Origin: Candidatus Jingweiarchaeum tengchongense
Lineage (GTDB): Archaea > Nanobdellota > Nanobdellia > Jingweiarchaeales > Jingweiarchaeaceae
Reading direction: 5' to 3'
Length of the DNA: 64,000 nucleotides
Assembly: GCA_025920705.1 (NCBI GenBank)
Contig: JAPDLJ010000002.1
Location: forward strand, 1-64,000
Part shown: piece after piece, positions 1 to 64,000 of the stretch
How positions within the stretch are numbered: the first letter of the stretch is position 1
How the letters are laid out: every line of letters starts with the position of its first letter
The notes under the pieces: model-generated
Database searches by the model: none
The model's input: only the letters and a program-made list of their open reading frames with translations
Told to the model about the DNA's origin: nothing
Program-made: the position numbers and the translations under genes

Positions 1-186
1 ACCTACATAACTGTACTTCATAAATCGATGATAGAGTGCAGCATCGGACCATATCAGAACATCAAATTTACCGTGTTCTTCACATTCTTTATGCATTATT
101 ATCTTATTATCCTTCTCATAGATGTATGCATCAATCGGCTTAATGCAAACTGGACAAAGTGATCTCGTGTTTCTTAGCCACTTCAT
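1..186 (-). CDS. Tetraether-lipid-synthase-like radical SAM protein, N-terminal part (runs off the window)
   Basis: Reading from ATG at 186 leftward gives 62 codons with no stop. The start contains SLCPVCIKPIDAYIYE, then HKECEEHGKF and IWSDAALYHRF. This CPxC...KxCxEHGxF...DxxLY pattern is the N-terminal cysteine-rich module of the MJ0619/Tes family of radical SAM enzymes, which join archaeal lipid chains into tetraethers. The radical SAM core would lie outside the window. It begins 35 bases after the ABC permease stop, so it may be the last gene of the PadR-controlled operon. The family call rests on the N-terminal module only; other members of this broad family act on other substrates. Confidence 0.65.
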   Translation of the reverse strand, partial: MKWLRNTRSLCPVCIKPIDAYIYEKDNKIIMHKECEEHGKFDVLIWSDAALYHRFMKYSYVG

Positions 187-221
187 CCTATTACCACCTA
201 GTTTAAAAAATATAAATTTTT

Positions 222-968
222 TTATTTTTTTCTGTTAAATCCAATACCACCAATTATCACCATGCAAATCATAAAAATAAACAACACACCCAAACTTAAT
301 CCTATTGGAAGGTTCGAAGTTCCTAATATTGACCATCTGAGAGCTTCAACACCATAAGTAACCGGGTCAATAAGACTGATATTCCTCAACCAAGCTGGTA
401 GACCTTCGATTGGAAAAAGCGCACCGCTTAAAAGAAACATTGGCATGATAATGAAATTCACTATTAATTGGAAGCCTTCATGTCCTTCCAAGAAATTTGC
501 GATTGATAAACCAAGTGCAGTTAGTCCCATTGATATGAGTAATATTAATGGCAATGTTCTGAGAATAATGAGAAAATTAAGTTTGATTCCAACAATAAAT
601 GAGAGCAGGATTAGAATAGAAGCTTGTATCACTGAAACTGTACTACCACCAATCATCTTTCCAAACAATATTGATGTTCTTGAAACAGGCGCAACCAGTA
701 TCTCTTTAAGAAATCCAAATTCCCTGTCCCATATCACAGAAACACCAGAGCCTATTGAAGTAAATAGAAGTGCCATCGTTACAATTCCAGGAAATATGAA
801 TTCCCTGTAACCCACATTCATACCAATGTTAAATCTGCTGAATCCAGAACCAAATATAATGATCCAAAATATAGGCATGGCAAGCGATGAAATCACCCTC
901 GCCTTCTCTCTTACGTATCTCTTCACTTCCCTCAACCATATCACATAAATAGCACTGATTTCGCTCAT
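222..968 (-). CDS. ABC-2 type (DrrB-like) transporter permease
   Basis: This 248-residue protein has about six hydrophobic segments and the ABC-2 permease features REFIFPGIVTMALLFTSIG and the loop FPIEGLPAWLRNISLIDPVTY with the typical P-x-x-x-LP...NP/DP pattern before the last helices. It is the membrane half of an exporter whose ATPase is encoded directly upstream with an ATGA overlap (965-968). Substrate unknown; DrrAB-type systems export drugs or lipids. It is the sixth gene of the PadR-led operon. Confidence 0.85.
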   Translation of the reverse strand: MSEISAIYVIWLREVKRYVREKARVISSLAMPIFWIIIFGSGFSRFNIGMNVGYREFIFPGIVTMALLFTSIGSGVSVIWDREFGFLKEILVAPVSRTSILFGKMIGGSTVSVIQASILILLSFIVGIKLNFLIILRTLPLILLISMGLTALGLSIANFLEGHEGFQLIVNFIIMPMFLLSGALFPIEGLPAWLRNISLIDPVTYGVEALRWSILGTSNLPIGLSLGVLFIFMICMVIIGGIGFNRKK

Positions 969-1960
969 GTACCTCTCCTCATTCTCATCAAGAATCTTTG
1001 TCTCATGAGTTCTTTTCCATCCACTTCTTCTTCCCTGATCACTCTACCAGTATAGTGCAGAAAAACATCATTCAAGCTTGGTTTTCTCAAGCTTATCGAA
1101 TCTACCTTTATTCTATTTTTTCTTGCAAAATCAACGATTTTTGTAATTAATCTTTCACCATTTTTTACATTCAGAAGAATGCCATTATTAGTAATCCTCA
1201 CTTCTCCCATAAATTTTAATTTTTCAAATTTATTGACATTCTTCGACTTTGTTTCAATTACTATAACATCACCACCAACCTTGTTCTTTAATTCATTGGG
1301 TGTCCCGATTGCAATTATTTTACCATGGTCAATTATACCGATCCTATCACACAATCTATCCGCTTCATCCATGTAGTGTGTTGTCAATATGATCGTGATT
1401 GCATGTTTTTTCTTCAGTTCCTCGATGTATTCCCATATGTGTTCCCTCGTTTGTGGATCTAGACCGAGTGTTGGCTCATCCAAGAATAGAACATTTGGAT
1501 AATGTACCAAACCTCTTGCAATTTCCAATCTTCGCTTCATTCCACCTGAATAGGTCCTAACTAATAAATCAGCCTTTTCTTCAAGCTCAACAAGTTTTAA
1601 TACTTCATTTATTCTTCTTTCCCTCTCTTCTTTCCCTATTCCATACAACATCGCATGCATTTCTAAATTCTCTCTTCCAGTAAGTCTGTCATCGAGACTT
1701 GGATCTTGAAAAACAATTCCAATCGATTTTCTTACGTCAGATGCTTGATCTATTATATCAAATCCATTCACCTTCGCTGTCCCAGCACTTGGCTTTAACA
1801 GCGTACAGAGCATGTTGAGCATCGTCGTTTTTCCCGCACCATTTGGACCAAGAAGACCGAACAACTCACCTTTTTTTATCTTAATATTGACATGATCAAC
1901 TGCTAAAAAACCATTGAAATTCCTTGTTAAATCAAAAGTTTCTATTGCAAATTCACTCAT
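965..1960 (-). CDS. DrrA-type ABC transporter ATP-binding protein
   Basis: The 331-residue protein has Walker [10 protein letters not shown] (about residues 39-47), signature [14 protein letters not shown], Walker [14 protein letters not shown] and the switch histidine in [14 protein letters not shown]. The C-terminal DUF4162-like tail ([17 protein letters not shown] resembles the usual end) is typical of the DrrA/NodI group that works with ABC-2 permeases. Its start overlaps the upstream MacB-like permease by 8 bases and its stop overlaps the partner permease by 4, implying coupled translation. It acts at the inner face of the membrane. Confidence 0.92.
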
Positions 1961-3248
1961 ATCTTAACGCCTCTACGGGTTCAAGGTCAGCAGCTTTCTT
2001 TGCTGGGAACAAACCAGAAATCAAACCTACAAAGAAAGATATTAAAATTGCAGTAACTATCAGTTGTGGTGTTAAAGAAATGTGTGGTTGCGGCATTGAT
2101 TGCATTGATGAAGCGAATTCCCTTCCCATCATCCTCGTTGTTTGAGGGACCATTGATACCTGTCGAATATAAAGGAATGTCTCCCCAGCAACGGCACCAA
2201 TCACGATTCCGATTATCCCACCGATAATTCCCATGATGCCAGACTCCAACAAAAACATTAACAGTACATCTCTATTTTTTGCACCCAATGCCTTCATCAC
2301 TCCAATTTCTCTTATCCTTTCCATCACAGAAGTATACATTGTATTAGCAATTCCAACACTACCAACGATTATTGATATACCTGTAATTCCTGTTAGGAGG
2401 ATTGTCATCAAGTTCATCACTGTATTTACTTGTTGTTGGATGTAATCTGGAGTGATCAGTGTGTAATCTTCATTATCCTTTGAAACACGATGCAATTGAT
2501 TTAATGTATTTTCAATCTTTTCTGTCACTTCAGTCATGTTTGCTTCTTTCGATACTTGTATCGTGATCGATGAAACTTCATCTGTTTCAATGTTGAACAG
2601 CTCTTTTGCAGTTTTTATTGGTATGTAAACCGCTTGATCCTGGGCCGCGACTACACCACCTATTCGCTGCAGAATTCCAACAATCTTGAAAGACACATTG
2701 TTCACATAAATTGTCTTACCTTTTTCCAGGCTCTTTGAAAAAAAATCATTTGCAAGTGCCGCGCCAACGATTGCGTTGTATGTATCACCTTCGATCAAGT
2801 ATCTACCATCATCGATTTTTGGTGCTGATTCAAACTTTTCCCATTTTGATGGCTCAACACCGCGCACTGAGGCACGCACCTGCTCGTTCCCATATTTAAC
2901 GACTGCATCTTTTATTATGATTCCCTGCGCAACTTCAACTCCAGGAACTTTTGAGATATGCTCGACATCCTTAGTTGTTAGCTTAGCTGTTGATGTGGTC
3001 AAACTTCTTCCAGTTGTTCCCATCATCAGTAAACTCATTGCCCTGGCTCTGCCAGGAGTTATGATAATTTCATTTGGGCCAAGCTTTCCCAGCTCTTCCC
3101 TGATACTTTCTGTAATTCCTTCAGTTGCTGATATAACACCGATCACTGCTGTAATTCCAATCACAATTCCCAGTATCGTTAACCAACTCCTAACCTTCCT
3201 TCTCTTCAGATTTCTAACAGCAATTTTAAATAAATCAATGAATTTCAT
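1953..3248 (-). CDS. MacB/FtsX-type ABC transporter permease
   Basis: The 431-residue protein has the MacB architecture: an N-terminal helix after [19 protein letters not shown], a periplasm-like extracellular domain (about residues 45-280), and three C-terminal helices with the hallmark [17 protein letters not shown]. It would pair with the LolD-like ATPase two genes upstream. Such proteins are mechanotransmitters for export or envelope remodelling rather than classic channels. The gene starts 5 bases after the CARDB-like exported protein, which suggests that protein is its extracellular partner. Confidence 0.9.
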
Positions 3249-3253
3249 TTTCC

Positions 3254-4447
3254 CTACTTTTTCTTGCTCATTTTTCTGTACAAAAGAATTATGATGATGA
3301 TCAACACTATGATTAAAATATTTGTGGGAGTGATGAAACTGTATACTCCTCTTGTTGGTACTTGTACTGGTACCTGTGTTTGTGAGTAAATTCTAAGTGA
3401 AATCGTCTTGTTCTGTGTGTATTCATTGTTATAAAAGTCTCTGTATTTTACTTGAATCAAGAATTTATACGTGCCTGGTTCGACTGTCCTGTCAGTGTTG
3501 AAATTAAAGACTGCAGTATCAAAATCATCCGATTTTAAGCTTCCGATGTAAACTTCATCTGAGCCTACGATTCTGAACTTTTCCGGTGGTTCAATTCTCA
3601 CAGCAAGCGATTCTACATCATTTGGTCCAAGGTTTGTTACTCTTATTGACATTTCAAGTTTTCCACCCTGAACTGGAAATTGTGGTGAAAAGGAATCAAG
3701 ACTTACATCAATTTTTGACTTGGTGCTTACCTTCAATCCAACCACATGATTTGTTGTGTACTGCGCTCCAGTGCTATCTTTGTATGTAATTGTGATGTCT
3801 AATGGGTAAACTCCAGGTTGTATATTTTTGCTCACGAATAATTTGATGTAGATGTATCGCGTTATCTTTCCTTCAAATTCGCTCATGTAAAGCGAATTAC
3901 CCCCTATTGGTACAAAAGTGCTTGAATTTTTTGCCCATGTGATCACAACATCTTTGGCCGCATCGCTACCAACATTCGCGATTCCAAGTTTGATATCAAC
4001 AAGATCACCAATTCCAAAGTCTTCTGGCGTTGAAGTATAATCTCTCACTTGGAAAATGATGTTTGGGATTACCGTTACATAGATGAATCTCTCCAAGCTG
4101 TATAATGTGTCGTTCCACATGTAACTCACGTTTAATCTTGTTTTATATATTCCAGCACTCATGTTACTTGGAATGTTGAATTTGAATGTTGCTGTTTGAG
4201 AACTTGATATTCCCAAGTCGCCCAAGCTAATCAAATTGTATTTATTTATCTCAGAATCGTAAATTGTCACATTCAAGTTTTTTGCAATTGCATTACCAGC
4301 GTTTGCAATTATCACATTAAATAAACCCTCTTGTCCTGCTGATAGCGAGGAAGAGGGCTGAACAGAAGTTTGCACCGTAATTAACGGTTGTGCAAGTGCA
4401 ACACTAAACAACATACTCAGAAAAACAATTAATATCAATTTCCTCAT
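3254..4447 (-). CDS. Exported CARDB/COG1361-like protein with C-terminal anchor
   Basis: It has a signal peptide ([19 protein letters not shown]), three or so Ig-like repeats of about 110 residues with the pattern [29 protein letters not shown] and [17 protein letters not shown], and a C-terminal membrane helix followed by RKMSKKK. These repeats match archaeal CARDB/NEW3-type adhesion domains of S-layer-like proteins. It lies between the MacB-type ATPase (ATGA overlap at 4444-4447) and the MacB-type permease, exactly where bacteria often have the adaptor MacA, so a partner role is inferred from position. Confidence 0.75.
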
Positions 4448-5133
4448 TTTCTCACCTCTCCCACAATTTTACCATCTTTTAATTTTATTATTCTTGGCGT
4501 ATGCGAAGCGATCGTCTTGTCATGCGTGATCACTACGATCGTGTTCCCAAGCGAATTCAGTCTTTTGAATAGTGTCATGATTTCTTCACCACTTTTCGAA
4601 TCCAGGTTTCCGGTTGGCTCATCCGCCAAAACCAGTGATGGGTTGTTTGCCAGTGCTCTCGCAATTGCGACTCGCTGTCTTTCACCACCCGAAAGCTGCC
4701 TTGGGTAACTATTCACCCTCTTCTCAAGACCGACGGTTCTCAACAAATCCAACGCTCTTCTCTTTCTTTCGTTTTCATTTACTCCAGCGAATATCATTGG
4801 AAGCTCAACATTTTCAATTGATGTCAGATTCTCCTGCAAATAATAAAATTGAAAGACGAACCCTATCTCTTTGTTTCTTATTTCAGCCAGTTCATCATCA
4901 CTTAACTTCGATACGTCTTTACCATTGATCAAGACTTTTCCACTTGTTGGAGTGTCCAAGCAACCAATTATATGAAGCATCGTTGATTTTCCACTACCAC
5001 TTGGCCCCATGATCGATACGAATTCACCTTTTTTTATTTCTAAATTAATACCATTCAATGCTTTTATTTGTACTTCACCAAGTCTATAGATTTTTGTTAC
5101 ATTTTCAAGCTCCACAATTGTTTTAGCTTTCAC
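4444..5133 (-). CDS. LolD/MacB-type ABC transporter ATP-binding protein
   Basis: This 229-residue ATPase has Walker A GPSGSGKST (about 40-48), Q-loop FVFQFYYLQENLT, signature LSGGERQRVAIARAL, Walker B LVLADEPTGNLDS and switch ITHDKTIA. The length and the DEPTGNLDS box are diagnostic of the MacB/LolD/FtsE group. Its start overlaps the PadR stop by 11 bases. The FtsX-like permease two genes downstream is the expected partner. Confidence 0.94.
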   Translation of the reverse strand: MKAKTIVELENVTKIYRLGEVQIKALNGINLEIKKGEFVSIMGPSGSGKSTMLHIIGCLDTPTSGKVLINGKDVSKLSDDELAEIRNKEIGFVFQFYYLQENLTSIENVELPMIFAGVNENERKRRALDLLRTVGLEKRVNSYPRQLSGGERQRVAIARALANNPSLVLADEPTGNLDSKSGEEIMTLFKRLNSLGNTIVVITHDKTIASHTPRIIKLKDGKIVGEVRK

Positions 5134-5593
5134 TTTCCAGCTCCTCCAATTTTCTCTTTGTTTCTATTAAAATTTTTTCCGCCCTAGTGATCTTTTCTTT
5201 ATTCATTGATTTTATTTTATTCCTAATTTCTAAAAGTATCATGTCTATTTCTGCATTTGGTGTTTTGAATACATGTCTAAAAACCTCATTGAATTTGTAA
5301 AAATTTTTCATCCAACTTTCTCTTATCCTATCAATCCTTTTGATCAACATCTTACCCTTTTTAGTGATAGCATAACTTATTTTTCTTTTATCTTTGCCGT
5401 ACCTCCTTATCAGTTTTTTCTCCTCCATTCTTCTTAGTAATGGATAAATCGTTCCTGCGCTGGGCTTCCAGCAATGATGTGTCTTCTCTTTTATTTCGTT
5501 TATTATTTCGTAACCATGCATCTTTTTTTTGCTTAATAATTTGAGTACAAAAATACATAGCATACCAGGTATCACATCAAATTTCTTCTTCAT
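5123..5593 (-). CDS. PadR-family transcriptional regulator
   Basis: The 156-residue protein carries a PadR winged helix: LCIFVLKLLSKKKMHGYEI, then GTIYPLLRRMEEKKLIRR and the wing KRKISYAITKKGK, followed by a C-terminal helical dimerisation region. PadR proteins usually repress their own promoter and a linked efflux operon, releasing DNA when a ligand binds. It is the first gene of the ABC operon, and a 20-bp perfect palindrome sits 3 bases before its start codon, consistent with autoregulation. Confidence 0.9.
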   Translation of the reverse strand: MKKKFDVIPGMLCIFVLKLLSKKKMHGYEIINEIKEKTHHCWKPSAGTIYPLLRRMEEKKLIRRYGKDKRKISYAITKKGKMLIKRIDRIRESWMKNFYKFNEVFRHVFKTPNAEIDMILLEIRNKIKSMNKEKITRAEKILIETKRKLEELESES

Positions 5594-5596
5594 GCC

Positions 5597-5616
5597 TTAT
5601 ATCGTATACGATATAA
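5597..5616. promoter_or_regulatory. 20-bp perfect palindrome, probable PadR operator
   Basis: The sequence TTATATCGTATACGATATAA is its own reverse complement over 20 bases. It lies between the TATA-like box at 5619-5626 and the ATG at 5593 of padR, covering the predicted transcription start. A regulator bound here would block RNA polymerase on a leaderless transcript. The binding protein is inferred from position. Confidence 0.75.
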
Positions 5617-5618
5617 TT

Positions 5619-5626
5619 ATATAAAA
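5619..5626 (-). promoter_or_regulatory. TATA-like box of the padR-ABC operon
   Basis: Read on the minus strand this is TTTATATA, about 26 bases before the expected transcription start at about 5596 and 3 bases later the ATG at 5593. The spacing matches archaeal TBP/TFB promoters. Confidence 0.55.
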
Positions 5627-5632
5627 CTTTTG

Positions 5633-6634
5633 TTACTGACTGTCGCATTCAATTACTTTTTTAATAAAATTTTCAACTTCACTTTTCAGAATTTTTGCCC
5701 CAGCAGCTTTTTTATGCCCACCACCACTCGAATTCAATTCCTTGCAAACTTCTCGAAAAATTTTACCTAAGTCAAAGTTATCGATCCTAGTTCTTCCTTC
5801 TACCATTGCATAATCTTTTGTAGGTTCCTCGTTTATCACGATGCAAATTTTATCTTGGTTTAAATTTGCCAATGTTCCAGCCAAATAACTTTGTATCGGT
5901 AAATTTGATCTAATCCTGACAAAAGTGAATTTATCGTGCTCAATTGCTATTTCTGAGAGCTTGCTTAACCAGTAATTTCTCTCGATTATTGACTTTCTTT
6001 TTAATTCAACAAGCTTTTCTGAGTTTGGTGTTGATCCAAGAATAGTAGTGGGTAAACCACTTTCAGCTGCTTCAAGTAATGAATTTAATGCGTATCTAAC
6101 TCCCTCTTCAGCAAGAATTCTCGCAGAGCTGATGAAATGGACCATCGTGTTCAAAACTTCTTCTGTTAATTCTTTGTTTCTTTGAATCGCGATTTCCTTC
6201 AATTCCTCGAACCCATTTAGGTCCTTATCTGCCAAACAACCAACGCAAGCAATCCAAGCATATTTTGAAAAGTTTAGATATGTGCTGCAAAATTTGAATG
6301 TTAAATAAGATGAGCAGTGATTCTCATCAAAAATCATCTGTTTATGCTCAGTTTTTGGTGGATGATGATCGATGACCAAATAATCCCTTTCAAATTTATT
6401 TAATTCACTGTTTGGTAAATCCAAAAAAACAATTAAGTCATAATCTTCATTTTTTAACTGTTGCATCACCTCAGTATCAACTTCAATATATTTTGGCGAA
6501 AAGATAGATACTGGAAAATTGCCAAATTTTTTTAGTAAGCTAATAAAAAGTGCAGAAGAACATATACCATCCGCGTCATTGTGGTGTATGATAACGATCC
6601 GGCTCTTCTCCAATTTCTCTCTTTTAATCATCAT
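5633..6634 (-). CDS. DHH-family phosphoesterase (NrnA/RecJ-like)
   Basis: The 333-residue protein has the DHH motifs in order: HHNDADGICSSALF (about 17-30), FLDLPNSE, YLVIDHHPPK (about 84-93) and the C-terminal DHHA1 motif SSGGGHKKAAGAKI (about 301-314). All metal-binding residues look intact, so it should hydrolyse phosphodiester bonds in short nucleic acids or dinucleotides. It is divergent from the neighbouring M50 peptidase gene, with which it may share one TATA-like element. Confidence 0.9.
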   Translation of the reverse strand: MMIKREKLEKSRIVIIHHNDADGICSSALFISLLKKFGNFPVSIFSPKYIEVDTEVMQQLKNEDYDLIVFLDLPNSELNKFERDYLVIDHHPPKTEHKQMIFDENHCSSYLTFKFCSTYLNFSKYAWIACVGCLADKDLNGFEELKEIAIQRNKELTEEVLNTMVHFISSARILAEEGVRYALNSLLEAAESGLPTTILGSTPNSEKLVELKRKSIIERNYWLSKLSEIAIEHDKFTFVRIRSNLPIQSYLAGTLANLNQDKICIVINEEPTKDYAMVEGRTRIDNFDLGKIFREVCKELNSSGGGHKKAAGAKILKSEVENFIKKVIECDSQ

Positions 6635-6650
6635 TCTCTAAACGCAATTG

Positions 6651-6658
6651 TTATATAA
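6651..6658. promoter_or_regulatory. Symmetric TATA-like box between divergent genes
   Basis: TTATATAA is self-complementary and is the only strong TATA-like element in the 45-base gap. Its centre is about 26 bases from the ATG at 6680 on the plus strand and about 20 from the ATG at 6634 on the minus strand, so both genes would give nearly leaderless transcripts from one element. Activity is inferred. Confidence 0.45.
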
Positions 6659-6679
6659 AAAAATTGTTTTAAAAATTGT

Positions 6680-7222
6680 ATGTTTTCAATCTATGAAATT
6701 TTTGAAATATTTATGACTATAATAGCACTAGGTTACATATTTTCAGACTATGTTGTGAGATTACCAATTAGACACCTTCATAAAAATTTGAGAGATGAAA
6801 TTCTACTTGCATCGATCATTGTTTCACCTTCCATTATATTTCATGAATTTGCTCACAAATTCGTTGCAGTTTACTTTGGTGGCGCTGCTAATTTTCACGC
6901 AAACTTTTATGGATTGCTACTTGGCATAGCAATGAAAGCGCTTGGATTACCAATCATATTTATACCAGCTTATGTTTCGGTTAGGGGCTTATACACCACA
7001 CCAATCGTTTTTGGATTGATTGCCATTTCAGGACCGCTAGTCAACTTTGCGATTTTTTTAATTCTTTCGCTATTGTTAAAATTTAATAAAATAACTGGGG
7101 ATATGTACTTCTATGCGCTTGTGATCAAGGAAATGAATAAACTCCTCTTCCTTTTTAACATGCTTCCAATACCAAGTACTGATGGTTTTAATTTCTATCA
7201 AGCGCTTTTGAATTCCATATAA
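6680..7222 (+). CDS. Site-2-protease-like membrane metallopeptidase (M50)
   Basis: The 180-residue protein has several membrane helices, the zinc motif HEFAHKF (about 55-61) and a distal NMLPIPSTDGFNFY segment that supplies the third ligand (NxxPxPxxDG). This is the core of a rhomboid-unrelated intramembrane protease of the S2P family, without PDZ or CBS domains. A second M50 gene follows 30 bases downstream. Confidence 0.88.
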   Translation: MFSIYEIFEIFMTIIALGYIFSDYVVRLPIRHLHKNLRDEILLASIIVSPSIIFHEFAHKFVAVYFGGAANFHANFYGLLLGIAMKALGLPIIFIPAYVSVRGLYTTPIVFGLIAISGPLVNFAIFLILSLLLKFNKITGDMYFYALVIKEMNKLLFLFNMLPIPSTDGFNFYQALLNSI

Positions 7223-7252
7223 TTTATAAATGAAGATTGTTAAATCTTAATT

Positions 7253-7948
7253 ATGCAGTTTGGACTTTCAAAGCAAGAGCTCAGAGACATCATCATTTCC
7301 GTTCTGGTCTTGGGATTTGTTTTTTCTTATAATAGATGGGAGACGATCAGTATAGGAATAAGAAATTTTTTTATTGCTGTTTTTGTGATTGGAATCGCAT
7401 TCTTGGCGCATGAGCTAGCGCACAGGTATGTTGCAAGGAAATATGAATGTAAAGCAGAATATGTGATTTGGCCAGCCGGTCTATTGCTAGCGGTTGTATT
7501 AACAATATTAAGTGGTGGAAATTTTATTTTCGCTGCCCCAGGCTTCGTAATGATTTCAACAGCATATGCAACGAGACTTGGTTTTCGCTATGTGAATCTG
7601 AGCAGAGAGGAAGTGGGAAAAATTGCACTTTCTGGTCCAATAACAGGTATCTTTTTGGCAATGCTATTCAAACTACTTCAACCATTATCAAAAGAGATAT
7701 TTACGTATGCGATATCAATAAACTTGTGGCTTGCAATTTTCAATCTTCTACCAATTCCTCCGCTTGATGGTAGTAAGGTTTTCGCCTGGAGCATAAGCAT
7801 ATGGGGATTTGCCATTGTAACTGCATCTGTACTTTTCATACTTTACACGATGCTCGAAATCAACTTCATCATTTCATTGATCATTCTCATCGCAGTTGGT
7901 CTAATTTCATTTTTGTTGATGGAGACAAGAGTACCAACAATATTTTAG
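7253..7948 (+). CDS. Site-2-protease-like membrane metallopeptidase (M50)
   Basis: The 231-residue protein has HELAHRYVARKYEC (zinc motif at about 45-49) and NLLPIPPLDGSKVF (about 165-178), the third-ligand motif, among six or so hydrophobic segments. It resembles archaeal minimal S2P proteases that cut membrane proteins within the bilayer. It is probably co-transcribed with the preceding M50 gene; substrate unknown. Confidence 0.9.
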   Translation: MQFGLSKQELRDIIISVLVLGFVFSYNRWETISIGIRNFFIAVFVIGIAFLAHELAHRYVARKYECKAEYVIWPAGLLLAVVLTILSGGNFIFAAPGFVMISTAYATRLGFRYVNLSREEVGKIALSGPITGIFLAMLFKLLQPLSKEIFTYAISINLWLAIFNLLPIPPLDGSKVFAWSISIWGFAIVTASVLFILYTMLEINFIISLIILIAVGLISFLLMETRVPTIF

Positions 7949-7998
7949 AAAAAATTTAAAAGTAACAAAATTCAATAATAAAGTGATGGGGTGGTAAA

Positions 7999-8265
7999 AT
8001 GGTAGAAAAAAGCGATAGGGTTTTTTCAAAGAACATACTTGGTAAGACAGTCGTCAGTAAGGCTGGAAAAAAGTTTGGGGAGGTTGGTGACATCATTTTC
8101 GAAACGAGAACAGGTGAATTGATATATGTTGTACTGAAAAATTCAACGAGCTACGCATCACAATTTGAACTTGAGAAAGATGCAAATGGTAATTTTCAAG
8201 TTCCATTTAATGCAGTTATAGCAGTTGGTGACTTTGTTGTTGTAGCAGAAGAAGATATCATATAA
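7999..8265 (+). CDS. PRC-barrel domain protein
   Basis: This 88-residue protein is almost entirely one PRC-barrel: ILGKTVVSKAGKKFGEVGDI followed by the strand-rich LIYVVLKNS and VPFNAVIAVGDFVVV. Single-domain archaeal PRC-barrels are common and are linked to RNA metabolism or, recently, to division proteins, but the role here is not shown. A GGGGTGGTAAA ribosome binding site precedes ATG. Confidence 0.85.
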   Translation: MVEKSDRVFSKNILGKTVVSKAGKKFGEVGDIIFETRTGELIYVVLKNSTSYASQFELEKDANGNFQVPFNAVIAVGDFVVVAEEDII

Positions 8266-8355
8266 ACCCCAATCACCACGAATTTATCTTTGATTTAAAG
8301 AAATTCTTGAAGTTTTATTGAATAAAATAATAAGAAATTAAAATAAGAACTAGAT

Positions 8356-8442
8356 TTACTCTTCTTCTTCCCATTCTTCCTCTTCTTCACCCTCGTCCCA
8401 TTCTTCCTCTTCTTCACCCTCGTCCCATTCTTCCTCCTGCAT
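8356..8442 (-). CDS. Tiny acidic repeat protein, 28 residues
   Basis: A reading frame from ATG at 8442 encodes MQEEEWDEG followed by repeats of EEEEEWDEG and ends EEEE. It is preceded by GGAGGTG six bases upstream, the strongest Shine-Dalgarno in this area, and follows the zinc-ribbon gene by 20 bases. An alternative start at 8463 overlaps the upstream stop as TAATG and would add seven residues. The composition (Glu, Asp, Trp, Gly only in the repeat) resembles the acidic tail of the neighbouring zinc protein. Function unknown; expression is inferred from the ribosome binding site. Confidence 0.5.
   Translation of the reverse strand: MQEEEWDEGEEEEEWDEGEEEEEWEEEE
8370..8434. repeat. 27-bp tandem repeat, about 2.4 copies
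   Basis: Two identical 27-base units begin at 8370 and 8397, followed by a partial third copy from 8424. They encode the nine-residue unit of the small acidic protein, so the repeat number can change without a frameshift. Confidence 0.85.
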
Positions 8443-8462
8443 TTTGGCACCTCCAAAAAACA

Positions 8463-8663
8463 TTACTCCTCCCAGCCTTCGCTCTCGCCTTCCTCTGGCT
8501 CGTACTCGTATTCCTCTTCGCCGTATGCTTCTTCTTCGTATGCCAAACAATCTTCGCAGAGACTTCTCTCCGGATCACCACAGTTAGCGCAGAACTTGCT
8601 GCCACACTCTTTGCACGTGTATACTTCATCAACTTCATTTTCACATATTTCACATGCTGGCAT
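8463..8663 (-). CDS. Small zinc-ribbon protein with acidic tail
   Basis: From ATG at 8663 the 66-residue protein has CEICENEVDEVYTCKECGSKFCANCG then RSLCEDCL in pieces: four CxxC-type pairs, enough for two zinc sites (B-box/FYVE-like cross-brace possible). The last 25 residues are Glu/Tyr-rich. An in-frame GTG at 8672 exists, but GGGTG lies upstream of the ATG. The small acidic gene follows at once and may be co-translated. Function unknown. Confidence 0.75.
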   Translation of the reverse strand: MPACEICENEVDEVYTCKECGSKFCANCGDPERSLCEDCLAYEEEAYGEEEYEYEPEEGESEGWEE

Positions 8664-8796
8664 TTTTAACACCCTATTAAATCGATAAATAAAGTTTGTA
8701 TTTAGTATTTAAGCTTTTTGGATTCCAAAAATTTGATTTTTCATGGATTTTTTATGTTAAAGTATTTATTTTTTGAAAATTATTAATTTATTTAAC

Positions 8797-9357
8797 ATGG
8801 TTTTCACAAAGACAAAGAAACTCTTGAGGAATTTTGCGAGGGGCATCACAGATGGCATTCTAACTTCTCTAGGTCTCCTCATCGGCACGTATTATAGTGG
8901 TAGTACAAGAATAATGCTGACCGTTGTACTAGCTGGTGGATTAGCGAACAGCATCTCGAACTTTACAGGTGCATTCATTGGAGAAACAGCAGAACTTTAT
9001 CGCAGGATACATCAAATAAAGAGAGACATTGGAAAAAATGATGAAAAAAGTTTGAAGATAATTGATTTTCTCAGAGCAGAGGTACTTGAAGAGGAAAGGG
9101 ATATTCATCATCGTGGAATCGTTGATGGAGTAGGTACATTCATCGGATCACTTTTTGTAATCTCTCCTGTGCTTTTCATTTCGAACATAAACAATTTATT
9201 ACTTGCCTCGTTGATGATCTCATTCCTACTCCTTTCAACACTTGGTGGCGTTATTGCTTATCTATCGAAGGAAGATGTTCTGTCACTCAGTGCCAAAATG
9301 TGCATCATTGGCCTCATCACATTGATACTCTGTTCTCTAATCTCTAAAATTGCTTAG
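8797..9357 (+). CDS. VIT1/CCC1-family-like membrane protein
   Basis: From ATG at 8797 the 186-residue protein has FARGITDGILTSLGLLIGTY, the first-helix motif of the VIT1/CCC1 family of iron/manganese transporters, and a second half-repeat starting HHRGIVDGVGTFIGSLFVI. A charged cytosolic stretch (about 60-105) lies between. An in-frame TTG at 8773 would add eight residues, but the TATA-like AGTATTTATT near 8762 fits a leaderless start at 8797. Archaeal members form a separate group; metal transport is inferred. Confidence 0.75.
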   Translation: MVFTKTKKLLRNFARGITDGILTSLGLLIGTYYSGSTRIMLTVVLAGGLANSISNFTGAFIGETAELYRRIHQIKRDIGKNDEKSLKIIDFLRAEVLEEERDIHHRGIVDGVGTFIGSLFVISPVLFISNINNLLLASLMISFLLLSTLGGVIAYLSKEDVLSLSAKMCIIGLITLILCSLISKIA

Positions 9358-9392
9358 ATAAATTTATCAATTTGAAGATGATTATTTTAATT

Positions 9393-10760
9393 ATGCAAGC
9401 AAAGCAGATATTCTCTTTGAGCTCGATTGTAATAGTAATTTTTTTAGTTGGTTGCATTGGTCAAACAACACAGATGTGCACAAATCCAGATATTTGCAGT
9501 GATGATAATCGCTGCTGTTCTGGTTACATATGTTGTGATGGTGCATGTGTTAGAGCTGAGACCTGCGCTTGCACAGGAAACATTATTTTGAGCGAACAAT
9601 TTTTGAAGAATTACACAGGTACAAATATCTCATCAGGTACAAATGTACAATTCACCATATGCGGACTTAATAAATACTGTGAAAATGAGACAGTCTACAT
9701 TAAAGAATCAAATTGCGATGCTCCAGATTATTTAACTTCATTTAAACCAGTTTATAAAAGCTCTTGTAATAATTTCGGTGGTTCGCCTTCTTTTTTCCTT
9801 ACATATGGTTCGCACACGATTTGTGCATGTATTGACATAAACAAAGATAATAAGTTTGATGGCGGGGAGAGGTCATGCAGAAGTTTCTTGATTTGTCATT
9901 CAAATCTTTCAGAGACATGCTACTCGGATGCAATGTGCTGTGAGGGTAGATGTATGAATGGCAAATGTTGCTTAACAGAAAATCAAGTGTGTAGGAATAA
10001 CGAAGAATGTTGTACGAACTTTTGTTCAAATGGCACATGTAAGGAAATACCAGTAACAACATGCGCTGGTCAGACAAAATTAGATTTACCATCCATTGTT
10101 TCTCCCCAAAGCCCGATTTCTGCAAAAATTTATGGTCTAAACTCACTCTGTGCTGGGCATAAAGTGTATCTTAAAAAACAAAATTGTACTGGCGAGATAA
10201 TCATAAGTACTACACTAGATAGCAACGGAAGTCGTTCATTCCAATTTTCCGCGCCTAGCATGCTCGGTACCCACACATATGCTGCTTGTGTTGATATTAC
10301 AGGGAATGAAACATTTGATAAGCCAGAAGAGTACACAACGAAACAGGTTAGGGTATGTTATGGACTTGGGCAAAGATGTGAGAATGATAATGAATGTTGC
10401 TGTAATATATGTGATTATGTTTGCGGGGCATGCGATGGCGATGTTAACCTATCTTTGAGTGCATACAATGTAACACCCAACGCAACGATCCTTGCAACGA
10501 TTTCTGGTTTAAGCAACAGATGCTTGAACAGGACAATTGAACTTAGACAATCAAGTTGTGTGGGTGAATTAATAAAATCATGCAATGTTGAAATGTCTTT
10601 CTGTGAGGGTGATAGATGCACTTATGGTTGCCAATTCTCATTTAATGCACCAGCACAAAACGGAACGTATAGATACTTTGCCTTTTTAGATCTCGATCTA
10701 GACGGTTTCATATGCATAAGTGAAAAAGAGTACGGGTATGCGATTGTCAATGTTATCTAG
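9393..10760 (+). CDS. Cysteine-rich secreted lipoprotein
   Basis: From ATG at 9393 the 455-residue protein begins with a hydrophobic signal and a lipobox-like LVGC, then three units each made of a cysteine-rich knot (CSDDNRCCSGYICCDGACV; QVCRNNEECCTNFCSNGTC; RCENDNECCCNICDYVCGAC) and a longer domain with CxxxxxxGLN..C....YLKxxNC. The repeated CC pairs resemble disulfide-rich inhibitor knots. Calcium-like loops DINKDNKFDGGE and DLDLDGFICISE also occur. An upstream ATG at 9378 is possible. Probably an extracellular adhesion or binding protein; not recognised beyond that. Confidence 0.65.
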   Translation: MQAKQIFSLSSIVIVIFLVGCIGQTTQMCTNPDICSDDNRCCSGYICCDGACVRAETCACTGNIILSEQFLKNYTGTNISSGTNVQFTICGLNKYCENETVYIKESNCDAPDYLTSFKPVYKSSCNNFGGSPSFFLTYGSHTICACIDINKDNKFDGGERSCRSFLICHSNLSETCYSDAMCCEGRCMNGKCCLTENQVCRNNEECCTNFCSNGTCKEIPVTTCAGQTKLDLPSIVSPQSPISAKIYGLNSLCAGHKVYLKKQNCTGEIIISTTLDSNGSRSFQFSAPSMLGTHTYAACVDITGNETFDKPEEYTTKQVRVCYGLGQRCENDNECCCNICDYVCGACDGDVNLSLSAYNVTPNATILATISGLSNRCLNRTIELRQSSCVGELIKSCNVEMSFCEGDRCTYGCQFSFNAPAQNGTYRYFAFLDLDLDGFICISEKEYGYAIVNVI

Positions 10761-11178
10761 AACTTAATCTTTTTTGCAATGTTTTTATTTCTTCGTAAGC
10801 TTTGCGTGGCGATGAAAAATTTTTGACTAATCTTTCAAATGGACACTCTTGATCGCCACTTAAAATTCTTGGTACAAGATTTTCATATTCAAAATAAATA
10901 CTCCTACTACTTAGCCACTTTTTTGCCTCTTTACTCATAATGGTCGCGAATACTGCATCAACTTTTGTATAGCTGCAAAGCATCGCTACCGCCTTTCCGA
11001 CGATTTTATCCGCCACCGAAGCACCATTCATCTTTTCCCCCAGATCGTCAATCGCTACGAGAAAGCCGCGTATTCCACTCAACCTTGATTTAAATATTAT
11101 TTGATGATTTTTTACAATTATTAAATTAAATCCCCTCTTCTTTAGTTCTTCTCTCGCAATTCTAACATCATCCATCAT
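10753..11178 (-). CDS. DUF1893 family protein
   Basis: The 141-residue protein has the DUF1893 hallmarks: an N-terminal NLIIVKNHQIIFKSRLSGI, then KIVGKAVAMLCSYTKVDAVF with a conserved GKA-x-A-x-L segment, and a late NRxxxxxCPFE-like region (QECPFERLVKNF). The family (TM1506-like) has a cytidine-deaminase-like fold of unclear activity; some members are annotated as ligand sensors. Its start overlaps the upstream gene as ATGA; its 3' end overlaps the convergent lipoprotein gene by 8 bases. Confidence 0.8.
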   Translation of the reverse strand: MMDDVRIAREELKKRGFNLIIVKNHQIIFKSRLSGIRGFLVAIDDLGEKMNGASVADKIVGKAVAMLCSYTKVDAVFATIMSKEAKKWLSSRSIYFEYENLVPRILSGDQECPFERLVKNFSSPRKAYEEIKTLQKRLSSR

Positions 11179-12086
11179 TTTTCTTCTCTTAGCGAATTTA
11201 TTTCTGCTCTGAGTTCAATGATCTGCTTTTCATAATCTCGCATTATTTCATTGAATGTTTTCTCCTCCATCTTTCCCTTGAAAAATTCTTTTTGTACCTC
11301 ATCTTTTTTTCTTTTTATTTGCTCAATTTTTTGCTCCAATTCCCTTATCACTTCTTCTCTATCCGCCTTCGTTTTCTTAATTCTCTGAGTAATTCTTTTT
11401 AAATCTTCACTGAAACTTTTAATATTGATTTGTTTTATTTTTTCACCTGATTTGTACAGAAATTTATTTAATAGTACAATTAGAAGTATGAAGAAAATCA
11501 CTTGTAACATTATCGTAATCACATTCGATTTTCTCTTTAAATCAATCTGTACATGGAAAGGCACATTTTTTTCCAGATTCTTTGCAAAATCGATCACAAT
11601 TTCATTTTCAATCTTTAACCTGTACACAGCTGGATCAATTCGTTCTAATTCATAATCTTTAGGCAGAAAAATCCTGATTGAAAGATTTGAGACGTCTTCA
11701 GTATTCAAGAAAACAAACTCAATTGAATTTACCCCATCCTTTTGTTTTACTATACCCATAAAATTTGCTTTTATGTTGTAGTTAATCTTTTCGCCTTGTT
11801 GTATTGGTTTTGGGAAAAACACAATTATTTTTGAATCATCAACTTCATATCTCATCCTTTCGGATATAAATCCAAGCTTGGTTACTTCCACGTTGCTGAA
11901 TGTTAAGTTGTAAAATGTGATTTCTTGCCTGTCAACTGTTCTCTGCGCAATGAACTCAACTAACAAATCAGCCTGCATATTACCATCTGATATATGTCGC
12001 AGTTCTAGAGCAATCCTACTGTCAGCATGAGCAAGATTTACCAAAAGTAGTGCAAATGAAATGAGTACATAATACCTAATTTTCAT
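11175..12086 (-). CDS. Exported, membrane-anchored coiled-coil protein
   Basis: The 303-residue protein has a signal peptide (MKIRYYVLISFALLLVNLAHA), an extracellular beta-rich domain (about 22-185), one membrane helix (about 192-214) and a cytoplasmic coiled coil rich in Glu/Lys (about 222-303, EELEQKIEQIKRKKDEVQKE). The design suits a sensor or tether linking the surface to the cytoplasm. No family is recognised. It is followed by the DUF1893 gene in an overlapping pair. Confidence 0.7.
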   Translation of the reverse strand: MKIRYYVLISFALLLVNLAHADSRIALELRHISDGNMQADLLVEFIAQRTVDRQEITFYNLTFSNVEVTKLGFISERMRYEVDDSKIIVFFPKPIQQGEKINYNIKANFMGIVKQKDGVNSIEFVFLNTEDVSNLSIRIFLPKDYELERIDPAVYRLKIENEIVIDFAKNLEKNVPFHVQIDLKRKSNVITIMLQVIFFILLIVLLNKFLYKSGEKIKQINIKSFSEDLKRITQRIKKTKADREEVIRELEQKIEQIKRKKDEVQKEFFKGKMEEKTFNEIMRDYEKQIIELRAEINSLREEK

Positions 12087-12149
12087 AATTATTAGATAAT
12101 TTTCTAGAAATAAAAGATTTGTTTTTTGATATTTAAATAAAAAATAAAA

Positions 12150-12205
12150 ATTTCAGATCGCCCGTCATTAATCACAGATCATTGCTCATGAGCTTCATCA
12201 TCAAA
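12150..12205 (-). ncRNA. Box C/D guide sRNA with two 12-nt guides
   Basis: On the minus strand: box C ATGATGA (12195-12201), 12-nt guide AGCTCATGAGCA, box D' ATGA, 3-nt spacer, box C' GTGATTA, 12-nt guide ATGACGGGCGAT, box D CTGA (12153-12156), then a T-rich run. This is the symmetric archaeal C/D sRNA layout. By the D+5 rule the D' guide pairs 11 bases of unspliced elongator tRNA-Met (gene at 32840-32928) and points to C34; the D guide pairs with the universal CGCCCGUC of 16S rRNA and points to C1402 (E. coli numbering). Box D' is a non-consensus AUGA and C' has one mismatch. A TTAAATAA box about 26 bases upstream (near 12228) could drive it divergently from the aMBF1 gene. Confidence 0.85.
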
Positions 12206-12240
12206 ATTTTTATATGTTTAACATTTATTTAAGTCTTTGT

Positions 12241-12696
12241 ATGGTAATTTGCGAACTTTGCGGTAAAGAAGTGGAAAAGACATTAGATGTCAGCATCGAA
12301 GGTTCTGTACTTAGGCTATGCGAGTCATGCTCGAAGTTTGGTAAGGTCATCAAAGAAAATAAAATTGTACCAAAAAAAGTTGAAAAAGAGGAGGAAGAGA
12401 AAGAAATAACAATTGTTGAAAACTATGCTGAAATTTTCAGAGAACTGAGAGAAAAGCTTGGATTAACGCAAGAAGAATTCGCTCGCAAGCTCAATGTGAA
12501 AGAAAGTGAAATAAAGAAAATTGAAAGTTCAAAGCTCGAACCTGACATCAATCTAGCACTAAAAATTGAAAAAATGTTTGGAGTTAAATTAATCGAGGAA
12601 GGATTTAATGTTTTATACAATAAAAGAGAGGAGAAGATAGGCAACTTGACAATCGGGGACGTTATTAAACTTAAGAAAAAGAAGAATTTTCGTTAA
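12241..12696 (+). CDS. aMBF1-type regulator (zinc ribbon plus HTH)
   Basis: From ATG at 12241 the 151-residue protein has an N-terminal zinc ribbon (MVICELCGKEV ... LCESC), a charged linker and a Cro-type HTH (about 57-110, REKLGLTQEEFARKLNVKES), the layout of archaeal multiprotein bridging factor 1 (TIGR00270). In archaea it binds ribosomes or basal factors. An upstream in-frame ATG at 12214 exists, but the TATA-like TTTATATG near 12210 fits a leaderless start at 12241. It is divergent from the box C/D RNA. Confidence 0.9.
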   Translation: MVICELCGKEVEKTLDVSIEGSVLRLCESCSKFGKVIKENKIVPKKVEKEEEEKEITIVENYAEIFRELREKLGLTQEEFARKLNVKESEIKKIESSKLEPDINLALKIEKMFGVKLIEEGFNVLYNKREEKIGNLTIGDVIKLKKKKNFR

Positions 12697-12728
12697 GTTT
12701 AAATTTAAAGTTATTTTAAATAAATCCA

Positions 12729-13130
12729 ATGAAGTCTCAAGTGGCCATTGAATACATGATATTAATTTCTTTAATTCTACTACTCTTAGTACCTATCTGG
12801 ATCTATCTTATGCTTTCAAGGATACAGCTTCAAGATGATCTTTCAATTTCATACGCCAAAGATGCGGTCAATCGAATAAAAGATGCAGCCGATTTGGTTT
12901 ACATCCAAGGAAGTCCGGCTCGAGTGAAAGTGAATATTTATATTCCAGAAAATGTGCACAGCATAAATTTTACTGATAGGACGATCATCATCAAATTAAG
13001 GACAAGTGCTGGTCTCGTTGACATTCATGCAGAAACATTAGCTAACATTACAGGACAGCTGCCTGTTCAAAGCGGATACTACGAAGTAATTGTTAAATCC
13101 GAAGTGGGTTATGTGAATGTCACGATCTAA
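12729..13130 (+). CDS. Type IV pilin-like protein with class III signal
   Basis: The 133-residue protein begins MKSQVAIEYMILISLILLLL. The QVAIEYMIL segment matches the archaeal QxSxExxxL class III signal with Ala for Ser, cut by a prepilin peptidase after a short basic leader. One hydrophobic helix is followed by a beta-rich head with DADLVYIQGSPARVKV-like features. It opens a run of five overlapping surface genes; its stop overlaps the next start by 14 bases. Confidence 0.8.
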   Translation: MKSQVAIEYMILISLILLLLVPIWIYLMLSRIQLQDDLSISYAKDAVNRIKDAADLVYIQGSPARVKVNIYIPENVHSINFTDRTIIIKLRTSAGLVDIHAETLANITGQLPVQSGYYEVIVKSEVGYVNVTI

Positions 13131-13509
13131 GTCTCAAATAATCGCGGAAACGCTTTTTGTATATGCAATCTTATTTGCATTTTCAATGATCATGATAATC
13201 TACATATTCGATCAAAATACACAAATGTTGGAAGAAAGAAAAAGGGCAGAAGCAAATAGAATTTCTTCAGATATTGTGGATGCAATAAATACAGCTGTGA
13301 TTGAGGGTGATGGCTTCTCAATTACCTTCACAACACCACCAGACATATTGGGGACGAACTACACGCTAAACATCGATGATGGGGCATTATTGGTTGAATG
13401 GAGCAATCATACGTTAAGTAAAACAATTCTCACCAAGAATGTGTATGGTACATTAAAAAAAGGCACAAATACTGTGAGAAATGAAAATGGGCAGATTTTT
13501 ATTGAATAA
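13117..13509 (+). CDS. Pilin-like protein
   Basis: The 130-residue protein has a short basic leader MSRSK followed by SQIIAETLFVYAILFAFSMI, a pilin-type hydrophobic segment with Glu at the usual +5 position, then a small head domain. It overlaps both neighbours (14 bases upstream, 29 downstream), so the genes are made together. Probably a minor pilin. Confidence 0.72.
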   Translation: MSRSKSQIIAETLFVYAILFAFSMIMIIYIFDQNTQMLEERKRAEANRISSDIVDAINTAVIEGDGFSITFTTPPDILGTNYTLNIDDGALLVEWSNHTLSKTILTKNVYGTLKKGTNTVRNENGQIFIE

Positions 13510-14014
13510 AAAAGCACAAGTATTATCTGCTGATTTAGTGGTAAGCATTTTCATATTCACAATTATCATCTCTTTGTTTTTTATTTTTTGGAGAAATGTA
13601 TATAACAACCTGACAATGCAGGAAAAGTTTTTAGAATTACAATATTCGGCAATAAGAATCTCAAATATGCTCGTGAAGACAACCGGTTATCCAAGCAATT
13701 GGAATTCAACCAATGTTGTTCAGATTGGGCTTGCATCAGAGGCAAATGTACTCTCAATTGAAAAGTTAAGAGTTTTCTTGGATATTAATTACGCTGAAAT
13801 CAAGAGAATAATGAAAATAAGTGAGGATTTTAGGGTAAGAGTGAAATACAGAAATGGTAGTACGATTTTGGATAATCTTGGCTTGCCATTAGAAAAGGGA
13901 TTGGAACCATCTCCAAGCGCCAAGATAATCGTTCCCATAGAAAGACCATGTCTATTAAAATTAGAAAATGTAACTGTAATTTGTATCTTTGAGTTTAAGT
14001 TGTGGTCAACATGA
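13481..14014 (+). CDS. Pilin-like membrane protein
   Basis: The 177-residue protein starts MKMGRFLLNKKAQVLSADL and continues into VVSIFIFTIIISLFFIF, a pilin-like leader and helix with Asp in place of the usual Glu. The rest is a soluble extracellular domain with no recognised family. It overlaps the previous gene by 29 bases in another frame and its stop overlaps the VWA adhesin start as ATGA. Confidence 0.68.
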   Translation: MKMGRFLLNKKAQVLSADLVVSIFIFTIIISLFFIFWRNVYNNLTMQEKFLELQYSAIRISNMLVKTTGYPSNWNSTNVVQIGLASEANVLSIEKLRVFLDINYAEIKRIMKISEDFRVRVKYRNGSTILDNLGLPLEKGLEPSPSAKIIVPIERPCLLKLENVTVICIFEFKLWST

Positions 14015-16779
14015 AAAAAGGTTTTGTAATTCCACTTGATATGACAATCGCGATTATCATATTACTATTTACCTCAACCATATTCACATTCTTTCAGTAT
14101 GGGCTTGAGACACCGGGAATAATCTATGAGCTTTCATATCAAAGGGCTGAAGATACGCTCACGATCTTGCAAAAAACAAAGATTGCTTATGTAACAGATG
14201 ATCCCGTCGTAACACAATACATCAATCAAGGGATGATCACAGAAGAAGACATGAATAAAACGATATTGGACTTGATTGGTACATTTTGGTCCGAGGGAAA
14301 GGTTGATTTGGCCGTCAATTTATCAAAGAGTATTTTTGATTCACTATTACCACCAGAAGTTGGTTACGAAATTGTAATAGGGAACGACACTATTTATAGT
14401 CGACCAGGTGTATTGGGTAGTATTTTCAGAGTGAGGACAGTTGTCTCTGGTTTCAAAACCGGAGAAGCACCACTAGGTTGCATCGCAAGCGCCTACATAG
14501 AAAAAATTAAAGGAAAACGAACCGCATCTTACTATTACTTTGGTGGTTTTACTGGTCAGGGAAATTTAACCTTTTATATTTATGATATTCCAAGCGATGC
14601 AATCATAGAAAGCATCTATCTAGAACTCAGCACCGTGGCAAATGCCACTTTATACATAAATGGAAATTTTTGTCAATCATTAAATAAGAAATATCCAAAT
14701 TACACCGTTGAAAATTGGACAATATTTGATCAAAATTGCATCAATAACATCAGCAAGGGAGTGGCAAACCTATTCACCATTAACTTCTCTTCCCCAGTTA
14801 CGAGTGCATACATTGGTGGCGGTTACATAAAGATCACGTATGATACTGCACAGATGAATGTTCCTCTGGGCAATGTGATGCAATACAACTTCACAGGAAT
14901 TTCTGGTGTTATCAACCTGTATGATTCATTTTATATTCCAGGAAATTTAACATCGATGGAGATGCATTTGGAATTTTTAAGTAACTATTCAACTTTTTTC
15001 AATATTGGTAACAAAACAATTTTTGAGAATAATGGAAGTAATACTACACAAATCATTGATTTCAATGATTCGTATCTATCACAAATTTTGAATTACAGTG
15101 AGATAAGCTTGGAAACAATTCCATTGCGCTTCGGTATGAAGGCATTTAACATCACGATTCAACAGAATGCTGATGTCATTTTGATCACAGATTTATCTGG
15201 AAGTATGGATTGGAGATTAGATAGCGAAAATACAGGAATAGCCAGAAATTGTACTGATCCTTTATTGAATAGTTCAAATACAAAAAGAATAAGCTTAGCA
15301 AAATGTTTGGACAAGGAATTCGTTGATATCATATTAAATACTTCTGGAAATAGGGTTGGATTGGTTGGATTTTATAGTGACAATTCACCACCATACAAAG
15401 GAAGAACAATCATTCACGATTTATCCGATAATAAGACAAGCTTATACAATGCAATCGACAGCTATTTTATCCAGGGTGGAACATGTATCTGCTGTGGTAT
15501 AAACAGGGCTTATAACATTTTGAGTGCGCAGAGCAATGCATCAAGGAAAAAATTCATCGTTGTAATGTCAGATGGAATACCAACACACCAATGTGGCTCA
15601 AGTGGTACAGATGAGTGTCAAGGGATTAGAGATGGTTCTCCGGCAAATGAGGGTTTGTGGTTAGGTTGGGGGGCCGGATGTTATGGTGGAGGAGACGATT
15701 GTAATACGACCGATTGCTTGTGTGCGATGCAAAATGCGAATTGGTCTTCATGCAGGTCATACAATAATTTGAATGCGACCGTATATTCAATTGGATTCGG
15801 ACCTGTTGCAAGCTGTTGGAGTGCAAATTGGACATTGAGATCAATTGCTGATTGTGGACATGGCAGTTACTATGCAAGCAGCGATGCAGATGAACTCAAA
15901 CAAATTTACAGAAGTATCGCAGAATCGATCTTGAATGCATCTTACACCACACAATTGATAGAGGTAACAAATGTAACAAACACAATATTATATCCATCTT
16001 CTTACATTAAATTTAATTACACACCCATTGTACCGCAATATGGTTACTCTGAAATATCTATAAAAGGTGATACAAAACCTTTCAGCGGTTGCAATGGAAG
16101 TTTTTTTGTTCCAGGTCAATTACAAATTGATGACGTTCAAGTTACATCTTACTCATTTGATTATTGGACGGATAAAATATTTGTGAATAATAGCATTACA
16201 AATGGTAGTTTGATCAATGTCTTTAATCTTTCAAAGTTTGGTAGTGATTATAAAAAACTTGGTGATCCATATGCGATCAAATTTCCAGCTTACTTCATTG
16301 GATCAAACGAGACTAATTACATTAACATTCTGCTTGCCCTGAGTCCGACAAATCAAAGCACAAATTGTTCAGCTGGTGATAGGGTCATTTACACTGGTAG
16401 AATTAGAACACCAATTATCTACTCAAATGTCCTACCATTTTGCAAAGGAAGCAATGTGAGCGTTTGCTTTGATAAAGATCACGATGGCTATGCAGATGGT
16501 TGTTCATACATTGCAATCGGTAAAAATCTTCCGAATTTCAATGCCACACCAAAAACCGTGGAGGATTTGAATCCAAATGAAAACGCAGTAGATCAAGTTT
16601 TCCTACAACTTTTAGATGCATTAAACTTTGTTACAATACCAGCGAACACTGGTAGATCAGGAAATTTCACGAATCCGATTGACATAGAACTCGTTTCGGA
16701 ACTGAATTTTGATACTGTTGATACAGCAAACGTACCATCTCTTTGGCAACCCGTATCAATTGAGGTGAGAATTTCATGA
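14011..16779 (+). CDS. Large surface protein with VWA (MIDAS) domain
   Basis: From ATG at 14011 (ATGA overlap) the 922-residue protein has a pilin-like N-terminal anchor (KKGFVIPLDMTIAIIILLF), beta-sandwich regions rich in Asn/Thr and likely glycosylated, and a von Willebrand A domain: VILITDLSGSMDW (MIDAS DxSxS, about 389-401) and the later VVMSDGIPTH. Near the C-terminus a calcium-type loop CFDKDHDGYADGC occurs. A cysteine cluster CICCG lies inside the VWA domain. It is probably a metal-dependent adhesin carried at a pilus tip or on the cell surface, by analogy with pilus-tip VWA adhesins. Confidence 0.82.
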   Translation: MKKGFVIPLDMTIAIIILLFTSTIFTFFQYGLETPGIIYELSYQRAEDTLTILQKTKIAYVTDDPVVTQYINQGMITEEDMNKTILDLIGTFWSEGKVDLAVNLSKSIFDSLLPPEVGYEIVIGNDTIYSRPGVLGSIFRVRTVVSGFKTGEAPLGCIASAYIEKIKGKRTASYYYFGGFTGQGNLTFYIYDIPSDAIIESIYLELSTVANATLYINGNFCQSLNKKYPNYTVENWTIFDQNCINNISKGVANLFTINFSSPVTSAYIGGGYIKITYDTAQMNVPLGNVMQYNFTGISGVINLYDSFYIPGNLTSMEMHLEFLSNYSTFFNIGNKTIFENNGSNTTQIIDFNDSYLSQILNYSEISLETIPLRFGMKAFNITIQQNADVILITDLSGSMDWRLDSENTGIARNCTDPLLNSSNTKRISLAKCLDKEFVDIILNTSGNRVGLVGFYSDNSPPYKGRTIIHDLSDNKTSLYNAIDSYFIQGGTCICCGINRAYNILSAQSNASRKKFIVVMSDGIPTHQCGSSGTDECQGIRDGSPANEGLWLGWGAGCYGGGDDCNTTDCLCAMQNANWSSCRSYNNLNATVYSIGFGPVASCWSANWTLRSIADCGHGSYYASSDADELKQIYRSIAESILNASYTTQLIEVTNVTNTILYPSSYIKFNYTPIVPQYGYSEISIKGDTKPFSGCNGSFFVPGQLQIDDVQVTSYSFDYWTDKIFVNNSITNGSLINVFNLSKFGSDYKKLGDPYAIKFPAYFIGSNETNYINILLALSPTNQSTNCSAGDRVIYTGRIRTPIIYSNVLPFCKGSNVSVCFDKDHDGYADGCSYIAIGKNLPNFNATPKTVEDLNPNENAVDQVFLQLLDALNFVTIPANTGRSGNFTNPIDIELVSELNFDTVDTANVPSLWQPVSIEVRIS

Positions 16780-18011
16780 AAAGAGGCATAAGTTTCAGCA
16801 TCATCACATTCTTGTTTCTGATACCAATACTCACGTTCATAATCACATACTCAGAATCAATGCAATCAATCAGGAGGGAAAGCATAAAAAAGATTCTATC
16901 TGATCAAAATATCTTCTTTTCTAAAACTTTGCTTAATGACCTAGAGAAAATGATATGGATAACGGGGAAACGAGCGATAATTTCAGCAATACAAAGAGTG
17001 ATTAAGTATGGTACACCACTGAACGATTCCATTTCCGTTATAAAAGAGCTGATGCAAAACGGTACGATTTTTGGTGTAAATGAAACCCTAATGCAAAACA
17101 ACACAATCGGTTACTGGATAAACTTAATCCAATTGGAACAAAATGTATCTGCTTTCAATTTTTCAATCGCTTATTCAAATTTAGAGGTTGATTGGGAATC
17201 ATTTAATTGCATTTTTAATGTTTCATTCTCAATTAATGTTTCTGACATTTCAAATACAACCAGGTCCACGAGGATTGGAAATATCTCAATTCTTGTTTCA
17301 ATCGAAAAGATGGAAGATCCGATTTATCCACTATACACGAATGGATTGTTTAGAAAAAGTATAAAAATTTGTAATTCAACACTTCCCGAGGTTCGTAGTT
17401 TGGCTTTTGGTACAATCGCGAGTAAAAATGTCACAGGTATATCAGTCATTGGCCTCTCATCAAATTTAACTTACATTCAATCAATTCAAAACAAATCAGA
17501 TAAAATACTCGTCACAGATAACCTGACGATCATAGGTTCTGCCTTAATAAATGCATTTAAAGGAGTCGTTGCGGATCATAGCGATTTACCAGCAGGTATT
17601 ACAGTACCATATATCATAAACACAACAAATGCAACAACATCCATACCAGACGCACGTTTAATATATTTGGACGAAATCACGAAGAAAGTTTGGGACATTG
17701 AAAAATTTGAAGATACAATAAATACTGGTTGTTACCATATTTCATTGAATGGTTCAAACATTTTTGGTAGGTTAGAGGGAAAATTGAATTCTACGGGGAA
17801 TAAATCAGGCATTGAAAGTTTCGTTGATGTTAGAAAATTAATTTCAATGGATATACCAGTGAAAGAAAACCAAACACTTATTGATTATCTCTATTTTAGT
17901 AACAACTCTCATCCAGGATGTAAAGTAAGGGGCATCAATGAAACGTGGTTTAGAATTGATCCCTGGAATGCTGAAAGATACGGAGTAGGAGAGATTTTAG
18001 ATTGTAGTTAG
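16776..18011 (+). CDS. Pilin-like surface protein of the VWA locus
   Basis: The 411-residue protein begins MKRGISFSIITFLFLIPILTFII, a short basic leader plus a helix, then a long Asn/Ser/Thr-rich extracellular region with many NxS/T sites. Its start overlaps the VWA adhesin stop as ATGA, and it closes the five-gene set. No family recognised. Its stop overlaps the convergent gene by 4 bases. Confidence 0.7.
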   Translation: MKRGISFSIITFLFLIPILTFIITYSESMQSIRRESIKKILSDQNIFFSKTLLNDLEKMIWITGKRAIISAIQRVIKYGTPLNDSISVIKELMQNGTIFGVNETLMQNNTIGYWINLIQLEQNVSAFNFSIAYSNLEVDWESFNCIFNVSFSINVSDISNTTRSTRIGNISILVSIEKMEDPIYPLYTNGLFRKSIKICNSTLPEVRSLAFGTIASKNVTGISVIGLSSNLTYIQSIQNKSDKILVTDNLTIIGSALINAFKGVVADHSDLPAGITVPYIINTTNATTSIPDARLIYLDEITKKVWDIEKFEDTINTGCYHISLNGSNIFGRLEGKLNSTGNKSGIESFVDVRKLISMDIPVKENQTLIDYLYFSNNSHPGCKVRGINETWFRIDPWNAERYGVGEILDCS

Positions 18012-19066
18012 CTTGGACATCTTGGACATGAGATACAATTGTATGAGTTATTAATAAAAACATTTCCGGTGAGAGATGGATCAGCGTTGATGCAATATAC
18101 GCCAATCACATTTTGTTCAATAATATTATTAGAAATTTGTATATTTGATTCTGTTATGATGCCAATGTGGTTTCTATAAATTCTACTATTACTTATAATT
18201 GTGTTGCTTCTCGGAATAAATAAACCCTGTCCCCACAATTCTGTGGAATTAAAACCACATCCACTCAGTTCTGAGTTATTGATTTGTAATGTTGCACCAG
18301 GTCGAACCTCAAAAAAGAAATTTGCATCTTCAAAATCACCATTTGTAATCTTTGAATTTAAGACATAAAGTGCACCCATATCTCCAACTTGAATGCCGTA
18401 TTCACCATCATAACTCGAATTTATACGCAAGGTCACATTGTGAAGGAATAATGCCGTAGAGAAAGGTAGGAGTGGATAGGTGATTTCACCACCAGTTCGA
18501 ATCGTCAAATTTCCATTCAAATTTATAATTGTGTCACCGCAATATGTTGACTTATTAACAATCCATTCGCCAAATGTTGGGAACTCACACGGGGCTAGGT
18601 AAATGTACCCATCAGATGGTGTGGCTTCTGAAGATGGAACCGTAAATTCAAATACAAATGAACCACCAGAAGGAAGTATAGCAATTAATTTTATCGTGTG
18701 GTTTTTTTCTGCTTCAAGCGGAGGCACAAATGTGATCGTTATTGATTCATTCGGCTTTAAATTGACCTCAATCTCATCTACCAATCTATCATCAACAAAA
18801 ACCTTTATTTTTTCTATCTCCTCGGTTCCGGTGTTCTCTATTATCGTTTGATTTCCCTTGACTTCCTTGAAGCTGATTTCTACTTCTTTTTTGGGTTCTT
18901 GAGTATGAGTAGATCCAGTCTTTGTTATTTGATAGTAAATCATCGCAATTAAAACAATTGCCACCAAGAGAATAGGAATCAATTTTTTTAGGAGATCACT
19001 TTTTTTATGAACCTCTTTTTCCTTCTTCACGACTGTTTGCTTGTCCTTAACTTCTCTCTTTTTCAT
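18008..19066 (-). CDS. Membrane-anchored parallel beta-helix protein
   Basis: The 352-residue protein has a Lys-rich cytoplasmic start, one membrane helix (LIPILLVAIVLIAMIYY), a CARDB-like domain (about 62-145, IENTGTEEIEKIKVFVD) and a right-handed beta-helix with NosD-type repeats (SNSRIYRNHIGIITESNI, NNIIEQNVIGVYC) to the C-terminus. Such proteins sit on the outside and bind sugars or other surface proteins. It ends CISCPRCPS. It is convergent with the pilin-like operon. Confidence 0.75.
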   Translation of the reverse strand: MKKREVKDKQTVVKKEKEVHKKSDLLKKLIPILLVAIVLIAMIYYQITKTGSTHTQEPKKEVEISFKEVKGNQTIIENTGTEEIEKIKVFVDDRLVDEIEVNLKPNESITITFVPPLEAEKNHTIKLIAILPSGGSFVFEFTVPSSEATPSDGYIYLAPCEFPTFGEWIVNKSTYCGDTIINLNGNLTIRTGGEITYPLLPFSTALFLHNVTLRINSSYDGEYGIQVGDMGALYVLNSKITNGDFEDANFFFEVRPGATLQINNSELSGCGFNSTELWGQGLFIPRSNTIISNSRIYRNHIGIITESNIQISNNIIEQNVIGVYCINADPSLTGNVFINNSYNCISCPRCPS

Positions 19067-19099
19067 TGAATAATTAAAAAAGAATCCAAACTTAAAAAA

Positions 19100-19231
19100 C
19101 TATCGTGTTTTTCGCTCGAGATTGGGATATTCGGCAAATTCTAAAATTTCATTACATTTTTTACAGAGATGCATATCTTCCCTTTCTTCAACGTTGAGCT
19201 TGCTACCGCACAATTCACATTTCGCTTCCAT
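19100..19231 (-). CDS. Small zinc-ribbon protein, 43 residues
   Basis: A frame from ATG at 19231 encodes MEAKCELCGSKLNVEERED then MHLCKKCNEILEF and ends RKTR. Two CxxC pairs 17-18 residues apart form a single zinc ribbon. No family recognised. A TATA-like AAATAATA lies about 20 bases upstream. It is too short for ordinary gene finders but the CxxC spacing argues it is real. Confidence 0.6.
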   Translation of the reverse strand: MEAKCELCGSKLNVEEREDMHLCKKCNEILEFAEYPNLERKTR

Positions 19232-19330
19232 TATATGATATTGTATTACTAAGTATTATTTAAATTTTATGAATTACCCCACAGTGAAAATACAACAAAA
19301 AATAAAAGATATTATACAATATTTAATTCA

Positions 19331-20449
19331 ATGGAAAAATATTTTGTTGCATTCAAGTATGGATTACCCAATATATTTGCGCATTTATTGGCAATGCAAC
19401 AAATAAAGGAATTCTATTCTCTTTTGCCGAATTATGAAGGTAAAGATATAGAGCTGGACATTATTAAAAGACATGAGACAAGGCCACCAGCTTGGTTGAG
19501 GAACCAGGCGTTTGTGATATGGAGCGGCAATCAAGGTTATTTCAGTATCTTTAGTAAAAAAGCGATGAAGACAGCCATCGCATACACGATTGCTTTCTAT
19601 GCTGCAGATCTAAAGGATGAATTGTGTGATAAGTATTTAATCCCAATACTTTGTTCAAAAAAATTTCAGAGTTACAATGAAAATAAAATTTTGAATTTGA
19701 TTTTGAACACGAACATTCAAAAATTGAATAATTCAGTTAAGAAAGAAGCGCTCGTGCTTGAAAATGCGTCTGATAACTTATTACAACTTACTTCTTTAAA
19801 ATTTATTGAGCTTGGGAGGGAAGCGTATTTACTGTATAAAAAAGGGATGATGCGCGCATTTAAAGGACAAGCAATGGATGTTTGGATTTCTACTAAACTA
19901 AAAACAAATAAGTTAAATGAAATAAAGAGGAAGTTTCATACCAAGGATTATTTAAAAAAAATAGTAAGCGTCGCCGAAGAGAAACTTGGTTGTATTGGGG
20001 AATACGCAGCCAAAATCACATATCGATTGAGCAACGGTAGTGACAAAAAAATTGAAAATGCACTCTGTACTTGGTACAAGAATGCAACCACTCTTTTACA
20101 AATCACATATGATGATATGAGGGAGATATTGGATAACTTAAGAGAACGAGAAACGAATCCGTTTATACTTGCGATGATATGTAATGATTACAAGCATCTG
20201 AGTAAGGAGAACTTAAAAATTTTTCTTGAACACAATCCAGAGCTAATTAATAATATGATTTCACCATTAATTGAAGGCATAAAAGAAAGTCTAAAAAAGT
20301 TGGAAGATTTTAATTTCCACGACCACCTCCTAGCCACAAATATGATCATGAAAATTGTAGACAAGGAGATTGATAGTTTCGAGAAGAAAATTGGTGTAAA
20401 AGTAATAAGACCAAAATTAACCGATGTAAGAAGCAATATCTCGTTCTAA
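19331..20449 (+). CDS. Unknown 372-residue helical protein
   Basis: The protein is predicted mainly helical and soluble, with an early aromatic segment (TRPPAWLRNQAFVIWSGNQGYF) and later charged helices. No motif known to me is present. The TATA-like TTATACAATATTTAA just upstream fits a leaderless start at 19331. The last 33 bases overlap a small gene on the other strand. Confidence 0.7.
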   Translation: MEKYFVAFKYGLPNIFAHLLAMQQIKEFYSLLPNYEGKDIELDIIKRHETRPPAWLRNQAFVIWSGNQGYFSIFSKKAMKTAIAYTIAFYAADLKDELCDKYLIPILCSKKFQSYNENKILNLILNTNIQKLNNSVKKEALVLENASDNLLQLTSLKFIELGREAYLLYKKGMMRAFKGQAMDVWISTKLKTNKLNEIKRKFHTKDYLKKIVSVAEEKLGCIGEYAAKITYRLSNGSDKKIENALCTWYKNATTLLQITYDDMREILDNLRERETNPFILAMICNDYKHLSKENLKIFLEHNPELINNMISPLIEGIKESLKKLEDFNFHDHLLATNMIMKIVDKEIDSFEKKIGVKVIRPKLTDVRSNISF

Positions 20450-20554
20450 TTCTGCTTTCTTTTTCTTGCTTTTTTTATATACAACGGGTGGAATGAAAAA
20501 TTCGTCATCTATCTCTGGTTCGATCGTATGTTCGATATCAAATTCTGGTTTCAT
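20417..20554 (-). CDS. Small charged protein, 45 residues
   Basis: A frame from ATG at 20554 encodes MKPEFDIEHTIEPEIDDEFF, then IPPVVYKKSKKKKAELERDI and ends ASYIG. The acidic first half and basic second half suggest an unstructured binding peptide. It lies 44 bases after the trpS stop on the same strand and overlaps the 3' end of the convergent gene by 33 bases. Coding status is uncertain, but codons are regular and the frame is open across the whole gap. Confidence 0.4.
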   Translation of the reverse strand: MKPEFDIEHTIEPEIDDEFFIPPVVYKKSKKKKAELERDIASYIG

Positions 20555-20598
20555 GAGATAAACTAAAAATTCTTAACTTAAAAATTTTTTGTAAAGAA

Positions 20599-21714
20599 TT
20601 AATCCTTTAATAGAAATTTTTCAACTAAATCTCTTGCCTTTTCCCTCTTTCTTTGATGTTCAGAGATAAATTTTTCAATTTTTTCAGCAAGTATTTTTTT
20701 ACACTCCCCACAGATTATTTCTCCTTTTCTACATTTTTCGTTTAATTCAAATATTTTTTGATCGTCTTCTTCAAATAAGAAGTAGTAATATTGATAAATT
20801 GAACATATATCTGGATTTCCACCATATTTCCGTTGCAGCTCTGCCGTTTCTCTCCCACCGGTAAACGCATTCATTACTTTTTTTCTTACAATGTCTGGTG
20901 CATCGGTAGTGAAAATACAGGTTGATGGTTCGCTTGAACTCATCTTACCTTCCTTACCCAAGCCAGGCATTATTTTGCACTGTATGGATGCAGGCTTGTA
21001 AAAGCCCAATTTTGGTAAAATATCTCGTGCAATCCTGAAATGAGGATCTTGATCGATGCCATGAGGAATTAAGCAGGGTATGTTCCTCTTTTCCTTGACT
21101 GATTCTAAAAAAGCCGGAACAGCTTGCATGCTTGTAAAAAATATTGATCCCACATTCGTTTCATTCGTAAATCCAAAGACGGCCTTTACCGTTGAAAAGG
21201 TAAGTTTCTTGGCAACTTTTATTGCTTCCCTATACATTGTTTTTGCATAAGCAAGATCGGAGATTATCCTTGTTTTCCTTGGATCGAATCCAAGTGCAAT
21301 TATATCAAGCATATTCTCGTAAGTAAATTTCTCAACTTCTTCCAATTTGAGATTCTCTTTAAAAAGAAATTTTTCATCATCCGTCAATTGAATTAGATAC
21401 TTCACATCAAATGCATCTTGTAATTGTTTTGCAAAGATAAAGGAAATTAAGTGACCAATGTGTGTATTTCCAGATGGACCTCTACCATTATACAAATAAA
21501 ATTTATTTCCCTTCTCATATTCATCTAGGATAAATCCAAGGTCTCGATGCGCAAAGAATATTTTTCTTGTAATAAACTTGTTCCTACCTAAATACCTTTC
21601 AAGTCTTTTGATGAGTCGATCATCTATCAAATTTAAACCAAATTCCTTTACTAATTTCTCATAATCTATCCTTCCCTTAACTTCCCAAGGCGTCACAACA
21701 AATTCTTTGACCAT
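20599..21714 (-). CDS. trpS: Tryptophanyl-tRNA synthetase
   Basis: The 371-residue class I synthetase has the HIGH motif in GPSGNTHIGHLISF (about 79-92) and the KMSKS-type motif GKEGKMSSSEPS (about 243-254). The GRGPSGxxHxGH form and length fit the archaeal/eukaryotic TrpS group. It charges tRNA-Trp with tryptophan in the cytoplasm. No N-terminal extension or editing domain is present. Confidence 0.95.
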   Translation of the reverse strand: MVKEFVVTPWEVKGRIDYEKLVKEFGLNLIDDRLIKRLERYLGRNKFITRKIFFAHRDLGFILDEYEKGNKFYLYNGRGPSGNTHIGHLISFIFAKQLQDAFDVKYLIQLTDDEKFLFKENLKLEEVEKFTYENMLDIIALGFDPRKTRIISDLAYAKTMYREAIKVAKKLTFSTVKAVFGFTNETNVGSIFFTSMQAVPAFLESVKEKRNIPCLIPHGIDQDPHFRIARDILPKLGFYKPASIQCKIMPGLGKEGKMSSSEPSTCIFTTDAPDIVRKKVMNAFTGGRETAELQRKYGGNPDICSIYQYYYFLFEEDDQKIFELNEKCRKGEIICGECKKILAEKIEKFISEHQRKREKARDLVEKFLLKD

Positions 21715-21801
21715 TATTCATCCAAATCAATTTAATTTTATAAGATTATTGGGTAAAATTACGGATTAAACTTTTTATTGAGGGCTTTACTAAAATTATT
21801 T

Positions 21802-22164
21802 ATGAATCCTTTGTATACAAAAATTTTAACGATATTACTAATATTTATGGGAGAATCGATTGCAATTTATTCTGAAATGATCGCGGCAAAAACTAATTTC
21901 TCGAGCCCACAAACTTTTTTACACATTTTTCTTAAGATGTTCGTTATTATTATCATAGCAGGCGGATTCTTGATTGCCGGTTACATGCTTGGTTTTAGTG
22001 CTTTCAATGACATCTGGATTGTCAGTGTCGCATCTATCACTTCAATCCTAATAATGGAACCAATACTTGCTTACACAATTTTTCGACAGATACCAACAAA
22101 AGGGGCAATTATAGGTTTAGTATTTGGTTTTTTAGGTTTCGTTTCTGCATTGTTCCTAAGATAG
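21802..22164 (+). CDS. Small four-helix membrane protein
   Basis: From ATG at 21802 the 120-residue protein has four hydrophobic helices (LTILLIFMGESIAIYSEM, MFVIIIIAGGFLIAGYM, IVSVASITSILIMEPILAYT, IIGLVFGFLGFVSAL). The size recalls EmrE/EamA half-transporters, but no defining motif is seen. An in-frame TTG at 21778 would add eight residues. Function unknown. Confidence 0.6.
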   Translation: MNPLYTKILTILLIFMGESIAIYSEMIAAKTNFSSPQTFLHIFLKMFVIIIIAGGFLIAGYMLGFSAFNDIWIVSVASITSILIMEPILAYTIFRQIPTKGAIIGLVFGFLGFVSALFLR

Positions 22165-22167
22165 AAA

Positions 22168-22221
22168 CAGAGGATGGGGGCATCATCGCCATGCTCAGTA
22201 TCGTCCAGATTGCACCTCTGC
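22168..22221 (-). ncRNA. Candidate structured small RNA
   Basis: This 54-base island is about 57% G+C by hand count, far above the flanking intergenic DNA. Its ends pair (CAGAGG at 22168-22173 with CCTCTG at 22215-22220). On the minus strand a TATA-like TTTATAAG (22246-22253) lies about 26 bases before the stem. Inside are CTGA and ATGATG spaced like a D'/C' pair forming a K-loop, but no good outer box C or D and no ACA box is seen, so it is not assigned to a class. GC islands of this type mark RNAs in AT-rich archaea. Confidence 0.4.
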
Positions 22222-22280
22222 TTGTATTTAATTATTAAATGATTGCTTATAAACAAGGAGATAAAATTTCCAGTTTTCCA

Positions 22281-23594
22281 CTATTCTTCTTCAGAAATCG
22301 CAATTGGTTCTTCTCCACCATGCCAACTTGTTCTTGGTCTTACTTGGATTGGATATATCCTTTCTTGAGTGTCATCAAGCGCGATCGCAGCACCCTTCAA
22401 TCTTGGTAATTCTGAAATATATCTTTCAAGTGCGTATGGCAAATAACTCTGCATGATGTTGTTTAGTGCATTTATGTCTTCCTTTGATGTTACTCGGTGG
22501 GAAATTACCAGATCACACTGAGAAATCACATCCCCGCTTAATTTACCTGGCTGTTGCGATGCTAACACAAGTGAAACTCCAGGTTGCCTACCTTCCCTGA
22601 TCACTTGTACGAGTGCATCAGTGGCTAATGTCTTTCCTTTTGCTGGAATAAATTCATGAGCCTCGTCTAGAAAAATCCAAACAAGAGGTACTTCTTTTTT
22701 TGCTTGCTCCTTGTATCTCTTTCCAAAAGCTGTGAATCCACCCTCTATCTCACTCAATTCCTCAATCTTTCTAGCGATTGTTCTGTGTTCTAATATTTTT
22801 TTTGTTATAATTCCTATTACGAGTGCTCTCAGGTTAAATCCACCCATTACCTGAGTATAATAAGAAATATCAAGTACTGTGATCTTACCCCTTTCCAACA
22901 AATTATCCACTTTCGTCCCTTCCTTTTCAAAGAGACCCCATTCCTTGATCATGTCTAATTTATTTATCAATGCTAGTTTTGTTTGGTTATCAGCCTTTTC
23001 ATCAGCTTCGACTGCTTGTATCACTTCATCAATACCAAATGCACCTTGTTTTTTCATCTTAGTTATTACTCGTTCAACCAATATGCCAATTGGGTCCGTT
23101 GACTCAACACCCATCAGAACACACCAATCTGATGGATTGAGCTCTGAAGTAGCAATCGAAAAAGGTCTGTCCACAGGCACATTTTGTGCCCTAAGTTTCT
23201 CAAAGAAACCATATGGTACATACACGATACATCTATCCGAGTAGTCCTTTGCTTCGAGCCCCCATTGCTCAAGTAATTTAAAATCTCTTCTATTTGGAAA
23301 CTTTAATGTCCAATATATTCCCATCGTATCAAGAATAAGAGATGCAATGTTCTCTGATACTTCTGGAGGTAGGTTTGTCATTCCCTCTGCAATTACACCC
23401 ATCGTGTAGCTCTTACCTTCACCTCTTTTTCCAGCAATTAATATCACATGTGGCCTGGATACATCAAGAAGCACCGGGTTAGCCAAGCTCTTTACCTTTT
23501 CCATTGTTACATAATGTTTTGCCAAGAAAATAGTGCCTTTCGTGCCGTATTTATCCAAGTCTTTTTGTCTTCTACCCAAGATTATTTCATACAT
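22281..23594 (-). CDS. HerA-like P-loop ATPase
   Basis: The 437-residue protein has Walker A IAGKRGEGKSYTMGVIAEG (about 52-70), Walker B VWIFLDEAHEFIP and a sensor-like VLASQQPGKLSGDVISQCD. The pattern, with DEAHEF and the arginine-rich end (HRVTSKEDINAL), is that of the HerA/FtsK family DUF87 ATPases, but the N-terminal HAS barrel is short. HerA works with NurA and Mre11-Rad50 in DNA end resection; no nurA is next to it, so this may be one of the HerA paralogues of unknown role. Confidence 0.82.
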   Translation of the reverse strand: MYEIILGRRQKDLDKYGTKGTIFLAKHYVTMEKVKSLANPVLLDVSRPHVILIAGKRGEGKSYTMGVIAEGMTNLPPEVSENIASLILDTMGIYWTLKFPNRRDFKLLEQWGLEAKDYSDRCIVYVPYGFFEKLRAQNVPVDRPFSIATSELNPSDWCVLMGVESTDPIGILVERVITKMKKQGAFGIDEVIQAVEADEKADNQTKLALINKLDMIKEWGLFEKEGTKVDNLLERGKITVLDISYYTQVMGGFNLRALVIGIITKKILEHRTIARKIEELSEIEGGFTAFGKRYKEQAKKEVPLVWIFLDEAHEFIPAKGKTLATDALVQVIREGRQPGVSLVLASQQPGKLSGDVISQCDLVISHRVTSKEDINALNNIMQSYLPYALERYISELPRLKGAAIALDDTQERIYPIQVRPRTSWHGGEEPIAISEEE

Positions 23595-23655
23595 AATTAA
23601 ATTATAGAATTGTACATATTAAAATTTATTTATATAAGATGTATTAATCATTTAT

Positions 23656-23739
23656 GCCAGGTTGGCTGAGCGGTTAAAGCGCTAGCCTCGAAAGCTAGTG
23701 GAGCTTTGCTCCTCGCAGGTTCGAATCCTGCACCTGGCG
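23656..23739 (+). tRNA. tRNA-Ser (anticodon CGA)
   Basis: Acceptor GCCAGGU pairs with ACCUGGC; discriminator G73. The anticodon stem is CUAGC/GCUAG with loop CUCGAAA, giving CGA for UCG codons. A long variable arm (GGAGCUUUGCUCC) confirms a class II serine tRNA. No intron; CCA is not encoded. Confidence 0.97.
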
Positions 23740-23767
23740 GTACTAAAAATTAAAAGAAATCAGATGA

Positions 23768-24121
23768 CTAATCTAAAACAATTTTTAATAATAGATCTTC
23801 TACGGCTGCTTTGAATTTTTTTAAATCTCCTTCTAAAAATGCTTTATCTATGTTTTCAAAGGTACTTTCGTAGTATCTGCTAAGTATATTATCTGGATTT
23901 GTTGGGTCATAGTAATATTTGTTCCTTTGCATTTTTTTAATAACGAGATATACTTTATCCATGTTTTTCTTTGTGATTTTAACTGGATGTATCTCGCCCA
24001 ATCCTAATTTCGAGCCCCACCATTCTTTTCCAGTTATTGCGTGATAAACACTCCATTTCCCGAGCGTATCTTTCTCCAATGCTTCGTCAAGTAGTGTTTC
24101 TAACTTACTTTTTTTGACCAT
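23768..24121 (-). CDS. Unknown 117-residue soluble protein
   Basis: From ATG at 24121 the protein is mostly helical and charged, with the aromatic segment WSVYHAITGKEWWGSKLGL and YYYDPTNPDNILSRYYEST. Three earlier in-frame starts lie within nine bases, but GGTGAT sits at ribosome-binding distance from 24121. No family recognised. Confidence 0.65.
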   Translation of the reverse strand: MVKKSKLETLLDEALEKDTLGKWSVYHAITGKEWWGSKLGLGEIHPVKITKKNMDKVYLVIKKMQRNKYYYDPTNPDNILSRYYESTFENIDKAFLEGDLKKFKAAVEDLLLKIVLD

Positions 24122-24226
24122 TATCATCACCTTTTATAATGAATGTCCATTTATTTATAAATTTTACTACTTATAAATAACAACTATTTTTATTATAAAC
24201 CTATTGTTCTTAACTAATTAGAGAAA

Positions 24227-25099
24227 ATGGAGAAAAATTCACTAATCACTGTTATTTCTGAAGAATGTTTGAAACATGAGAACCCATACGAACCAAGTAG
24301 TCGATTAATACCGATTTATGAATCGAGAAATAGATTTGAATACAAAGAAGCAAAAGAATACGAAGAACAAATACTAAACTTAGTACATTCAAAAAAATAC
24401 ATTCAAGGAATCAAGGACATGAGAATTGATTCGAGTTCTGATACACCCATTAACCTTCACACATATAACAGTGCGTTATGGGCAGCAAGAGGAGCAGTAA
24501 CAGCAGCCGAACTCTTGGATGAGTACAAACATTCATTTGCATTGATAAGACCACCCGGACACCATGCCAGCTTTTCTGGTAGCGTCATTTACCAAATCCC
24601 ATGGGGATTTTGTTACTTCAATAATATTGCAATTGCAACAAAATATCTAATCAAAAACAAGAAGGCAGATAGAATTGCAATTTTAGACATGGACTTTCAT
24701 TATGGTGAAGGAACTCAAAGTATTTTTAAGGATAATGACAACGTAAGATGCTTCTCAATACATGGAAGAACACACTTTCCTCCAGTCAAAGCATTTTCAG
24801 CCGGAAATTTAAAGAGCTTCACCATCCCAATTGAGAGCACAATTTACATAAAAACACTCAAAAAAGTTTTAGAAGAGATTTTAGAATTCAAACCAGACAG
24901 GATTGGAATTTCAATCGGTCTTGATACACATAAGAGAGATATGTTCGCTGGTAGTATTGGCGAAGGTCTAGAAACGAAAGATTATTATAATATTTTTAAT
25001 CTGATTGACAAATTAGACATAGGATGTTACTGGATATTGGAAGGCGGTTACAATGCCCAAGTGATTAAGGAGGTATTCCTTAATATTTTAAGTGAATGA
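24227..25099 (+). CDS. Histone-deacetylase-family (AcuC/APAH-like) amidohydrolase
   Basis: The 290-residue protein has the HDAC motifs in order: RPPGHHASF (about 107-115, the catalytic His pair), LDMDFHYGEGTQ (about 153-164, zinc ligands Asp and His) and GLDTHKRDMFAGS (third ligand Asp), and EGGYN near the end. The usual DxDxHHG has Tyr for the second His, which is not a zinc ligand. It should remove acetyl or other acyl groups from lysines or polyamines. Its stop overlaps the NUDIX start as ATGA. Confidence 0.88.
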   Translation: MEKNSLITVISEECLKHENPYEPSSRLIPIYESRNRFEYKEAKEYEEQILNLVHSKKYIQGIKDMRIDSSSDTPINLHTYNSALWAARGAVTAAELLDEYKHSFALIRPPGHHASFSGSVIYQIPWGFCYFNNIAIATKYLIKNKKADRIAILDMDFHYGEGTQSIFKDNDNVRCFSIHGRTHFPPVKAFSAGNLKSFTIPIESTIYIKTLKKVLEEILEFKPDRIGISIGLDTHKRDMFAGSIGEGLETKDYYNIFNLIDKLDIGCYWILEGGYNAQVIKEVFLNILSE

Positions 25100-25503
25100 A
25101 AATGAAAAAAGAAGTACAAACAGTCACATCTCTTTTAAAGTATAAGAATAAAATTTTATTATTAAAAAGATCACAAAGAGTTGGTTTCTATGCAGGTAAG
25201 TGGGCAGGAGTGAGTGGTTTCTTAGAAGAGGGTGAGATTCCTGAGGAAAGAGCTAAGATAGAAATTTTTGAAGAGACTGGATTAAAAGGAAAAATTTTGA
25301 AAAAAGGAAAAGTGATTAAAGTATTTGATAAAGAACTAAATGCTAACGTAGTAATACATCTCTTTTTATTTGAAGTTAAGAAACAAAAAGTAAAGCTAAA
25401 TTGGGAGCATGATGATTATGTTTGGATTAAACCAGAAGAGATAAATAAATATGATACAGTTCCAATTTTGAATAGAATATTTAAGATATTATTAAAAAAT
25501 TAA
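25096..25503 (+). CDS. NUDIX hydrolase
   Basis: The 135-residue protein carries a NUDIX box GFLEEGEIPEERAK then IEIFEETGL (about 38-60); the canonical Arg of REUxEExGU is Ile, but the metal-binding Glu residues are kept. It hydrolyses a nucleoside diphosphate derivative of unknown identity. Translation is coupled to the deacetylase gene. Confidence 0.88.
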   Translation: MKMKKEVQTVTSLLKYKNKILLLKRSQRVGFYAGKWAGVSGFLEEGEIPEERAKIEIFEETGLKGKILKKGKVIKVFDKELNANVVIHLFLFEVKKQKVKLNWEHDDYVWIKPEEINKYDTVPILNRIFKILLKN

Positions 25504-26681
25504 TTTTTGTAATTTTTAAGGAATTCAGCAATTTTCTTAATTCCCTCATTTATCCTTTCTTCATTTTCAGATACGAATGTCAATCTAAAATAACCTTCGT
25601 CCTTTCTCATCCCAAATGCGCTTCCTTGCACAATTGCGACTTTTTTAGTATCCAAAAGCTCACTTACAAATTTAGCATCATCTTTGATTCCTGGGATTCT
25701 TACAAAATAGTAAAATGCTCCATCTGGTTTTACGAAATCAGCTTCCGGTAAATGTTCCTCTAGACTTTTACCCATTGCCTCCATCCTCTTTTTATAAGTT
25801 TCAACTACGTACTTCGTGTATGCTTCTCTTTTCGCCCTGTTCTCTTCCTTTAAAAATTCTATGATCAATTTTTGTGAAACAACATTTGGACAAATGATAT
25901 CGTATTGATTTGCCTTTATCATTGCATCAATGATATCTTTATTTGCATAGTTATAACCAATCCTCCATTGTGGAGCTGAAGCAGTCTTAGAAAAACTTCT
26001 TATACCAACCAAATTATCCATGAATTCATTGAATGGTTCAAATTTACCATTGTATGTAATTAAGTAATAAGCTTCATCGCTCAAGATTGCCATCCCATTT
26101 TCCTTTGCAATCTCACCAATTGCACGAACTTCTTTTTTGTTGAGTATTCTTCCTGTTGGATTGTCTGGAGAAATCACGATAATTGCTTTTGTTTTTCCTT
26201 TATTCACTTTTTCATTAAGCTCATCGATGTCAATCCTGAAATTGTTTTCAATACCTGTTCTTATTTCAACCATCTTTGCATTGTTCAATTGAATAAGTCC
26301 CGGATAGGCAACGTAAGTTGGTAAGATTGTAATTACTTCATCACCTGGATTTATTAATGATTTGAATGCAACACTGATCCCATTGGATGCAGCATTTGTG
26401 ATTAATATGTTTTCCAATGTTAGTTCGAATCCCTCTTCTTTCATACATTCCGCAATTCTTTGTCTGAGTTTTTTAAAACCAGCAGTAGCACAGTAACCCT
26501 TGGAATTTTTGAGTATCTCACCTGCTTTTTCAAGTAGAAAATCTGGTGGATCTAGACTTGGCTCACCACCACCAAGACCTATGAGCTCTGGATCCTCTTT
26601 CAATATCTCAAGTTTTGTAGCGATTTCCCTTATAGGGGAAGCTTTAAGCGAAGAAATAGAGGAAGAAATCGTTGGTTTCAT
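25500..26681 (-). CDS. PLP-dependent aminotransferase, class I/II
   Basis: From ATG at 26681 the 393-residue protein has GGGEPSLDPPDFL, NAASNGISVAF, SPDNPTGRILNKKE, DEAYYLITY and the PLP lysine in RSFSKTASAPQWRIGY (about 233). These mark fold-type I aminotransferases of the aspartate/aromatic group. The amino donor cannot be told from sequence. It converges on the NUDIX gene with a 4-base overlap. Confidence 0.9.
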   Translation of the reverse strand: MKPTISSSISSLKASPIREIATKLEILKEDPELIGLGGGEPSLDPPDFLLEKAGEILKNSKGYCATAGFKKLRQRIAECMKEEGFELTLENILITNAASNGISVAFKSLINPGDEVITILPTYVAYPGLIQLNNAKMVEIRTGIENNFRIDIDELNEKVNKGKTKAIIVISPDNPTGRILNKKEVRAIGEIAKENGMAILSDEAYYLITYNGKFEPFNEFMDNLVGIRSFSKTASAPQWRIGYNYANKDIIDAMIKANQYDIICPNVVSQKLIIEFLKEENRAKREAYTKYVVETYKKRMEAMGKSLEEHLPEADFVKPDGAFYYFVRIPGIKDDAKFVSELLDTKKVAIVQGSAFGMRKDEGYFRLTFVSENEERINEGIKKIAEFLKNYKN

Positions 26682-26733
26682 AATCAAACATATTTGAACT
26701 CATTTTATAAATCTTTCTATCACTGTTTAGTAA

Positions 26734-27201
26734 CTATTTTCTTTTAATTTTATTGAGTATCTTTTTAATGAATCTTTTATAGATGACGTCTCTTTCTAAT
26801 GTTTCCCAAAAATCAAAAAAGAAGAGATAATTTAGAAAAATTAATACAACATATGTAATCACATCATATGTAATCCTTTCCCAATAATTACCCAATGTGA
26901 TCAATAACCCGATTTCATCAATTATTATACCGAGACCGATGCCATATAGCACTGCGCAAAGTCTTGTGAAGTGTTTTCCGTGATAATGGAGCGTTAAACC
27001 ACCCGATAAAATGATTATAAAAATACCAAGGAAAAAGTGATGAATGTGATAACCTCTCCATATTAAGTTAATGTTTGGAAACAACAATACAAATGTTCTT
27101 GCAGCTGCAAAACTTATGAAAAGTGAGACAAAAACGATGAAAGGTATCTCCTTTCTCCTTTTATCCAATTCCTCTTTTATAATTGAGAGTACCCACTGCA
27201 T
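26734..27201 (-). CDS. Integral membrane protein with HxHH motif
   Basis: The 155-residue protein has about four helices and a histidine-rich turn WRGYHIHHFFLGIF followed by LTLHYHGKHFTRL. An aspartate/glutamate pair (IIIDEIGLL) lies in the third helix. The histidines could bind metal, but no known family is recognised. It ends 123 bases from the divergent ribosomal operon. Confidence 0.65.
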   Translation of the reverse strand: MQWVLSIIKEELDKRRKEIPFIVFVSLFISFAAARTFVLLFPNINLIWRGYHIHHFFLGIFIIILSGGLTLHYHGKHFTRLCAVLYGIGLGIIIDEIGLLITLGNYWERITYDVITYVVLIFLNYLFFFDFWETLERDVIYKRFIKKILNKIKRK

Positions 27202-27324
27202 ATTAATATTAAGAAATAATCAGTTTAATTATTTTTTTAATTAGAATATATGTGTTTAAACATGAAACGTTATATTTAAAAAGATTTAAATCTTATTAAT
27301 AGCGATATTTTATAGGTAAGCAAA

Positions 27325-27798
27325 ATGCCAGAGGAAAAGAAGATAATCAGAATTGCAGGCACTGACTTAGATGGGAATTTAAAGATAGAGCGAGCGCTTT
27401 GGAAGATTAAGGGCATAGGTAATATGTTCGCGAGAGCAATAAGAACTGCTGGAGGATGGCCTCCAGATAAAAAACTTGGAGAGCTGGATGATAATGAAAT
27501 AGAGAAATTAAAAGAGATGATAAGAGATCCGGCTAAATTTGGGATAAAACCATGGCTGCTAAACAGGAGAAGGGACATCGAGACAGGTAAAGACATGCAT
27601 CTCGTTTCCTCGGAACTTGAATTTGCCCAAAAAAGTGATATAGAATTCTTAAAGAAAATAAAAGCGAGAAGGGGAATAAGACATATGTTGGGATTGAAGG
27701 TTAGAGGACAGAGAACAAGAAATACAGGGAGAAAAGGTCCTGCTGTTGGTGTTTCAAGAAAAAAGGTACAGCCTGCTAAAGCTTCTAAAAAAGAGTGA
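27325..27798 (+). CDS. rpsM: Small ribosomal subunit protein uS13
   Basis: The 157-residue protein has the archaeal uS13 pattern: IIRIAGTDLDGNLKIERALW, KIKGIGNMFARAI, then RRGIRHMLGLKVRGQRTRNT and a basic tail. It contacts the head of the 30S subunit and tRNA. It opens the uS13-uS4-uS11-rpoD cluster conserved in archaea. The upstream TTTTATAGG region could be its promoter. Confidence 0.98.
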   Translation: MPEEKKIIRIAGTDLDGNLKIERALWKIKGIGNMFARAIRTAGGWPPDKKLGELDDNEIEKLKEMIRDPAKFGIKPWLLNRRRDIETGKDMHLVSSELEFAQKSDIEFLKKIKARRGIRHMLGLKVRGQRTRNTGRKGPAVGVSRKKVQPAKASKKE

Positions 27799-27803
27799 GT
27801 TAA

Positions 27804-28331
27804 ATGGGTGATCCAAGGACAAGATTAAAAAAGAAGTATGAAAAACCAAAACAAAGATGGCAGAAATTAAGGATTGATAAAGAAGCTGATTTGATTAAAA
27901 AGTATGGTTTCGTGAATAAGCGAGAAATATGGAAAATGCAGTCTATATTAAGGAAATGGAGACAGCAGGCAAGAAAATTGATTGCCTCAAAAGGTGATCA
28001 GGCTAGAATAGAGAAAGAGCAATTGATATCAAAACTTTCAAAACTAGGTTTGGTAAAAAAGGACGCAAAGCTTGATGATGTACTTGGTTTGGAAATAAAT
28101 AACTTATGTGATAGAAGATTGCAAACGATTGTCTTTAATAAAGGACTTGCAAATTCAATAAAACAAGCTAGACAATTCATTGTTCATGGTCACATATCAA
28201 TCAAAGATAAAAAAATCAAGTCACCAAATTATCTAGTTCCGATCGATGAGGAAGGATTAGTCATGTTTTCCAAGGGGTCAAAGATAGCCCAAGAACAGCT
28301 GAAGAAAAGTGGTGAAAAAGTTGGAGCCTAA
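27804..28331 (+). CDS. rpsD: Small ribosomal subunit protein uS4
   Basis: The 175-residue protein begins [19 protein letters not shown], the archaeal uS4 start, and has the S4 RNA-binding domain ([34 protein letters not shown]). It starts 5 bases after the uS13 stop. It is an early 16S rRNA binder. Confidence 0.98.
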
Positions 28332-28848
28332 TAAAGAAGAGGAGAAGAAGACCGATGAGAAAATAATTGAAAGTGAAAATAAATCAAATGAAGAAAAAAT
28401 AGAGGTAAAGGAGAAAGAAGAGACTAAAAAAGAAGAGAAAAAAGCTGAGAGAAAAAAAGAAAAAATTAGGTGGGGTGTTGCCCACATATATGCAAGTTAC
28501 AATAATACAATAATTCATATCACCGACATTACTGGTTCTGAAACATTTGCATTTGCAACAGGAGGTCAAATGGTAAAGGCGGATCGGTTAGGTTCATCTC
28601 CAGCTGCGGCAATGATGGCTGCTAAGAAAGCCGCTGAAATCGCAATGGAGAAAGGTATAAATGCAATCCATATAAAAGTTCGAGCACCTGGAGGCCATGA
28701 AGGTCCAAAGAATCCTGGTCCAGGTACACAAGCAGCGATTAGAGCACTCGCAAGATGTGGATTGAAAATAGGATTCATCGAGGATGTTACACCAATTCCA
28801 CATGACGGATGTAGAAAATCTGGAGGTAAAAGGGGAAGAAGAATGTGA
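28309..28848 (+). CDS. rpsK: Small ribosomal subunit protein uS11 with charged N-terminal extension
   Basis: The core from about residue 52 ([20 protein letters not shown] ... [20 protein letters not shown]) is a normal uS11. It is preceded by about 50 Lys/Glu-rich residues encoded partly over the end of rpsD (23-base overlap). GTG codons at 28309 and 28312 are the only plausible starts before the core; no ATG occurs earlier. The acidic/basic extension is longer than in most archaea and probably disordered. Confidence 0.95.
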
Positions 28849-28854
28849 TCAAAA

Positions 28855-29652
28855 ATGAAAATAAAAATATTGGAAGAGAATAATGAAAGATTGAAGTTTA
28901 TTATCGATGGACTCAATATCGAGCTTTTAAATTCATTAAGAAGGATATGTATGTCGGAAGTTCCTGTGATGGCAATAAAAGAGGTTGAATTTAGAAAAAA
29001 TTCGAGTGCTTTGTATGACGAAATAATTGCACATCGGCTTGGTTTGATTCCATTGAAAACAGATCTAAAAAGTTATAATTTTGTTAGTGAATGTTCGTGT
29101 AAAGGGAAGACATGTGCAAAGTGTTCAGTTAAACTTTCATTAAAAGAGGTTGGTCCAAAAACAGTTTATGCCAGTGATATGAAATCAACTGATCCTGAAA
29201 TAAAACCAGTTTTTCCAAAGATGCCAATTGTTAAACTTTTGGAAGGACAGGAACTTGAATTCACAGCAATCGCAATTCTTGGAAGGGGAATTGAACACGC
29301 TAAGTTTTCACCTTGTCTTGCCACATATCGCTACTATCCTAAAATTGAAATAGATTCGAAGGCTTGCAATCAGTGTAAAAAATGTGTTGATGCTTGTCCC
29401 AAGGGCATTCTAAGCATTTCTGGCAAAGAAATTGTAATAAACGAAAAAACACTATTGGATTGTGACCTTTGTAGAGCTTGTGAAGATGCTTGCAAACCTA
29501 AGGCAATTAAGCTGATAGATAATCCAAACAAAGTAATATTCGAAATTGAAAGCTGGGGTCAATTAAAGCCAAAAGAGATATTTATAAATGCGATAAGGAT
29601 AATGGAAGAGAAACTCAAAGAATTTTCAAGCGCTATTAAAGAAAAGGCTTAA
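28855..29652 (+). CDS. rpoD: RNA polymerase subunit D (Rpb3/alpha-like) with two Fe-S cluster motifs
   Basis: The 265-residue protein has the alpha-like dimerisation motif (LNSLRRICMSEVPVMAIKEV, EIIAHRLGLIPLKTD) and a ferredoxin-like insert with CNQCKKCVDACP and CDLCRACEDAC, enough for two 4Fe-4S clusters, plus CSCKGKTCAKC. This matches archaeal RpoD proteins that keep both clusters. It dimerises with RpoL to start polymerase assembly. Six bases follow uS11. Confidence 0.97.
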   Translation: MKIKILEENNERLKFIIDGLNIELLNSLRRICMSEVPVMAIKEVEFRKNSSALYDEIIAHRLGLIPLKTDLKSYNFVSECSCKGKTCAKCSVKLSLKEVGPKTVYASDMKSTDPEIKPVFPKMPIVKLLEGQELEFTAIAILGRGIEHAKFSPCLATYRYYPKIEIDSKACNQCKKCVDACPKGILSISGKEIVINEKTLLDCDLCRACEDACKPKAIKLIDNPNKVIFEIESWGQLKPKEIFINAIRIMEEKLKEFSSAIKEKA

Positions 29653-29654
29653 TT

Positions 29655-29777
29655 GCGGGGGTAGCGAAGCTAGGTCCAACGCGCAGGACTTAAGTTTAAT
29701 TACTTAAGTGATGAGGTCACAATGATATGAAATCCTGTGGCTTAGTGCCCGCGTGGGTTCAAATCCCACCCCCCGCA
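29655..29777 (+). tRNA. tRNA-Leu (anticodon UAA) with 37-nt intron
   Basis: Acceptor GCGGGGG/CCCCCGC, discriminator A. The anticodon stem CAGGA/UCCUG encloses CUUAAG, giving UAA, then an insert of 37 bases (about 29695-29731) at the canonical 37/38 site before A38. The long variable arm GGCUUAGUGCC and T-arm GUGGG/CCCAC are intact. The splice motif is a relaxed bulge-helix-bulge, so the exact ends may shift by a base. It lies 3 bases after rpoD. Confidence 0.95.
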
Positions 29778-29857
29778 TATGTCATGAATTCTGTTTTTCA
29801 AAATAATCGAAAATTTATTTAATCTAGATTAGTGAAGTAATAATTCGAGTGAGTGAT

Positions 29858-30769
29858 ATGCCAACTTTTAGAGAAGTAATGAGTGAAATCAAGAAAATTG
29901 ACACGGACGATGATTGGGACGGGATAGGATCAGCAGCGCAGATAGTCCGTCATTTTAATGGAATAGAAGTAAGCATCAACCATGAAAAAGGTGTTCCTTC
30001 TGATTCTCACACATTGATATTGGACAAGGATACAGTGGGTGATGGTTGGGTGATAGATCACCATCCAACAAACAAGTCAAGGAATATTTTAATCCTTTGT
30101 AAAGAAGGAAATAAACCCACTGCTACGCTCGTTTACGAAGCACTTCCTAAAAAAGATAAAACAGATCTTTTTATTGCTGCTACTGCTGAAATTACAGATA
30201 GCTTACATAATATATGCTTAGAAAAAATAAAGAAAGAAAATAAAGATTTGTTCAAAGCGTCTAATTATAAGAACCAATATATGAGAGAGGAGGAAATATT
30301 TTCCATTGCCTCAGTTTTGGCTTTTTTAAGTAAGCGATATCCATATAAAACATTAGAAATTTCAAAAAATCTTAATCCAAATAAAATAGACAGTGTTGAT
30401 TCGTTGATTAATTTATTGAATAATCAAGAGAAAAGTGATGTTAAAAGGTTTTTAAGTTACATGGAGAATTTTAATCCAAGATTTGATTTGATAAGCATAG
30501 GAAATTATGAGGTTAAAGTTGCAGATGAAAAATGGTTTGAATTCCCAATGTCATCGCTTGAGAGGATGTTGACTGAGAACCCCGGTAATTATGTTTTTTT
30601 GAAAGGTGATAGAGTCAGTATAAGATCCAATGATATTAACTTTATTAATGAAGTTCTTCGAAGATTTCAACCAATAACAGAAAGTTATGGCGGTAGGGTA
30701 AACCAGTTTGGAATAAAGTTGAAAAAGACATTAAACTACGACTCATTCTTAAAGATATTGAATAAATAA
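29858..30769 (+). CDS. DHH-family phosphoesterase-like protein, diverged
   Basis: The protein (303 residues from ATG at 29858; a GTG at 29849 is also possible) has DTDDDWDGIGSAAQIV and GWVIDHHP, the first and third DHH motifs, and a weaker C-terminal GGRVNQFGIKL in place of GGGHxxAAG. It probably still binds metal but the altered DHHA1 end suggests another substrate or loss of activity. A GAGTGAT lies before the ATG. Confidence 0.78.
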   Translation: MPTFREVMSEIKKIDTDDDWDGIGSAAQIVRHFNGIEVSINHEKGVPSDSHTLILDKDTVGDGWVIDHHPTNKSRNILILCKEGNKPTATLVYEALPKKDKTDLFIAATAEITDSLHNICLEKIKKENKDLFKASNYKNQYMREEEIFSIASVLAFLSKRYPYKTLEISKNLNPNKIDSVDSLINLLNNQEKSDVKRFLSYMENFNPRFDLISIGNYEVKVADEKWFEFPMSSLERMLTENPGNYVFLKGDRVSIRSNDINFINEVLRRFQPITESYGGRVNQFGIKLKKTLNYDSFLKILNK

Positions 30770-30823
30770 AATTATCTGGAAAATTTTAATACTAATATTG
30801 CTTAATTATTAATTAGAACTCAG

Positions 30824-32491
30824 ATGAATAATGAAGAATTCCAAAAGCAAAAAATCGCTTATTTTTCAATGGAGATAGCACTAAAAAATGATATTTTTAC
30901 ATACGCTGGTGGTTTGGGGGTTTTAGCCGGAGATACGATTAGATCAAGCGCTGATTTGAACATACCTCTAGTCGCGGTTTCTTTGATAAGCAAGAAAGGA
31001 TATTTCAAGCAAGAAATAACAGAAGACGGTAGACAAATTGAATATCCGCAAGAATGGGATCCATCAAAATATATGAAACTCTTACCTGAAACAATTGAGG
31101 TAAAAATAAAAAATGAAAAAGTTAAGGTTAAAGCTTGGCTTTACGAATGGCGCAGTTTGATTGGTGGTGTTGTTCCAGTACTTTTCCTTGATACGGATGT
31201 GGACGGAAATTCTGAAGAAAATCGCGCGATAACACATTACCTTTATGGAGGTGATGAGAAGTATAGATTAAAACAAGAAATCGTGCTTGGTATTGGTGGA
31301 GTTAGAATGTTGGAAGCGCTTGGATTTAGGATCAAGAAATACCACATGAACGAGGGTCACTGTGCACTTTTAGCTCTTGAATTGTTATATAAGAATGGAA
31401 CAGATGTGGATAAAGTAAGGGAATCTTGTATTTTTACTACACATACACCTGTGGAAGCTGCACATGATAAATTTTCATACGAACTCATCAGCGAATTGTT
31501 AGGGGAAGCCGATTTAAGTCTATTAAAGAAATATGGAGGACAGGATAAATTCAACATGACGCTTTTTGCTTTAAATATGAGCAATTATGTTAATGGTGTG
31601 GCTCAGAAACATCGAGAAGTGGTTGGTGGAATGTTTCCAGGTTACACTGTACATGCAATTACAAATGGTGTACATTCTTACACATGGACTTGTGATAGTT
31701 TCAAAAGAATATTTAATAAGTATTTACCTGGATGGGCAAATGAACCAGATTTTTTAGTGAGAGTGGATGTGATACCAGAAGAGGAAATCTGGCATGCACA
31801 TCAAGAGGCAAAGAAAAATTTGATTGATTATGTGAACAATGTTACTAACATTAATATGGATTACAATACTTTCACAATGGGTTTTGCTAGGAGAGCAACA
31901 GGATATAAAAGAGCAACATTTCTTTTTTCAGATCCAGAAAGATTAAAAAAAATAAATCGTAGGTATAAAATGCAATTAATATTTGCTGGAAAAGCACATC
32001 CAAAGGATGATTCAGGTAAGAGAATAATCGCTGAAATATTCGATCATATAAAAAAATTGAAGGATGAAATTAAAATTGTTTATCTACCGAATTATGACCT
32101 TGACTTGGCACTCAAATTTGTTTCTGGCGTTGATGTTTGGTTGAATACACCATTGAGACCGTTGGAAGCGTCAGGTACTAGCGGGATGAAAGCAGCACAC
32201 AATGGTGTAATAAACTTCAGTGTTTTAGATGGTTGGTGGGTAGAAGGCTGCATTGAAAATGTTACTGGTTGGGCTATTGGTCCCCATCCAAATGAAAACC
32301 TTTCTTCTTGGGATACTTACATAAGAGAAAAGGATGATTTGTACAATAAATTGGAGTATGTGATCCTTCCAATGTTTTACAATCAAAGAGATGCATGGAT
32401 TCAAATGATGAAAAATTCGATTGGTAAAATTGCATATTACTTCAACAGTCACCGAATGATGCGTAGATATGTGACAGAAGCGTACCTCTAA
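30824..32491 (+). CDS. glgP: Alpha-glucan (glycogen) phosphorylase, archaeal short type
   Basis: The 555-residue protein has YAGGLGVLAGDTIRSSADL, the HMNEGHCALLALEL segment, and the PLP site RPLEASGTSGMKAAHNG (about 443-459; lysine in GMKA). The length of about 550 and the compact N-terminus fit the archaeal/Thermotoga-type phosphorylases that lack regulatory loops. It releases glucose-1-phosphate from glycogen or starch. It stands alone, with no other glycogen gene beside it. Confidence 0.94.
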   Translation: MNNEEFQKQKIAYFSMEIALKNDIFTYAGGLGVLAGDTIRSSADLNIPLVAVSLISKKGYFKQEITEDGRQIEYPQEWDPSKYMKLLPETIEVKIKNEKVKVKAWLYEWRSLIGGVVPVLFLDTDVDGNSEENRAITHYLYGGDEKYRLKQEIVLGIGGVRMLEALGFRIKKYHMNEGHCALLALELLYKNGTDVDKVRESCIFTTHTPVEAAHDKFSYELISELLGEADLSLLKKYGGQDKFNMTLFALNMSNYVNGVAQKHREVVGGMFPGYTVHAITNGVHSYTWTCDSFKRIFNKYLPGWANEPDFLVRVDVIPEEEIWHAHQEAKKNLIDYVNNVTNINMDYNTFTMGFARRATGYKRATFLFSDPERLKKINRRYKMQLIFAGKAHPKDDSGKRIIAEIFDHIKKLKDEIKIVYLPNYDLDLALKFVSGVDVWLNTPLRPLEASGTSGMKAAHNGVINFSVLDGWWVEGCIENVTGWAIGPHPNENLSSWDTYIREKDDLYNKLEYVILPMFYNQRDAWIQMMKNSIGKIAYYFNSHRMMRRYVTEAYL

Positions 32492-32493
32492 AT

Positions 32494-32808
32494 TTATTTT
32501 CTCTTCTTAATCTCGATCAGTTGCTTTTCAAATCTCTTCATTATTTCTCTCTTTCTTCTTTCTCTTTCATTTATCACTTCTTTTTTTCCTATCATATAAC
32601 CAATCACTAGTAAGAATATACCAATGAAGATAAAAGGAATAAATGAAATCGCAAAGAAAATAGCTACCTGGAAAGTATTTATCATTGGGTAACGTGTCAT
32701 AAGAAACATTATTAAAAATAAGATGATTACTATGGGCATAAATATGATGAAAACTCCTATTCCTTTGAGAATGTCAGAAATTGCCTCAATAGATATCTCA
32801 TCCAGCAT
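32494..32808 (-). CDS. Small membrane protein with basic tail
   Basis: The 104-residue protein has two helices (IFMPIVIILFLIMFLMT and AIFFAISFIPFIFIGIFLLVIGY) and a Lys/Arg/Glu-rich C-terminal tail. It converges on glgP with a 2-base gap. No family recognised. Confidence 0.6.
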   Translation of the reverse strand: MLDEISIEAISDILKGIGVFIIFMPIVIILFLIMFLMTRYPMINTFQVAIFFAISFIPFIFIGIFLLVIGYMIGKKEVINERERRKREIMKRFEKQLIEIKKRK

Positions 32809-32839
32809 AAGTAAATAATAATTTATAAAAATTTAAATC

Positions 32840-32928
32840 TGCCTGGGGTGGGATTTGAACCCACGATTGCAGCGTATCTTAGCAAAGCTCATGAGCGCTG
32901 CGTTCTAGCCAGACTAAACTACCCAGGC
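32840..32928 (-). tRNA. Elongator tRNA-Met (CAU) with 14-nt intron
   Basis: Acceptor GCCUGGG/CCCAGGC with A73; D-stem GUUU/GAAC; anticodon stem CAGCG/CGCUG; loop CUCAUG, a 14-base intron (32876-32889) at 37/38, then A38. The G1:C72 pair and no run of three G:C pairs in the anticodon stem make it an elongator rather than initiator tRNA. Eleven bases spanning positions 31-37 and the first four intron bases are complementary to the D' guide of the box C/D RNA at 12150-12205. Confidence 0.95.
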
Positions 32929-32929
32929 A

Positions 32930-33412
32930 TTAAAGTTTGTATCCAATCTTTCTTAAAAAAACCTTCCTATCTTTTATCTCTTCCTCTCCTTCAATACCCT
33001 TGCTCTTCATACCATCCACAACACCAAGAATTCCCCTTCCTTGCTCTGTCTCAGCGATTATAATTTGTAATGGGTTCGCAGTTGCAGCAATTATATTACA
33101 AACCTCAGGTACTTCTTTTATTCTATTTAATACGTTTATTGGGTATCCATTTTTTAAGAAAATGATGAAACAATGTCCACATCCGATCTCCAGCGCTTTT
33201 TCTGCAGCTAATTTTCTAAGTTGTTCATCATTGCCACTATGTCTTACAAGGCAAGGACCGCTTGATTCACAGAAACCGATACCAAATTTTATGATGGGAG
33301 ATGAATTCACGATTGCTTCATGTAAATCCTCAACTGTTTTAATAAAATGACTCTGTCCAAGTATCAAATTACATCCTTCAGGTACTTCTATCTTAACAAT
33401 TTTGATTTCCAT
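32930..33412 (-). CDS. Adenosine-specific kinase (DUF355 family)
   Basis: The 160-residue protein contains [41 protein letters not shown] and [15 protein letters not shown], the signature blocks of the archaeal/bacterial DUF355 family with adenosine kinase activity shown in Pyrobaculum. Length and motifs match whole-family members. It ends one base before the tRNA-Met. Confidence 0.9.
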
Positions 33413-33544
33413 AATCTCACGAGAGGAGAATAGTAATTAATAATTTTAATTTCTTTCTATTCCAATATGCAAATTTTATTATCAAAATTTTTTATCACTA
33501 TAAAATAGTAAAATTTATAAGTAACATCATTCACAATTAACTTT

Positions 33545-34330
33545 ATGAAAATACCAGCTGATATAGAAAGGATACTGGACAAGACAGTTAAGTGTTTACC
33601 AAACACATACTATTGTAAGGATATGAAATTTTCAAAGGACGATCTAGCAAGAAGAACATGTAAAGAAGTAAGATGTGATGCTGTGGCTTTAATGCCAACT
33701 TACAACACATATACGAGAGGTAAACCTGGGTATTGGCATGACAATGTTGGAAATGTCTTAGAAGATCTTCTTAGCATAAAGGAGCACTTCCTAAAAGATT
33801 CACTGAAAAAAATAATCGTCGTAAATGATGGTAGTACTGATAAAACAAATGAAGTTCTGGAAGAATTAGTTAGGAGAGAATCAAAGACAATAGATGTAAT
33901 AAACATACCTGAGAACCTAGGATTCAATTATGCGGTACTTGCTGGTTATGAGAAAGCGCTTAAAAATAATCCTAAAATTATTGTTAAGATGGATTCTGAT
34001 GGTGAAACCCCACCAATTTTCATCACAGAATTGTTAGATAAGATGGTTAAACTTGATGCTGACCACATTCACTACGGTACACCATTTTCTAGTGAGATGT
34101 CAACTGGGTTTTTTGGTTTTAGAGCAACGAGATCAAACATCATTAAGGATTTACTCCCATTCTTCAAATCGCTCTTTATCTATCCTGGCTCAGAGGTGGC
34201 TGGAAGAAGCATAGATGAAGTGCTGACAAGTGTGTTGACTAATCCATTCTCACCGTATAGGATCGTGAATAAAGAAATAAAAGTGTATAGAATATTTGAA
34301 GAAGACGGCGAAACAATTCGATTAGCTTGA
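33545..34330 (+). CDS. Family 2 glycosyltransferase
   Basis: The 261-residue protein has a GT-A core: ALMPTYNTY, KIIVVNDGSTDKTNEVLEEL, NLGFNYAVLAGYEKAL and VKMDSDGETPPIF (DxD-like DSD). It lacks membrane helices at the C-terminus, so it is probably a cytosolic or peripheral transferase using a nucleotide sugar. The N-terminal 50 residues with three cysteines are unusual. It converges on the tunnel-fold gene with 2 bases between. Confidence 0.88.
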   Translation: MKIPADIERILDKTVKCLPNTYYCKDMKFSKDDLARRTCKEVRCDAVALMPTYNTYTRGKPGYWHDNVGNVLEDLLSIKEHFLKDSLKKIIVVNDGSTDKTNEVLEELVRRESKTIDVINIPENLGFNYAVLAGYEKALKNNPKIIVKMDSDGETPPIFITELLDKMVKLDADHIHYGTPFSSEMSTGFFGFRATRSNIIKDLLPFFKSLFIYPGSEVAGRSIDEVLTSVLTNPFSPYRIVNKEIKVYRIFEEDGETIRLA

Positions 34331-34332
34331 AA

Positions 34333-35595
34333 TCATAAATTTCTTAACCAATTTAATTTTGTCAAAACTGCTGGTTTTAGAACTGGGTATTTTTTAATTA
34401 TTTCATTTGTAATGTAGCTGATATCCCAAATCATTTTATTTTCATCGTCTGGCGATGGAAACTGAAGTAATCCTTCAATTTCCATTTGAAATAATTCATT
34501 TTGTTCATGCGTACAGCGATCTATTAGCACACAGTATGAATTTTTAGTAATTTCATTCTCTACCAAAAAATATTTTCTTTTTCTGTAAATTGTTTTTAAG
34601 GGTAATTGCAATATAGATGCAGTGAAGGAATCCTTTTCTTCACTTCGCTTAACAATGCAATTCAATCCGAAAGGATCATTCAAAATTTCTACATTACTTT
34701 TGCGAGTGATTCTCTTTGATTTACCTTTTGTACTTATCCTTAAAAATTCATTTTGATTTAATAAATAATGATCCAATTCGCCTGTTTCCAAAACATATGG
34801 AAATTTGTTTAAAACTGAAAAACCATTTATACCCCCGCTTTCAAAATCCTTCTTAATTTGGTGGAAAACAAATTGGTCTGCTCCGTCTAAAATTAATTTT
34901 GCTTCGATCTCAATGTTAGCATTCGGAACATAATATTTATGCTTATCTCGCAAATGTTTACTTAAGAAATTGTAAGCCATATCTTTCTTGGAAATTACTG
35001 GTTCGGCTTCAAAATTGATTAATGTTTCCCGAATTCTCTGAACATTTTTAGAATTGGTTTTATCCGGATGTATTTTAATTTCTACTCGAGCGTAATCTTC
35101 GTTCCCGATCTTAATCCCATTAAATTCTTTGTCAAAAAAGAAATAATCGATCTGATCATCAATCGTGATCCTGAATTCATTTTCTTTAGATACATAATGC
35201 GCTCTTCTATAGCTATCTGCTACGTAGGGCTGAAGTTTAAGTTGGATTGGCATTCCATTTATCCTTAAAACTTCATCTAAAATCTTTTTAAGACTAAGGT
35301 TTTTCCTTTCTTTTTCTTTTAGTCTTAACGCGCTACTCGCCTGGTCTTTTTTGATTTCAAATATCCATTCATCATCTAAATTGAGCTTCCCATCGAATGG
35401 AGAGCTTGAATATCTTCTAGCCTTAACTGAAATTTCGAATGGAACTTCATGTTCGTTATTATTAAAATATAATGTATGATTATAATTTGTTGGAAAAACT
35501 TGAGGGGAAACGATTGACTCAATTTCTTTTAAAAATTTGTTAGAGTTAGATGCTTCAATTAAGTATCTTTCTTCTGTCCTCTTTATTAAATCCAT
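34333..35595 (-). CDS. Tandem tunnel-fold protein: VTC-like plus CYTH domain
   Basis: The 420-residue protein has two triphosphate-tunnel-like halves. The N-terminal half (about 5-215) starts RTEERYLIEAS and has FEISVKARRYSS, WIFEIKKDQASS and ITIDDQIDYFFF, as in VTC polyphosphate polymerases. The C-terminal half (about 222-420) starts with EIEAKLIL (ExExK), then EFLRIS, CIVKRSEE, YRKRKYF, CVLIDRC and FQMEIEG, the CYTH series. One half may be catalytic on triphosphate or polyphosphate; the fusion is not one I recognise. Assignment rests on motif reading only. Confidence 0.6.
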   Translation of the reverse strand: MDLIKRTEERYLIEASNSNKFLKEIESIVSPQVFPTNYNHTLYFNNNEHEVPFEISVKARRYSSSPFDGKLNLDDEWIFEIKKDQASSALRLKEKERKNLSLKKILDEVLRINGMPIQLKLQPYVADSYRRAHYVSKENEFRITIDDQIDYFFFDKEFNGIKIGNEDYARVEIKIHPDKTNSKNVQRIRETLINFEAEPVISKKDMAYNFLSKHLRDKHKYYVPNANIEIEAKLILDGADQFVFHQIKKDFESGGINGFSVLNKFPYVLETGELDHYLLNQNEFLRISTKGKSKRITRKSNVEILNDPFGLNCIVKRSEEKDSFTASILQLPLKTIYRKRKYFLVENEITKNSYCVLIDRCTHEQNELFQMEIEGLLQFPSPDDENKMIWDISYITNEIIKKYPVLKPAVLTKLNWLRNL

Positions 35596-35642
35596 AACAA
35601 GATTTAAATATTACTGACTTATATACTATTCAGTGATAAAAA

Positions 35643-36020
35643 ATGTTAGAAAAGGAAACGGAAAAAAGAAAGATATTACAACATTTTATGCCTCACACAA
35701 AGATTGCTATGGCAATAAGATTATCAGCATACAAAGCAAAAGATGAAGGTAAGCCATACCATGGCACAACAATAGCTGAACTAGAAAACATATTAGAAAA
35801 GCTCAAGGAATCAAATTTCGATTTTGGTATTTCTTCTGATAAACTTCCAGAAATTTTGAAATCTGCAGAGGAAAGTGGACGAATTTTTCCAACACTCAAA
35901 TTTGATGCTGAGAATCGTGCTATTAGAGCCTATGTTGTGGATCCGGTGGTCTCACATCTTTACGATGAAATGTTAGAAGAAGTTGGTTTATTAGAAACAA
36001 AAATTAAGGTCAAAATTTAA
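35643..36020 (+). CDS. Unknown 125-residue protein
   Basis: The protein is charged and mostly helical at the start (KETEKRKILQHFMPHTKIAMA) with a later strand region (GRIFPTLKFDAENRAIRAYVV). It is divergent from the tunnel-fold gene with 47 bases between and ends before tRNA-Ala. No family recognised; the size suggests a soluble adaptor. Confidence 0.6.
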   Translation: MLEKETEKRKILQHFMPHTKIAMAIRLSAYKAKDEGKPYHGTTIAELENILEKLKESNFDFGISSDKLPEILKSAEESGRIFPTLKFDAENRAIRAYVVDPVVSHLYDEMLEEVGLLETKIKVKI

Positions 36021-36064
36021 ATAATTCTTTTTAAGACATATCTCGTTTTTAAAACTTTGTTGAA

Positions 36065-36136
36065 TGGACCGGAGGGGAATTGAACCCCTAGTCTCTCGCA
36101 CGCCAAGCGAGCGCTTTACCATTAAGCTACCGGCCC
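36065..36136 (-). tRNA. tRNA-Ala (anticodon GGC)
   Basis: Acceptor GGGCCGG/CCGGUCC includes the G3:U70 wobble that marks alanine tRNAs; anticodon stem CUCGC/GCGAG and loop UUGGCGU give GGC. T-arm AGGGG/CCCCU. No intron. Confidence 0.97.
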
Positions 36137-36188
36137 ATACCTAAAATTAAACTCCAAATAATTTAAAGATTTTGTTTATAGAAATCTT

Positions 36189-36314
36189 TTATAGCCTAAA
36201 CTTTTGGACTGTAATGTCTTTTGTCCAGTAATAAGTTAGTACAAAGAACCAAATTGAGATGGTAATTATAGCTATGATTTTCTCTTTCAATCTCCTTATT
36301 CGAGATTTTGCCAT
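36189..36314 (-). CDS. Single-helix membrane protein, 41 residues
   Basis: A frame from ATG at 36314 encodes MAKSRIRRLKEKIIAIITIS, then IWFFVLTYYWTKDITV and QKFRL. A basic N-terminus precedes one helix, so it would insert with the N-terminus inside. GTAGG precedes ATG. It lies 52 bases from the tRNA-Ala. Coding is plausible, function unknown. Confidence 0.45.
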   Translation of the reverse strand: MAKSRIRRLKEKIIAIITISIWFFVLTYYWTKDITVQKFRL

Positions 36315-36397
36315 CCTACATCACTAAATTTATTTTAATAGTTATGAAGGACAATAATTATTAAGTAATATCTAAATTTAAAGGTTTTGGATTCGTT

Positions 36398-36964
36398 TTA
36401 TCCTACAGTAATACAATTTATATTTTTAAACAAAATTCTATCAAGATTGTCTTCTTTAAGACCAATTTCAAGGTTTAGAACCTCACCGACTTTTTTATAC
36501 TCTTCTGGTATTGCCAGCGTAAAGTTTAATTCTACGAGTTGGTTTGTCTTAAGTAAGTTAATTTTTTTCTCACCATGGGCAAGCAATCTATCTTCTTTGT
36601 ACACGTTAATAAAAATAACTGTATCAACGATATCATAAATTCCATCATTCATAATACTAAGTTTAAAATTATCCTCGGTTGAGTTTGAACACATAAAACC
36701 AGTAAGTGCTATTGAATATTTTTCTCTTAAAATTCCTCTCGATGTTGTGTTACTACATTTGTCTTGTAGGCATAGACCCATACAATAGATATCTGTACCA
36801 TTCTCTTTGATGTCGGAGTACTGTACACCAATACATTCACAGATGGTGTCTATAGAACCTGCAACTCTACTCAAATTTCCGCATGGCTTTGGAAACAAGA
36901 AGACAGCTATTCCCCAAACTATTAGAGAAGCAGCTAGCATATGTATTATCAGGTCAAGTTTCAT
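36398..36964 (-). CDS. Membrane-anchored cysteine-containing protein
   Basis: The 188-residue protein has an N-terminal helix (LIIHMLAASLIVWGIAVFLF) and an extracellular part with seven or so cysteines (CGNLSRVAGSIDTICECIG, YCMGLCLQDKC) and a beta-sandwich-like end (KLSIMNDGIYDIVDTVIFIN). Probably an exported surface protein stabilised by disulfides. No family recognised. Confidence 0.65.
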   Translation of the reverse strand: MKLDLIIHMLAASLIVWGIAVFLFPKPCGNLSRVAGSIDTICECIGVQYSDIKENGTDIYCMGLCLQDKCSNTTSRGILREKYSIALTGFMCSNSTEDNFKLSIMNDGIYDIVDTVIFINVYKEDRLLAHGEKKINLLKTNQLVELNFTLAIPEEYKKVGEVLNLEIGLKEDNLDRILFKNINCITVG

Positions 36965-37059
36965 TCAATAAAAAATAACAGTCATAAGTTAAATTTTTTC
37001 TGCATATCCAGATTAAAATAAACACTAAATTTTTAAATGTAAAATTTTTTACCAATTAT

Positions 37060-37293
37060 ATGGAAGAAGTTCTTAGGACGGATCAAGGAAAAATAGTAAT
37101 ATTCCTTCTAATCATAGGTGCTGTATTTTTCATTGCACTTACATTCTCACTACAACAAGGAATCGAAACATGTAACAATTGTTACATCATGGGTTTTGGC
37201 AATTACTCAGATGTAATACTTATATTGTTGGCGATGGCTTTCCTAATGTTCGTTTTGATCAGGTTCTATACACAGTTTTCTCCATTAAAATAA
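37060..37293 (+). CDS. Two-helix membrane protein
   Basis: The 77-residue protein has a short charged start (MEEVLRTDQGK), helix VIFLLIIGAVFFIALTF, a small loop with CNNCY and a second helix VILILLAMAFLMFVLI. The CxxC pair in the loop could form a disulfide. Unknown function. Confidence 0.6.
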   Translation: MEEVLRTDQGKIVIFLLIIGAVFFIALTFSLQQGIETCNNCYIMGFGNYSDVILILLAMAFLMFVLIRFYTQFSPLK

Positions 37294-37333
37294 ATTCAAA
37301 ATATATTTAAAATCACTATTATATAGTAAATAA

Positions 37334-38071
37334 ATGTTTCCAATAACAATAGAAAATTTAGTGGATAATATAAGAAACAAAGATTGTCCAAATTGGATAA
37401 AAAAAGAGAATGCGCTCTGTCTTTGCCAGGTTGTTTATGATGGAATGCTTGAACAAATGTTAGATCAACCATCTCTGCTTAATAAAACGTTTAAAGTAGC
37501 TTCAGAAGTATGTGCTAAATTTTACATTCCTGGTTACAATGCTAATGTTAATGAAAGAGACCTAGACTACATTAAAAAAACTACTAGGAAATTCAAGATC
37601 GACATTAAATTTCGACCTCTGAATGGGAGCGAAGATTGTGTCAAGGACTTCATCCGAAGTGTTGTAAAGTATTATAAAGAGCATGAGAGACCAGATGTAA
37701 TTATTTCGATTGCAAGTGGTGGATTTGAACCAGCGTTGGTTCTTTCCAAGGTGTTAAATACACCACATACGACATTAAGGTTCTCACATCACTATAGAAA
37801 TGATGAAAATGTGAAATTGTTACCATTCCAAGAAATGGAACTTAAAGAAAAAATTCCAAATAGTAATGTTTTGTTAATTGATGATTGGATAGAAAGCGGT
37901 AGAACAATCAATAAAGTAACTGATTTTTTAAATGAAAGTTATGCACCAAGAACGATTACTGTTGGCATTGTACTCAATAGTTACAATACAATATTTAATC
38001 CCGTTATGAAATTCCCTTTTAAAATAGTTAGGTACGAAGCAAATTTTCAAGACAAATTTTGCAGAATCTAA
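37334..38071 (+). CDS. Phosphoribosyltransferase-domain protein
   Basis: The 245-residue protein has the PRPP-binding loop NVLLIDDWIESGRTINKV (about 176-193) and an upstream VIISIASGGFEPALVLSKVL, the two glycine-rich loops of type I phosphoribosyltransferases. The N-terminal 90 residues are an unrecognised helical domain with cysteines. Base or partner unknown. Its 3' end overlaps the protease gene on the other strand by 44 bases. Confidence 0.75.
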   Translation: MFPITIENLVDNIRNKDCPNWIKKENALCLCQVVYDGMLEQMLDQPSLLNKTFKVASEVCAKFYIPGYNANVNERDLDYIKKTTRKFKIDIKFRPLNGSEDCVKDFIRSVVKYYKEHERPDVIISIASGGFEPALVLSKVLNTPHTTLRFSHHYRNDENVKLLPFQEMELKEKIPNSNVLLIDDWIESGRTINKVTDFLNESYAPRTITVGIVLNSYNTIFNPVMKFPFKIVRYEANFQDKFCRI

Positions 38072-38564
38072 ATTGTTTTTCTGGGCTTGAAGTACTCATG
38101 AAACACTCCTCAAATTCTTCTCCTTCATGGTCAAAGAGTCCTATTTGATGACCAAATTCATGAGTCAGTATTTTTACCAAATCATCCGTTGAGAGTGAAA
38201 ATTCTGATATCACGCTTCGATTACCAAGCGTATGTCCTGAAAGAAGATCAATTTTACAGATTATTTTTCCATCGTATATCGTAATTTGCTTCCTATATAT
38301 TGGTTCATTTAGTGCTAGAATCCATGGTTGGGTGTAATTCCAGCCAAGTCTCAGCACCTTATTCAGAGGAACCGCCAGGATTTCTCTATCCTCATAATTG
38401 ATAACATCTTCCATTCTTTTAATACGCTCCAGTTCACCCCTAACATTCCAATCCATTTTTTGTCTTCTTATTTTTTCAGGAAAAAATAAAAGTGCATTCT
38501 TGTAGATTTCATGAAGAGAAATATCAGGATTTTCTCTAAAGTCGATGAGTGTAACCACACTCAT
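38028..38564 (-). CDS. Archaemetzincin-like metalloprotease, diverged
   Basis: The 178-residue protein has HEFGHQIGLFDHEGEE then ECFMS and FCKIC (about 137-170). Archaemetzincins have HExxHxxGxxHCx4Cx(M) and CxxC; here the first two His and Glu are kept, the Met-turn ECFM and CxxC are kept, but the spacing to the third ligand is one longer (Asp at the usual spot, His next) and one zinc-finger cysteine is missing. Likely an active zinc protease with an altered third ligand. N-terminal beta structure fits the family. Confidence 0.72.
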   Translation of the reverse strand: MSVVTLIDFRENPDISLHEIYKNALLFFPEKIRRQKMDWNVRGELERIKRMEDVINYEDREILAVPLNKVLRLGWNYTQPWILALNEPIYRKQITIYDGKIICKIDLLSGHTLGNRSVISEFSLSTDDLVKILTHEFGHQIGLFDHEGEEFEECFMSTSSPEKQFRFCKICLENLLRT

Positions 38565-38603
38565 AAGTAGAAAGGTAACAAATGTTAAATAAATATTTTA
38601 CTT

Positions 38604-39260
38604 TTAAGTAGTGTCTAATAAAGAAACCTCGATTCGCTGTTTTCCTTTTCCAGGTTTTTTGCCTTTATCTACCCTGATTTGACCTATCTCACTTGTGTTT
38701 TTAACATGCGTCCCCAGGCAGTGCATCTTTGGAAATATCTCTATCTTCCAATACCAAATATCAGGATTGTCTGGTTCTCGTGCTCTCTCAATTTCATAAT
38801 TCTTTGCGATTATTTGATTCGCCTTTTCTTCGACTGCCTTCAATTTCTCCGTATCGATCTCTTCTATCAAGTAATCATTCCTATCTTTTTTATCATCAAC
38901 AATTCCAGGAGATGCAACTTTGCAATCAGGACCAAATATAGCTTGCATTACATAATAAACAATATGTGCTGCTGAATGTAATCGCATTATCTTGTATCTC
39001 CTTTCCCAATCGATTTTTCCATGAACAATGTCACCAACTTTGAAATTGGGCTCCCTTTCAAGTATGTGTATGACTTTGTCACCTTCTTTTATTGTGTTGA
39101 CTACCTTTATCCCATTTATTTCACCAGTATCACCCACTTGACCTCCACCCTGCGGATAAAAACAAGTCTGGTCAAGAACAACTTGGTTTCCATTGATTTC
39201 AATTACCTTTGCATCAAATTCCTTCATATATACATCTTCGTAAAATAATTTTCTAGTCAT
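38604..39260 (-). CDS. alaX: Alanyl-tRNA editing protein AlaX
   Basis: The 218-residue protein has the two zinc motifs of AlaRS/AlaX editing domains: HSAAH (about 95-99) and MHCLGTH (Cys and His, about 179-185), plus CFYPQGGGQVGDTG, the conserved opening loop. It hydrolyses Ser- or Gly-tRNA-Ala in trans, correcting AlaRS errors. Length fits the AlaX-M type. It is a single gene with a leaderless-looking start. Confidence 0.93.
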   Translation of the reverse strand: MTRKLFYEDVYMKEFDAKVIEINGNQVVLDQTCFYPQGGGQVGDTGEINGIKVVNTIKEGDKVIHILEREPNFKVGDIVHGKIDWERRYKIMRLHSAAHIVYYVMQAIFGPDCKVASPGIVDDKKDRNDYLIEEIDTEKLKAVEEKANQIIAKNYEIERAREPDNPDIWYWKIEIFPKMHCLGTHVKNTSEIGQIRVDKGKKPGKGKQRIEVSLLDTT

Positions 39261-39321
39261 AAGTTCAATTCAAAAATATTTAAGTTTATAAACTTTTTAT
39301 ATATAACAGTGAGGTGGTGAA

Positions 39322-39558
39322 ATGCCCCAAGCAAAAAAAGTTTTAAACCAAGCTGCTTCAGCGATGGGTACAATAACCTTGTTAATAGTGACTGCCGTGA
39401 TCCTAATCGTTATGGGACTAGTATTCTTTCTAGTAAATTTATGGATCATAAAATTTGCAGCGGTAGACATCCTTAAATTACAAGTTTCTGGCGAATGGAT
39501 TGTTTTTTCAGCAGCAGTTCTGAGTGCAGCATCAATGATTGGCTCAAAGAGCAGATAA
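39322..39558 (+). CDS. Small two-helix membrane protein
   Basis: The 78-residue protein has helices TLLIVTAVILIVMGLVFFLV and WIVFSAAVLSAASMI, each followed by charged residues. A GGTGGTGAA ribosome binding site and the TATA-like TTTATATATAA support expression. Possibly a small regulatory subunit; no family recognised. Confidence 0.65.
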   Translation: MPQAKKVLNQAASAMGTITLLIVTAVILIVMGLVFFLVNLWIIKFAAVDILKLQVSGEWIVFSAAVLSAASMIGSKSR

Positions 39559-39630
39559 ATAATCATTATTTTTTTGTATTTACTATAAAGTAAAAATATT
39601 TAAGTAAGGGAAGATGTAATATCATTAAAA

Positions 39631-40101
39631 ATGAATAATTATAAAACCATGCCATTAAGAAAATGGTTTGAAGATAGGATTCGTTCTTCAACGAGTGTTG
39701 CTCAAGAATCACTAAAACAACAAATGAAAAAGCTTGAAGAAATTGGTTGGGACCTCGATAAACCTATTTTTGATAACATGCGTGAAACACTCAAAAAATT
39801 AGATAAAGATCAGAGAGAAGCATACATTGTAAGCATTGCTTACTTGTGGACAAGTCCCGAATTCATTTCCAATAGCTTGTATGAGATTAAATATGAAGAA
39901 TTAGAGAAATTTAAAGCAAACATTTTGGATGAAGCTGCTGAAGCAAAACAGTTTTTCAAAGACCTTGCAAGAGAATGCGATGTTGAAATTCCGGAGGATG
40001 CACTTGAGAAGATAGTTGAAATAAATAAACAGAATTCTTTGAGAATTGTGGATGAGCATATAAAAGGAAGAAAACCAGCATCATATGGTTTTATTGTTTA
40101 A
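39631..40101 (+). CDS. Unknown helical 156-residue protein
   Basis: The protein is almost all charged helices (SVAQESLKQQMKKLEEIG, DEAAEAKQFFKDLARECDVE), with an early RKWFEDRI segment. No motif recognised. Its stop overlaps the convergent YIP1-like gene by 4 bases. Confidence 0.65.
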   Translation: MNNYKTMPLRKWFEDRIRSSTSVAQESLKQQMKKLEEIGWDLDKPIFDNMRETLKKLDKDQREAYIVSIAYLWTSPEFISNSLYEIKYEELEKFKANILDEAAEAKQFFKDLARECDVEIPEDALEKIVEINKQNSLRIVDEHIKGRKPASYGFIV

Positions 40102-40679
40102 TAAAAATTAACAGTTGTGCCTCTAAGAAATAACTCAATGAAAGTTAGTGTGATCATAGCTGAAACAAGAATAATAGCCTTCCATTCTTTTAGTTTGTAC
40201 AATACGATTGGAGCAATGTACAACTGTATAACGAGAGACCAGAAACCAACGAATAGGGAGAAATAGGGAATAAAACCGCCCAACAAACATGGAGCAACGC
40301 CGTAGCAGACTGATTTCCAAGCATTCAAAAATGAGCCCTGCCCACCGGCAAGCTTGATAATTGCATGTAAAAAGAGAGTAGTACAAATAAGAATTAGAAT
40401 TGCAAATATTGTGATCAAAAATGGTTCAATGAAATATGCGATTGGACCATACCTTGGAACAAAATAATTTCTAATCGCTCTATAACCCATTATTTGCGCC
40501 TGATATGCAGATGAAAAATCCGTGCTTTCTATTCCAAGATAATTTATGATTGAGGTCAAAATTGCAATCATAATTGTTATTTTTAGAAAGAATATAAATG
40601 GCTCTTTCCAACCTTCTTTCTCTGTCTTTTCAAAAAAAGTTCTTGGTTCTTCAAGTATCTCAAAAAATTTTTTTATCAT
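40098..40679 (-). CDS. YIP1-family membrane protein
   Basis: From ATG at 40679 (GGTGAT five bases upstream; ATG at 40700 is less likely) the 193-residue protein begins with the cytosolic segment KFFEILEEPRTFFEKTEKEGW and has five helices including KLAGGQGSFLNAWKSVCYGVA, the YIP1-domain signature. Function in archaea is unknown; eukaryotic homologues act in vesicle membranes. Confidence 0.78.
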   Translation of the reverse strand: MIKKFFEILEEPRTFFEKTEKEGWKEPFIFFLKITIMIAILTSIINYLGIESTDFSSAYQAQIMGYRAIRNYFVPRYGPIAYFIEPFLITIFAILILICTTLFLHAIIKLAGGQGSFLNAWKSVCYGVAPCLLGGFIPYFSLFVGFWSLVIQLYIAPIVLYKLKEWKAIILVSAMITLTFIELFLRGTTVNFY

Positions 40680-40778
40680 TAAATCACCAATTACATACAT
40701 TTTATATAATATTAAATTAGATATAAAAGGGATTCGTTTGAATAAAAGTTTAAAAATACTTAAATATAGTTTCTATCT

Positions 40779-41366
40779 ATGTCCCTAAAAGATTTTTTTG
40801 AAAGCGAAAGAGTTTTAGGACAAGTAATTAGATTTGGTATCAGAAAAAGATTGAAAGATGAGAATGTTGCCGAGCATAGCTTTCATACCGCGTTATATGC
40901 GATGATCTTGGCGGATATAGAACAGAAAAAGTTTGGTAATAAGGTAAACATGGAAAAGGTATTTAGGGGTGCACTTTTACATGATTTGGAAGAATGCATG
41001 ACTGGTGATATCCTGTTCCATTTCAAACACAGCGATGAAAAATTGACTTCAGAAATAAAAAGAATTGGCACAAAGTTCTATGAAAAATTGATAAAGAATC
41101 TTCCGGCTAGCATGCAAAAAGATTATATGGAAGCGTGGTTGCACTGCAAAGACCCCAATACAATTGAGGGAAGAATTGTCTGGGCAGCTGACCGATTGGA
41201 AGCACTTTTTTATGCATTGGATGAATTAAGACTTGGTAACAAGTCTTTTAGACTGGTTCTGATTGAAATAATGAATGATATAAAAAAAATAAAATTGAGA
41301 AGTTTAGATTTTGTTCTGAATGAAATAAAAAATGAGCTAAAAACTTGGAAAGTAAAGCCAAAATGA
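40779..41366 (+). CDS. HD-domain phosphohydrolase (YfbR/HDDC2-like)
   Basis: The 195-residue protein has ENVAEHSFHTALYAMILA (first His), GALLHDLEECMTGDI (HD pair, about 68-72) and a later D in VWAADRLEALFYALDEL. This is the HDDC2/YfbR series of 5'-deoxynucleotidases. It probably dephosphorylates dNMPs. Its stop overlaps the SWIM gene start as ATGA. Confidence 0.85.
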   Translation: MSLKDFFESERVLGQVIRFGIRKRLKDENVAEHSFHTALYAMILADIEQKKFGNKVNMEKVFRGALLHDLEECMTGDILFHFKHSDEKLTSEIKRIGTKFYEKLIKNLPASMQKDYMEAWLHCKDPNTIEGRIVWAADRLEALFYALDELRLGNKSFRLVLIEIMNDIKKIKLRSLDFVLNEIKNELKTWKVKPK

Positions 41367-41683
41367 AAATAAGAATGATTGACATAACAAACATCAATCA
41401 TGGTTTTAATAAATTTAGAAGGGCAATTAGAATTAGTGAAAATGTTTCAATTGATTACATAACAAAGAGACACGTTGCTTTTACTGTTTTTGATGATATA
41501 AAGAAAACAATTCATAGTGTCTTGTACAAGAGTGAGGAGAAACCACCATATGATTGGAGTTGTGATTGCAAGTGGTTCTCTACGAGAGGAGTAAGTACTG
41601 GTGTATACTGCGCACATATAATTGCTGTTAACATAAAACTCTCACAAGACAAACAAATGTTACGTTATATAGAGAAAATATAA
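41363..41683 (+). CDS. SWIM-type zinc finger protein
   Basis: From ATG at 41363 the 106-residue protein has YDWSCDCKWFSTRGVSTGVYCAHIIAV in pieces: CDCKW then YCAH, the CxCx(n)CxH motif of SWIM fingers, and little else. Stand-alone SWIM proteins bind DNA or recombination factors in some archaea. It is translationally coupled to the HD phosphohydrolase, suggesting a nucleic-acid or nucleotide role. Confidence 0.75.
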   Translation: MKIRMIDITNINHGFNKFRRAIRISENVSIDYITKRHVAFTVFDDIKKTIHSVLYKSEEKPPYDWSCDCKWFSTRGVSTGVYCAHIIAVNIKLSQDKQMLRYIEKI

Positions 41684-41741
41684 TTTTTCAAAATTTATAT
41701 TTGCGAAATGCTTAAAAGTATGGGGAGAGAAAATAATTTGT

Positions 41742-41814
41742 GCCCTGGTAGCTCAGCTGGTAGAGCGACTGCCTTGTAAGCAGTAGGTCGGGGGTTCGAG
41801 ACCCTCCCAGGGCT
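41742..41814 (+). tRNA. tRNA-Thr (anticodon UGU)
   Basis: Acceptor GCCCUGG/CCAGGGC, discriminator U73 as usual for archaeal threonine tRNA; anticodon stem ACUGC/GCAGU, loop CUUGUAA gives UGU. A T-run follows at 41814-41819, a simple archaeal terminator. No intron. Confidence 0.97.
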
Positions 41815-41844
41815 TTTTTAAATTTTGATGTCGTAAGTTCTATC

Positions 41845-42771
41845 TTATATCAAGAAATAAGGTTTTCTTCTCAAATTTGCTTCTTTGAATATGTTTGTTA
41901 ACTCATCATCACTTGCGCCGTTTCGTATGGGAGTTAATATATCAACCAAGTTATCATTTTTCATCAAACAAGGTTTTAATTTACCATCGCTTGTTACTCG
42001 CAATCTTGTACAATATTTGCAGAATTCTGTATTTTCAGTTGGTCCCACGATTTCAATGGTTACATTTGGTAAATGATAAACCGAACGATTTTGCATATAT
42101 TTTCTGTTCTCCACTTTTATTGCTTTGTGTTTCAGTTTGTTCTCGTAATCTTCTAGTGACTTATGGTAATTTTCATAATATTTTTTATTTATATTCATTT
42201 GTTCGAGTTCAATTAACTGCAAAAAACCAGTTGTTTTGCTCGCAAAATTGATCATTTCGTCTACTTCCGTATCATTTATCCCTCGAAGTACGAGCATGTT
42301 AAGTTTAACTGGGTGAAGCCCAGCAGAAACAGCACTTTTTATTCCTTCAATTACATCTTCCAATTTACCTCCTGTCAATTTGTTGTAAACACTTTCATCA
42401 AGTGTGGGTAAATTTATGTTAACTCGCCTCAGGCCAGCATTTTTAAGTTCTTCAGCTAAATCAGCAAGCATCACTCCATTCGTTGTTATTGAGATATCTT
42501 CCAATGTTTCAATCTTGGCGATTTCTCTGACGATCTTTACGATGTCTTTCCTAATCAGAGGCTCCCCACCCGTAAGCTTTATGCCGCGAATACCAAGAGA
42601 TGAACCCACCCTTGCAATACGAACAATCTCGTCAATACTCATTTCGGATAATTTATCTCCAACACTATCTTCACCTTCCCTATGACAATAAGAACACCTT
42701 AAGTTGCAACGCTGTGTGAGTGAAATACGCAGATTTAATAATGGTCTGCCATACAAATCAATCAACATCAT
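41845..42771 (-). CDS. moaA: GTP 3',8-cyclase MoaA (molybdopterin synthesis)
   Basis: The 308-residue radical SAM enzyme has the SAM cluster CNLRCSYCHREGE (about 22-34), the GGEPL motif LTGGEPLIRKD, and the C-terminal second cluster FCKYCTRLRVTSDGKLKPC. Both clusters define MoaA, which turns GTP into the cyclic precursor of molybdopterin/tungstopterin. No other moa gene is adjacent. Two ATG codons in tandem mark the start. Confidence 0.95.
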   Translation of the reverse strand: MMLIDLYGRPLLNLRISLTQRCNLRCSYCHREGEDSVGDKLSEMSIDEIVRIARVGSSLGIRGIKLTGGEPLIRKDIVKIVREIAKIETLEDISITTNGVMLADLAEELKNAGLRRVNINLPTLDESVYNKLTGGKLEDVIEGIKSAVSAGLHPVKLNMLVLRGINDTEVDEMINFASKTTGFLQLIELEQMNINKKYYENYHKSLEDYENKLKHKAIKVENRKYMQNRSVYHLPNVTIEIVGPTENTEFCKYCTRLRVTSDGKLKPCLMKNDNLVDILTPIRNGASDDELTNIFKEANLRRKPYFLI

Positions 42772-42826
42772 TCTAATTTAAAGTAAGCACAATAATTTTA
42801 AATTCATTGGTTTCATATTGACTACT

Positions 42827-43144
42827 ATGAAAAAGACCCAAGCAGTAAAGAAAATAGATGAAGAGGAGATAAAATCTGGACTTGAGAACTTGGTCACAAT
42901 TGAACCTTTTCCAAAAGATTATTCTGGTGACTGGTCAACTTTATGGGATAATAAATGCCCAAGATGTAATGTTCCGGTTCAAATGAGATATTTGGGTTAT
43001 GGTGTATTCGAAGATTCATTGATTGGAAAATGCTCATATTGTGGAAAAGAAATTGTATTCGCACATGATTCACCCAGGAGCGGACAGGAGGAAGAAGTCA
43101 GAATTTGGTACGATGGAAGGCTGATTAGACGATTCAGAAACTAG
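42827..43144 (+). CDS. Zinc-ribbon protein, 105 residues
   Basis: From ATG at 42827 the protein has CPRCNVPVQMRYLGYG then CSYCGKEIVF, a zinc ribbon of two CxxC pairs, and acidic ends. An in-frame TTG at 42818 exists, but the TATA-like TTTTAAAT fits 42827. Its 3' end overlaps the ABC permease gene by 11 bases. No family recognised. Confidence 0.7.
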   Translation: MKKTQAVKKIDEEEIKSGLENLVTIEPFPKDYSGDWSTLWDNKCPRCNVPVQMRYLGYGVFEDSLIGKCSYCGKEIVFAHDSPRSGQEEEVRIWYDGRLIRRFRN

Positions 43145-44537
43145 GCTGTTCCCATTCTTCCCACTTTTCGTAACTTTTTCTAAGAATGTGGAAAGATGGC
43201 AGTAAAAGTGTAAGACTGATGAACAATATAGATGGGTCCAGCATTGATAGGAATATCATAACTAACAGAATCGGGGAGATTGAGATCACATAAATCAAAA
43301 ATATTTTTGCATTGTACAAAAGAACATTTGGATAAAGACCTGTAAGATAAATTGTAATTGAAAGTGTATAAAATGAAATGGAAATGAGTGTAAGAAGTGC
43401 TGGAGCAAAGTAATTAAGCTCATTTCTCCAAATTGCTAATAGGAAAAGAATAAAAATAGATACGAGATTGATCATTGCATAGCTGTGAATTTTACTTTTC
43501 ATCACGGTTGAAACCTTAACTGGAAGGAACGAATAAGAGGTAAACAAATCAAATTCTGTAAGCCAGTTGTAAACGGATGAAGAGATCACACCAAGAAGTA
43601 TAGAGAAAATAATCAAATAGTTTACCGGAACAAATTTTAGAAAGAAATAAAGCATTACCCAGATGATAGCAATCGGAAAGAGAAATGAGAATATTATCTT
43701 GCCCACTCCACCTTCACTCCTGTCCAAATCTAAGAAATCCTTTGCGATGAAGACTGAATAGTTGCTAAACTTGAATCTATTCGACAAATCTTCAAGCCTG
43801 TCCTTGAATCTTCTCTTCTTTTCAGTGTATTCAACTTTCATAAACAAAATAGAGAGTCCTGATAGAACAAAAATAATCAGAAGGGAAAGAAAAACTTGGA
43901 ATACGGAGCGATTGTAAAAGAAGACTAAAGGAGGTAACAAAGCAAGTATATCAATTTTTAAGTAAATAGTAAAGAATGTGTTAAGTGTAATTAATGATAG
44001 GATAATTGCAATGAGCAATTTTAATGAGTGTACATAAACCGTTGAGAGAAAAAAAGAAATTGATAAACCAATTAAAAATGAGAGTGTTAGTGTGATCAGA
44101 AATAACAGTGCATAACTGATATCTACTGAGATGATTTGTGATGCAATTGCAAAACCAAATACAAATGGTAATATCCAAAGTAAAAAGTAATACACAATAT
44201 CCTTTACATAAAAGTTTAGAAGTATTCTTTTATCAGAAATTGGCAGATTTCTAGAAGAATATGCGATCAGACTCGCATGTCCAAATCTCCTGTTCATTGC
44301 CTCCCTACCAAGAAGTCCAAAAGAACCGACACTGAGACCAAGTAAAACGAAGGAATAGTGTGCAATTAAAATGACTTGTTTCAAGGGCAGAATTTCAATA
44401 AATATTGGTATGACTAGTGATCCTGCAAATGAAAAAAATAACAAAACGATTGGAAAGAGGGCAAACATAAAATTTCCAAAAATACTTGAATGTATCCTCC
44501 ACTCTTCTTTCATCATATTCCAAAATATTTCAAACAT
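43134..44537 (-). CDS. ABC-2-like exporter permease
   Basis: The 467-residue protein has about ten hydrophobic segments in two bundles separated by a charged loop (EYTEKKRRFKDRLEDLSNRF). It starts 1 base after the ATPase stop, so the two form an exporter. The large size recalls archaeal ABC-2 permeases of unknown substrate. Confidence 0.8.
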   Translation of the reverse strand: MFEIFWNMMKEEWRIHSSIFGNFMFALFPIVLLFFSFAGSLVIPIFIEILPLKQVILIAHYSFVLLGLSVGSFGLLGREAMNRRFGHASLIAYSSRNLPISDKRILLNFYVKDIVYYFLLWILPFVFGFAIASQIISVDISYALLFLITLTLSFLIGLSISFFLSTVYVHSLKLLIAIILSLITLNTFFTIYLKIDILALLPPLVFFYNRSVFQVFLSLLIIFVLSGLSILFMKVEYTEKKRRFKDRLEDLSNRFKFSNYSVFIAKDFLDLDRSEGGVGKIIFSFLFPIAIIWVMLYFFLKFVPVNYLIIFSILLGVISSSVYNWLTEFDLFTSYSFLPVKVSTVMKSKIHSYAMINLVSIFILFLLAIWRNELNYFAPALLTLISISFYTLSITIYLTGLYPNVLLYNAKIFLIYVISISPILLVMIFLSMLDPSILFISLTLLLPSFHILRKSYEKWEEWEQPSF

Positions 44538-44538
44538 T

Positions 44539-45255
44539 TTAGCTCTCTTTTACCAATTTTATGAAAAATTGTTCAAGGTGCTGTCTTCTCTTCTTGAGCT
44601 CCTTTATTGGACCTTTGTAAATGATTTTGCCCTTATCTATGATTCCTATCGTCGTGCATATCTCTTCAGCTATCTCAAGTACGTGTGTTGAGAAAAATAT
44701 TGTTCCACCCTTCTTTACAAATTCCATCAAGTAATCCTTAACTTTCCTTTGAATTATTGGGTCTAAATTTATCAATGGTTCATCGATGAAAGCAAGTGTA
44801 GGTTCATGAATGAATGCTTGTGCGAACATTAATTTTTGTCTTGTTCCTCTTGACAAATCCTTGCACAAAACATCCCTTTGATCCTCAAATTCCAAGAACT
44901 TGAACCACTCTTCACACTTTTTCCTTATGTTATCTAATTTTCTTATTTTTGCTACAAAATATAGATACTCTTCTGCTGTGAGAAAGCTTGGTGGATTCTC
45001 CTGTTCGGGTATTATCCCAACAAGCTCCCTTATTTTTATTGGATCCTTAAGTATGCTGATCCCAAGTACCTTGGCGTCTCCTTTTGTTGGTCTAATTTGT
45101 CCAGTTAACAACTTAACAGTTGTCGTTTTACCAGATCCGTTTGGACCAAGGAGTCCGAACAACTCACCTCTCCTTATTTTTAAAGAATCAATGTTGACTG
45201 CGGTTAAATCGCCAAATTTTTTGACAAGATTTCTTACTTCTATGATGTTTTCCAT
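44539..45255 (-). CDS. ABC transporter ATP-binding protein
   Basis: The 238-residue ATPase has Walker A LGPNGSGKTTTVK (about 37-49), signature DLSRGTRQKLMFAQAF, Walker B LAFIDEPLINLDP and switch FFSTHVLEIAEE. The signature serine-glycine is SRG rather than SGG, seen in some ABC-2 type ATPases. It pairs with the permease encoded next. Confidence 0.92.
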   Translation of the reverse strand: MENIIEVRNLVKKFGDLTAVNIDSLKIRRGELFGLLGPNGSGKTTTVKLLTGQIRPTKGDAKVLGISILKDPIKIRELVGIIPEQENPPSFLTAEEYLYFVAKIRKLDNIRKKCEEWFKFLEFEDQRDVLCKDLSRGTRQKLMFAQAFIHEPTLAFIDEPLINLDPIIQRKVKDYLMEFVKKGGTIFFSTHVLEIAEEICTTIGIIDKGKIIYKGPIKELKKRRQHLEQFFIKLVKES

Positions 45256-45363
45256 ACTATATTATTGGGTTTCTAATCTTAAATAGATAATGACTCCAGA
45301 TAAAAAATTTTTGAATTAACAATGAGAAAATTATATAAGTAAATTCAATTTAGTTAGAAATTT

Positions 45364-45897
45364 ATGAGCCTATGGAAGGATATACCAGTAGGAGATAAGC
45401 CACCAAAGATAGTAAATGCAATAATTGAAGTTATAAGTGGTTCAAGGGACAAATACGAGTATAATAGGGAATGGGATGCATTTGTGTTAGATCGAATCTT
45501 ATTTTCCTCTGTTGTCTTCCCAATCGAATATGGTTTCATTCCACAAACATGGTATCACGACAATGACACGTTGGACATAATGGTCTTGAGTTACGAACCA
45601 CTAGAAGTCGGGTGTGTGATAAAAGTAAGAGTAATTGGTGCATTACTAATGGAAGATGAATCTGGAGAAGATTCAAAAATCCTTGCGGTACCAGTAAATG
45701 ATCCAAGATTTGATGGAATTAATGACATTAAAGATGTCCATCCACACAAACTAAAAGAAATACAGGAATTCATTGAAAGTTATAAAAGACTTGAACCAAA
45801 TAAATGGGTGAAGTTTAAGGGATGGGAGAATGCGAAGGAAGCAGAGAGGATCGTCCAAGATGCGATAGATCTCTATAAGAAGAAATTCAAGAAATAG
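45364..45897 (+). CDS. ppa: Inorganic pyrophosphatase, class A
   Basis: The 177-residue protein has SRDKYEYNREWDAFVLDR, YGFIPQTW, the DNDTLDIMVL loop and AVPVNDPRFDGINDIKDV, the metal and phosphate ligands of soluble PPases. It cleaves pyrophosphate from synthesis of RNA, tRNA and sugar nucleotides. It is a single gene, divergent from the ABC pair. Confidence 0.95.
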   Translation: MSLWKDIPVGDKPPKIVNAIIEVISGSRDKYEYNREWDAFVLDRILFSSVVFPIEYGFIPQTWYHDNDTLDIMVLSYEPLEVGCVIKVRVIGALLMEDESGEDSKILAVPVNDPRFDGINDIKDVHPHKLKEIQEFIESYKRLEPNKWVKFKGWENAKEAERIVQDAIDLYKKKFKK

Positions 45898-45898
45898 T

Positions 45899-46279
45899 TC
45901 ATCTCAATTCTTTTTCCAATTTACTTTCACAATCAAAACAATATTCTGTTTCCCTATTTGTTGTGACTTCCTTCTTACAACTTTTACATATAATTTTGTG
46001 TAAGAGCGAATCTTTCTTTTCCGACCTAACATATGATGTTTCTCTAGGTGGGAATATAATCGCATCGTTTGGACATAGATTTTCACAAGAAGAACAACCG
46101 TAGATACAATTCAATGGATTTGCAACATAAGCTTTATTGTCCCTTATTTCTAGAACATTGTGTGGACAAAAGTTTACACATCTATAAGTACCCCCACAAC
46201 CATCACACTTATCAAGATATATGATTGGAAACCATGCTTGTTTACTCATTTTTTGTGAATTGATTAAAGCATTATTCAT
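45899..46279 (-). CDS. 4Fe-4S ferredoxin-like protein with C-terminal zinc ribbon
   Basis: The 126-residue protein has DKCDGCGGTYRCVNFCPHNV and CIYGCSSCENLCPNDA, two 4Fe-4S motifs with extra residues in each, then a zinc ribbon CKSCKKEVTTNRETEYCFDC. Ferredoxin plus zinc ribbon is unusual; it may deliver electrons to a partner. Its stop is 1 base from the convergent ppa. Confidence 0.8.
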   Translation of the reverse strand: MNNALINSQKMSKQAWFPIIYLDKCDGCGGTYRCVNFCPHNVLEIRDNKAYVANPLNCIYGCSSCENLCPNDAIIFPPRETSYVRSEKKDSLLHKIICKSCKKEVTTNRETEYCFDCESKLEKELR

Positions 46280-46288
46280 TTTAAAATT

Positions 46289-47296
46289 TTAATATCTCCA
46301 AGTATCAACGTAAATGTAAGGTAAGGATAAAATTTCTTTTGGAACTTTGGCGTAAAAATTCGCTAAAAGCGCATTTTTATAATCCGGTGGTTCAATCTGT
46401 AAAAATTTCCGACCCTCCTCCCAGAAATAATCATCAAGGTAATAAGGATCGATTCCTGAAACCTTAGAAACAATCTCAAAGCATCTTTTACATCTAAGTC
46501 TTAGTTCCAATTCCTCATCAAGATCTAAGAATTCCCTTCTCCTCACTTTATCAATTAACTCGTCTGACAAGATTGAAATCATTCCTGATTTTATTGCCAC
46601 ATTTTGCAGATGGTAGTCAATGGGTGGCGTCTTGTTTTCAGGATCTTCAAATTTCCATAAACCTCTCCTCTCCATCACTTTTGCCAAGAGATTTGCTTTT
46701 TTGAATAGTGGTTTATCAGCATAACCTATGAACACTTCAAACCTTTGTAACAGTCCTCCTTTGTTTAAAGATGGTTCATCTATTTCATTTTCCAGAAGCT
46801 TATGTCCACTTTCTTCATAAATTTCATTTACACTTCTTTTTCTGTTGTTTAAAAGTTGACTTCCAAAAAATCTAGTTAAATATAACCTGTGCTTTCCTTT
46901 ATCATAGATTGGGATTTTTCCTGTATCATCTGCCAACCATTGAATATAATCTTCATCCTTAAGATTCGCGAGGTTATTCGGAGAAAAGAAATCAGGATTT
47001 TTATTTAACATCTCAATTGATTTTTGCCAGAGATAAGATGCTCCTTTCACCAATTGACCATTTATCAGCCCATAATCCAATGAAATTGAACCGTCCCTAT
47101 TCTTCTCCCAAAAATGGTGATCTATGTTTATCACAGCACCATAGAAATTTGAGACTAAATCGATTCCTAAACCAAGGGACGGATTTTCCTTTGGATCATT
47201 GAATTGGTAGTAGAAATCTCTCTTGACTTGAGTAAGGTACTCACCAATCTGTCTGCAAACTTTTTCATTCACGAAAAACAAATCTGGCATTTTCAT
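46289..47296 (-). CDS. Unknown 335-residue protein
   Basis: The protein contains ADDTGKIPIYDKGKHRLYL, TPPIDYHLQNVAIKSGMI and DPYYLDDYFWEEGR, with a lone CKRC pair. The helical layout and PPIDYH segment vaguely recall helix-hairpin-helix N-glycosylases (including queuosine-salvage enzymes), but this is weak. It precedes the ferredoxin gene by 9 bases and may be co-transcribed with it. Confidence 0.6.
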   Translation of the reverse strand: MKMPDLFFVNEKVCRQIGEYLTQVKRDFYYQFNDPKENPSLGLGIDLVSNFYGAVINIDHHFWEKNRDGSISLDYGLINGQLVKGASYLWQKSIEMLNKNPDFFSPNNLANLKDEDYIQWLADDTGKIPIYDKGKHRLYLTRFFGSQLLNNRKRSVNEIYEESGHKLLENEIDEPSLNKGGLLQRFEVFIGYADKPLFKKANLLAKVMERRGLWKFEDPENKTPPIDYHLQNVAIKSGMISILSDELIDKVRRREFLDLDEELELRLRCKRCFEIVSKVSGIDPYYLDDYFWEEGRKFLQIEPPDYKNALLANFYAKVPKEILSLPYIYVDTWRY

Positions 47297-47339
47297 TACT
47301 TAAAAATAGTGATTTATATTCTTTGTGATGAGAAATGTT

Positions 47340-47744
47340 TTATTCAGAATGTATAGTCCTGTGTGTTTCACATTTATTATTTATACATTTGCACTCAGTT
47401 GGCAAGCAATCAACTAACGGAACACAACTTTTTTGAAGCATATCATAATAAATTTTCATATACCTTGTTGCGTTTACGTTAATATTTACACAAATACCAC
47501 AGCGCACATCAATAAGTATGCAATCTTCATCCATTTGGCAATTAAAATCCAATTTCTTGAATTCAATCGATTCTTGCTCCATCAACTCATCACATCCTTC
47601 TTGACCAACCAAAGATAAATTTTGAGTAAATTCTTCTGTTTCGTTTCCTATGTTTTTGGTGGTTGTACCTATAGCCTGGATGTAGTAGGCACTGACTACA
47701 ACAATTAAAAATAATATTCCGATCATCAAATAAATTTTCTCCAT
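47340..47744 (-). CDS. Membrane-anchored cysteine protein
   Basis: From ATG at 47744 (TATA-like TTTATATTTT about 26 bases upstream) the 134-residue protein has one N-terminal helix (IYLMIGILFLIVVVSAYYI) and an extracellular part with nine cysteines (CQMDEDCILIDVRCGIC, CLPTECKCINNKCE). A TTG start at 47786 is possible but lacks promoter spacing. Similar in plan to the other small exported cysteine proteins here. Function unknown. Confidence 0.6.
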   Translation of the reverse strand: MEKIYLMIGILFLIVVVSAYYIQAIGTTTKNIGNETEEFTQNLSLVGQEGCDELMEQESIEFKKLDFNCQMDEDCILIDVRCGICVNINVNATRYMKIYYDMLQKSCVPLVDCLPTECKCINNKCETHRTIHSE

Positions 47745-47796
47745 AACATTAACTGGGAGTTGTAAAATATAAAATCTTTTCCTCAAATATATCGAA

Positions 47797-48576
47797 TTAC
47801 CGATAAAAATCTTGCAATTTCTTCATTTGACCAAACACAGGTGTTAGTATGTAACCATTTTGCATGTTTCCTAAAACTTCACATTTCTCCGGATAATACC
47901 AGACATAATAAGCAATGTAAGCGCAGAATATCGCATCCAGTAAATCTTCGTATTCCTTCAGTGCATTGCCCTTCAATTTCTCGACATTTTTTTCTAGCAC
48001 CTCACTCGGTAAGAACATCCTTGGGTTTGCTTTCTCTAAACTTTTCAAGCAATTCTGGTACTTCCTGAATTCTCTGTATCTGAACTTGTAATCTCTCTTT
48101 GGCTTTGCTTTGTATTGAATGATTTTTTTAAGGTTAAATATAACAACCATCGAAGGATGTGGATAAACCTCAAAAAATTTTCTCGTCCTTTCAAATTTTT
48201 TTATACGTGGATCATGTCTGAACCCATATTTTTCCAATAACCTTGAAATTTCCTCCCCTCTAACCTTACCATCCCACTGGCTCAATCTCTTCCTATTTGT
48301 AGGATGCGCTCCAGCATCGTATTCTCTAAATAATAAACCAACAAGCTTCTCAGCGATTCTTCTACCTTCTTTATTTGGAACGATCAATGGTGCATCAATT
48401 GCAATCAAAGCATTTTCCTTTCCAACTTTTTCATTGATATAACCAACAATTTCCATATCAGTACTCAAATTTGTCTTAAAATCGATGAGCTCAGCCTTCT
48501 CTTCATCTCCTTTCGATATTGCAACTGCGGTTCCGTTCTTCGGTGACCACGCTAGATCAACACCGACGAAGAGCAT
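47797..48576 (-). CDS. DUF429 family protein (RNase H-like fold)
   Basis: The 259-residue protein opens with FVGVDLAWSPKNGTAVAI and has LIAIDAPLIVPNKEGRRIAEK and REYDAGAHPTNRKRL, the conserved DUF429 blocks with Asp residues placed as in RNase H-like nucleases. A late YEDLLDAIFCAYIAYYVW provides the final acidic residue. Predicted nuclease; activity unproven. Confidence 0.85.
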   Translation of the reverse strand: MLFVGVDLAWSPKNGTAVAISKGDEEKAELIDFKTNLSTDMEIVGYINEKVGKENALIAIDAPLIVPNKEGRRIAEKLVGLLFREYDAGAHPTNRKRLSQWDGKVRGEEISRLLEKYGFRHDPRIKKFERTRKFFEVYPHPSMVVIFNLKKIIQYKAKPKRDYKFRYREFRKYQNCLKSLEKANPRMFLPSEVLEKNVEKLKGNALKEYEDLLDAIFCAYIAYYVWYYPEKCEVLGNMQNGYILTPVFGQMKKLQDFYR

Positions 48577-48618
48577 AATTAGTTATAGGTTCCATTGCTT
48601 AAATAAATTTGTAGAACA

Positions 48619-49710
48619 CTATCTCCTTGGAGGTATGCTGATTGGTCTTATATGCTTGATTTCTCTTCTTCTTGCCTCATCGTAAGATTCAATGATTTCC
48701 CTCGTTTCTCTTGGTGATCTATATGTGAATTCGGCATATTCTTCCAAAAAGTTACGAGAGCCACTTCTCAATTCCTGGAGAAAAATTTCTGTAATCCAAT
48801 TTTCACCAATCTTTAAATTTTCACCGTCAGTGAGCAAACCATCCAATGTCCTGTTGTCGACTATTTCACCCAAGAAATCTGCAGTTACATTCACATTTCT
48901 GAAAAATTTTTCATACCTCCCATCAATCCTTCCAATCAATTTAGCAAGATTTTCTGGTTCTGCCCACTTTGGCAAGTCTGATTCACCATTAACAAATTCA
49001 ATATTGTGATATCCATTAAGATTCCAAAAATCTGACATCCTGATGTTCGTTGTAAAAAATCTTTTAACTTGTGCAAGTGCACCATCTACCCACGAATACA
49101 TTAATGGTTCAATTTTATCTATTCTCTTTTGAATTTCCCTTGGTATTTTGAGAACGAGAGCATGTGGTGTGTGTGGTAAACCATTTTCCAACATTAGATT
49201 CTCATTCACGACTTCCTCGTTTAGTGCGTCATCCAAACTAACTGCACCCAAAGGGGTTCCATTCATGTATTCTATTCTTGTTATGTGCGCATCAGTAATT
49301 AAAAAGCGTCCTTTATTCATAATTCCAATCATTTCTAGATTGCCGGTACCCTTGCAGTTGAGGATATTGAAGTAATATTTAACCCCATGATATTCAGTCT
49401 CAAAAGTTGGTATGATAATATCGGAAGTTCTGCCACCATTGTACATCATTAACAATTCTTCATTTTGTTTAACTGTGTGTGGGTCAAGGTAAATACTCGG
49501 TATCCAAAGGCTGAAAAGGAGTTTTTGTAGTGATTTGTTTGCTTTACTTAAAATCCAATCATTTTTCCAAACGATGTCTTGCTCATCCTCTATTGGCAAA
49601 AGCGTGATCCTAATGAATTCGTTTGGTATGCGAACGATTGTATTGTCAACTATCTTGTAAAGTGGTTTTGATTTGCGATCTTTTGATTTCGAAGGATATC
49701 TAGGTAACAT
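48619..49710 (-). CDS. Unknown 363-residue protein
   Basis: From ATG at 49710 (preceded by a TTTTAAATTA-like box) the protein has a basic start (MLPRYPSKSKDRKSKPLY), an aromatic beta-rich N-half and a helical C-terminus ending RPISIPPRR. Motifs such as HTPHALVLKIPREIQKRID are not recognised. Upstream ATG at 49743 would overlap the neighbouring gene. Its 3' end is 42 bases before DUF429. Confidence 0.6.
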   Translation of the reverse strand: MLPRYPSKSKDRKSKPLYKIVDNTIVRIPNEFIRITLLPIEDEQDIVWKNDWILSKANKSLQKLLFSLWIPSIYLDPHTVKQNEELLMMYNGGRTSDIIIPTFETEYHGVKYYFNILNCKGTGNLEMIGIMNKGRFLITDAHITRIEYMNGTPLGAVSLDDALNEEVVNENLMLENGLPHTPHALVLKIPREIQKRIDKIEPLMYSWVDGALAQVKRFFTTNIRMSDFWNLNGYHNIEFVNGESDLPKWAEPENLAKLIGRIDGRYEKFFRNVNVTADFLGEIVDNRTLDGLLTDGENLKIGENWITEIFLQELRSGSRNFLEEYAEFTYRSPRETREIIESYDEARRREIKHIRPISIPPRR

Positions 49711-49733
49711 ATTACTACTTAATAGTGAATAAT

Positions 49734-50123
49734 TTAAAAACATTTCTGTTTCTTCTTATGTTTTGAATCAAGCGCGAGAAGCACGTTCTTGAAACTTTTT
49801 CTTGGTGTTGGTTTAATCCTGTCTTTATTTATCAGAATGATTGGTTTGTTTGCCATGAATGCCATACCAAGGTCAAATCTACTACCTTCACTTTCATCAT
49901 CCCAATAAACATGAACCTCATCAGCCTCCATAACCGCTTTTTTATTTGCTGAACAGATCCTTATTCCAATTGGATCGTCCTGCTTTGTATCTCTAGGTGG
50001 ATAATAAACCTTGTGACCATTGGACTCTAGTTTGGAAACATATTCTTCCAGCTCTTTAATCTCACATTCCTTGGCTCCCCTTACTGGACATATAATAAAT
50101 ATTTTTTTTCTTTTAACTGGCAT
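49734..50123 (-). CDS. Nucleoside 2-deoxyribosyltransferase-like protein
   Basis: The 129-residue protein has a Rossmann-like start IFIICPVRGAK, EADEVHVYWDDESEGSRFDLG and a late NKPIILINKDR. The layout (PxxFxxxSxxxD...GxxxELG) matches the DRTase/TIR-like fold that binds nucleoside substrates. The Glu of the usual GxxxEIG is Asp-Leu-Gly here. Distinct from the second such protein at 56743-57150. Confidence 0.65.
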   Translation of the reverse strand: MPVKRKKIFIICPVRGAKECEIKELEEYVSKLESNGHKVYYPPRDTKQDDPIGIRICSANKKAVMEADEVHVYWDDESEGSRFDLGMAFMANKPIILINKDRIKPTPRKSFKNVLLALDSKHKKKQKCF

Positions 50124-50186
50124 ACAATTGATGAAATAAATCTAAAGTTTTATATCTTTTGGATTTTTATAATAAATTGATCAAAA

Positions 50187-50393
50187 TTGAAAATTTCAAT
50201 TATAACAATTTTAACATTGATATTGGAAATTGTGTTTTTGATCCTTTGGGTTGCATTGCTTACTGAAAGCACATTAATATCAATTTCGAAAGAAGACATT
50301 TTTTTCTTCGGAACGATACTATTGGTTCTATTAATTATAATAGACTTTATTGAAGTACTCTTATCTTATTTTGAAATAAAAAGGAAAGTTTAA
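50187..50393 (+). CDS. Small two-helix membrane protein
   Basis: The 68-residue protein has helices IITILTLILEIVFLILWVALL and ILLVLLIIIDFIEVLLSYFEI and ends EIKRKV. It begins with TTG, with a TATA-like TTTATAATAAAT at the right distance. It is directly followed by the isochorismatase gene (2-base gap), suggesting one operon. Function unknown. Confidence 0.55.
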   Translation: MKISIITILTLILEIVFLILWVALLTESTLISISKEDIFFFGTILLVLLIIIDFIEVLLSYFEIKRKV

Positions 50394-50395
50394 AG

Positions 50396-50971
50396 ATGAA
50401 CTATAGAAAACACTCAAGCATTGCAGGAAGGAATGAAAGCATCCTTTTGATCATTGATGTTCAAGATAAGCTTTATGATAAGATTGTTGAAAAAGAGAAG
50501 CTACTTTCAAACATAAAAAAACTTGTTAGTGTTGCAAAAATACTTGGCATCCCAATCATAGTTACTGAGCAAGAAAGGCTTGGGGATACAATTGAACTGT
50601 TAAAGAAAGTTTTAGGAAATGATTATTCTTCGATAAAAAAAATCAGTTTTAGTTGTATGGATAATGAAGAGTTTAGAAAAAAGATTAAGGAGCTTTGTAA
50701 GAAACGATTTTACAATACATTCATTGTCGTCGGGATAGAAGCACATATATGTGTTGAGCAAACAGCGCTTGATTTATTGGCGAATGATTATAAAGTTCAC
50801 GTGGTTAAAGATGCAATCTCCTCAAGAAGGAAAGAAGATGTTGAAACGGCGATAAGTAAGATGGAAAAGAACGGTATTATTGTTACGAGTACTGAGATGG
50901 TCATATATGAGCTATTGGGAAGCGCTGGGAACGAAGATTTCAAGAAAGTTTTAAAAATAATCAAATCATGA
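50396..50971 (+). CDS. Isochorismatase-family cysteine hydrolase
   Basis: The 191-residue protein has LLIIDVQDKLYDKI (Asp), Lys in the middle and FIVVGIEAHICVEQTALDLL with the catalytic Cys (about 121). These are the Asp-Lys-Cys triad positions of the family, which includes nicotinamidases. Substrate unknown; members are often wrongly called isochorismatase. Confidence 0.85.
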   Translation: MNYRKHSSIAGRNESILLIIDVQDKLYDKIVEKEKLLSNIKKLVSVAKILGIPIIVTEQERLGDTIELLKKVLGNDYSSIKKISFSCMDNEEFRKKIKELCKKRFYNTFIVVGIEAHICVEQTALDLLANDYKVHVVKDAISSRRKEDVETAISKMEKNGIIVTSTEMVIYELLGSAGNEDFKKVLKIIKS

Positions 50972-50984
50972 AGGTCGAGAGACT

Positions 50985-51590
50985 ATGATAGAGGTCTGGG
51001 ATAAAATGATAAAAACAGAGAAAAATTGGAATAGAAGGTATTACAAATGGAATTTTAGATCTTTATTGTTACCGTATATTTCAAGGAGTAAAAGGCACTT
51101 AGATTTCGGATGTGGATTTGGATTTTTAACTTATATCCTTGCAAAGGAGTATCCAAGGACAATGTTTTATGGGATTGACATAGATAAGGAGCGAATAAAA
51201 ATTGGTAGAAAAAGATATTCAAGAGTAAATCTAAAACTTCGATGTTCTAATAAAATAATTGGTAAATTTGATTCTATGTCTATGTGCTTTGTCATCCACC
51301 ATCTTGGAAATATGACCAAACAATACTTGAAAGAACTATACAAACACCTAAATCCAAATGGGAAGATCATTGTATTCGATTTCAGAAAAGTCTCAAAATC
51401 AAGATATAAGAAATGGTATGATAAAAAGGTCAAGGAAGGAGAATACGAGGACAGCTTCGAAAAATCATATCAAACCCACAATAGATGGACGATAAAAGAA
51501 TTTTCGTCGTTGATGGAAAAAATAGGCTTCAAGACTATATTAACTAAACCCATCGGGGATTTAAGATTTCTCTATGTTGGAGAAAAGTGA
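50985..51590 (+). CDS. Class I SAM-dependent methyltransferase
   Basis: The 201-residue protein has SAM motif I HLDFGCGFGFLTYIL (about 38-52), acidic residue in FYGIDIDKERI, and a C-terminal cap (GKIIVFDFRKVSK). Substrate unknown. It starts 13 bases after the isochorismatase gene. Confidence 0.85.
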   Translation: MIEVWDKMIKTEKNWNRRYYKWNFRSLLLPYISRSKRHLDFGCGFGFLTYILAKEYPRTMFYGIDIDKERIKIGRKRYSRVNLKLRCSNKIIGKFDSMSMCFVIHHLGNMTKQYLKELYKHLNPNGKIIVFDFRKVSKSRYKKWYDKKVKEGEYEDSFEKSYQTHNRWTIKEFSSLMEKIGFKTILTKPIGDLRFLYVGEK

Positions 51591-51674
51591 TGTTTATTTT
51601 GATTATCCAATAGTAAAAAGCAAAAAGTAAATTTATTAAATATGGAAGACATGAGAAATTAACGGTGAAGTTTT

Positions 51675-53621
51675 ATGGTAATAGAGGATGTTGAAGCGCT
51701 ATTAAGGGAAAAGCGCGTTTTCGAACCTTCTGTATCATTCAAAGAGCAAGCGAACATAAAGAATGAGGATGTTTATAAGAAAGCAAGCGAAGATCTTGAA
51801 TCATTTTGGGCTGAGAACGCTGAGAAACTTCATTGGTATAAAAAATGGGACAAGGTACTTGAATGGAATCTACCATATGCAAAATGGTTCTTGAATGGTA
51901 AAATAAATGCCTGTTACAATTGTGTTGATAGGCACATAAAGGAGAAAGGGAACAAGGCAGCAATCATATGGGAAGGTGAGCTCGGTGAGACCAGGGTTCT
52001 AACTTATATTGATCTATATCGAGAAGTGAACAAATTTGCCAATGTTCTAAGATCAATCGGAGTAACAAGAAATGATGTGGTCACTATTTACATGCCAATG
52101 ATTCCTGAGCTCGTAATAGCAATGCTTGCTTGCGCAAGAATTGGTGTACCTCATAGTGTTGTTTTCTCAGGTTTTAGTGCCAGCGCATTGCAGGTCAGAA
52201 TAAACGATGCTGGCTCAAAATTTCTCATCACCGTTGATGGCTATTATCGAAGAGGAAATGTTGTAAATGCAAAAGATACAGTTGATGAAGCGTTGAAAAA
52301 TACAAATGTAGAGAAAGTAATCGTTTACAAAAGAGTTGGAAACCAAATCAATCTCGTTGAGAACAGGGATTTATGGTGGCATGAACTAATGAAAGATGTT
52401 CCACTCTACTGTGAGCCTGTACAAGCAGACAGTGAGGATCTTCTTTTTATTATGTATACCAGTGGAACAACTGGAAAGCCAAAAGGTGTAATGCACACAA
52501 CTGGTGGGTATATGGTCGGGGTAAATACAACGACAAGATACATATTTGACATAAAAGATAATGATATTTTCTGGTGTACGGCAGATATAGGGTGGATAAC
52601 AGGACATAGTTACATTGTTTACGGCCCTCTTTCTAATTGCGCAACGATACTCATGTACGAGGGAGCCCCTGATTATCCATCATTTGATCGATTTTGGGAA
52701 ATTATAGAAAAATATAAGGTCACCATCTTCTACACAGCCCCAACTGCAATAAGGACATTCATGAAATGGGGTGATGAATGGGTAAAAAAGCATGATTTGA
52801 GTAGTTTGCGTTTATTAGGTACAGTGGGGGAACCAATAAATCCAGATGTTTGGGTGTGGTATTATAACACAATCGGAAATGGAAAGTGTCCGATTGTTGA
52901 TACTTGGTGGCAAACAGAAACTGGAATGGTGTTGATCACACCCTTGCCAGGAATAACAAAGTTAAAGCCCGGTTCTGCAACATTTCCATTTCCTGGTATA
53001 GTTGCAGACGTCTATGATGATAATGGAAATCCAATGCCACCAAACGAAAAGGGAAATTTAGTAATAAAAACACCTTGGCCTTCAATGCTGAGAGGATTGT
53101 ATAAAGACCCAGAAAGATATGTTGAAACTTATTGGAGTAGATACAAAGATGCTTATTTGACTGGTGATGGTGCTGCAAAAGATGAAGATGGCTACTTCTG
53201 GCTCATGGGAAGGATGGATGATGTGTTGAAGGTTTCTGGACACAGGATTGGAACAATGGAAGTTGAAAGTGCGATCGTATCACATGAAAAAGTAGCAGAA
53301 GCAGCTGTTGTTGGAATGCCACATGAAATTAAAGGTGAGTCAATATTTGCATATGTGATATTAAAAGAAGGCATACAACCATCAAAAGAACTTGAAGACG
53401 ATATAAAAGAACATGTTAAAAAAACGATGGGACCAATTGCAAGGCCTGATAACATTGTTTTTGTGAGTGACTTACCAAAAACGAGAAGTGGAAAAATAAT
53501 GAGAAGAATACTCAGGAGTCTGTTAACTGGTGGTGAATTAGGTGATGTAACGACATTAAGAGATCCAAGTATCGTTGATGAATTGAAAGAAAAAGTTAAA
53601 GAAAAACTTGGAAAAACATAA
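51675..53621 (+). CDS. acs: Acetyl-CoA synthetase, AMP-forming
   Basis: The 648-residue protein has the adenylation motifs FIMYTSGTTGKPKGVMHTTGG (shown in part; about 259-275), GEPINPDVW, DTWWQTETG and the C-terminal PKTRSGKIMRRILR whose Lys is the usual acetylation site. WTADIGWITGHSY-type residues match Acs rather than acyl-CoA ligases. It makes acetyl-CoA from acetate and may be subject to the HDAC-family deacetylase found at 24.2 kb, though that is speculation. Confidence 0.95.
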   Translation: MVIEDVEALLREKRVFEPSVSFKEQANIKNEDVYKKASEDLESFWAENAEKLHWYKKWDKVLEWNLPYAKWFLNGKINACYNCVDRHIKEKGNKAAIIWEGELGETRVLTYIDLYREVNKFANVLRSIGVTRNDVVTIYMPMIPELVIAMLACARIGVPHSVVFSGFSASALQVRINDAGSKFLITVDGYYRRGNVVNAKDTVDEALKNTNVEKVIVYKRVGNQINLVENRDLWWHELMKDVPLYCEPVQADSEDLLFIMYTSGTTGKPKGVMHTTGGYMVGVNTTTRYIFDIKDNDIFWCTADIGWITGHSYIVYGPLSNCATILMYEGAPDYPSFDRFWEIIEKYKVTIFYTAPTAIRTFMKWGDEWVKKHDLSSLRLLGTVGEPINPDVWVWYYNTIGNGKCPIVDTWWQTETGMVLITPLPGITKLKPGSATFPFPGIVADVYDDNGNPMPPNEKGNLVIKTPWPSMLRGLYKDPERYVETYWSRYKDAYLTGDGAAKDEDGYFWLMGRMDDVLKVSGHRIGTMEVESAIVSHEKVAEAAVVGMPHEIKGESIFAYVILKEGIQPSKELEDDIKEHVKKTMGPIARPDNIVFVSDLPKTRSGKIMRRILRSLLTGGELGDVTTLRDPSIVDELKEKVKEKLGKT

Positions 53622-53668
53622 ATAAATAAAAGAAAAAACGTTTTAATTGCTTCTTTTAGAACTTGTAT

Positions 53669-53803
53669 CTAAAATTTTCTTCTTTTTGCATAACACTCTC
53701 TACAATATACAGGCCTTCCTTCTTGTGGTTTGAAAGGAACTTCGCATTCCTTACCACAATCAGCACATATGGCCTTGTACATTTTCCTTTCGCCAAAAGC
53801 CAT
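53669..53803 (-). CDS. CxxC-x17-CxxC small zinc protein
   Basis: A frame from ATG at 53803 encodes MAFGERKMYKAICADCGKEC then EVPFKPQEGRPVYCREC and ends YAKRRKF (44 residues). The CADC-x17-CREC layout and the phrase VPFKPxxGRPVYCxxC match a well-conserved small archaeal/bacterial zinc protein family (CxxC-x17-CxxC). A strong GGAGGAT lies upstream. Role unknown; some relatives bind RNA or DNA. Confidence 0.85.
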   Translation of the reverse strand: MAFGERKMYKAICADCGKECEVPFKPQEGRPVYCRECYAKRRKF

Positions 53804-53826
53804 TTTTATCCTCCTACCAAACATAC

Positions 53827-53852
53827 AAAAGAACTAGCTTGACTAGTCTTTT
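53827..53852. promoter_or_regulatory. Imperfect inverted repeat before the CxxC-x17-CxxC gene
   Basis: AAAAG-A-ACTAG then CTTGA then CTAGT-CTTTT forms a 10-bp hairpin or palindrome with one bulged A. It lies 24-49 bases before the start at 53803, next to a TATA-like CATATAAAAG on the minus strand, so an operator role is possible. Confidence 0.35.
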
Positions 53853-54043
53853 ATATGTTCTTTTAATCTTACTGATTGCTCTCTTTATAAACATTTCTAA
53901 TCGTGTTCCATCACTTCCACTAATGCTTCACCTAATATTGACACTTTAAAAGCAGTGATTTGGAAGAAACGTAAGGCTGTGAAATACGGTCAAGGATGGC
54001 AATTATAGGAATAAAAATTAACCCTTTCAAGATCCGAAATAGA

Positions 54044-54190
54044 TTATCTCCTAATTTTTGATAGTTCACTAGCTGCCTTCAATATTAGATATATAATGAG
54101 TGCTGCTGCGATTATGTATTGAATCAACTTTACTATAGAAGTAATCATTGTTGTATACTGTGTTATATCAACGTATTCTGCGCCATTCAT
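54044..54190 (-). CDS. Single-helix membrane protein, 48 residues
   Basis: A frame from ATG at 54190 encodes MNGAEYVDITQYTTMITSIV, then KLIQYIIAAALIIYLIL and ends KAASELSKIRR. It has one helix with a basic C-terminus inside. Not in any family I know. It lies 40 bases after the nucleotidyltransferase stop on the same strand. The region 53853-54043 between it and the inverted repeat holds no convincing gene. Confidence 0.5.
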   Translation of the reverse strand: MNGAEYVDITQYTTMITSIVKLIQYIIAAALIIYLILKAASELSKIRR

Positions 54191-54230
54191 TTTTGTGAAT
54201 TATTTTTTATTAGAATAAAAAGTTTGTGAA

Positions 54231-55517
54231 TCAGTTTTTAGCTCTTTCAACATCTTCCTTGGATATAAGAACCTTGTTTATGTACGTTGAATTTGGTGGA
54301 ATGCATAAAGATGGATAAATCCTCGTGCTTATTATCCTACAACCTTCACCTATCTTTACATCATTTCCAATCACACTCACTTTATCTATTTCTGTTGGTT
54401 TTTTATCGCTTGATTCAATTACGACATTTCTACCGATTATACTCTCCTTTATTTTTGAAGAATCTCCAACTGAAGATGAGTCCATAATTGCAGCGTTTTC
54501 TACCTGAACATTCCTACCAATTATACAATAATTGTCTATGTTTGAGTCAGTTATTTTTGTACCATCACCTATCCTACAGTGTCTGCCTATTAGGGCTGAT
54601 CCATTTATTATTAGTCTTCCTTCCTTGCACTCTTTGATGATTTTTTCTCTCAATTTAACTGATTCCCTACTAAAGCCTTGAACCCAAACATTTCTTCCTG
54701 GAAAAATTCTTTCTTCTTTTATTCTCATATCAAGCGCACCATTCAAAATTTCGCGCATTGCTTTAAGATACCCTTCCGGCGTTCCTACATCATACCATCT
54801 TTTCTTCATTTCATATCCATATACTGGAAAATTATGGTCTACGATGTGTGGAATAAAATCTAGGCCAAAGTCCAGTCTATTACGTGCTTTCTTGATTTCT
54901 TTAACTTCTTTACTTTCTAACACGTCCTTTATGTCTGGGGAAATCAAGTAAATACCTGTATTGGCCCATCTACTTGGCGCTTCTTCTGTCCTTGGTTTCT
55001 CAACAAATTTTCTAATTCTTCTATTTGAATCCATATCTGCTATTCCATATTCCTCTGTTCTATCCACTTTTGTTAATACTATTGTCATGAATGCATCCTT
55101 CTTCTCATGCTCATTTATTAAATCAACTAAATCAATATCAAAAACATTGTCCCCTTGGACGCAAAGTATTGGTGCATTAATATTATAATAGTTCAAATTT
55201 AATCTTAGGGAATCAGCGCTTCCAACATCATTCAAATTTGGTTGGTATTTTATGTGTATCCTTGGACTAATTTGATATTTTGCTGAGAACCCAACCCCTT
55301 CACCAAATTGATCAAACAAATTCCTGTAATTTGTTCCTCCCTTGACTCCAAAAATGAAATTTTTTATTCCTTGCTCTGCTAATGTAGCTAGTGAAAACTC
55401 AATGATTGGTCTGTTCAATAGTCTTACGCAGGCCTTTGATACATCTTGTGTTAGCGGTTTTAGTCTCTTCGCTTCTCCGCCGACCGGAAAAAATGCAACA
55501 ATTTCTTCTAGATTCAT
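54231..55517 (-). CDS. Sugar-phosphate nucleotidyltransferase with left-handed beta-helix
   Basis: From ATG at 55517 (GGGGATGAGA upstream) the 428-residue protein opens FFPVGGEAKRLKPLTQDVSK, the glycine-rich nucleotide loop in a variant form (GGxGxRL altered to GGEAKRL). It continues with CVQGDNVFDIDL (metal Asp), FVEKP and RWYDVGTPEGYLKAM, then hexapeptide repeats (about 290-400). It makes an NDP-sugar, perhaps for glycosylation of the abundant NxS/T surface proteins. Sugar specificity cannot be read. Confidence 0.88.
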   Translation of the reverse strand: MNLEEIVAFFPVGGEAKRLKPLTQDVSKACVRLLNRPIIEFSLATLAEQGIKNFIFGVKGGTNYRNLFDQFGEGVGFSAKYQISPRIHIKYQPNLNDVGSADSLRLNLNYYNINAPILCVQGDNVFDIDLVDLINEHEKKDAFMTIVLTKVDRTEEYGIADMDSNRRIRKFVEKPRTEEAPSRWANTGIYLISPDIKDVLESKEVKEIKKARNRLDFGLDFIPHIVDHNFPVYGYEMKKRWYDVGTPEGYLKAMREILNGALDMRIKEERIFPGRNVWVQGFSRESVKLREKIIKECKEGRLIINGSALIGRHCRIGDGTKITDSNIDNYCIIGRNVQVENAAIMDSSSVGDSSKIKESIIGRNVVIESSDKKPTEIDKVSVIGNDVKIGEGCRIISTRIYPSLCIPPNSTYINKVLISKEDVERAKN

Positions 55518-55591
55518 TCTCATCCCCAGATTAAAAATGAGTTAATTTTGTCACTACTATAAAAATACATCAATTTATTAACTTTTCGAAT

Positions 55592-56746
55592 TTATATCTC
55601 TTGTATTTCGGCCTTATCAATTGCATCCTTCATTAATTTCTTTATCTTTATTCTCCTCTCAAATTCTTTTACGATTTCAATTCTTGCCTGCGCTGTTGGA
55701 TGTTTTGGCGTGAACAACGTACAACAATCTTCCTGCGGTTGTACTGAGATTTCGTATGTTCCAATCTTTTTAGCGATTTTTATTATTTCTAATTTGTCCA
55801 TACCAATCAAGGGCCTCAGTATTGGTATTTGCGTCACTTCTTCTATCACAGCGATGTTATCTAGTGTTTGGGATGATACTTGGGCTAGACTTTCCCCAGT
55901 GATCAATGCCTTCGCACCCTCTTTTCTTGCTATTTCTTCGCAAATCCTTAGCATAAACCTACGATAGAAAATTATCCTATATTTCGTGGGTATCATCGCT
56001 TTTATTGTAAGTTGAATATTGGCAAATGGGATTAAATATAGTTTTATTTTATCTTGATATTCGCGAAGCACTTGGAGCAATTTCTTCGTTTTTTCAATGC
56101 TCTTCTTTGATACTAGTGGAAAACTGTGAAAATGTACAAATATCACATTACACCCTCTTTTCATCGCGAGCAATGAGGCGATGGGTGAATCAATGCCTCC
56201 AGAAATTAAGGAAATGACTTTTCCAGAAACGCCAACGGGTAAACCACCTAGTCCTTTTATCTTTTTGAAATAAATATAAGTGTCATTTTCTCTCACTTCG
56301 ACAAAAATTCTTTTATCTGGATTCGCCAAATCTACTTTTCTTTTTATCACGCTACCAATCTCGCGTGCCAATTCCTGGCTTGAGTAATTGTGTTTACCAA
56401 CTCTCTTCACTTCAACTGCAAATTTTTCATCCTTTCCCACTATTTTGTTGTAATTCTGTTTAAAAAATTCAAGTATCTCTCTCTTTTCCGAAGTTTCCAA
56501 GTGTAGGCATGGTGAAAATGAAACGATGCCAAAGACTTTTTTTAAGATTTTGCAAACTTTTGCAATTTTCTTTGTTTTAATAAAAATTCTTCCTCTTTTT
56601 TGATAGATGCTAAAATCAATCCCTGTCTTGATAATTCTTGATTTTATGTTTTCGATTAATCTTCTTTCAAAAAGTTGCATAACTGGCTCTGATTTGAGAA
56701 ATATTTCCCCGTATCTTACGAGTATCTCATTATATTCCATTTTCAT
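55592..56746 (-). CDS. thiI: tRNA 4-thiouridine synthase ThiI
   Basis: The 384-residue protein has a ferredoxin-like NFLD plus THUMP domain (about 1-165) and the PP-loop LISGGIDSPIASLLAMKRG (about 184-202). QEDCCTLF near the C-terminus gives cysteines in place of the rhodanese domain, as in archaeal ThiI. It makes s4U8 in tRNA. It overlaps the upstream gene by 4 bases. Confidence 0.93.
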   Translation of the reverse strand: MKMEYNEILVRYGEIFLKSEPVMQLFERRLIENIKSRIIKTGIDFSIYQKRGRIFIKTKKIAKVCKILKKVFGIVSFSPCLHLETSEKREILEFFKQNYNKIVGKDEKFAVEVKRVGKHNYSSQELAREIGSVIKRKVDLANPDKRIFVEVRENDTYIYFKKIKGLGGLPVGVSGKVISLISGGIDSPIASLLAMKRGCNVIFVHFHSFPLVSKKSIEKTKKLLQVLREYQDKIKLYLIPFANIQLTIKAMIPTKYRIIFYRRFMLRICEEIARKEGAKALITGESLAQVSSQTLDNIAVIEEVTQIPILRPLIGMDKLEIIKIAKKIGTYEISVQPQEDCCTLFTPKHPTAQARIEIVKEFERRIKIKKLMKDAIDKAEIQEI

Positions 56747-57150
56747 TGAATTAAATACTCATCTAACTTTTTGAATGCTTCTTCTAAATTTTTATATGTT
56801 ATTAAAATTATGTTTTTATTTCCTTCAATCATCGCGGATAACTTTTTGCGCTTTCGCGTATTGAACAAACAAATTATTTTCTTCTCCATTTCTTCGGCCT
56901 TTGCAATTTCATAGCCTACACCTAAACTTGGAAAGGTAACTTCTGCGACTACGATATCCGCTTCTCTCAACCACTTTATGTCCCTTTCATAGATTCTTTT
57001 ACTTTCCAATTTCTCTCCTTTGCATGAAAGTCTATTACAAATGTGTTCAGTCAAAACTACTCCAAATTTTTTGAGATGTTCAATTATTTTGGCGTATGTC
57101 TTTCTTCCTCTTCTTCCACCCCTAATCGAACCAGCAAAATATATTTTCAT
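56743..57150 (-). CDS. Nucleoside 2-deoxyribosyltransferase / DNPH1-like protein
   Basis: From ATG at 57150 the 135-residue protein has KIYFAGSIRGGRRGRKTY (the FAGSIRGG loop), IYERDIKWLREADIVVAEV and SLGVGYEIAKAEEM with the catalytic-type Glu. This is the DNPH1/Rcl series that cleaves 5'-dNMP glycosidic bonds. A longer frame extends through the tRNA-Leu gene and is not used. It begins 3 bases after that tRNA on the same strand and overlaps thiI as ATGA. Confidence 0.85.
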   Translation of the reverse strand: MKIYFAGSIRGGRRGRKTYAKIIEHLKKFGVVLTEHICNRLSCKGEKLESKRIYERDIKWLREADIVVAEVTFPSLGVGYEIAKAEEMEKKIICLFNTRKRKKLSAMIEGNKNIILITYKNLEEAFKKLDEYLIQ

Positions 57151-57153
57151 AAA

Positions 57154-57237
57154 TGCAGGGGCTGGGATTCGAACCCAGGAAGGCACTAAGCCACTAGGTC
57201 CTAAGCCTAGCTCTTTAGACCGCTCAGACACCCCTGC
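57154..57237 (-). tRNA. tRNA-Leu (anticodon UAG)
   Basis: Acceptor GCAGGGG/CCCCUGC, A73; anticodon stem CUAGG/CCUAG, loop CUUAGGA gives UAG; long variable arm GUGGCUUAGUGCC. No intron, unlike the other leucine tRNA in this window. Confidence 0.97.
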
Positions 57238-57300
57238 AATTTAACAAATAATTGTTTTGTTTAATAAATTTTCCCCAAATCTGCTGCCTAATATATAAGT

Positions 57301-58143
57301 ATGGGGTTAAGTGGAAGATGTAAGTGTGGAAGCTCAAACTTTCAATACGACTTAAAAAGAGCAGAAAAATTTTGCACCAATTGTGGTTTAATAATAGAAG
57401 ATAATTTATTTTCAGAATTTGAGATAAAGAATAATGGGAGTATGAAAAGTAGAGAGATCAAGCCAAGATTTCCGAATGTTTTGAGAACACCGAGAGAAAG
57501 AGTAATGAAAAACGCAAGAGATGAGCTCTGGTATCTTTGTGATGTTCTCCAAATAAAAAGTCAACAAATTAAAAATGAAATTTTGAAGCTTTATATGAAG
57601 CTCTATGAAATTGATTTTACTGAACGAGTGAGCAGGGAATGTATAATTGGTGCATTGATTTATCTTATTTGTTGCAGGGAGAAGCACAATTATCTCACAC
57701 TATTTGACATCAGCAAGTTTACAAATCGCTCGCCAGAAGAAATCTGGGAAATGGTCAATATGATATGTGATGAGCTTGAAATTAAATTTATTCCTCCTGA
57801 TCCCGAGAATGGAATAATAAAATTTGGGATAGAACTTTTTATGGAACCGTATGAAATTACATTAGCAATGCAAATTATGGAAGAAGCTAGATTAAATGGA
57901 ATAATAGAAGAGTATGCAGATGTGCTTGATGTGATAACAAGCCTTTATTTATCATCTCTCATATGCGCTAAGATAAAGAATAAGAACGTCATAAAAATTG
58001 ATGACATCCTGAAACAATTCTGTTGGATTGATAAAAATGACCTTATAAAAAATATTACAGTCTGGAAAAGGTATATTAGTCCAGAAAAAATTATGAAGTG
58101 GAAATTAATCAAAGAAATAAAAAATTATAGATTTAAAAACTGA
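57301..58143 (+). CDS. Divergent transcription factor B (TFIIB-like)
   Basis: The 280-residue protein has an N-terminal zinc ribbon (CKCGSSNFQYDLKRAEKFCTNCG, read in parts) and a B-reader-like segment (RFPNVLRTPRER), then two cyclin-like repeats (about 80-170 and 185-270). Repeat features RVSRECIIGALIYLICCRE and LTLFDISKFTNRSPEEIWEMV match TFB. The first ribbon pair is CxC rather than CxxC and the core is less conserved than a main TFB, so it is probably a paralogue. Confidence 0.8.
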   Translation: MGLSGRCKCGSSNFQYDLKRAEKFCTNCGLIIEDNLFSEFEIKNNGSMKSREIKPRFPNVLRTPRERVMKNARDELWYLCDVLQIKSQQIKNEILKLYMKLYEIDFTERVSRECIIGALIYLICCREKHNYLTLFDISKFTNRSPEEIWEMVNMICDELEIKFIPPDPENGIIKFGIELFMEPYEITLAMQIMEEARLNGIIEEYADVLDVITSLYLSSLICAKIKNKNVIKIDDILKQFCWIDKNDLIKNITVWKRYISPEKIMKWKLIKEIKNYRFKN

Positions 58144-58868
58144 AATTGCTTTGCATTTTTCCACATATAAATATTGTTAAACAAACAATAAACTTCCTTC
58201 ACACTCCTTTTTATTTCATTTATTTTTTTTAATAGGGATTCCAAATCTTTTCTTGTGTACTTGTAGCTGTACATTCGCTTTCCAGGTGGGGAACCATGTA
58301 AGCGAAAGTAAGCGATCTTCTTCTTACTGAAAAAGGTTGGTTGTCTAGCAAAGGGGTCGCATACGTCTATCAAATCAAATACCTTGCATACCTCCTCGAT
58401 GCCTTTATCGCTCCAACCTCTCAATTCAATCGCAATTGAGATTTCATCTCTCTTAATTGAAGAGAAAAATTTTTTCATATTTTTTTTATTCTCCTCATTT
58501 TCTTTGAAAGAAGACGGTAATTGTATCAAACAAATTTTCGATTTCAATGTCTTACAAACTTGTAATGTTTCATTCCAGAAACTCAGAACTTCACTTGTTG
58601 GCCTCAAAAATCCAACTTTGTCTGACAATCGTTTTATTTCATTTTCATTAAGACCACTTCTTTTCCAAGTAGGACTATTTGTTGGATGCGAGATTCCTTG
58701 AAAGCATTTAATTGTAAATTCAAAATCAGTCGGAACAATATTTCTCCATTTCTCAACTGTTTTTATCAGTGGTAACTTGTAGAATGTTGATTGTACCTCA
58801 ACAAGTTTAAATTGTTTTGCATATTTCTCAATTGCTTTTGGAAATCCACAACAACCAATTTTTATCAT
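58125..58868 (-). CDS. DUF72 family protein
   Basis: The 247-residue protein opens IKIGCCGFPKAIEKYAKQF, then EVQSTFYKLPLIKTVEKWRN and FEFTIKCFQGISHP, the TIM-barrel start of DUF72; FFSKKKIAYFRLHGSPPGKRMYSYKY is the usual RLHG segment. Function unknown across the family. It overlaps the TFB-like gene by 19 bases. Confidence 0.88.
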   Translation of the reverse strand: MIKIGCCGFPKAIEKYAKQFKLVEVQSTFYKLPLIKTVEKWRNIVPTDFEFTIKCFQGISHPTNSPTWKRSGLNENEIKRLSDKVGFLRPTSEVLSFWNETLQVCKTLKSKICLIQLPSSFKENEENKKNMKKFFSSIKRDEISIAIELRGWSDKGIEEVCKVFDLIDVCDPFARQPTFFSKKKIAYFRLHGSPPGKRMYSYKYTRKDLESLLKKINEIKRSVKEVYCLFNNIYMWKNAKQFQFLNL

Positions 58869-58914
58869 AAGTTACACACAGAAAATTAAATTTTTATAAT
58901 TTATTATTAAACTT

Positions 58915-59730
58915 TCATTCATCAATATTCCTCTCGATCCAGAGTAACCTAGCAACTGCCATTGTAGCATAGCCAAATATCGCAATTAAGAATGCATCTT
59001 CGAATCTGCCAATACCATAAAGGAGATACCTGCCGACTAAGAAAAGGTATGAAAGAAAAACTAATGCTGGTAACGGAATTATGTTTATCCGTTTCCAAAC
59101 ACAAGGTTTTTGTTCATTCATTAGCATATGCAAATCTCTCCTACTCTTCAGTTCTCCAAGTTCACTTGCAATTTTATAATCTTTACAAAGTTGAAATATT
59201 ACACCAGGAATTCCCTCTGATTTCGTTGCAATCAAATTTATTACTTGAGCTCTTGTTTCGTTGCCTAGTAATCGCATCGCCATTTGTTTACTTTCATGCC
59301 ATTTCAATGGTACCAATTCTATTTTCTCCCTAAAATTTAATCTCACATCTTTCTCAGAAGTTGCGATGAGAATTACGATTGATAAAATTTTATTTAAGAT
59401 TTTTCTTGTTTCAGTTGTAATTTCATCAAAATCATCGATCAGAAAGATTAATTTTTCCCTCCTCTTCCTCAATTCACTTAATATTTTTTCCATTTGCTCT
59501 CTCCTACTTCTCTTGTGCTCAATTCTCAAAAAATTTGAAATGTCACTCAGTAGCTCCCTCGGAGTAATTGGTGTTTGGATAAGTAATGTTCGATGAAAAT
59601 ATTTTTTTCTTATTTCTTTTAGTAATCTCGTCTTTCCGATACCTTTAATCCCGTAGATTAAGCAATGGTGCTCGTGTCTAATGTATCTCTCAATTTTCTC
59701 CATCTCAAAATTTCTTCCAATCAGTTCCAT
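58915..59730 (-). CDS. Membrane-tethered archaeal-type P-loop ATPase (STAND-like)
   Basis: The 271-residue protein begins ELIGRNFEMEKIERYIRHEH and has Walker A LIYGIKGIGKTRLLKEI (about 25-41), Walker B KLIFLIDDFDEIT and a sensor SIVILIATSEK. Two C-terminal helices (ALVFLSYLFLVGRYLLY, AFLIAIFGYATMAVARLLW) would tether it. The protein lacks a DNA-binding or repeat domain. Role unknown; it may act in signalling. Confidence 0.75.
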   Translation of the reverse strand: MELIGRNFEMEKIERYIRHEHHCLIYGIKGIGKTRLLKEIRKKYFHRTLLIQTPITPRELLSDISNFLRIEHKRSRREQMEKILSELRKRREKLIFLIDDFDEITTETRKILNKILSIVILIATSEKDVRLNFREKIELVPLKWHESKQMAMRLLGNETRAQVINLIATKSEGIPGVIFQLCKDYKIASELGELKSRRDLHMLMNEQKPCVWKRINIIPLPALVFLSYLFLVGRYLLYGIGRFEDAFLIAIFGYATMAVARLLWIERNIDE

Positions 59731-59736
59731 TTTCCA

Positions 59737-60177
59737 TCAAATCAAAAAATAAATCATCCAAGATGAAATTGCAATCAAATAATCAAGGGAACTCCCAGTT
59801 ATCACAGGACCGTCAAATATCACGAATCTGTAATTTAATGGCCAAAGTAACTTTGTTCCAGTATATGTGAGCATATCCAGGAAGACATGTGAAAACAGCG
59901 CTATGATAACATAAATCACATAGTCAGGAAAGAGAATGAAGAATAGCAACGAACTTATTCCGAGGAACAGAAAGGAATGGGTAATGCTCCTATGCCCAAA
60001 ATGTTCCTCTAACTCGTAACTTATTGGTCTAAAAATGAATCCAATTTCGGAATTATTTATATCGATGTCTGGAAAAATACTAAAGAAAATCAATATAATT
60101 GTACTCGCCAAAGAAGGACTAAGTTTGAGAAATTTTGTTAAAAGCATTGCGATTCCAATGTGTGTAATGCTTATCAT
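59737..60177 (-). CDS. YdjM-like membrane metal-dependent hydrolase
   Basis: The 146-residue protein has THIGIAMLLTKFL, FFSIFPDIDI (FPDiD), HFGHRSITHSFLFL and FSHVFLDMLTYTGTKLLWPL, the histidine-rich motifs of the YdjM/DUF457 family. Four helices. A membrane phospholipase-like role is suggested for relatives. Starts 5 bases before... the ATPase start follows 6 bases downstream, so the pair may be co-transcribed. Confidence 0.85.
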   Translation of the reverse strand: MISITHIGIAMLLTKFLKLSPSLASTIILIFFSIFPDIDINNSEIGFIFRPISYELEEHFGHRSITHSFLFLGISSLLFFILFPDYVIYVIIALFSHVFLDMLTYTGTKLLWPLNYRFVIFDGPVITGSSLDYLIAISSWMIYFLI

Positions 60178-60272
60178 ACTATTACTTAGGCCGCAGATTT
60201 ATGAGTAAAAATTTTAAAATTTTTGAAATATAGATAATATCAAATCGCGTTAGGATTCAGTGGTGATCTCAA

Positions 60273-60707
60273 ATGTTGTCTCCAAAAAAAACAAAAAAAG
60301 ATGTTTACAAGATAGTAATTGAAAGGGAAATGATGTGGGCACCCGGTCATTTTGCACCAATGAAAGTCACACATTTCTACATTCCAAGCGATAAAATCGT
60401 GATTACAAAGTTGGAAAATTATTTTATTGAAAGAGACAAACAAATATTGGCAGAGTTGGATAGAGAACTTAATAAACCAAGCAATTCAACAAAAATTGAA
60501 AAAATAGAGATTGAGCAAAGCAGTTTAGAAAATATAATAAATGAGTTTTCTATGTTGCAAGCAGCTGAAAGGGAATTAGAAGAAAAAAGGAAAAGGTTTA
60601 ACAACTTCTGCGGTGTTGTATTCGGCGAATTAGAAACAAAGTACAGATTGACTGAAGAAGGAAAGAATGTATTTACCTGTATCCTTCGCAATGAATCTTT
60701 GCCATAA
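60273..60707 (+). CDS. Unknown coiled-coil protein, 144 residues
   Basis: The protein has a basic start (MLSPKKTKKDVYKIVIERE), a short beta part with WAPGHFAPMKVTHFYIPSDK and a helical coiled coil (MLQAAERELEEKRKRFNNF). A GGTGATC ribosome binding site precedes ATG. No family recognised. Confidence 0.65.
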   Translation: MLSPKKTKKDVYKIVIEREMMWAPGHFAPMKVTHFYIPSDKIVITKLENYFIERDKQILAELDRELNKPSNSTKIEKIEIEQSSLENIINEFSMLQAAERELEEKRKRFNNFCGVVFGELETKYRLTEEGKNVFTCILRNESLP

Positions 60708-60760
60708 CATCCCTGAAGCACTGGAAAAAATTTAAAGTAAGCCAATAACATAAATTAATT

Positions 60761-61495
60761 ATGCTGAAGAAAAAAATGAAGATTTTGAGAGAGTATTTAA
60801 GACCTGACTCAAAAAAAATAATTTTAGCATCAATTTTGACGGTATTAATACCTTGTTTATATAACTACATAATAAACTTTTCTCAATTGCAAAATTTTCC
60901 ATATTTTCCAATAAGACCAATAAACGCGATCATCATATGGTTGTTTTTTTATTTTATTGCACATAAAGAAAAATTAAGGTGGAGTAAAATAGTGCAGATC
61001 TTCATTTTTACCATAATCGCTATTTTTTGGATGGCCATCTTCAAAAATGCAAACTCTTTTCATATGGAAAACTTTGTACTGTTTTTCCTACTGGCTGCAC
61101 CTTTTGTTTTTTCAACAATTATTACTTACCTCGTTCTAAAGGAGCGTAAAAAGATTGGATTCCAAAGAATTGGTATAGCCGCTGGCGGAGTATTAAGTCT
61201 ATTCTTTTCAAGTCTACTTTGGATTGTTAGTATTCTGTTCTATAATTTTTTTATTGACAAAGCATGGCTCATCATTTCATTACCATTGGTGTTCTTCCTA
61301 ATTGCATTATTCTTTGGTTCTGTTTATGGTTGGCTTTACAAAAAATATTTATACAAAAGGAGAGAAATAAAGAGTATATCACGCGCCATGCTTAACATCC
61401 TTCTCTGGCTTGTGCTTTTGCTAATTCCTTGGATTTTTGATTACTTAATAAAAGTTTATCATTTAGAAAAGAAATTATCTAGGGAAGTTGGATGA
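60761..61495 (+). CDS. Seven-helix membrane protein
   Basis: The 244-residue protein has about seven hydrophobic segments (IIIWLFFYFIAHKEKLRW, IFIFTIIAIFWMAIF, VLFFLLAAPFVFSTIITY) and a Lys-rich N-terminus. Its stop overlaps the radical SAM gene as ATGA, so they are co-translated. No family recognised. Confidence 0.7.
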   Translation: MLKKKMKILREYLRPDSKKIILASILTVLIPCLYNYIINFSQLQNFPYFPIRPINAIIIWLFFYFIAHKEKLRWSKIVQIFIFTIIAIFWMAIFKNANSFHMENFVLFFLLAAPFVFSTIITYLVLKERKKIGFQRIGIAAGGVLSLFFSSLLWIVSILFYNFFIDKAWLIISLPLVFFLIALFFGSVYGWLYKKYLYKRREIKSISRAMLNILLWLVLLLIPWIFDYLIKVYHLEKKLSREVG

Positions 61496-62940
61496 AGGTA
61501 TTATTCCTTGCGAAGAACATTGAATATGAAGGTCCAATCGGGATTATGTATCTGTCAGCAATTTTAAAGCAACATGGACATGAAACAAAATTAATTGAAA
61601 CAGAAAGTGGTAATTTGTGTGAGCAAATCGAACACTTTTCCCCTGACCTAATTGCCTATAGCGTAACAACCGGTTTGCATAAGTATTATTTAAAATTGAA
61701 TAGGAAGATAAAAAGTAAATTCAAAATCACATCAGTATTTGGTGGTCCTCACCCAACATATTTTCCTGAAATGATAAAGGAGGAAGGGGTCGATGTGATT
61801 TGCATTGGAGAGGGTGAACTTGCATTCGCAGAACTTGCAGACAAGATGGAAAAAGGCGAAGATATCACAAGAATTAAGAACTTGTGGGTCAAAAAGAACA
61901 ATAAAATTTTCAAGAATAGTGTGAGACCCTTAATTGCCGATCTAGATGCGATTCCATTCGCAGATAGAGAACTTTTGTATGAATTCAATCCAAAATTTAA
62001 GAGTTATCCAATCACATTTTTTCTTGCAAGCAGAGGTTGCCCTTATGCTTGTCCTTATTGTTTCAATCCAACACTCGCAAAGCTATACAAAAACAAAGGT
62101 TGGAAGATCAGAAGGAGAAGTGTTGATAATTTAATTGAAGAAATTGAATTAGTTAGAAGGAAGCAGGCACTTCAGTTTATCCAATTTGTGGATAGTATTT
62201 TCATCACAGATGAAAAATGGCTTGAAGAATTCACTGAAAAATACTCGAAAAAAATTGGAATTCCTTTTTATTGTCATGTAAGAGCAAATTTAGTGAATTG
62301 GAAAGTCGTGAAATTATTAAAAAAAGCCAATTGTGCAAGTGTTGGAATGGGTATTGAGTGCGGAGATGATAAAATCAGGAACAAAGTACTCAGGAGAAAT
62401 ATGAGTAAGAAACAGATAATAGATGCGTGTAAATTAATTAAAAAAGCTGGAATAAGGATATCATCACAAAACATGTTCGGTCTACCTGGTGGCTCCATCG
62501 AATCTGACATTGAAACAATAAAATTAAACATTCAATGTGGGGTCGACTATCCGGTAATTATGCTTTGGCAACCATATCCAAGAACAGAGCTTGCAGAGTA
62601 TGCGATTCAGAATGGATATTTTGATGGTGATTATGAAAGGATAGATTTCAGCTACTACTCTAATTCTGTAATCAAATTCAAAAAGGGTGAAAAGGAAAAA
62701 ATTGAAAATTTACAAAAATTGGGTGCAATTGCAGTTGAGGCACCATTCCTATTACCAGTTATTTTGAAACTAATAAAATTACCAAAAAATACATTTTTTG
62801 ACTCTATCTTCAGGGCATGGTACAGTTATTGCTGTGAAACAAGAATTACCCCCCATCAACTTTCATTTGAAGAGATGATACAAAAAATAAGACCATTGTT
62901 TGGGTTGCATCACATAAAAGGAGGTAAATTGGATGTCTAA
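61492..62940 (+). CDS. B12-binding radical SAM protein
   Basis: The 482-residue protein has an N-terminal Rossmann-like B12 domain (LSAILKQHGHETKLIE, SVFGGPHPTYFPEMI, CIGEGELAFAELA) and a radical SAM core with ASRGCPYACPYCFNPTLAKLYKNK in part (CxxxCxxC at about 187-194) and GMGIECGDDKIR, FGLPGGS. No His of the DxHxxG type is seen, so base-off B12 binding is likely. Class B methylase-type members alter lipids, antibiotics or proteins. It lies between two membrane proteins. Confidence 0.88.
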   Translation: MKVLFLAKNIEYEGPIGIMYLSAILKQHGHETKLIETESGNLCEQIEHFSPDLIAYSVTTGLHKYYLKLNRKIKSKFKITSVFGGPHPTYFPEMIKEEGVDVICIGEGELAFAELADKMEKGEDITRIKNLWVKKNNKIFKNSVRPLIADLDAIPFADRELLYEFNPKFKSYPITFFLASRGCPYACPYCFNPTLAKLYKNKGWKIRRRSVDNLIEEIELVRRKQALQFIQFVDSIFITDEKWLEEFTEKYSKKIGIPFYCHVRANLVNWKVVKLLKKANCASVGMGIECGDDKIRNKVLRRNMSKKQIIDACKLIKKAGIRISSQNMFGLPGGSIESDIETIKLNIQCGVDYPVIMLWQPYPRTELAEYAIQNGYFDGDYERIDFSYYSNSVIKFKKGEKEKIENLQKLGAIAVEAPFLLPVILKLIKLPKNTFFDSIFRAWYSYCCETRITPHQLSFEEMIQKIRPLFGLHHIKGGKLDV

Positions 62941-63079
62941 GGATGGATTTAAAATTTTGCAAGAGTTAAGGAAGAAAATCGTGCTCGTTCTAGTTATTTT
63001 ATTCGCGCTGTTAATCGCACTTTGGCTTTACTTGAGCAGATATGCCAATAAAGCGACGATGCACACACCATACGAGTAG
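62933..63079 (+). CDS. Single-helix membrane protein, 48 residues
   Basis: A frame from ATG at 62933 encodes MSKDGFKILQELRKKIVLVL then VILFALLIALWLYLSRY and ends NKATMHTPYE. An AAAGGAGG ribosome binding site lies 8 bases upstream inside the radical SAM gene, which it overlaps by 8 bases. The strong site and helix support a real gene, probably a small partner of the operon. Confidence 0.65.
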   Translation: MSKDGFKILQELRKKIVLVLVILFALLIALWLYLSRYANKATMHTPYE

Positions 63080-63114
63080 TTAAGTATATAAATACTACTT
63101 TTTTGTAGTAGTAG

Positions 63115-63435
63115 ATGAAAATGTCAGAAAATGAGAACCCATACATTGAAACAATAAAAAACATGCTTCCTTATTTAGAAGTACTCAAAATCGAAGAGGA
63201 TGAAGACTCAAAGAGGGTAGTGTATAGCGAAAAATTGGAAAATCGTGGTGTCGCATTAGAATTGAAAAAGGAAGATGACACTGTTAATACTGTGTTATTT
63301 TACATCGCCAGTGTTGACAAAAAAGGAAATTTTTTCTCCATACCAAAACCAGTAATATCAAAAACATTGCCTGGAAAATTGTTAGACATGGATCCAAATT
63401 CACTACTAAGATTATTATTAGAAGAATGGTTTTAA
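63115..63435 (+). CDS. Unknown 106-residue acidic protein
   Basis: The protein is soluble with strands and helices (VVYSEKLENRGVALELKKED, FSIPKPVISKTLPG) and has two Met codons at the start (63115 and 63121). A TATA-like TAAGTATATAAATA lies 26 bases upstream, giving a leaderless start. No family recognised. Confidence 0.65.
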   Translation: MKMSENENPYIETIKNMLPYLEVLKIEEDEDSKRVVYSEKLENRGVALELKKEDDTVNTVLFYIASVDKKGNFFSIPKPVISKTLPGKLLDMDPNSLLRLLLEEWF

Positions 63436-63531
63436 CTTTTTCTTAAATAAAAAAATGAACCACAAAACAAAAGATTTAAATAAAATAAAAACCGAAAAAT
63501 ATAAATATAAGCAAAGCTAAAAGAGGTAGTG

Positions 63532-63615
63532 ATGTTGTGCTTAAAGTTGCTATTTAGAGGTAAGAATGCTCCGATTTCTGATGAGGAATTTAAAATTAAA
63601 ATTTTGAAAAACTAG
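63532..63615 (+). CDS. Possible small peptide gene, 27 residues
   Basis: A frame from ATG at 63532 encodes MLCLKLLFRGKNAPISDEEF then KIKILKN. GAGGT precedes it closely and a TATA-like AAATATAAATATAA lies at promoter distance, but the region could instead be an untranslated leader or an RNA. Kept as a weak candidate. Confidence 0.25.
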   Translation: MLCLKLLFRGKNAPISDEEFKIKILKN

Positions 63616-63627
63616 TTGAGAAAATGT

Positions 63628-63837
63628 GGGCCCGTAGCTCAGTCTGGAAGAGCATCTGTTGGAGGCAGAGAAAAATGTTTAATACATGTATTATTCCAAT
63701 TACACTTAAGATAAATTTCTTCTCTTCTCCATTCTTCAATCATTCTCTCATTCCTTCTCCAATTTCATTCTCAATTTCTCTGCCTTCAGATGTTGCTTTT
63801 AACCAGGTGGTCGCGGGTTCAAATCCCGTCGGGCCCA
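63628..63837 (+). tRNA. tRNA-Lys (UUU) with 136-nt intron at position 30/31
   Basis: Exon 1 is 63628-63658 (GGGCCCGUAGCUCAG ... AUCUG, positions 1-30) and exon 2 is 63795-63837 (GCUUUUAACCAGG..., positions 31-73). Joined, they give acceptor GGGCCCG/CGGGCCC, anticodon stem UCUGG/CCAGG, loop CUUUUAA (anticodon UUU) and T-arm GCGGG/CCCGU. The splice sites lie in a textbook motif: GAG/CUU, bulge UU^G, CAUC/GAUG, bulge UG^U, then a 12-bp intron helix starting UGGAGGCAGAGA. The intron is pyrimidine-rich and unusually long. Confidence 0.93.
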
Positions 63838-63849
63838 CTAGGTGAGAAA

Positions 63850-64000
63850 ATGGAAAAAAAGAAATTAGATTTATTTGCGCACATATGGGTGCCTAAGCAC
63901 CGGATAATGAGTGAAGAAGAAAAAGAAGAATTACTTAAAAAGTACAACATCACATTACAACAGCTCCCAAGAATTCTTGTGAATGATCCGATCTGTAAGG
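63850..64000 (+). CDS. rpoH: RNA polymerase subunit H (Rpb5-like), N-terminal part
   Basis: ATG at 63850 opens [20 protein letters not shown] then [20 protein letters not shown] and [10 protein letters not shown], running off the window. HxWVPKHxxLSxEExxxLLxxYxI...LPRIxxxDP is the archaeal RpoH signature. In most archaea rpoB and rpoA follow, so the large polymerase operon probably starts here, 12 bases after tRNA-Lys. Confidence 0.97.

Follow-up and report, generated by a model that had tools for sequence, protein, structure and literature searches.

A dual-guide box C/D sRNA that very probably directs 2'-O-methylation to the wobble base of elongator tRNA-Met and to C1402 of 16S rRNA in an archaeal genome

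A small RNA gene in the window, the 64,000-nucleotide stretch of Candidatus Jingweiarchaeum tengchongense DNA analysed here, very probably guides one and the same methylation to both the wobble base of tRNA-Met and a base of the ribosomal P site. The reading we favour, at a probability of about 0.83, is that of a dual-guide box C/D sRNA in which the D' guide specifies 2'-O-methylation of C34 in the precursor of tRNA-Met, while the D guide specifies that of C1402 in 16S rRNA. In the proposed mechanism, the sRNA would be transcribed and assembled into a ribonucleoprotein with L7Ae, Nop5 and fibrillarin. The D' guide would then direct methylation of C34 in the intron-containing elongator tRNA-Met precursor, and the D guide that of 16S C1402. 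Methylation of C34 would precede splicing, as was concluded for the pre-tRNA-Met guides of other archaea (PMC2584109). A fibrillarin gene (E=1.4e-90) adjoins a Nop5 gene in the source genome of the window.

The minus strand from 12201 to 12153 reads ATGATGA AGCTCATGAGCA ATGA TCT GTGATTA ATGACGGGCGAT CTGA and continues into a T-rich tail. The features of the locus and of the predicted tRNA target are as follows.

12145..12210, minus strand: box C/D sRNA gene, model extent with a weak terminal stem (cmsearch, methanogen-only model R2)
12195..12201, minus strand: box C, ATGATGA (sequence; TGATGA invariant in alignment A1)
12183..12194, minus strand: D' guide AGCTCATGAGCA, predicted target C34 of elongator pre-tRNA-Met (11 contiguous Watson-Crick pairs)
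12179..12182, minus strand: box D', ATGA (sequence)
12176..12178, minus strand: D'-C' spacer TCT (sequence; drifts freely among homologues)
12169..12175, minus strand: box C', GTGATTA (sequence; methanogen form RTGATGA)
12157..12168, minus strand: D guide ATGACGGGCGAT, predicted target 16S C1402 (9 contiguous Watson-Crick pairs with the genome's own 16S)
12153..12156, minus strand: box D, CTGA (sequence)
12225..12232, minus strand: candidate TATA element of archaeal type (CTTAAATA), roughly 24-31 nt 5' of box C (sequence only)
32839..32929, minus strand: elongator tRNA-Met gene, predicted target of the D' guide, with C34 at 32893 and a 14-nt intron (32889-32876) at 37/38 (ARAGORN, Rfam, sequence)

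The C and D boxes fit the archaeal box C/D sRNA forms (RUGAUGA, CUGA). The D' and C' boxes are slightly degenerate and separated by a short spacer, whereas the methanogen versions are canonical. Each of the two 12-nt guides places its target, C34 or C1402, at the N+5 position, and the terminal stem is present but broken by two U.U mismatches. The first-pass annotation had described these boxes, guides and spacer on the minus strand, and the description was borne out: a strict scan for C, D, C' and D' boxes over both strands of the 64 kb returned this locus as its single match. Order-1 Markov sequences of the same dinucleotide make-up gave 0.00 strict and 0.03 looser C/D matches per 64 kb. The Rfam sR families did not reach their gathering cut-offs; the best score was 28.4 for the window copy (sR2, cut-off 42), and a Methanobrevibacter copy scored 38.4 (sR1, cut-off 45). 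On one side of the locus is a divergent gene of helix-turn-helix (MBF1-like) type, starting near 12241, and on the other a 303-aa gene that starts at 12086. Farther along, 12729-16779 encodes several small class III signal peptide-like proteins in a row and one protein of 925 aa containing a von Willebrand-like stretch; together they recall an archaeal pilus or surface cluster.

The D' guide pairs at 11 of its 12 positions with the tRNA-Met of the window (GCTCATGAGCT), with C34 at N+5. Its target, GCTCATG|AGCT, comprises seven exon and four intron bases. The guide spans the exon-intron junction, and the substrate it acts on in the cell is therefore probably the unspliced elongator tRNA-Met precursor. 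The calculated duplex is -20.2 kcal/mol with the precursor and -17.0 kcal/mol with the spliced, mature form. The earlier assignment of this guide to C34 stands, with a correction as to its partner, the intron-containing precursor. The initiator tRNA-Met (L275, GGG-CTCATAA-CCC) was considered as a target and rejected, as it does not fit the guide and reaches only -8.7 kcal/mol. This initiator gene, at L275 51-116 (G000:C1:205750-205815), was missed by ARAGORN; its 5' half is lengthened by additional sequence, perhaps an intron located outside the anticodon loop. Two further tRNA observations concern the window itself. Position 37 of the tRNA-Met at 32839-32929 is apparently G, where t6A37 is expected in an AUG-reading tRNA, and ARAGORN proposes a candidate tRNA-Ser(GGA) with a 121-nt intron at 63628-63838.

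The D' guide and the tRNA-Met intron, compared as sequences, change together between lineages. In the window, the tRNA reads (G)CTCATG|AGCT and the guide AGCTCATGAG / AGCTCATGAGC; in the phylum containing Methanobrevibacter, an intron-bearing tRNA-Met reading CTCATA|GGGT (GGCTCATA|GGGT) is matched by the guide ACCCTATGAG / ACCCTATGAGC. The matched pairs reach -20.2 (window) and -21.3 kcal/mol (methanogen), compared with -13.3 and -9.9 kcal/mol when guides and tRNAs are swapped. The window guide is palindromic and, taken alone, could be taken for a stretch copied from the tRNA; the guide of the methanogens lacks this symmetry, which identifies the guide as antisense.

The 16S rRNA of the same genome (L001) reads CACACACCGCCCGTCACGCC, with the target stretch ACCGCCCGTCAC. 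Guide positions 3-11 of the D guide pair unbroken with C1400-A1408, and position 1 is also paired, so that N+5 falls on C1402; the mismatches are at position 2 (A.C1399) and position 12, and the duplex is -19.0 kcal/mol. Both guide-target pairs therefore hold against the genome's own 16S and tRNA-Met, although the D guide match proposed in the first-pass annotation shrinks to a core of 9 bp, not 12. An off-target scan of the genome's own 16S and 23S found no better Watson-Crick site, the C1402 site being the longest Watson-Crick run. An alternative at 16S 544 has 10 pairs, two of them G.U, and is 4-8 kcal/mol weaker. In most relatives the D guide contains a G.U pair, which falls at G1405 in nearly all. 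As a match within a single genome, this pairing is modest, since 8 of 371 window 12-mers preceding CTGA (about 2%) form 9 or more contiguous pairs with 16S, and the argument therefore rests on conservation.

The key search covered 152 genomes of the Methanobrevibacter-containing phylum with a pattern whose sole requirements were a C box and the 16S guide. The D' region was left free, which makes the search an unbiased test of the linkage between the guides. A match was found in 139 genomes, usually once per genome, while the reversed control pattern gave zero matches. All of these matches carry a tRNA-Met C34 guide at D', of the form (A/T)CCCTATGAGC(T/A/G), and the guide is ACCCTATGAGCT in 88 of 94 distinct methanogen copies. 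The D guide core TGATGGGCG is identical across the matched genomes; GAYGGGCG was built into the pattern, and the neighbouring 5' T and 3' A are also nearly fixed. C1402 lies at N+5 in every relative (the methanogen 16S target was assumed to be the universal CGCCCGUC), and box D CTGA is intact in nearly all. The D'-C' spacer, on the other hand, occurs in 20 forms among methanogen copies, varying in length and sequence, and all 8 pairs of the terminal stem have changed on both sides, with a covariation of 0.486 against 0.228 for shuffled alignments (0/500). Conservation of the guides in relatives had been set beforehand as a test, and the outcome is that the guides are kept while spacers and stem sequences drift.

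A pattern demanding both guides, which by itself is no proof of linkage, matched dozens of loci in Methanobrevibacter, Methanosphaera, Methanovirga and other Methanobacteriaceae among named genomes; its bacterial matches were discarded as chance, as they are without C' and D boxes. In Methanobrevibacter (L052, 1204-2546), the sRNA lies just 3' of a proteasomal AAA ATPase (PAN-like) gene, and several other methanogen copies have upstream sequence similar to this context. The homologue survey covered this phylum, the class of the window's genome and a set of named genomes outside Halobacteriota, Thermoproteota, Asgard and Thermococci.

Within the class of the window, two Candidatus Parvarchaeota metagenome-assembled genomes (G003, G016) carry ATGATGA AGCTCATGAGCA CTGA ... 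ATGARGA ..GATGGGCGGA CAGA, with a GGTA/TACC closing stem, both guides kept and the spacers diverged. No tRNA-Met target was found in these two incomplete assemblies, and the 16S of G016 does not adjoin its 23S. A covariance model (R2) built from alignment A2, which holds 37 methanogen sequences only, recovers the copy in the window with a score of 52.6 bits (E=4.7e-13, cmsearch) and the two relatives at E about 1e-8. The proposal that one RNA serves both targets is thus supported by the joint presence of the guides, each with its N+5 placement unchanged, in two further genomes of the same class and in 139 of the 152 genomes of the methanogen phylum, a phylum other than that of the window.

Models R2 and R1 also find related RNAs in the DPANN families f6 and f12, in which the D guide fits C1402 and the D' guide is different. 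Such D guides are TGATGGGCG in G022, GATGGGCG in G036 and G065, and a shorter GATGGGC in genus g6. The C1402 guide seems to be a more widespread module in this class, with changing D' partners, and shared unpaired guide bases weakly hint at a common origin of the DPANN and methanogen copies. Loci in f6 genomes (L303-L306, L308, L309, L315) have a conserved C/D sRNA whose D guide TTGATGGGCAAA forms 8 pairs around 16S C1402 and whose D' guide TGGATCAACGAT is similar to the complement of GUUGAUCC, a conserved stretch close to the 5' end of 16S. The G022 sRNA (L172 / L307) combines its C1402 D guide (CTGATGGGCGAA) with the D' guide GTCCAGCAGGAA. Several other candidates were set aside: matches in G132 and G378 look like chance, as do those at L312-L314 and L316-L318, which score under 25 bits; a pattern of C box and C34 guide gave about one chance-like match per four genomes of the class; and BLASTN of the locus against relatives returned mostly A+T-rich noise, with real matches only in G003 and G016.

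These observations bear on three other explanations. It is unlikely that the D guide, next to a D' guide methylating tRNA-Met C34, acts mainly as a chaperone or blocker at helix 44 of 16S rRNA and leaves C1402 unmethylated. The duplex of only 9 pairs, the mismatch at position 2 and the recurrent G.U at G1405 would suit such a role, but the exact placement of C1402 at N+5 and the preservation of box D among relatives speak for a methylation guide, and the nucleotide is 2'-O-methylated in bacteria and eukaryotes (PMC11542601). Still less credible is an sRNA that serves tRNA-Met alone, its D guide having another RNA target and matching C1402 by coincidence. The tRNA guides of Pyrobaculum are reported to be single-guide (PMC7994747), and both the chance level of 16S matches and the site at 16S 544 lend this some weight. 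Against it stand the weaker energy of that site, the guide core, which is shared by 139 genomes and fits the invariant 16S target in its C version as well as its U version, and the recurrence of C1402 guides with different D' partners in other DPANN families.

A chance motif or a functionless pseudogene is very improbable, being contradicted by the conservation, the covariation and the uniqueness of the locus in the window. 

It is rather likely, though less so than the dual-guide reading itself, that one RNA has long coupled wobble methylation of tRNA-Met to P-site methylation at 16S C1402 in most of one methanogen phylum and in some DPANN archaea. If C1402 is ribose-methylated by the sRNA, archaea would join bacteria and eukaryotes in making this mark. 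It would then be common to the three domains, made by a protein in bacteria and through a guide RNA in the other two. The same sRNA would also set Cm34 on the AUG-reading elongator tRNA, so that the reading of AUG would be coupled on the tRNA and on the ribosome. Cm34 is described as fixing C34 on AUG and keeping it off AUA (PMC7668247), and the two marks may act jointly on AUG/AUA fidelity or on start-site choice.

Guides for Cm34 of elongator tRNA-Met are known as sR49 in Pyrococcus and sR-tMet in haloarchaea (PMC2584109, PMC4033218). The window sRNA resembles them as a box C/D RNA encoded outside the tRNA gene that pairs with anticodon loop and intron and places C34 at N+5, but probably differs in its second guide, predicted to target 16S C1402. 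The sR-tMet RNA has an unusual C'/D' motif. In Haloferax 16S rRNA, an unidentified modification is reported at C1404 and C1402 is not listed (PMC2584109); the C1402 mark is therefore not general in archaea. In a partial literature search that included few subscription papers, neither a C1402 guide in archaea nor this conserved combination of a tRNA and an rRNA target was found to have been reported.

In bacteria, the ribose of 16S C1402 is methylated by RsmI (PMC5053481). The nucleotide and the mark are those predicted for the window sRNA, but RsmI is a stand-alone protein that uses no guide RNA. Eukaryotic snoRNAs of the U43 / snR70 (SNORD43) type guide 18S Cm1703 / Cm1639 and are, like the window D guide, C/D guides for the equivalent of E. 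coli C1402; to our knowledge, none of them also carries a guide for tRNA-Met. The equivalent Cm occurs in yeast, human and plant 18S rRNA, with the C/D snoRNA AtU43 guiding Cm1645 in Arabidopsis, and in the table of this source the archaeal column is blank at this site (PMC11542601).

Among archaeal sRNAs, those of Pyrobaculum that target tRNAs are reviewed as using one guide, the other being without a target (PMC7994747). In the accessible part of a survey of seven archaeal species, the helix 44 predictions named are only the equivalents of A1408 and G1494 (PMC4644070). The double-guide sRNAs treated there share with the window sRNA its architecture, the N+5 rule and the use of both guides, but usually address two sites in rRNA that lie no more than about 100 nt apart, whereas the window sRNA would address one tRNA site and one rRNA site.
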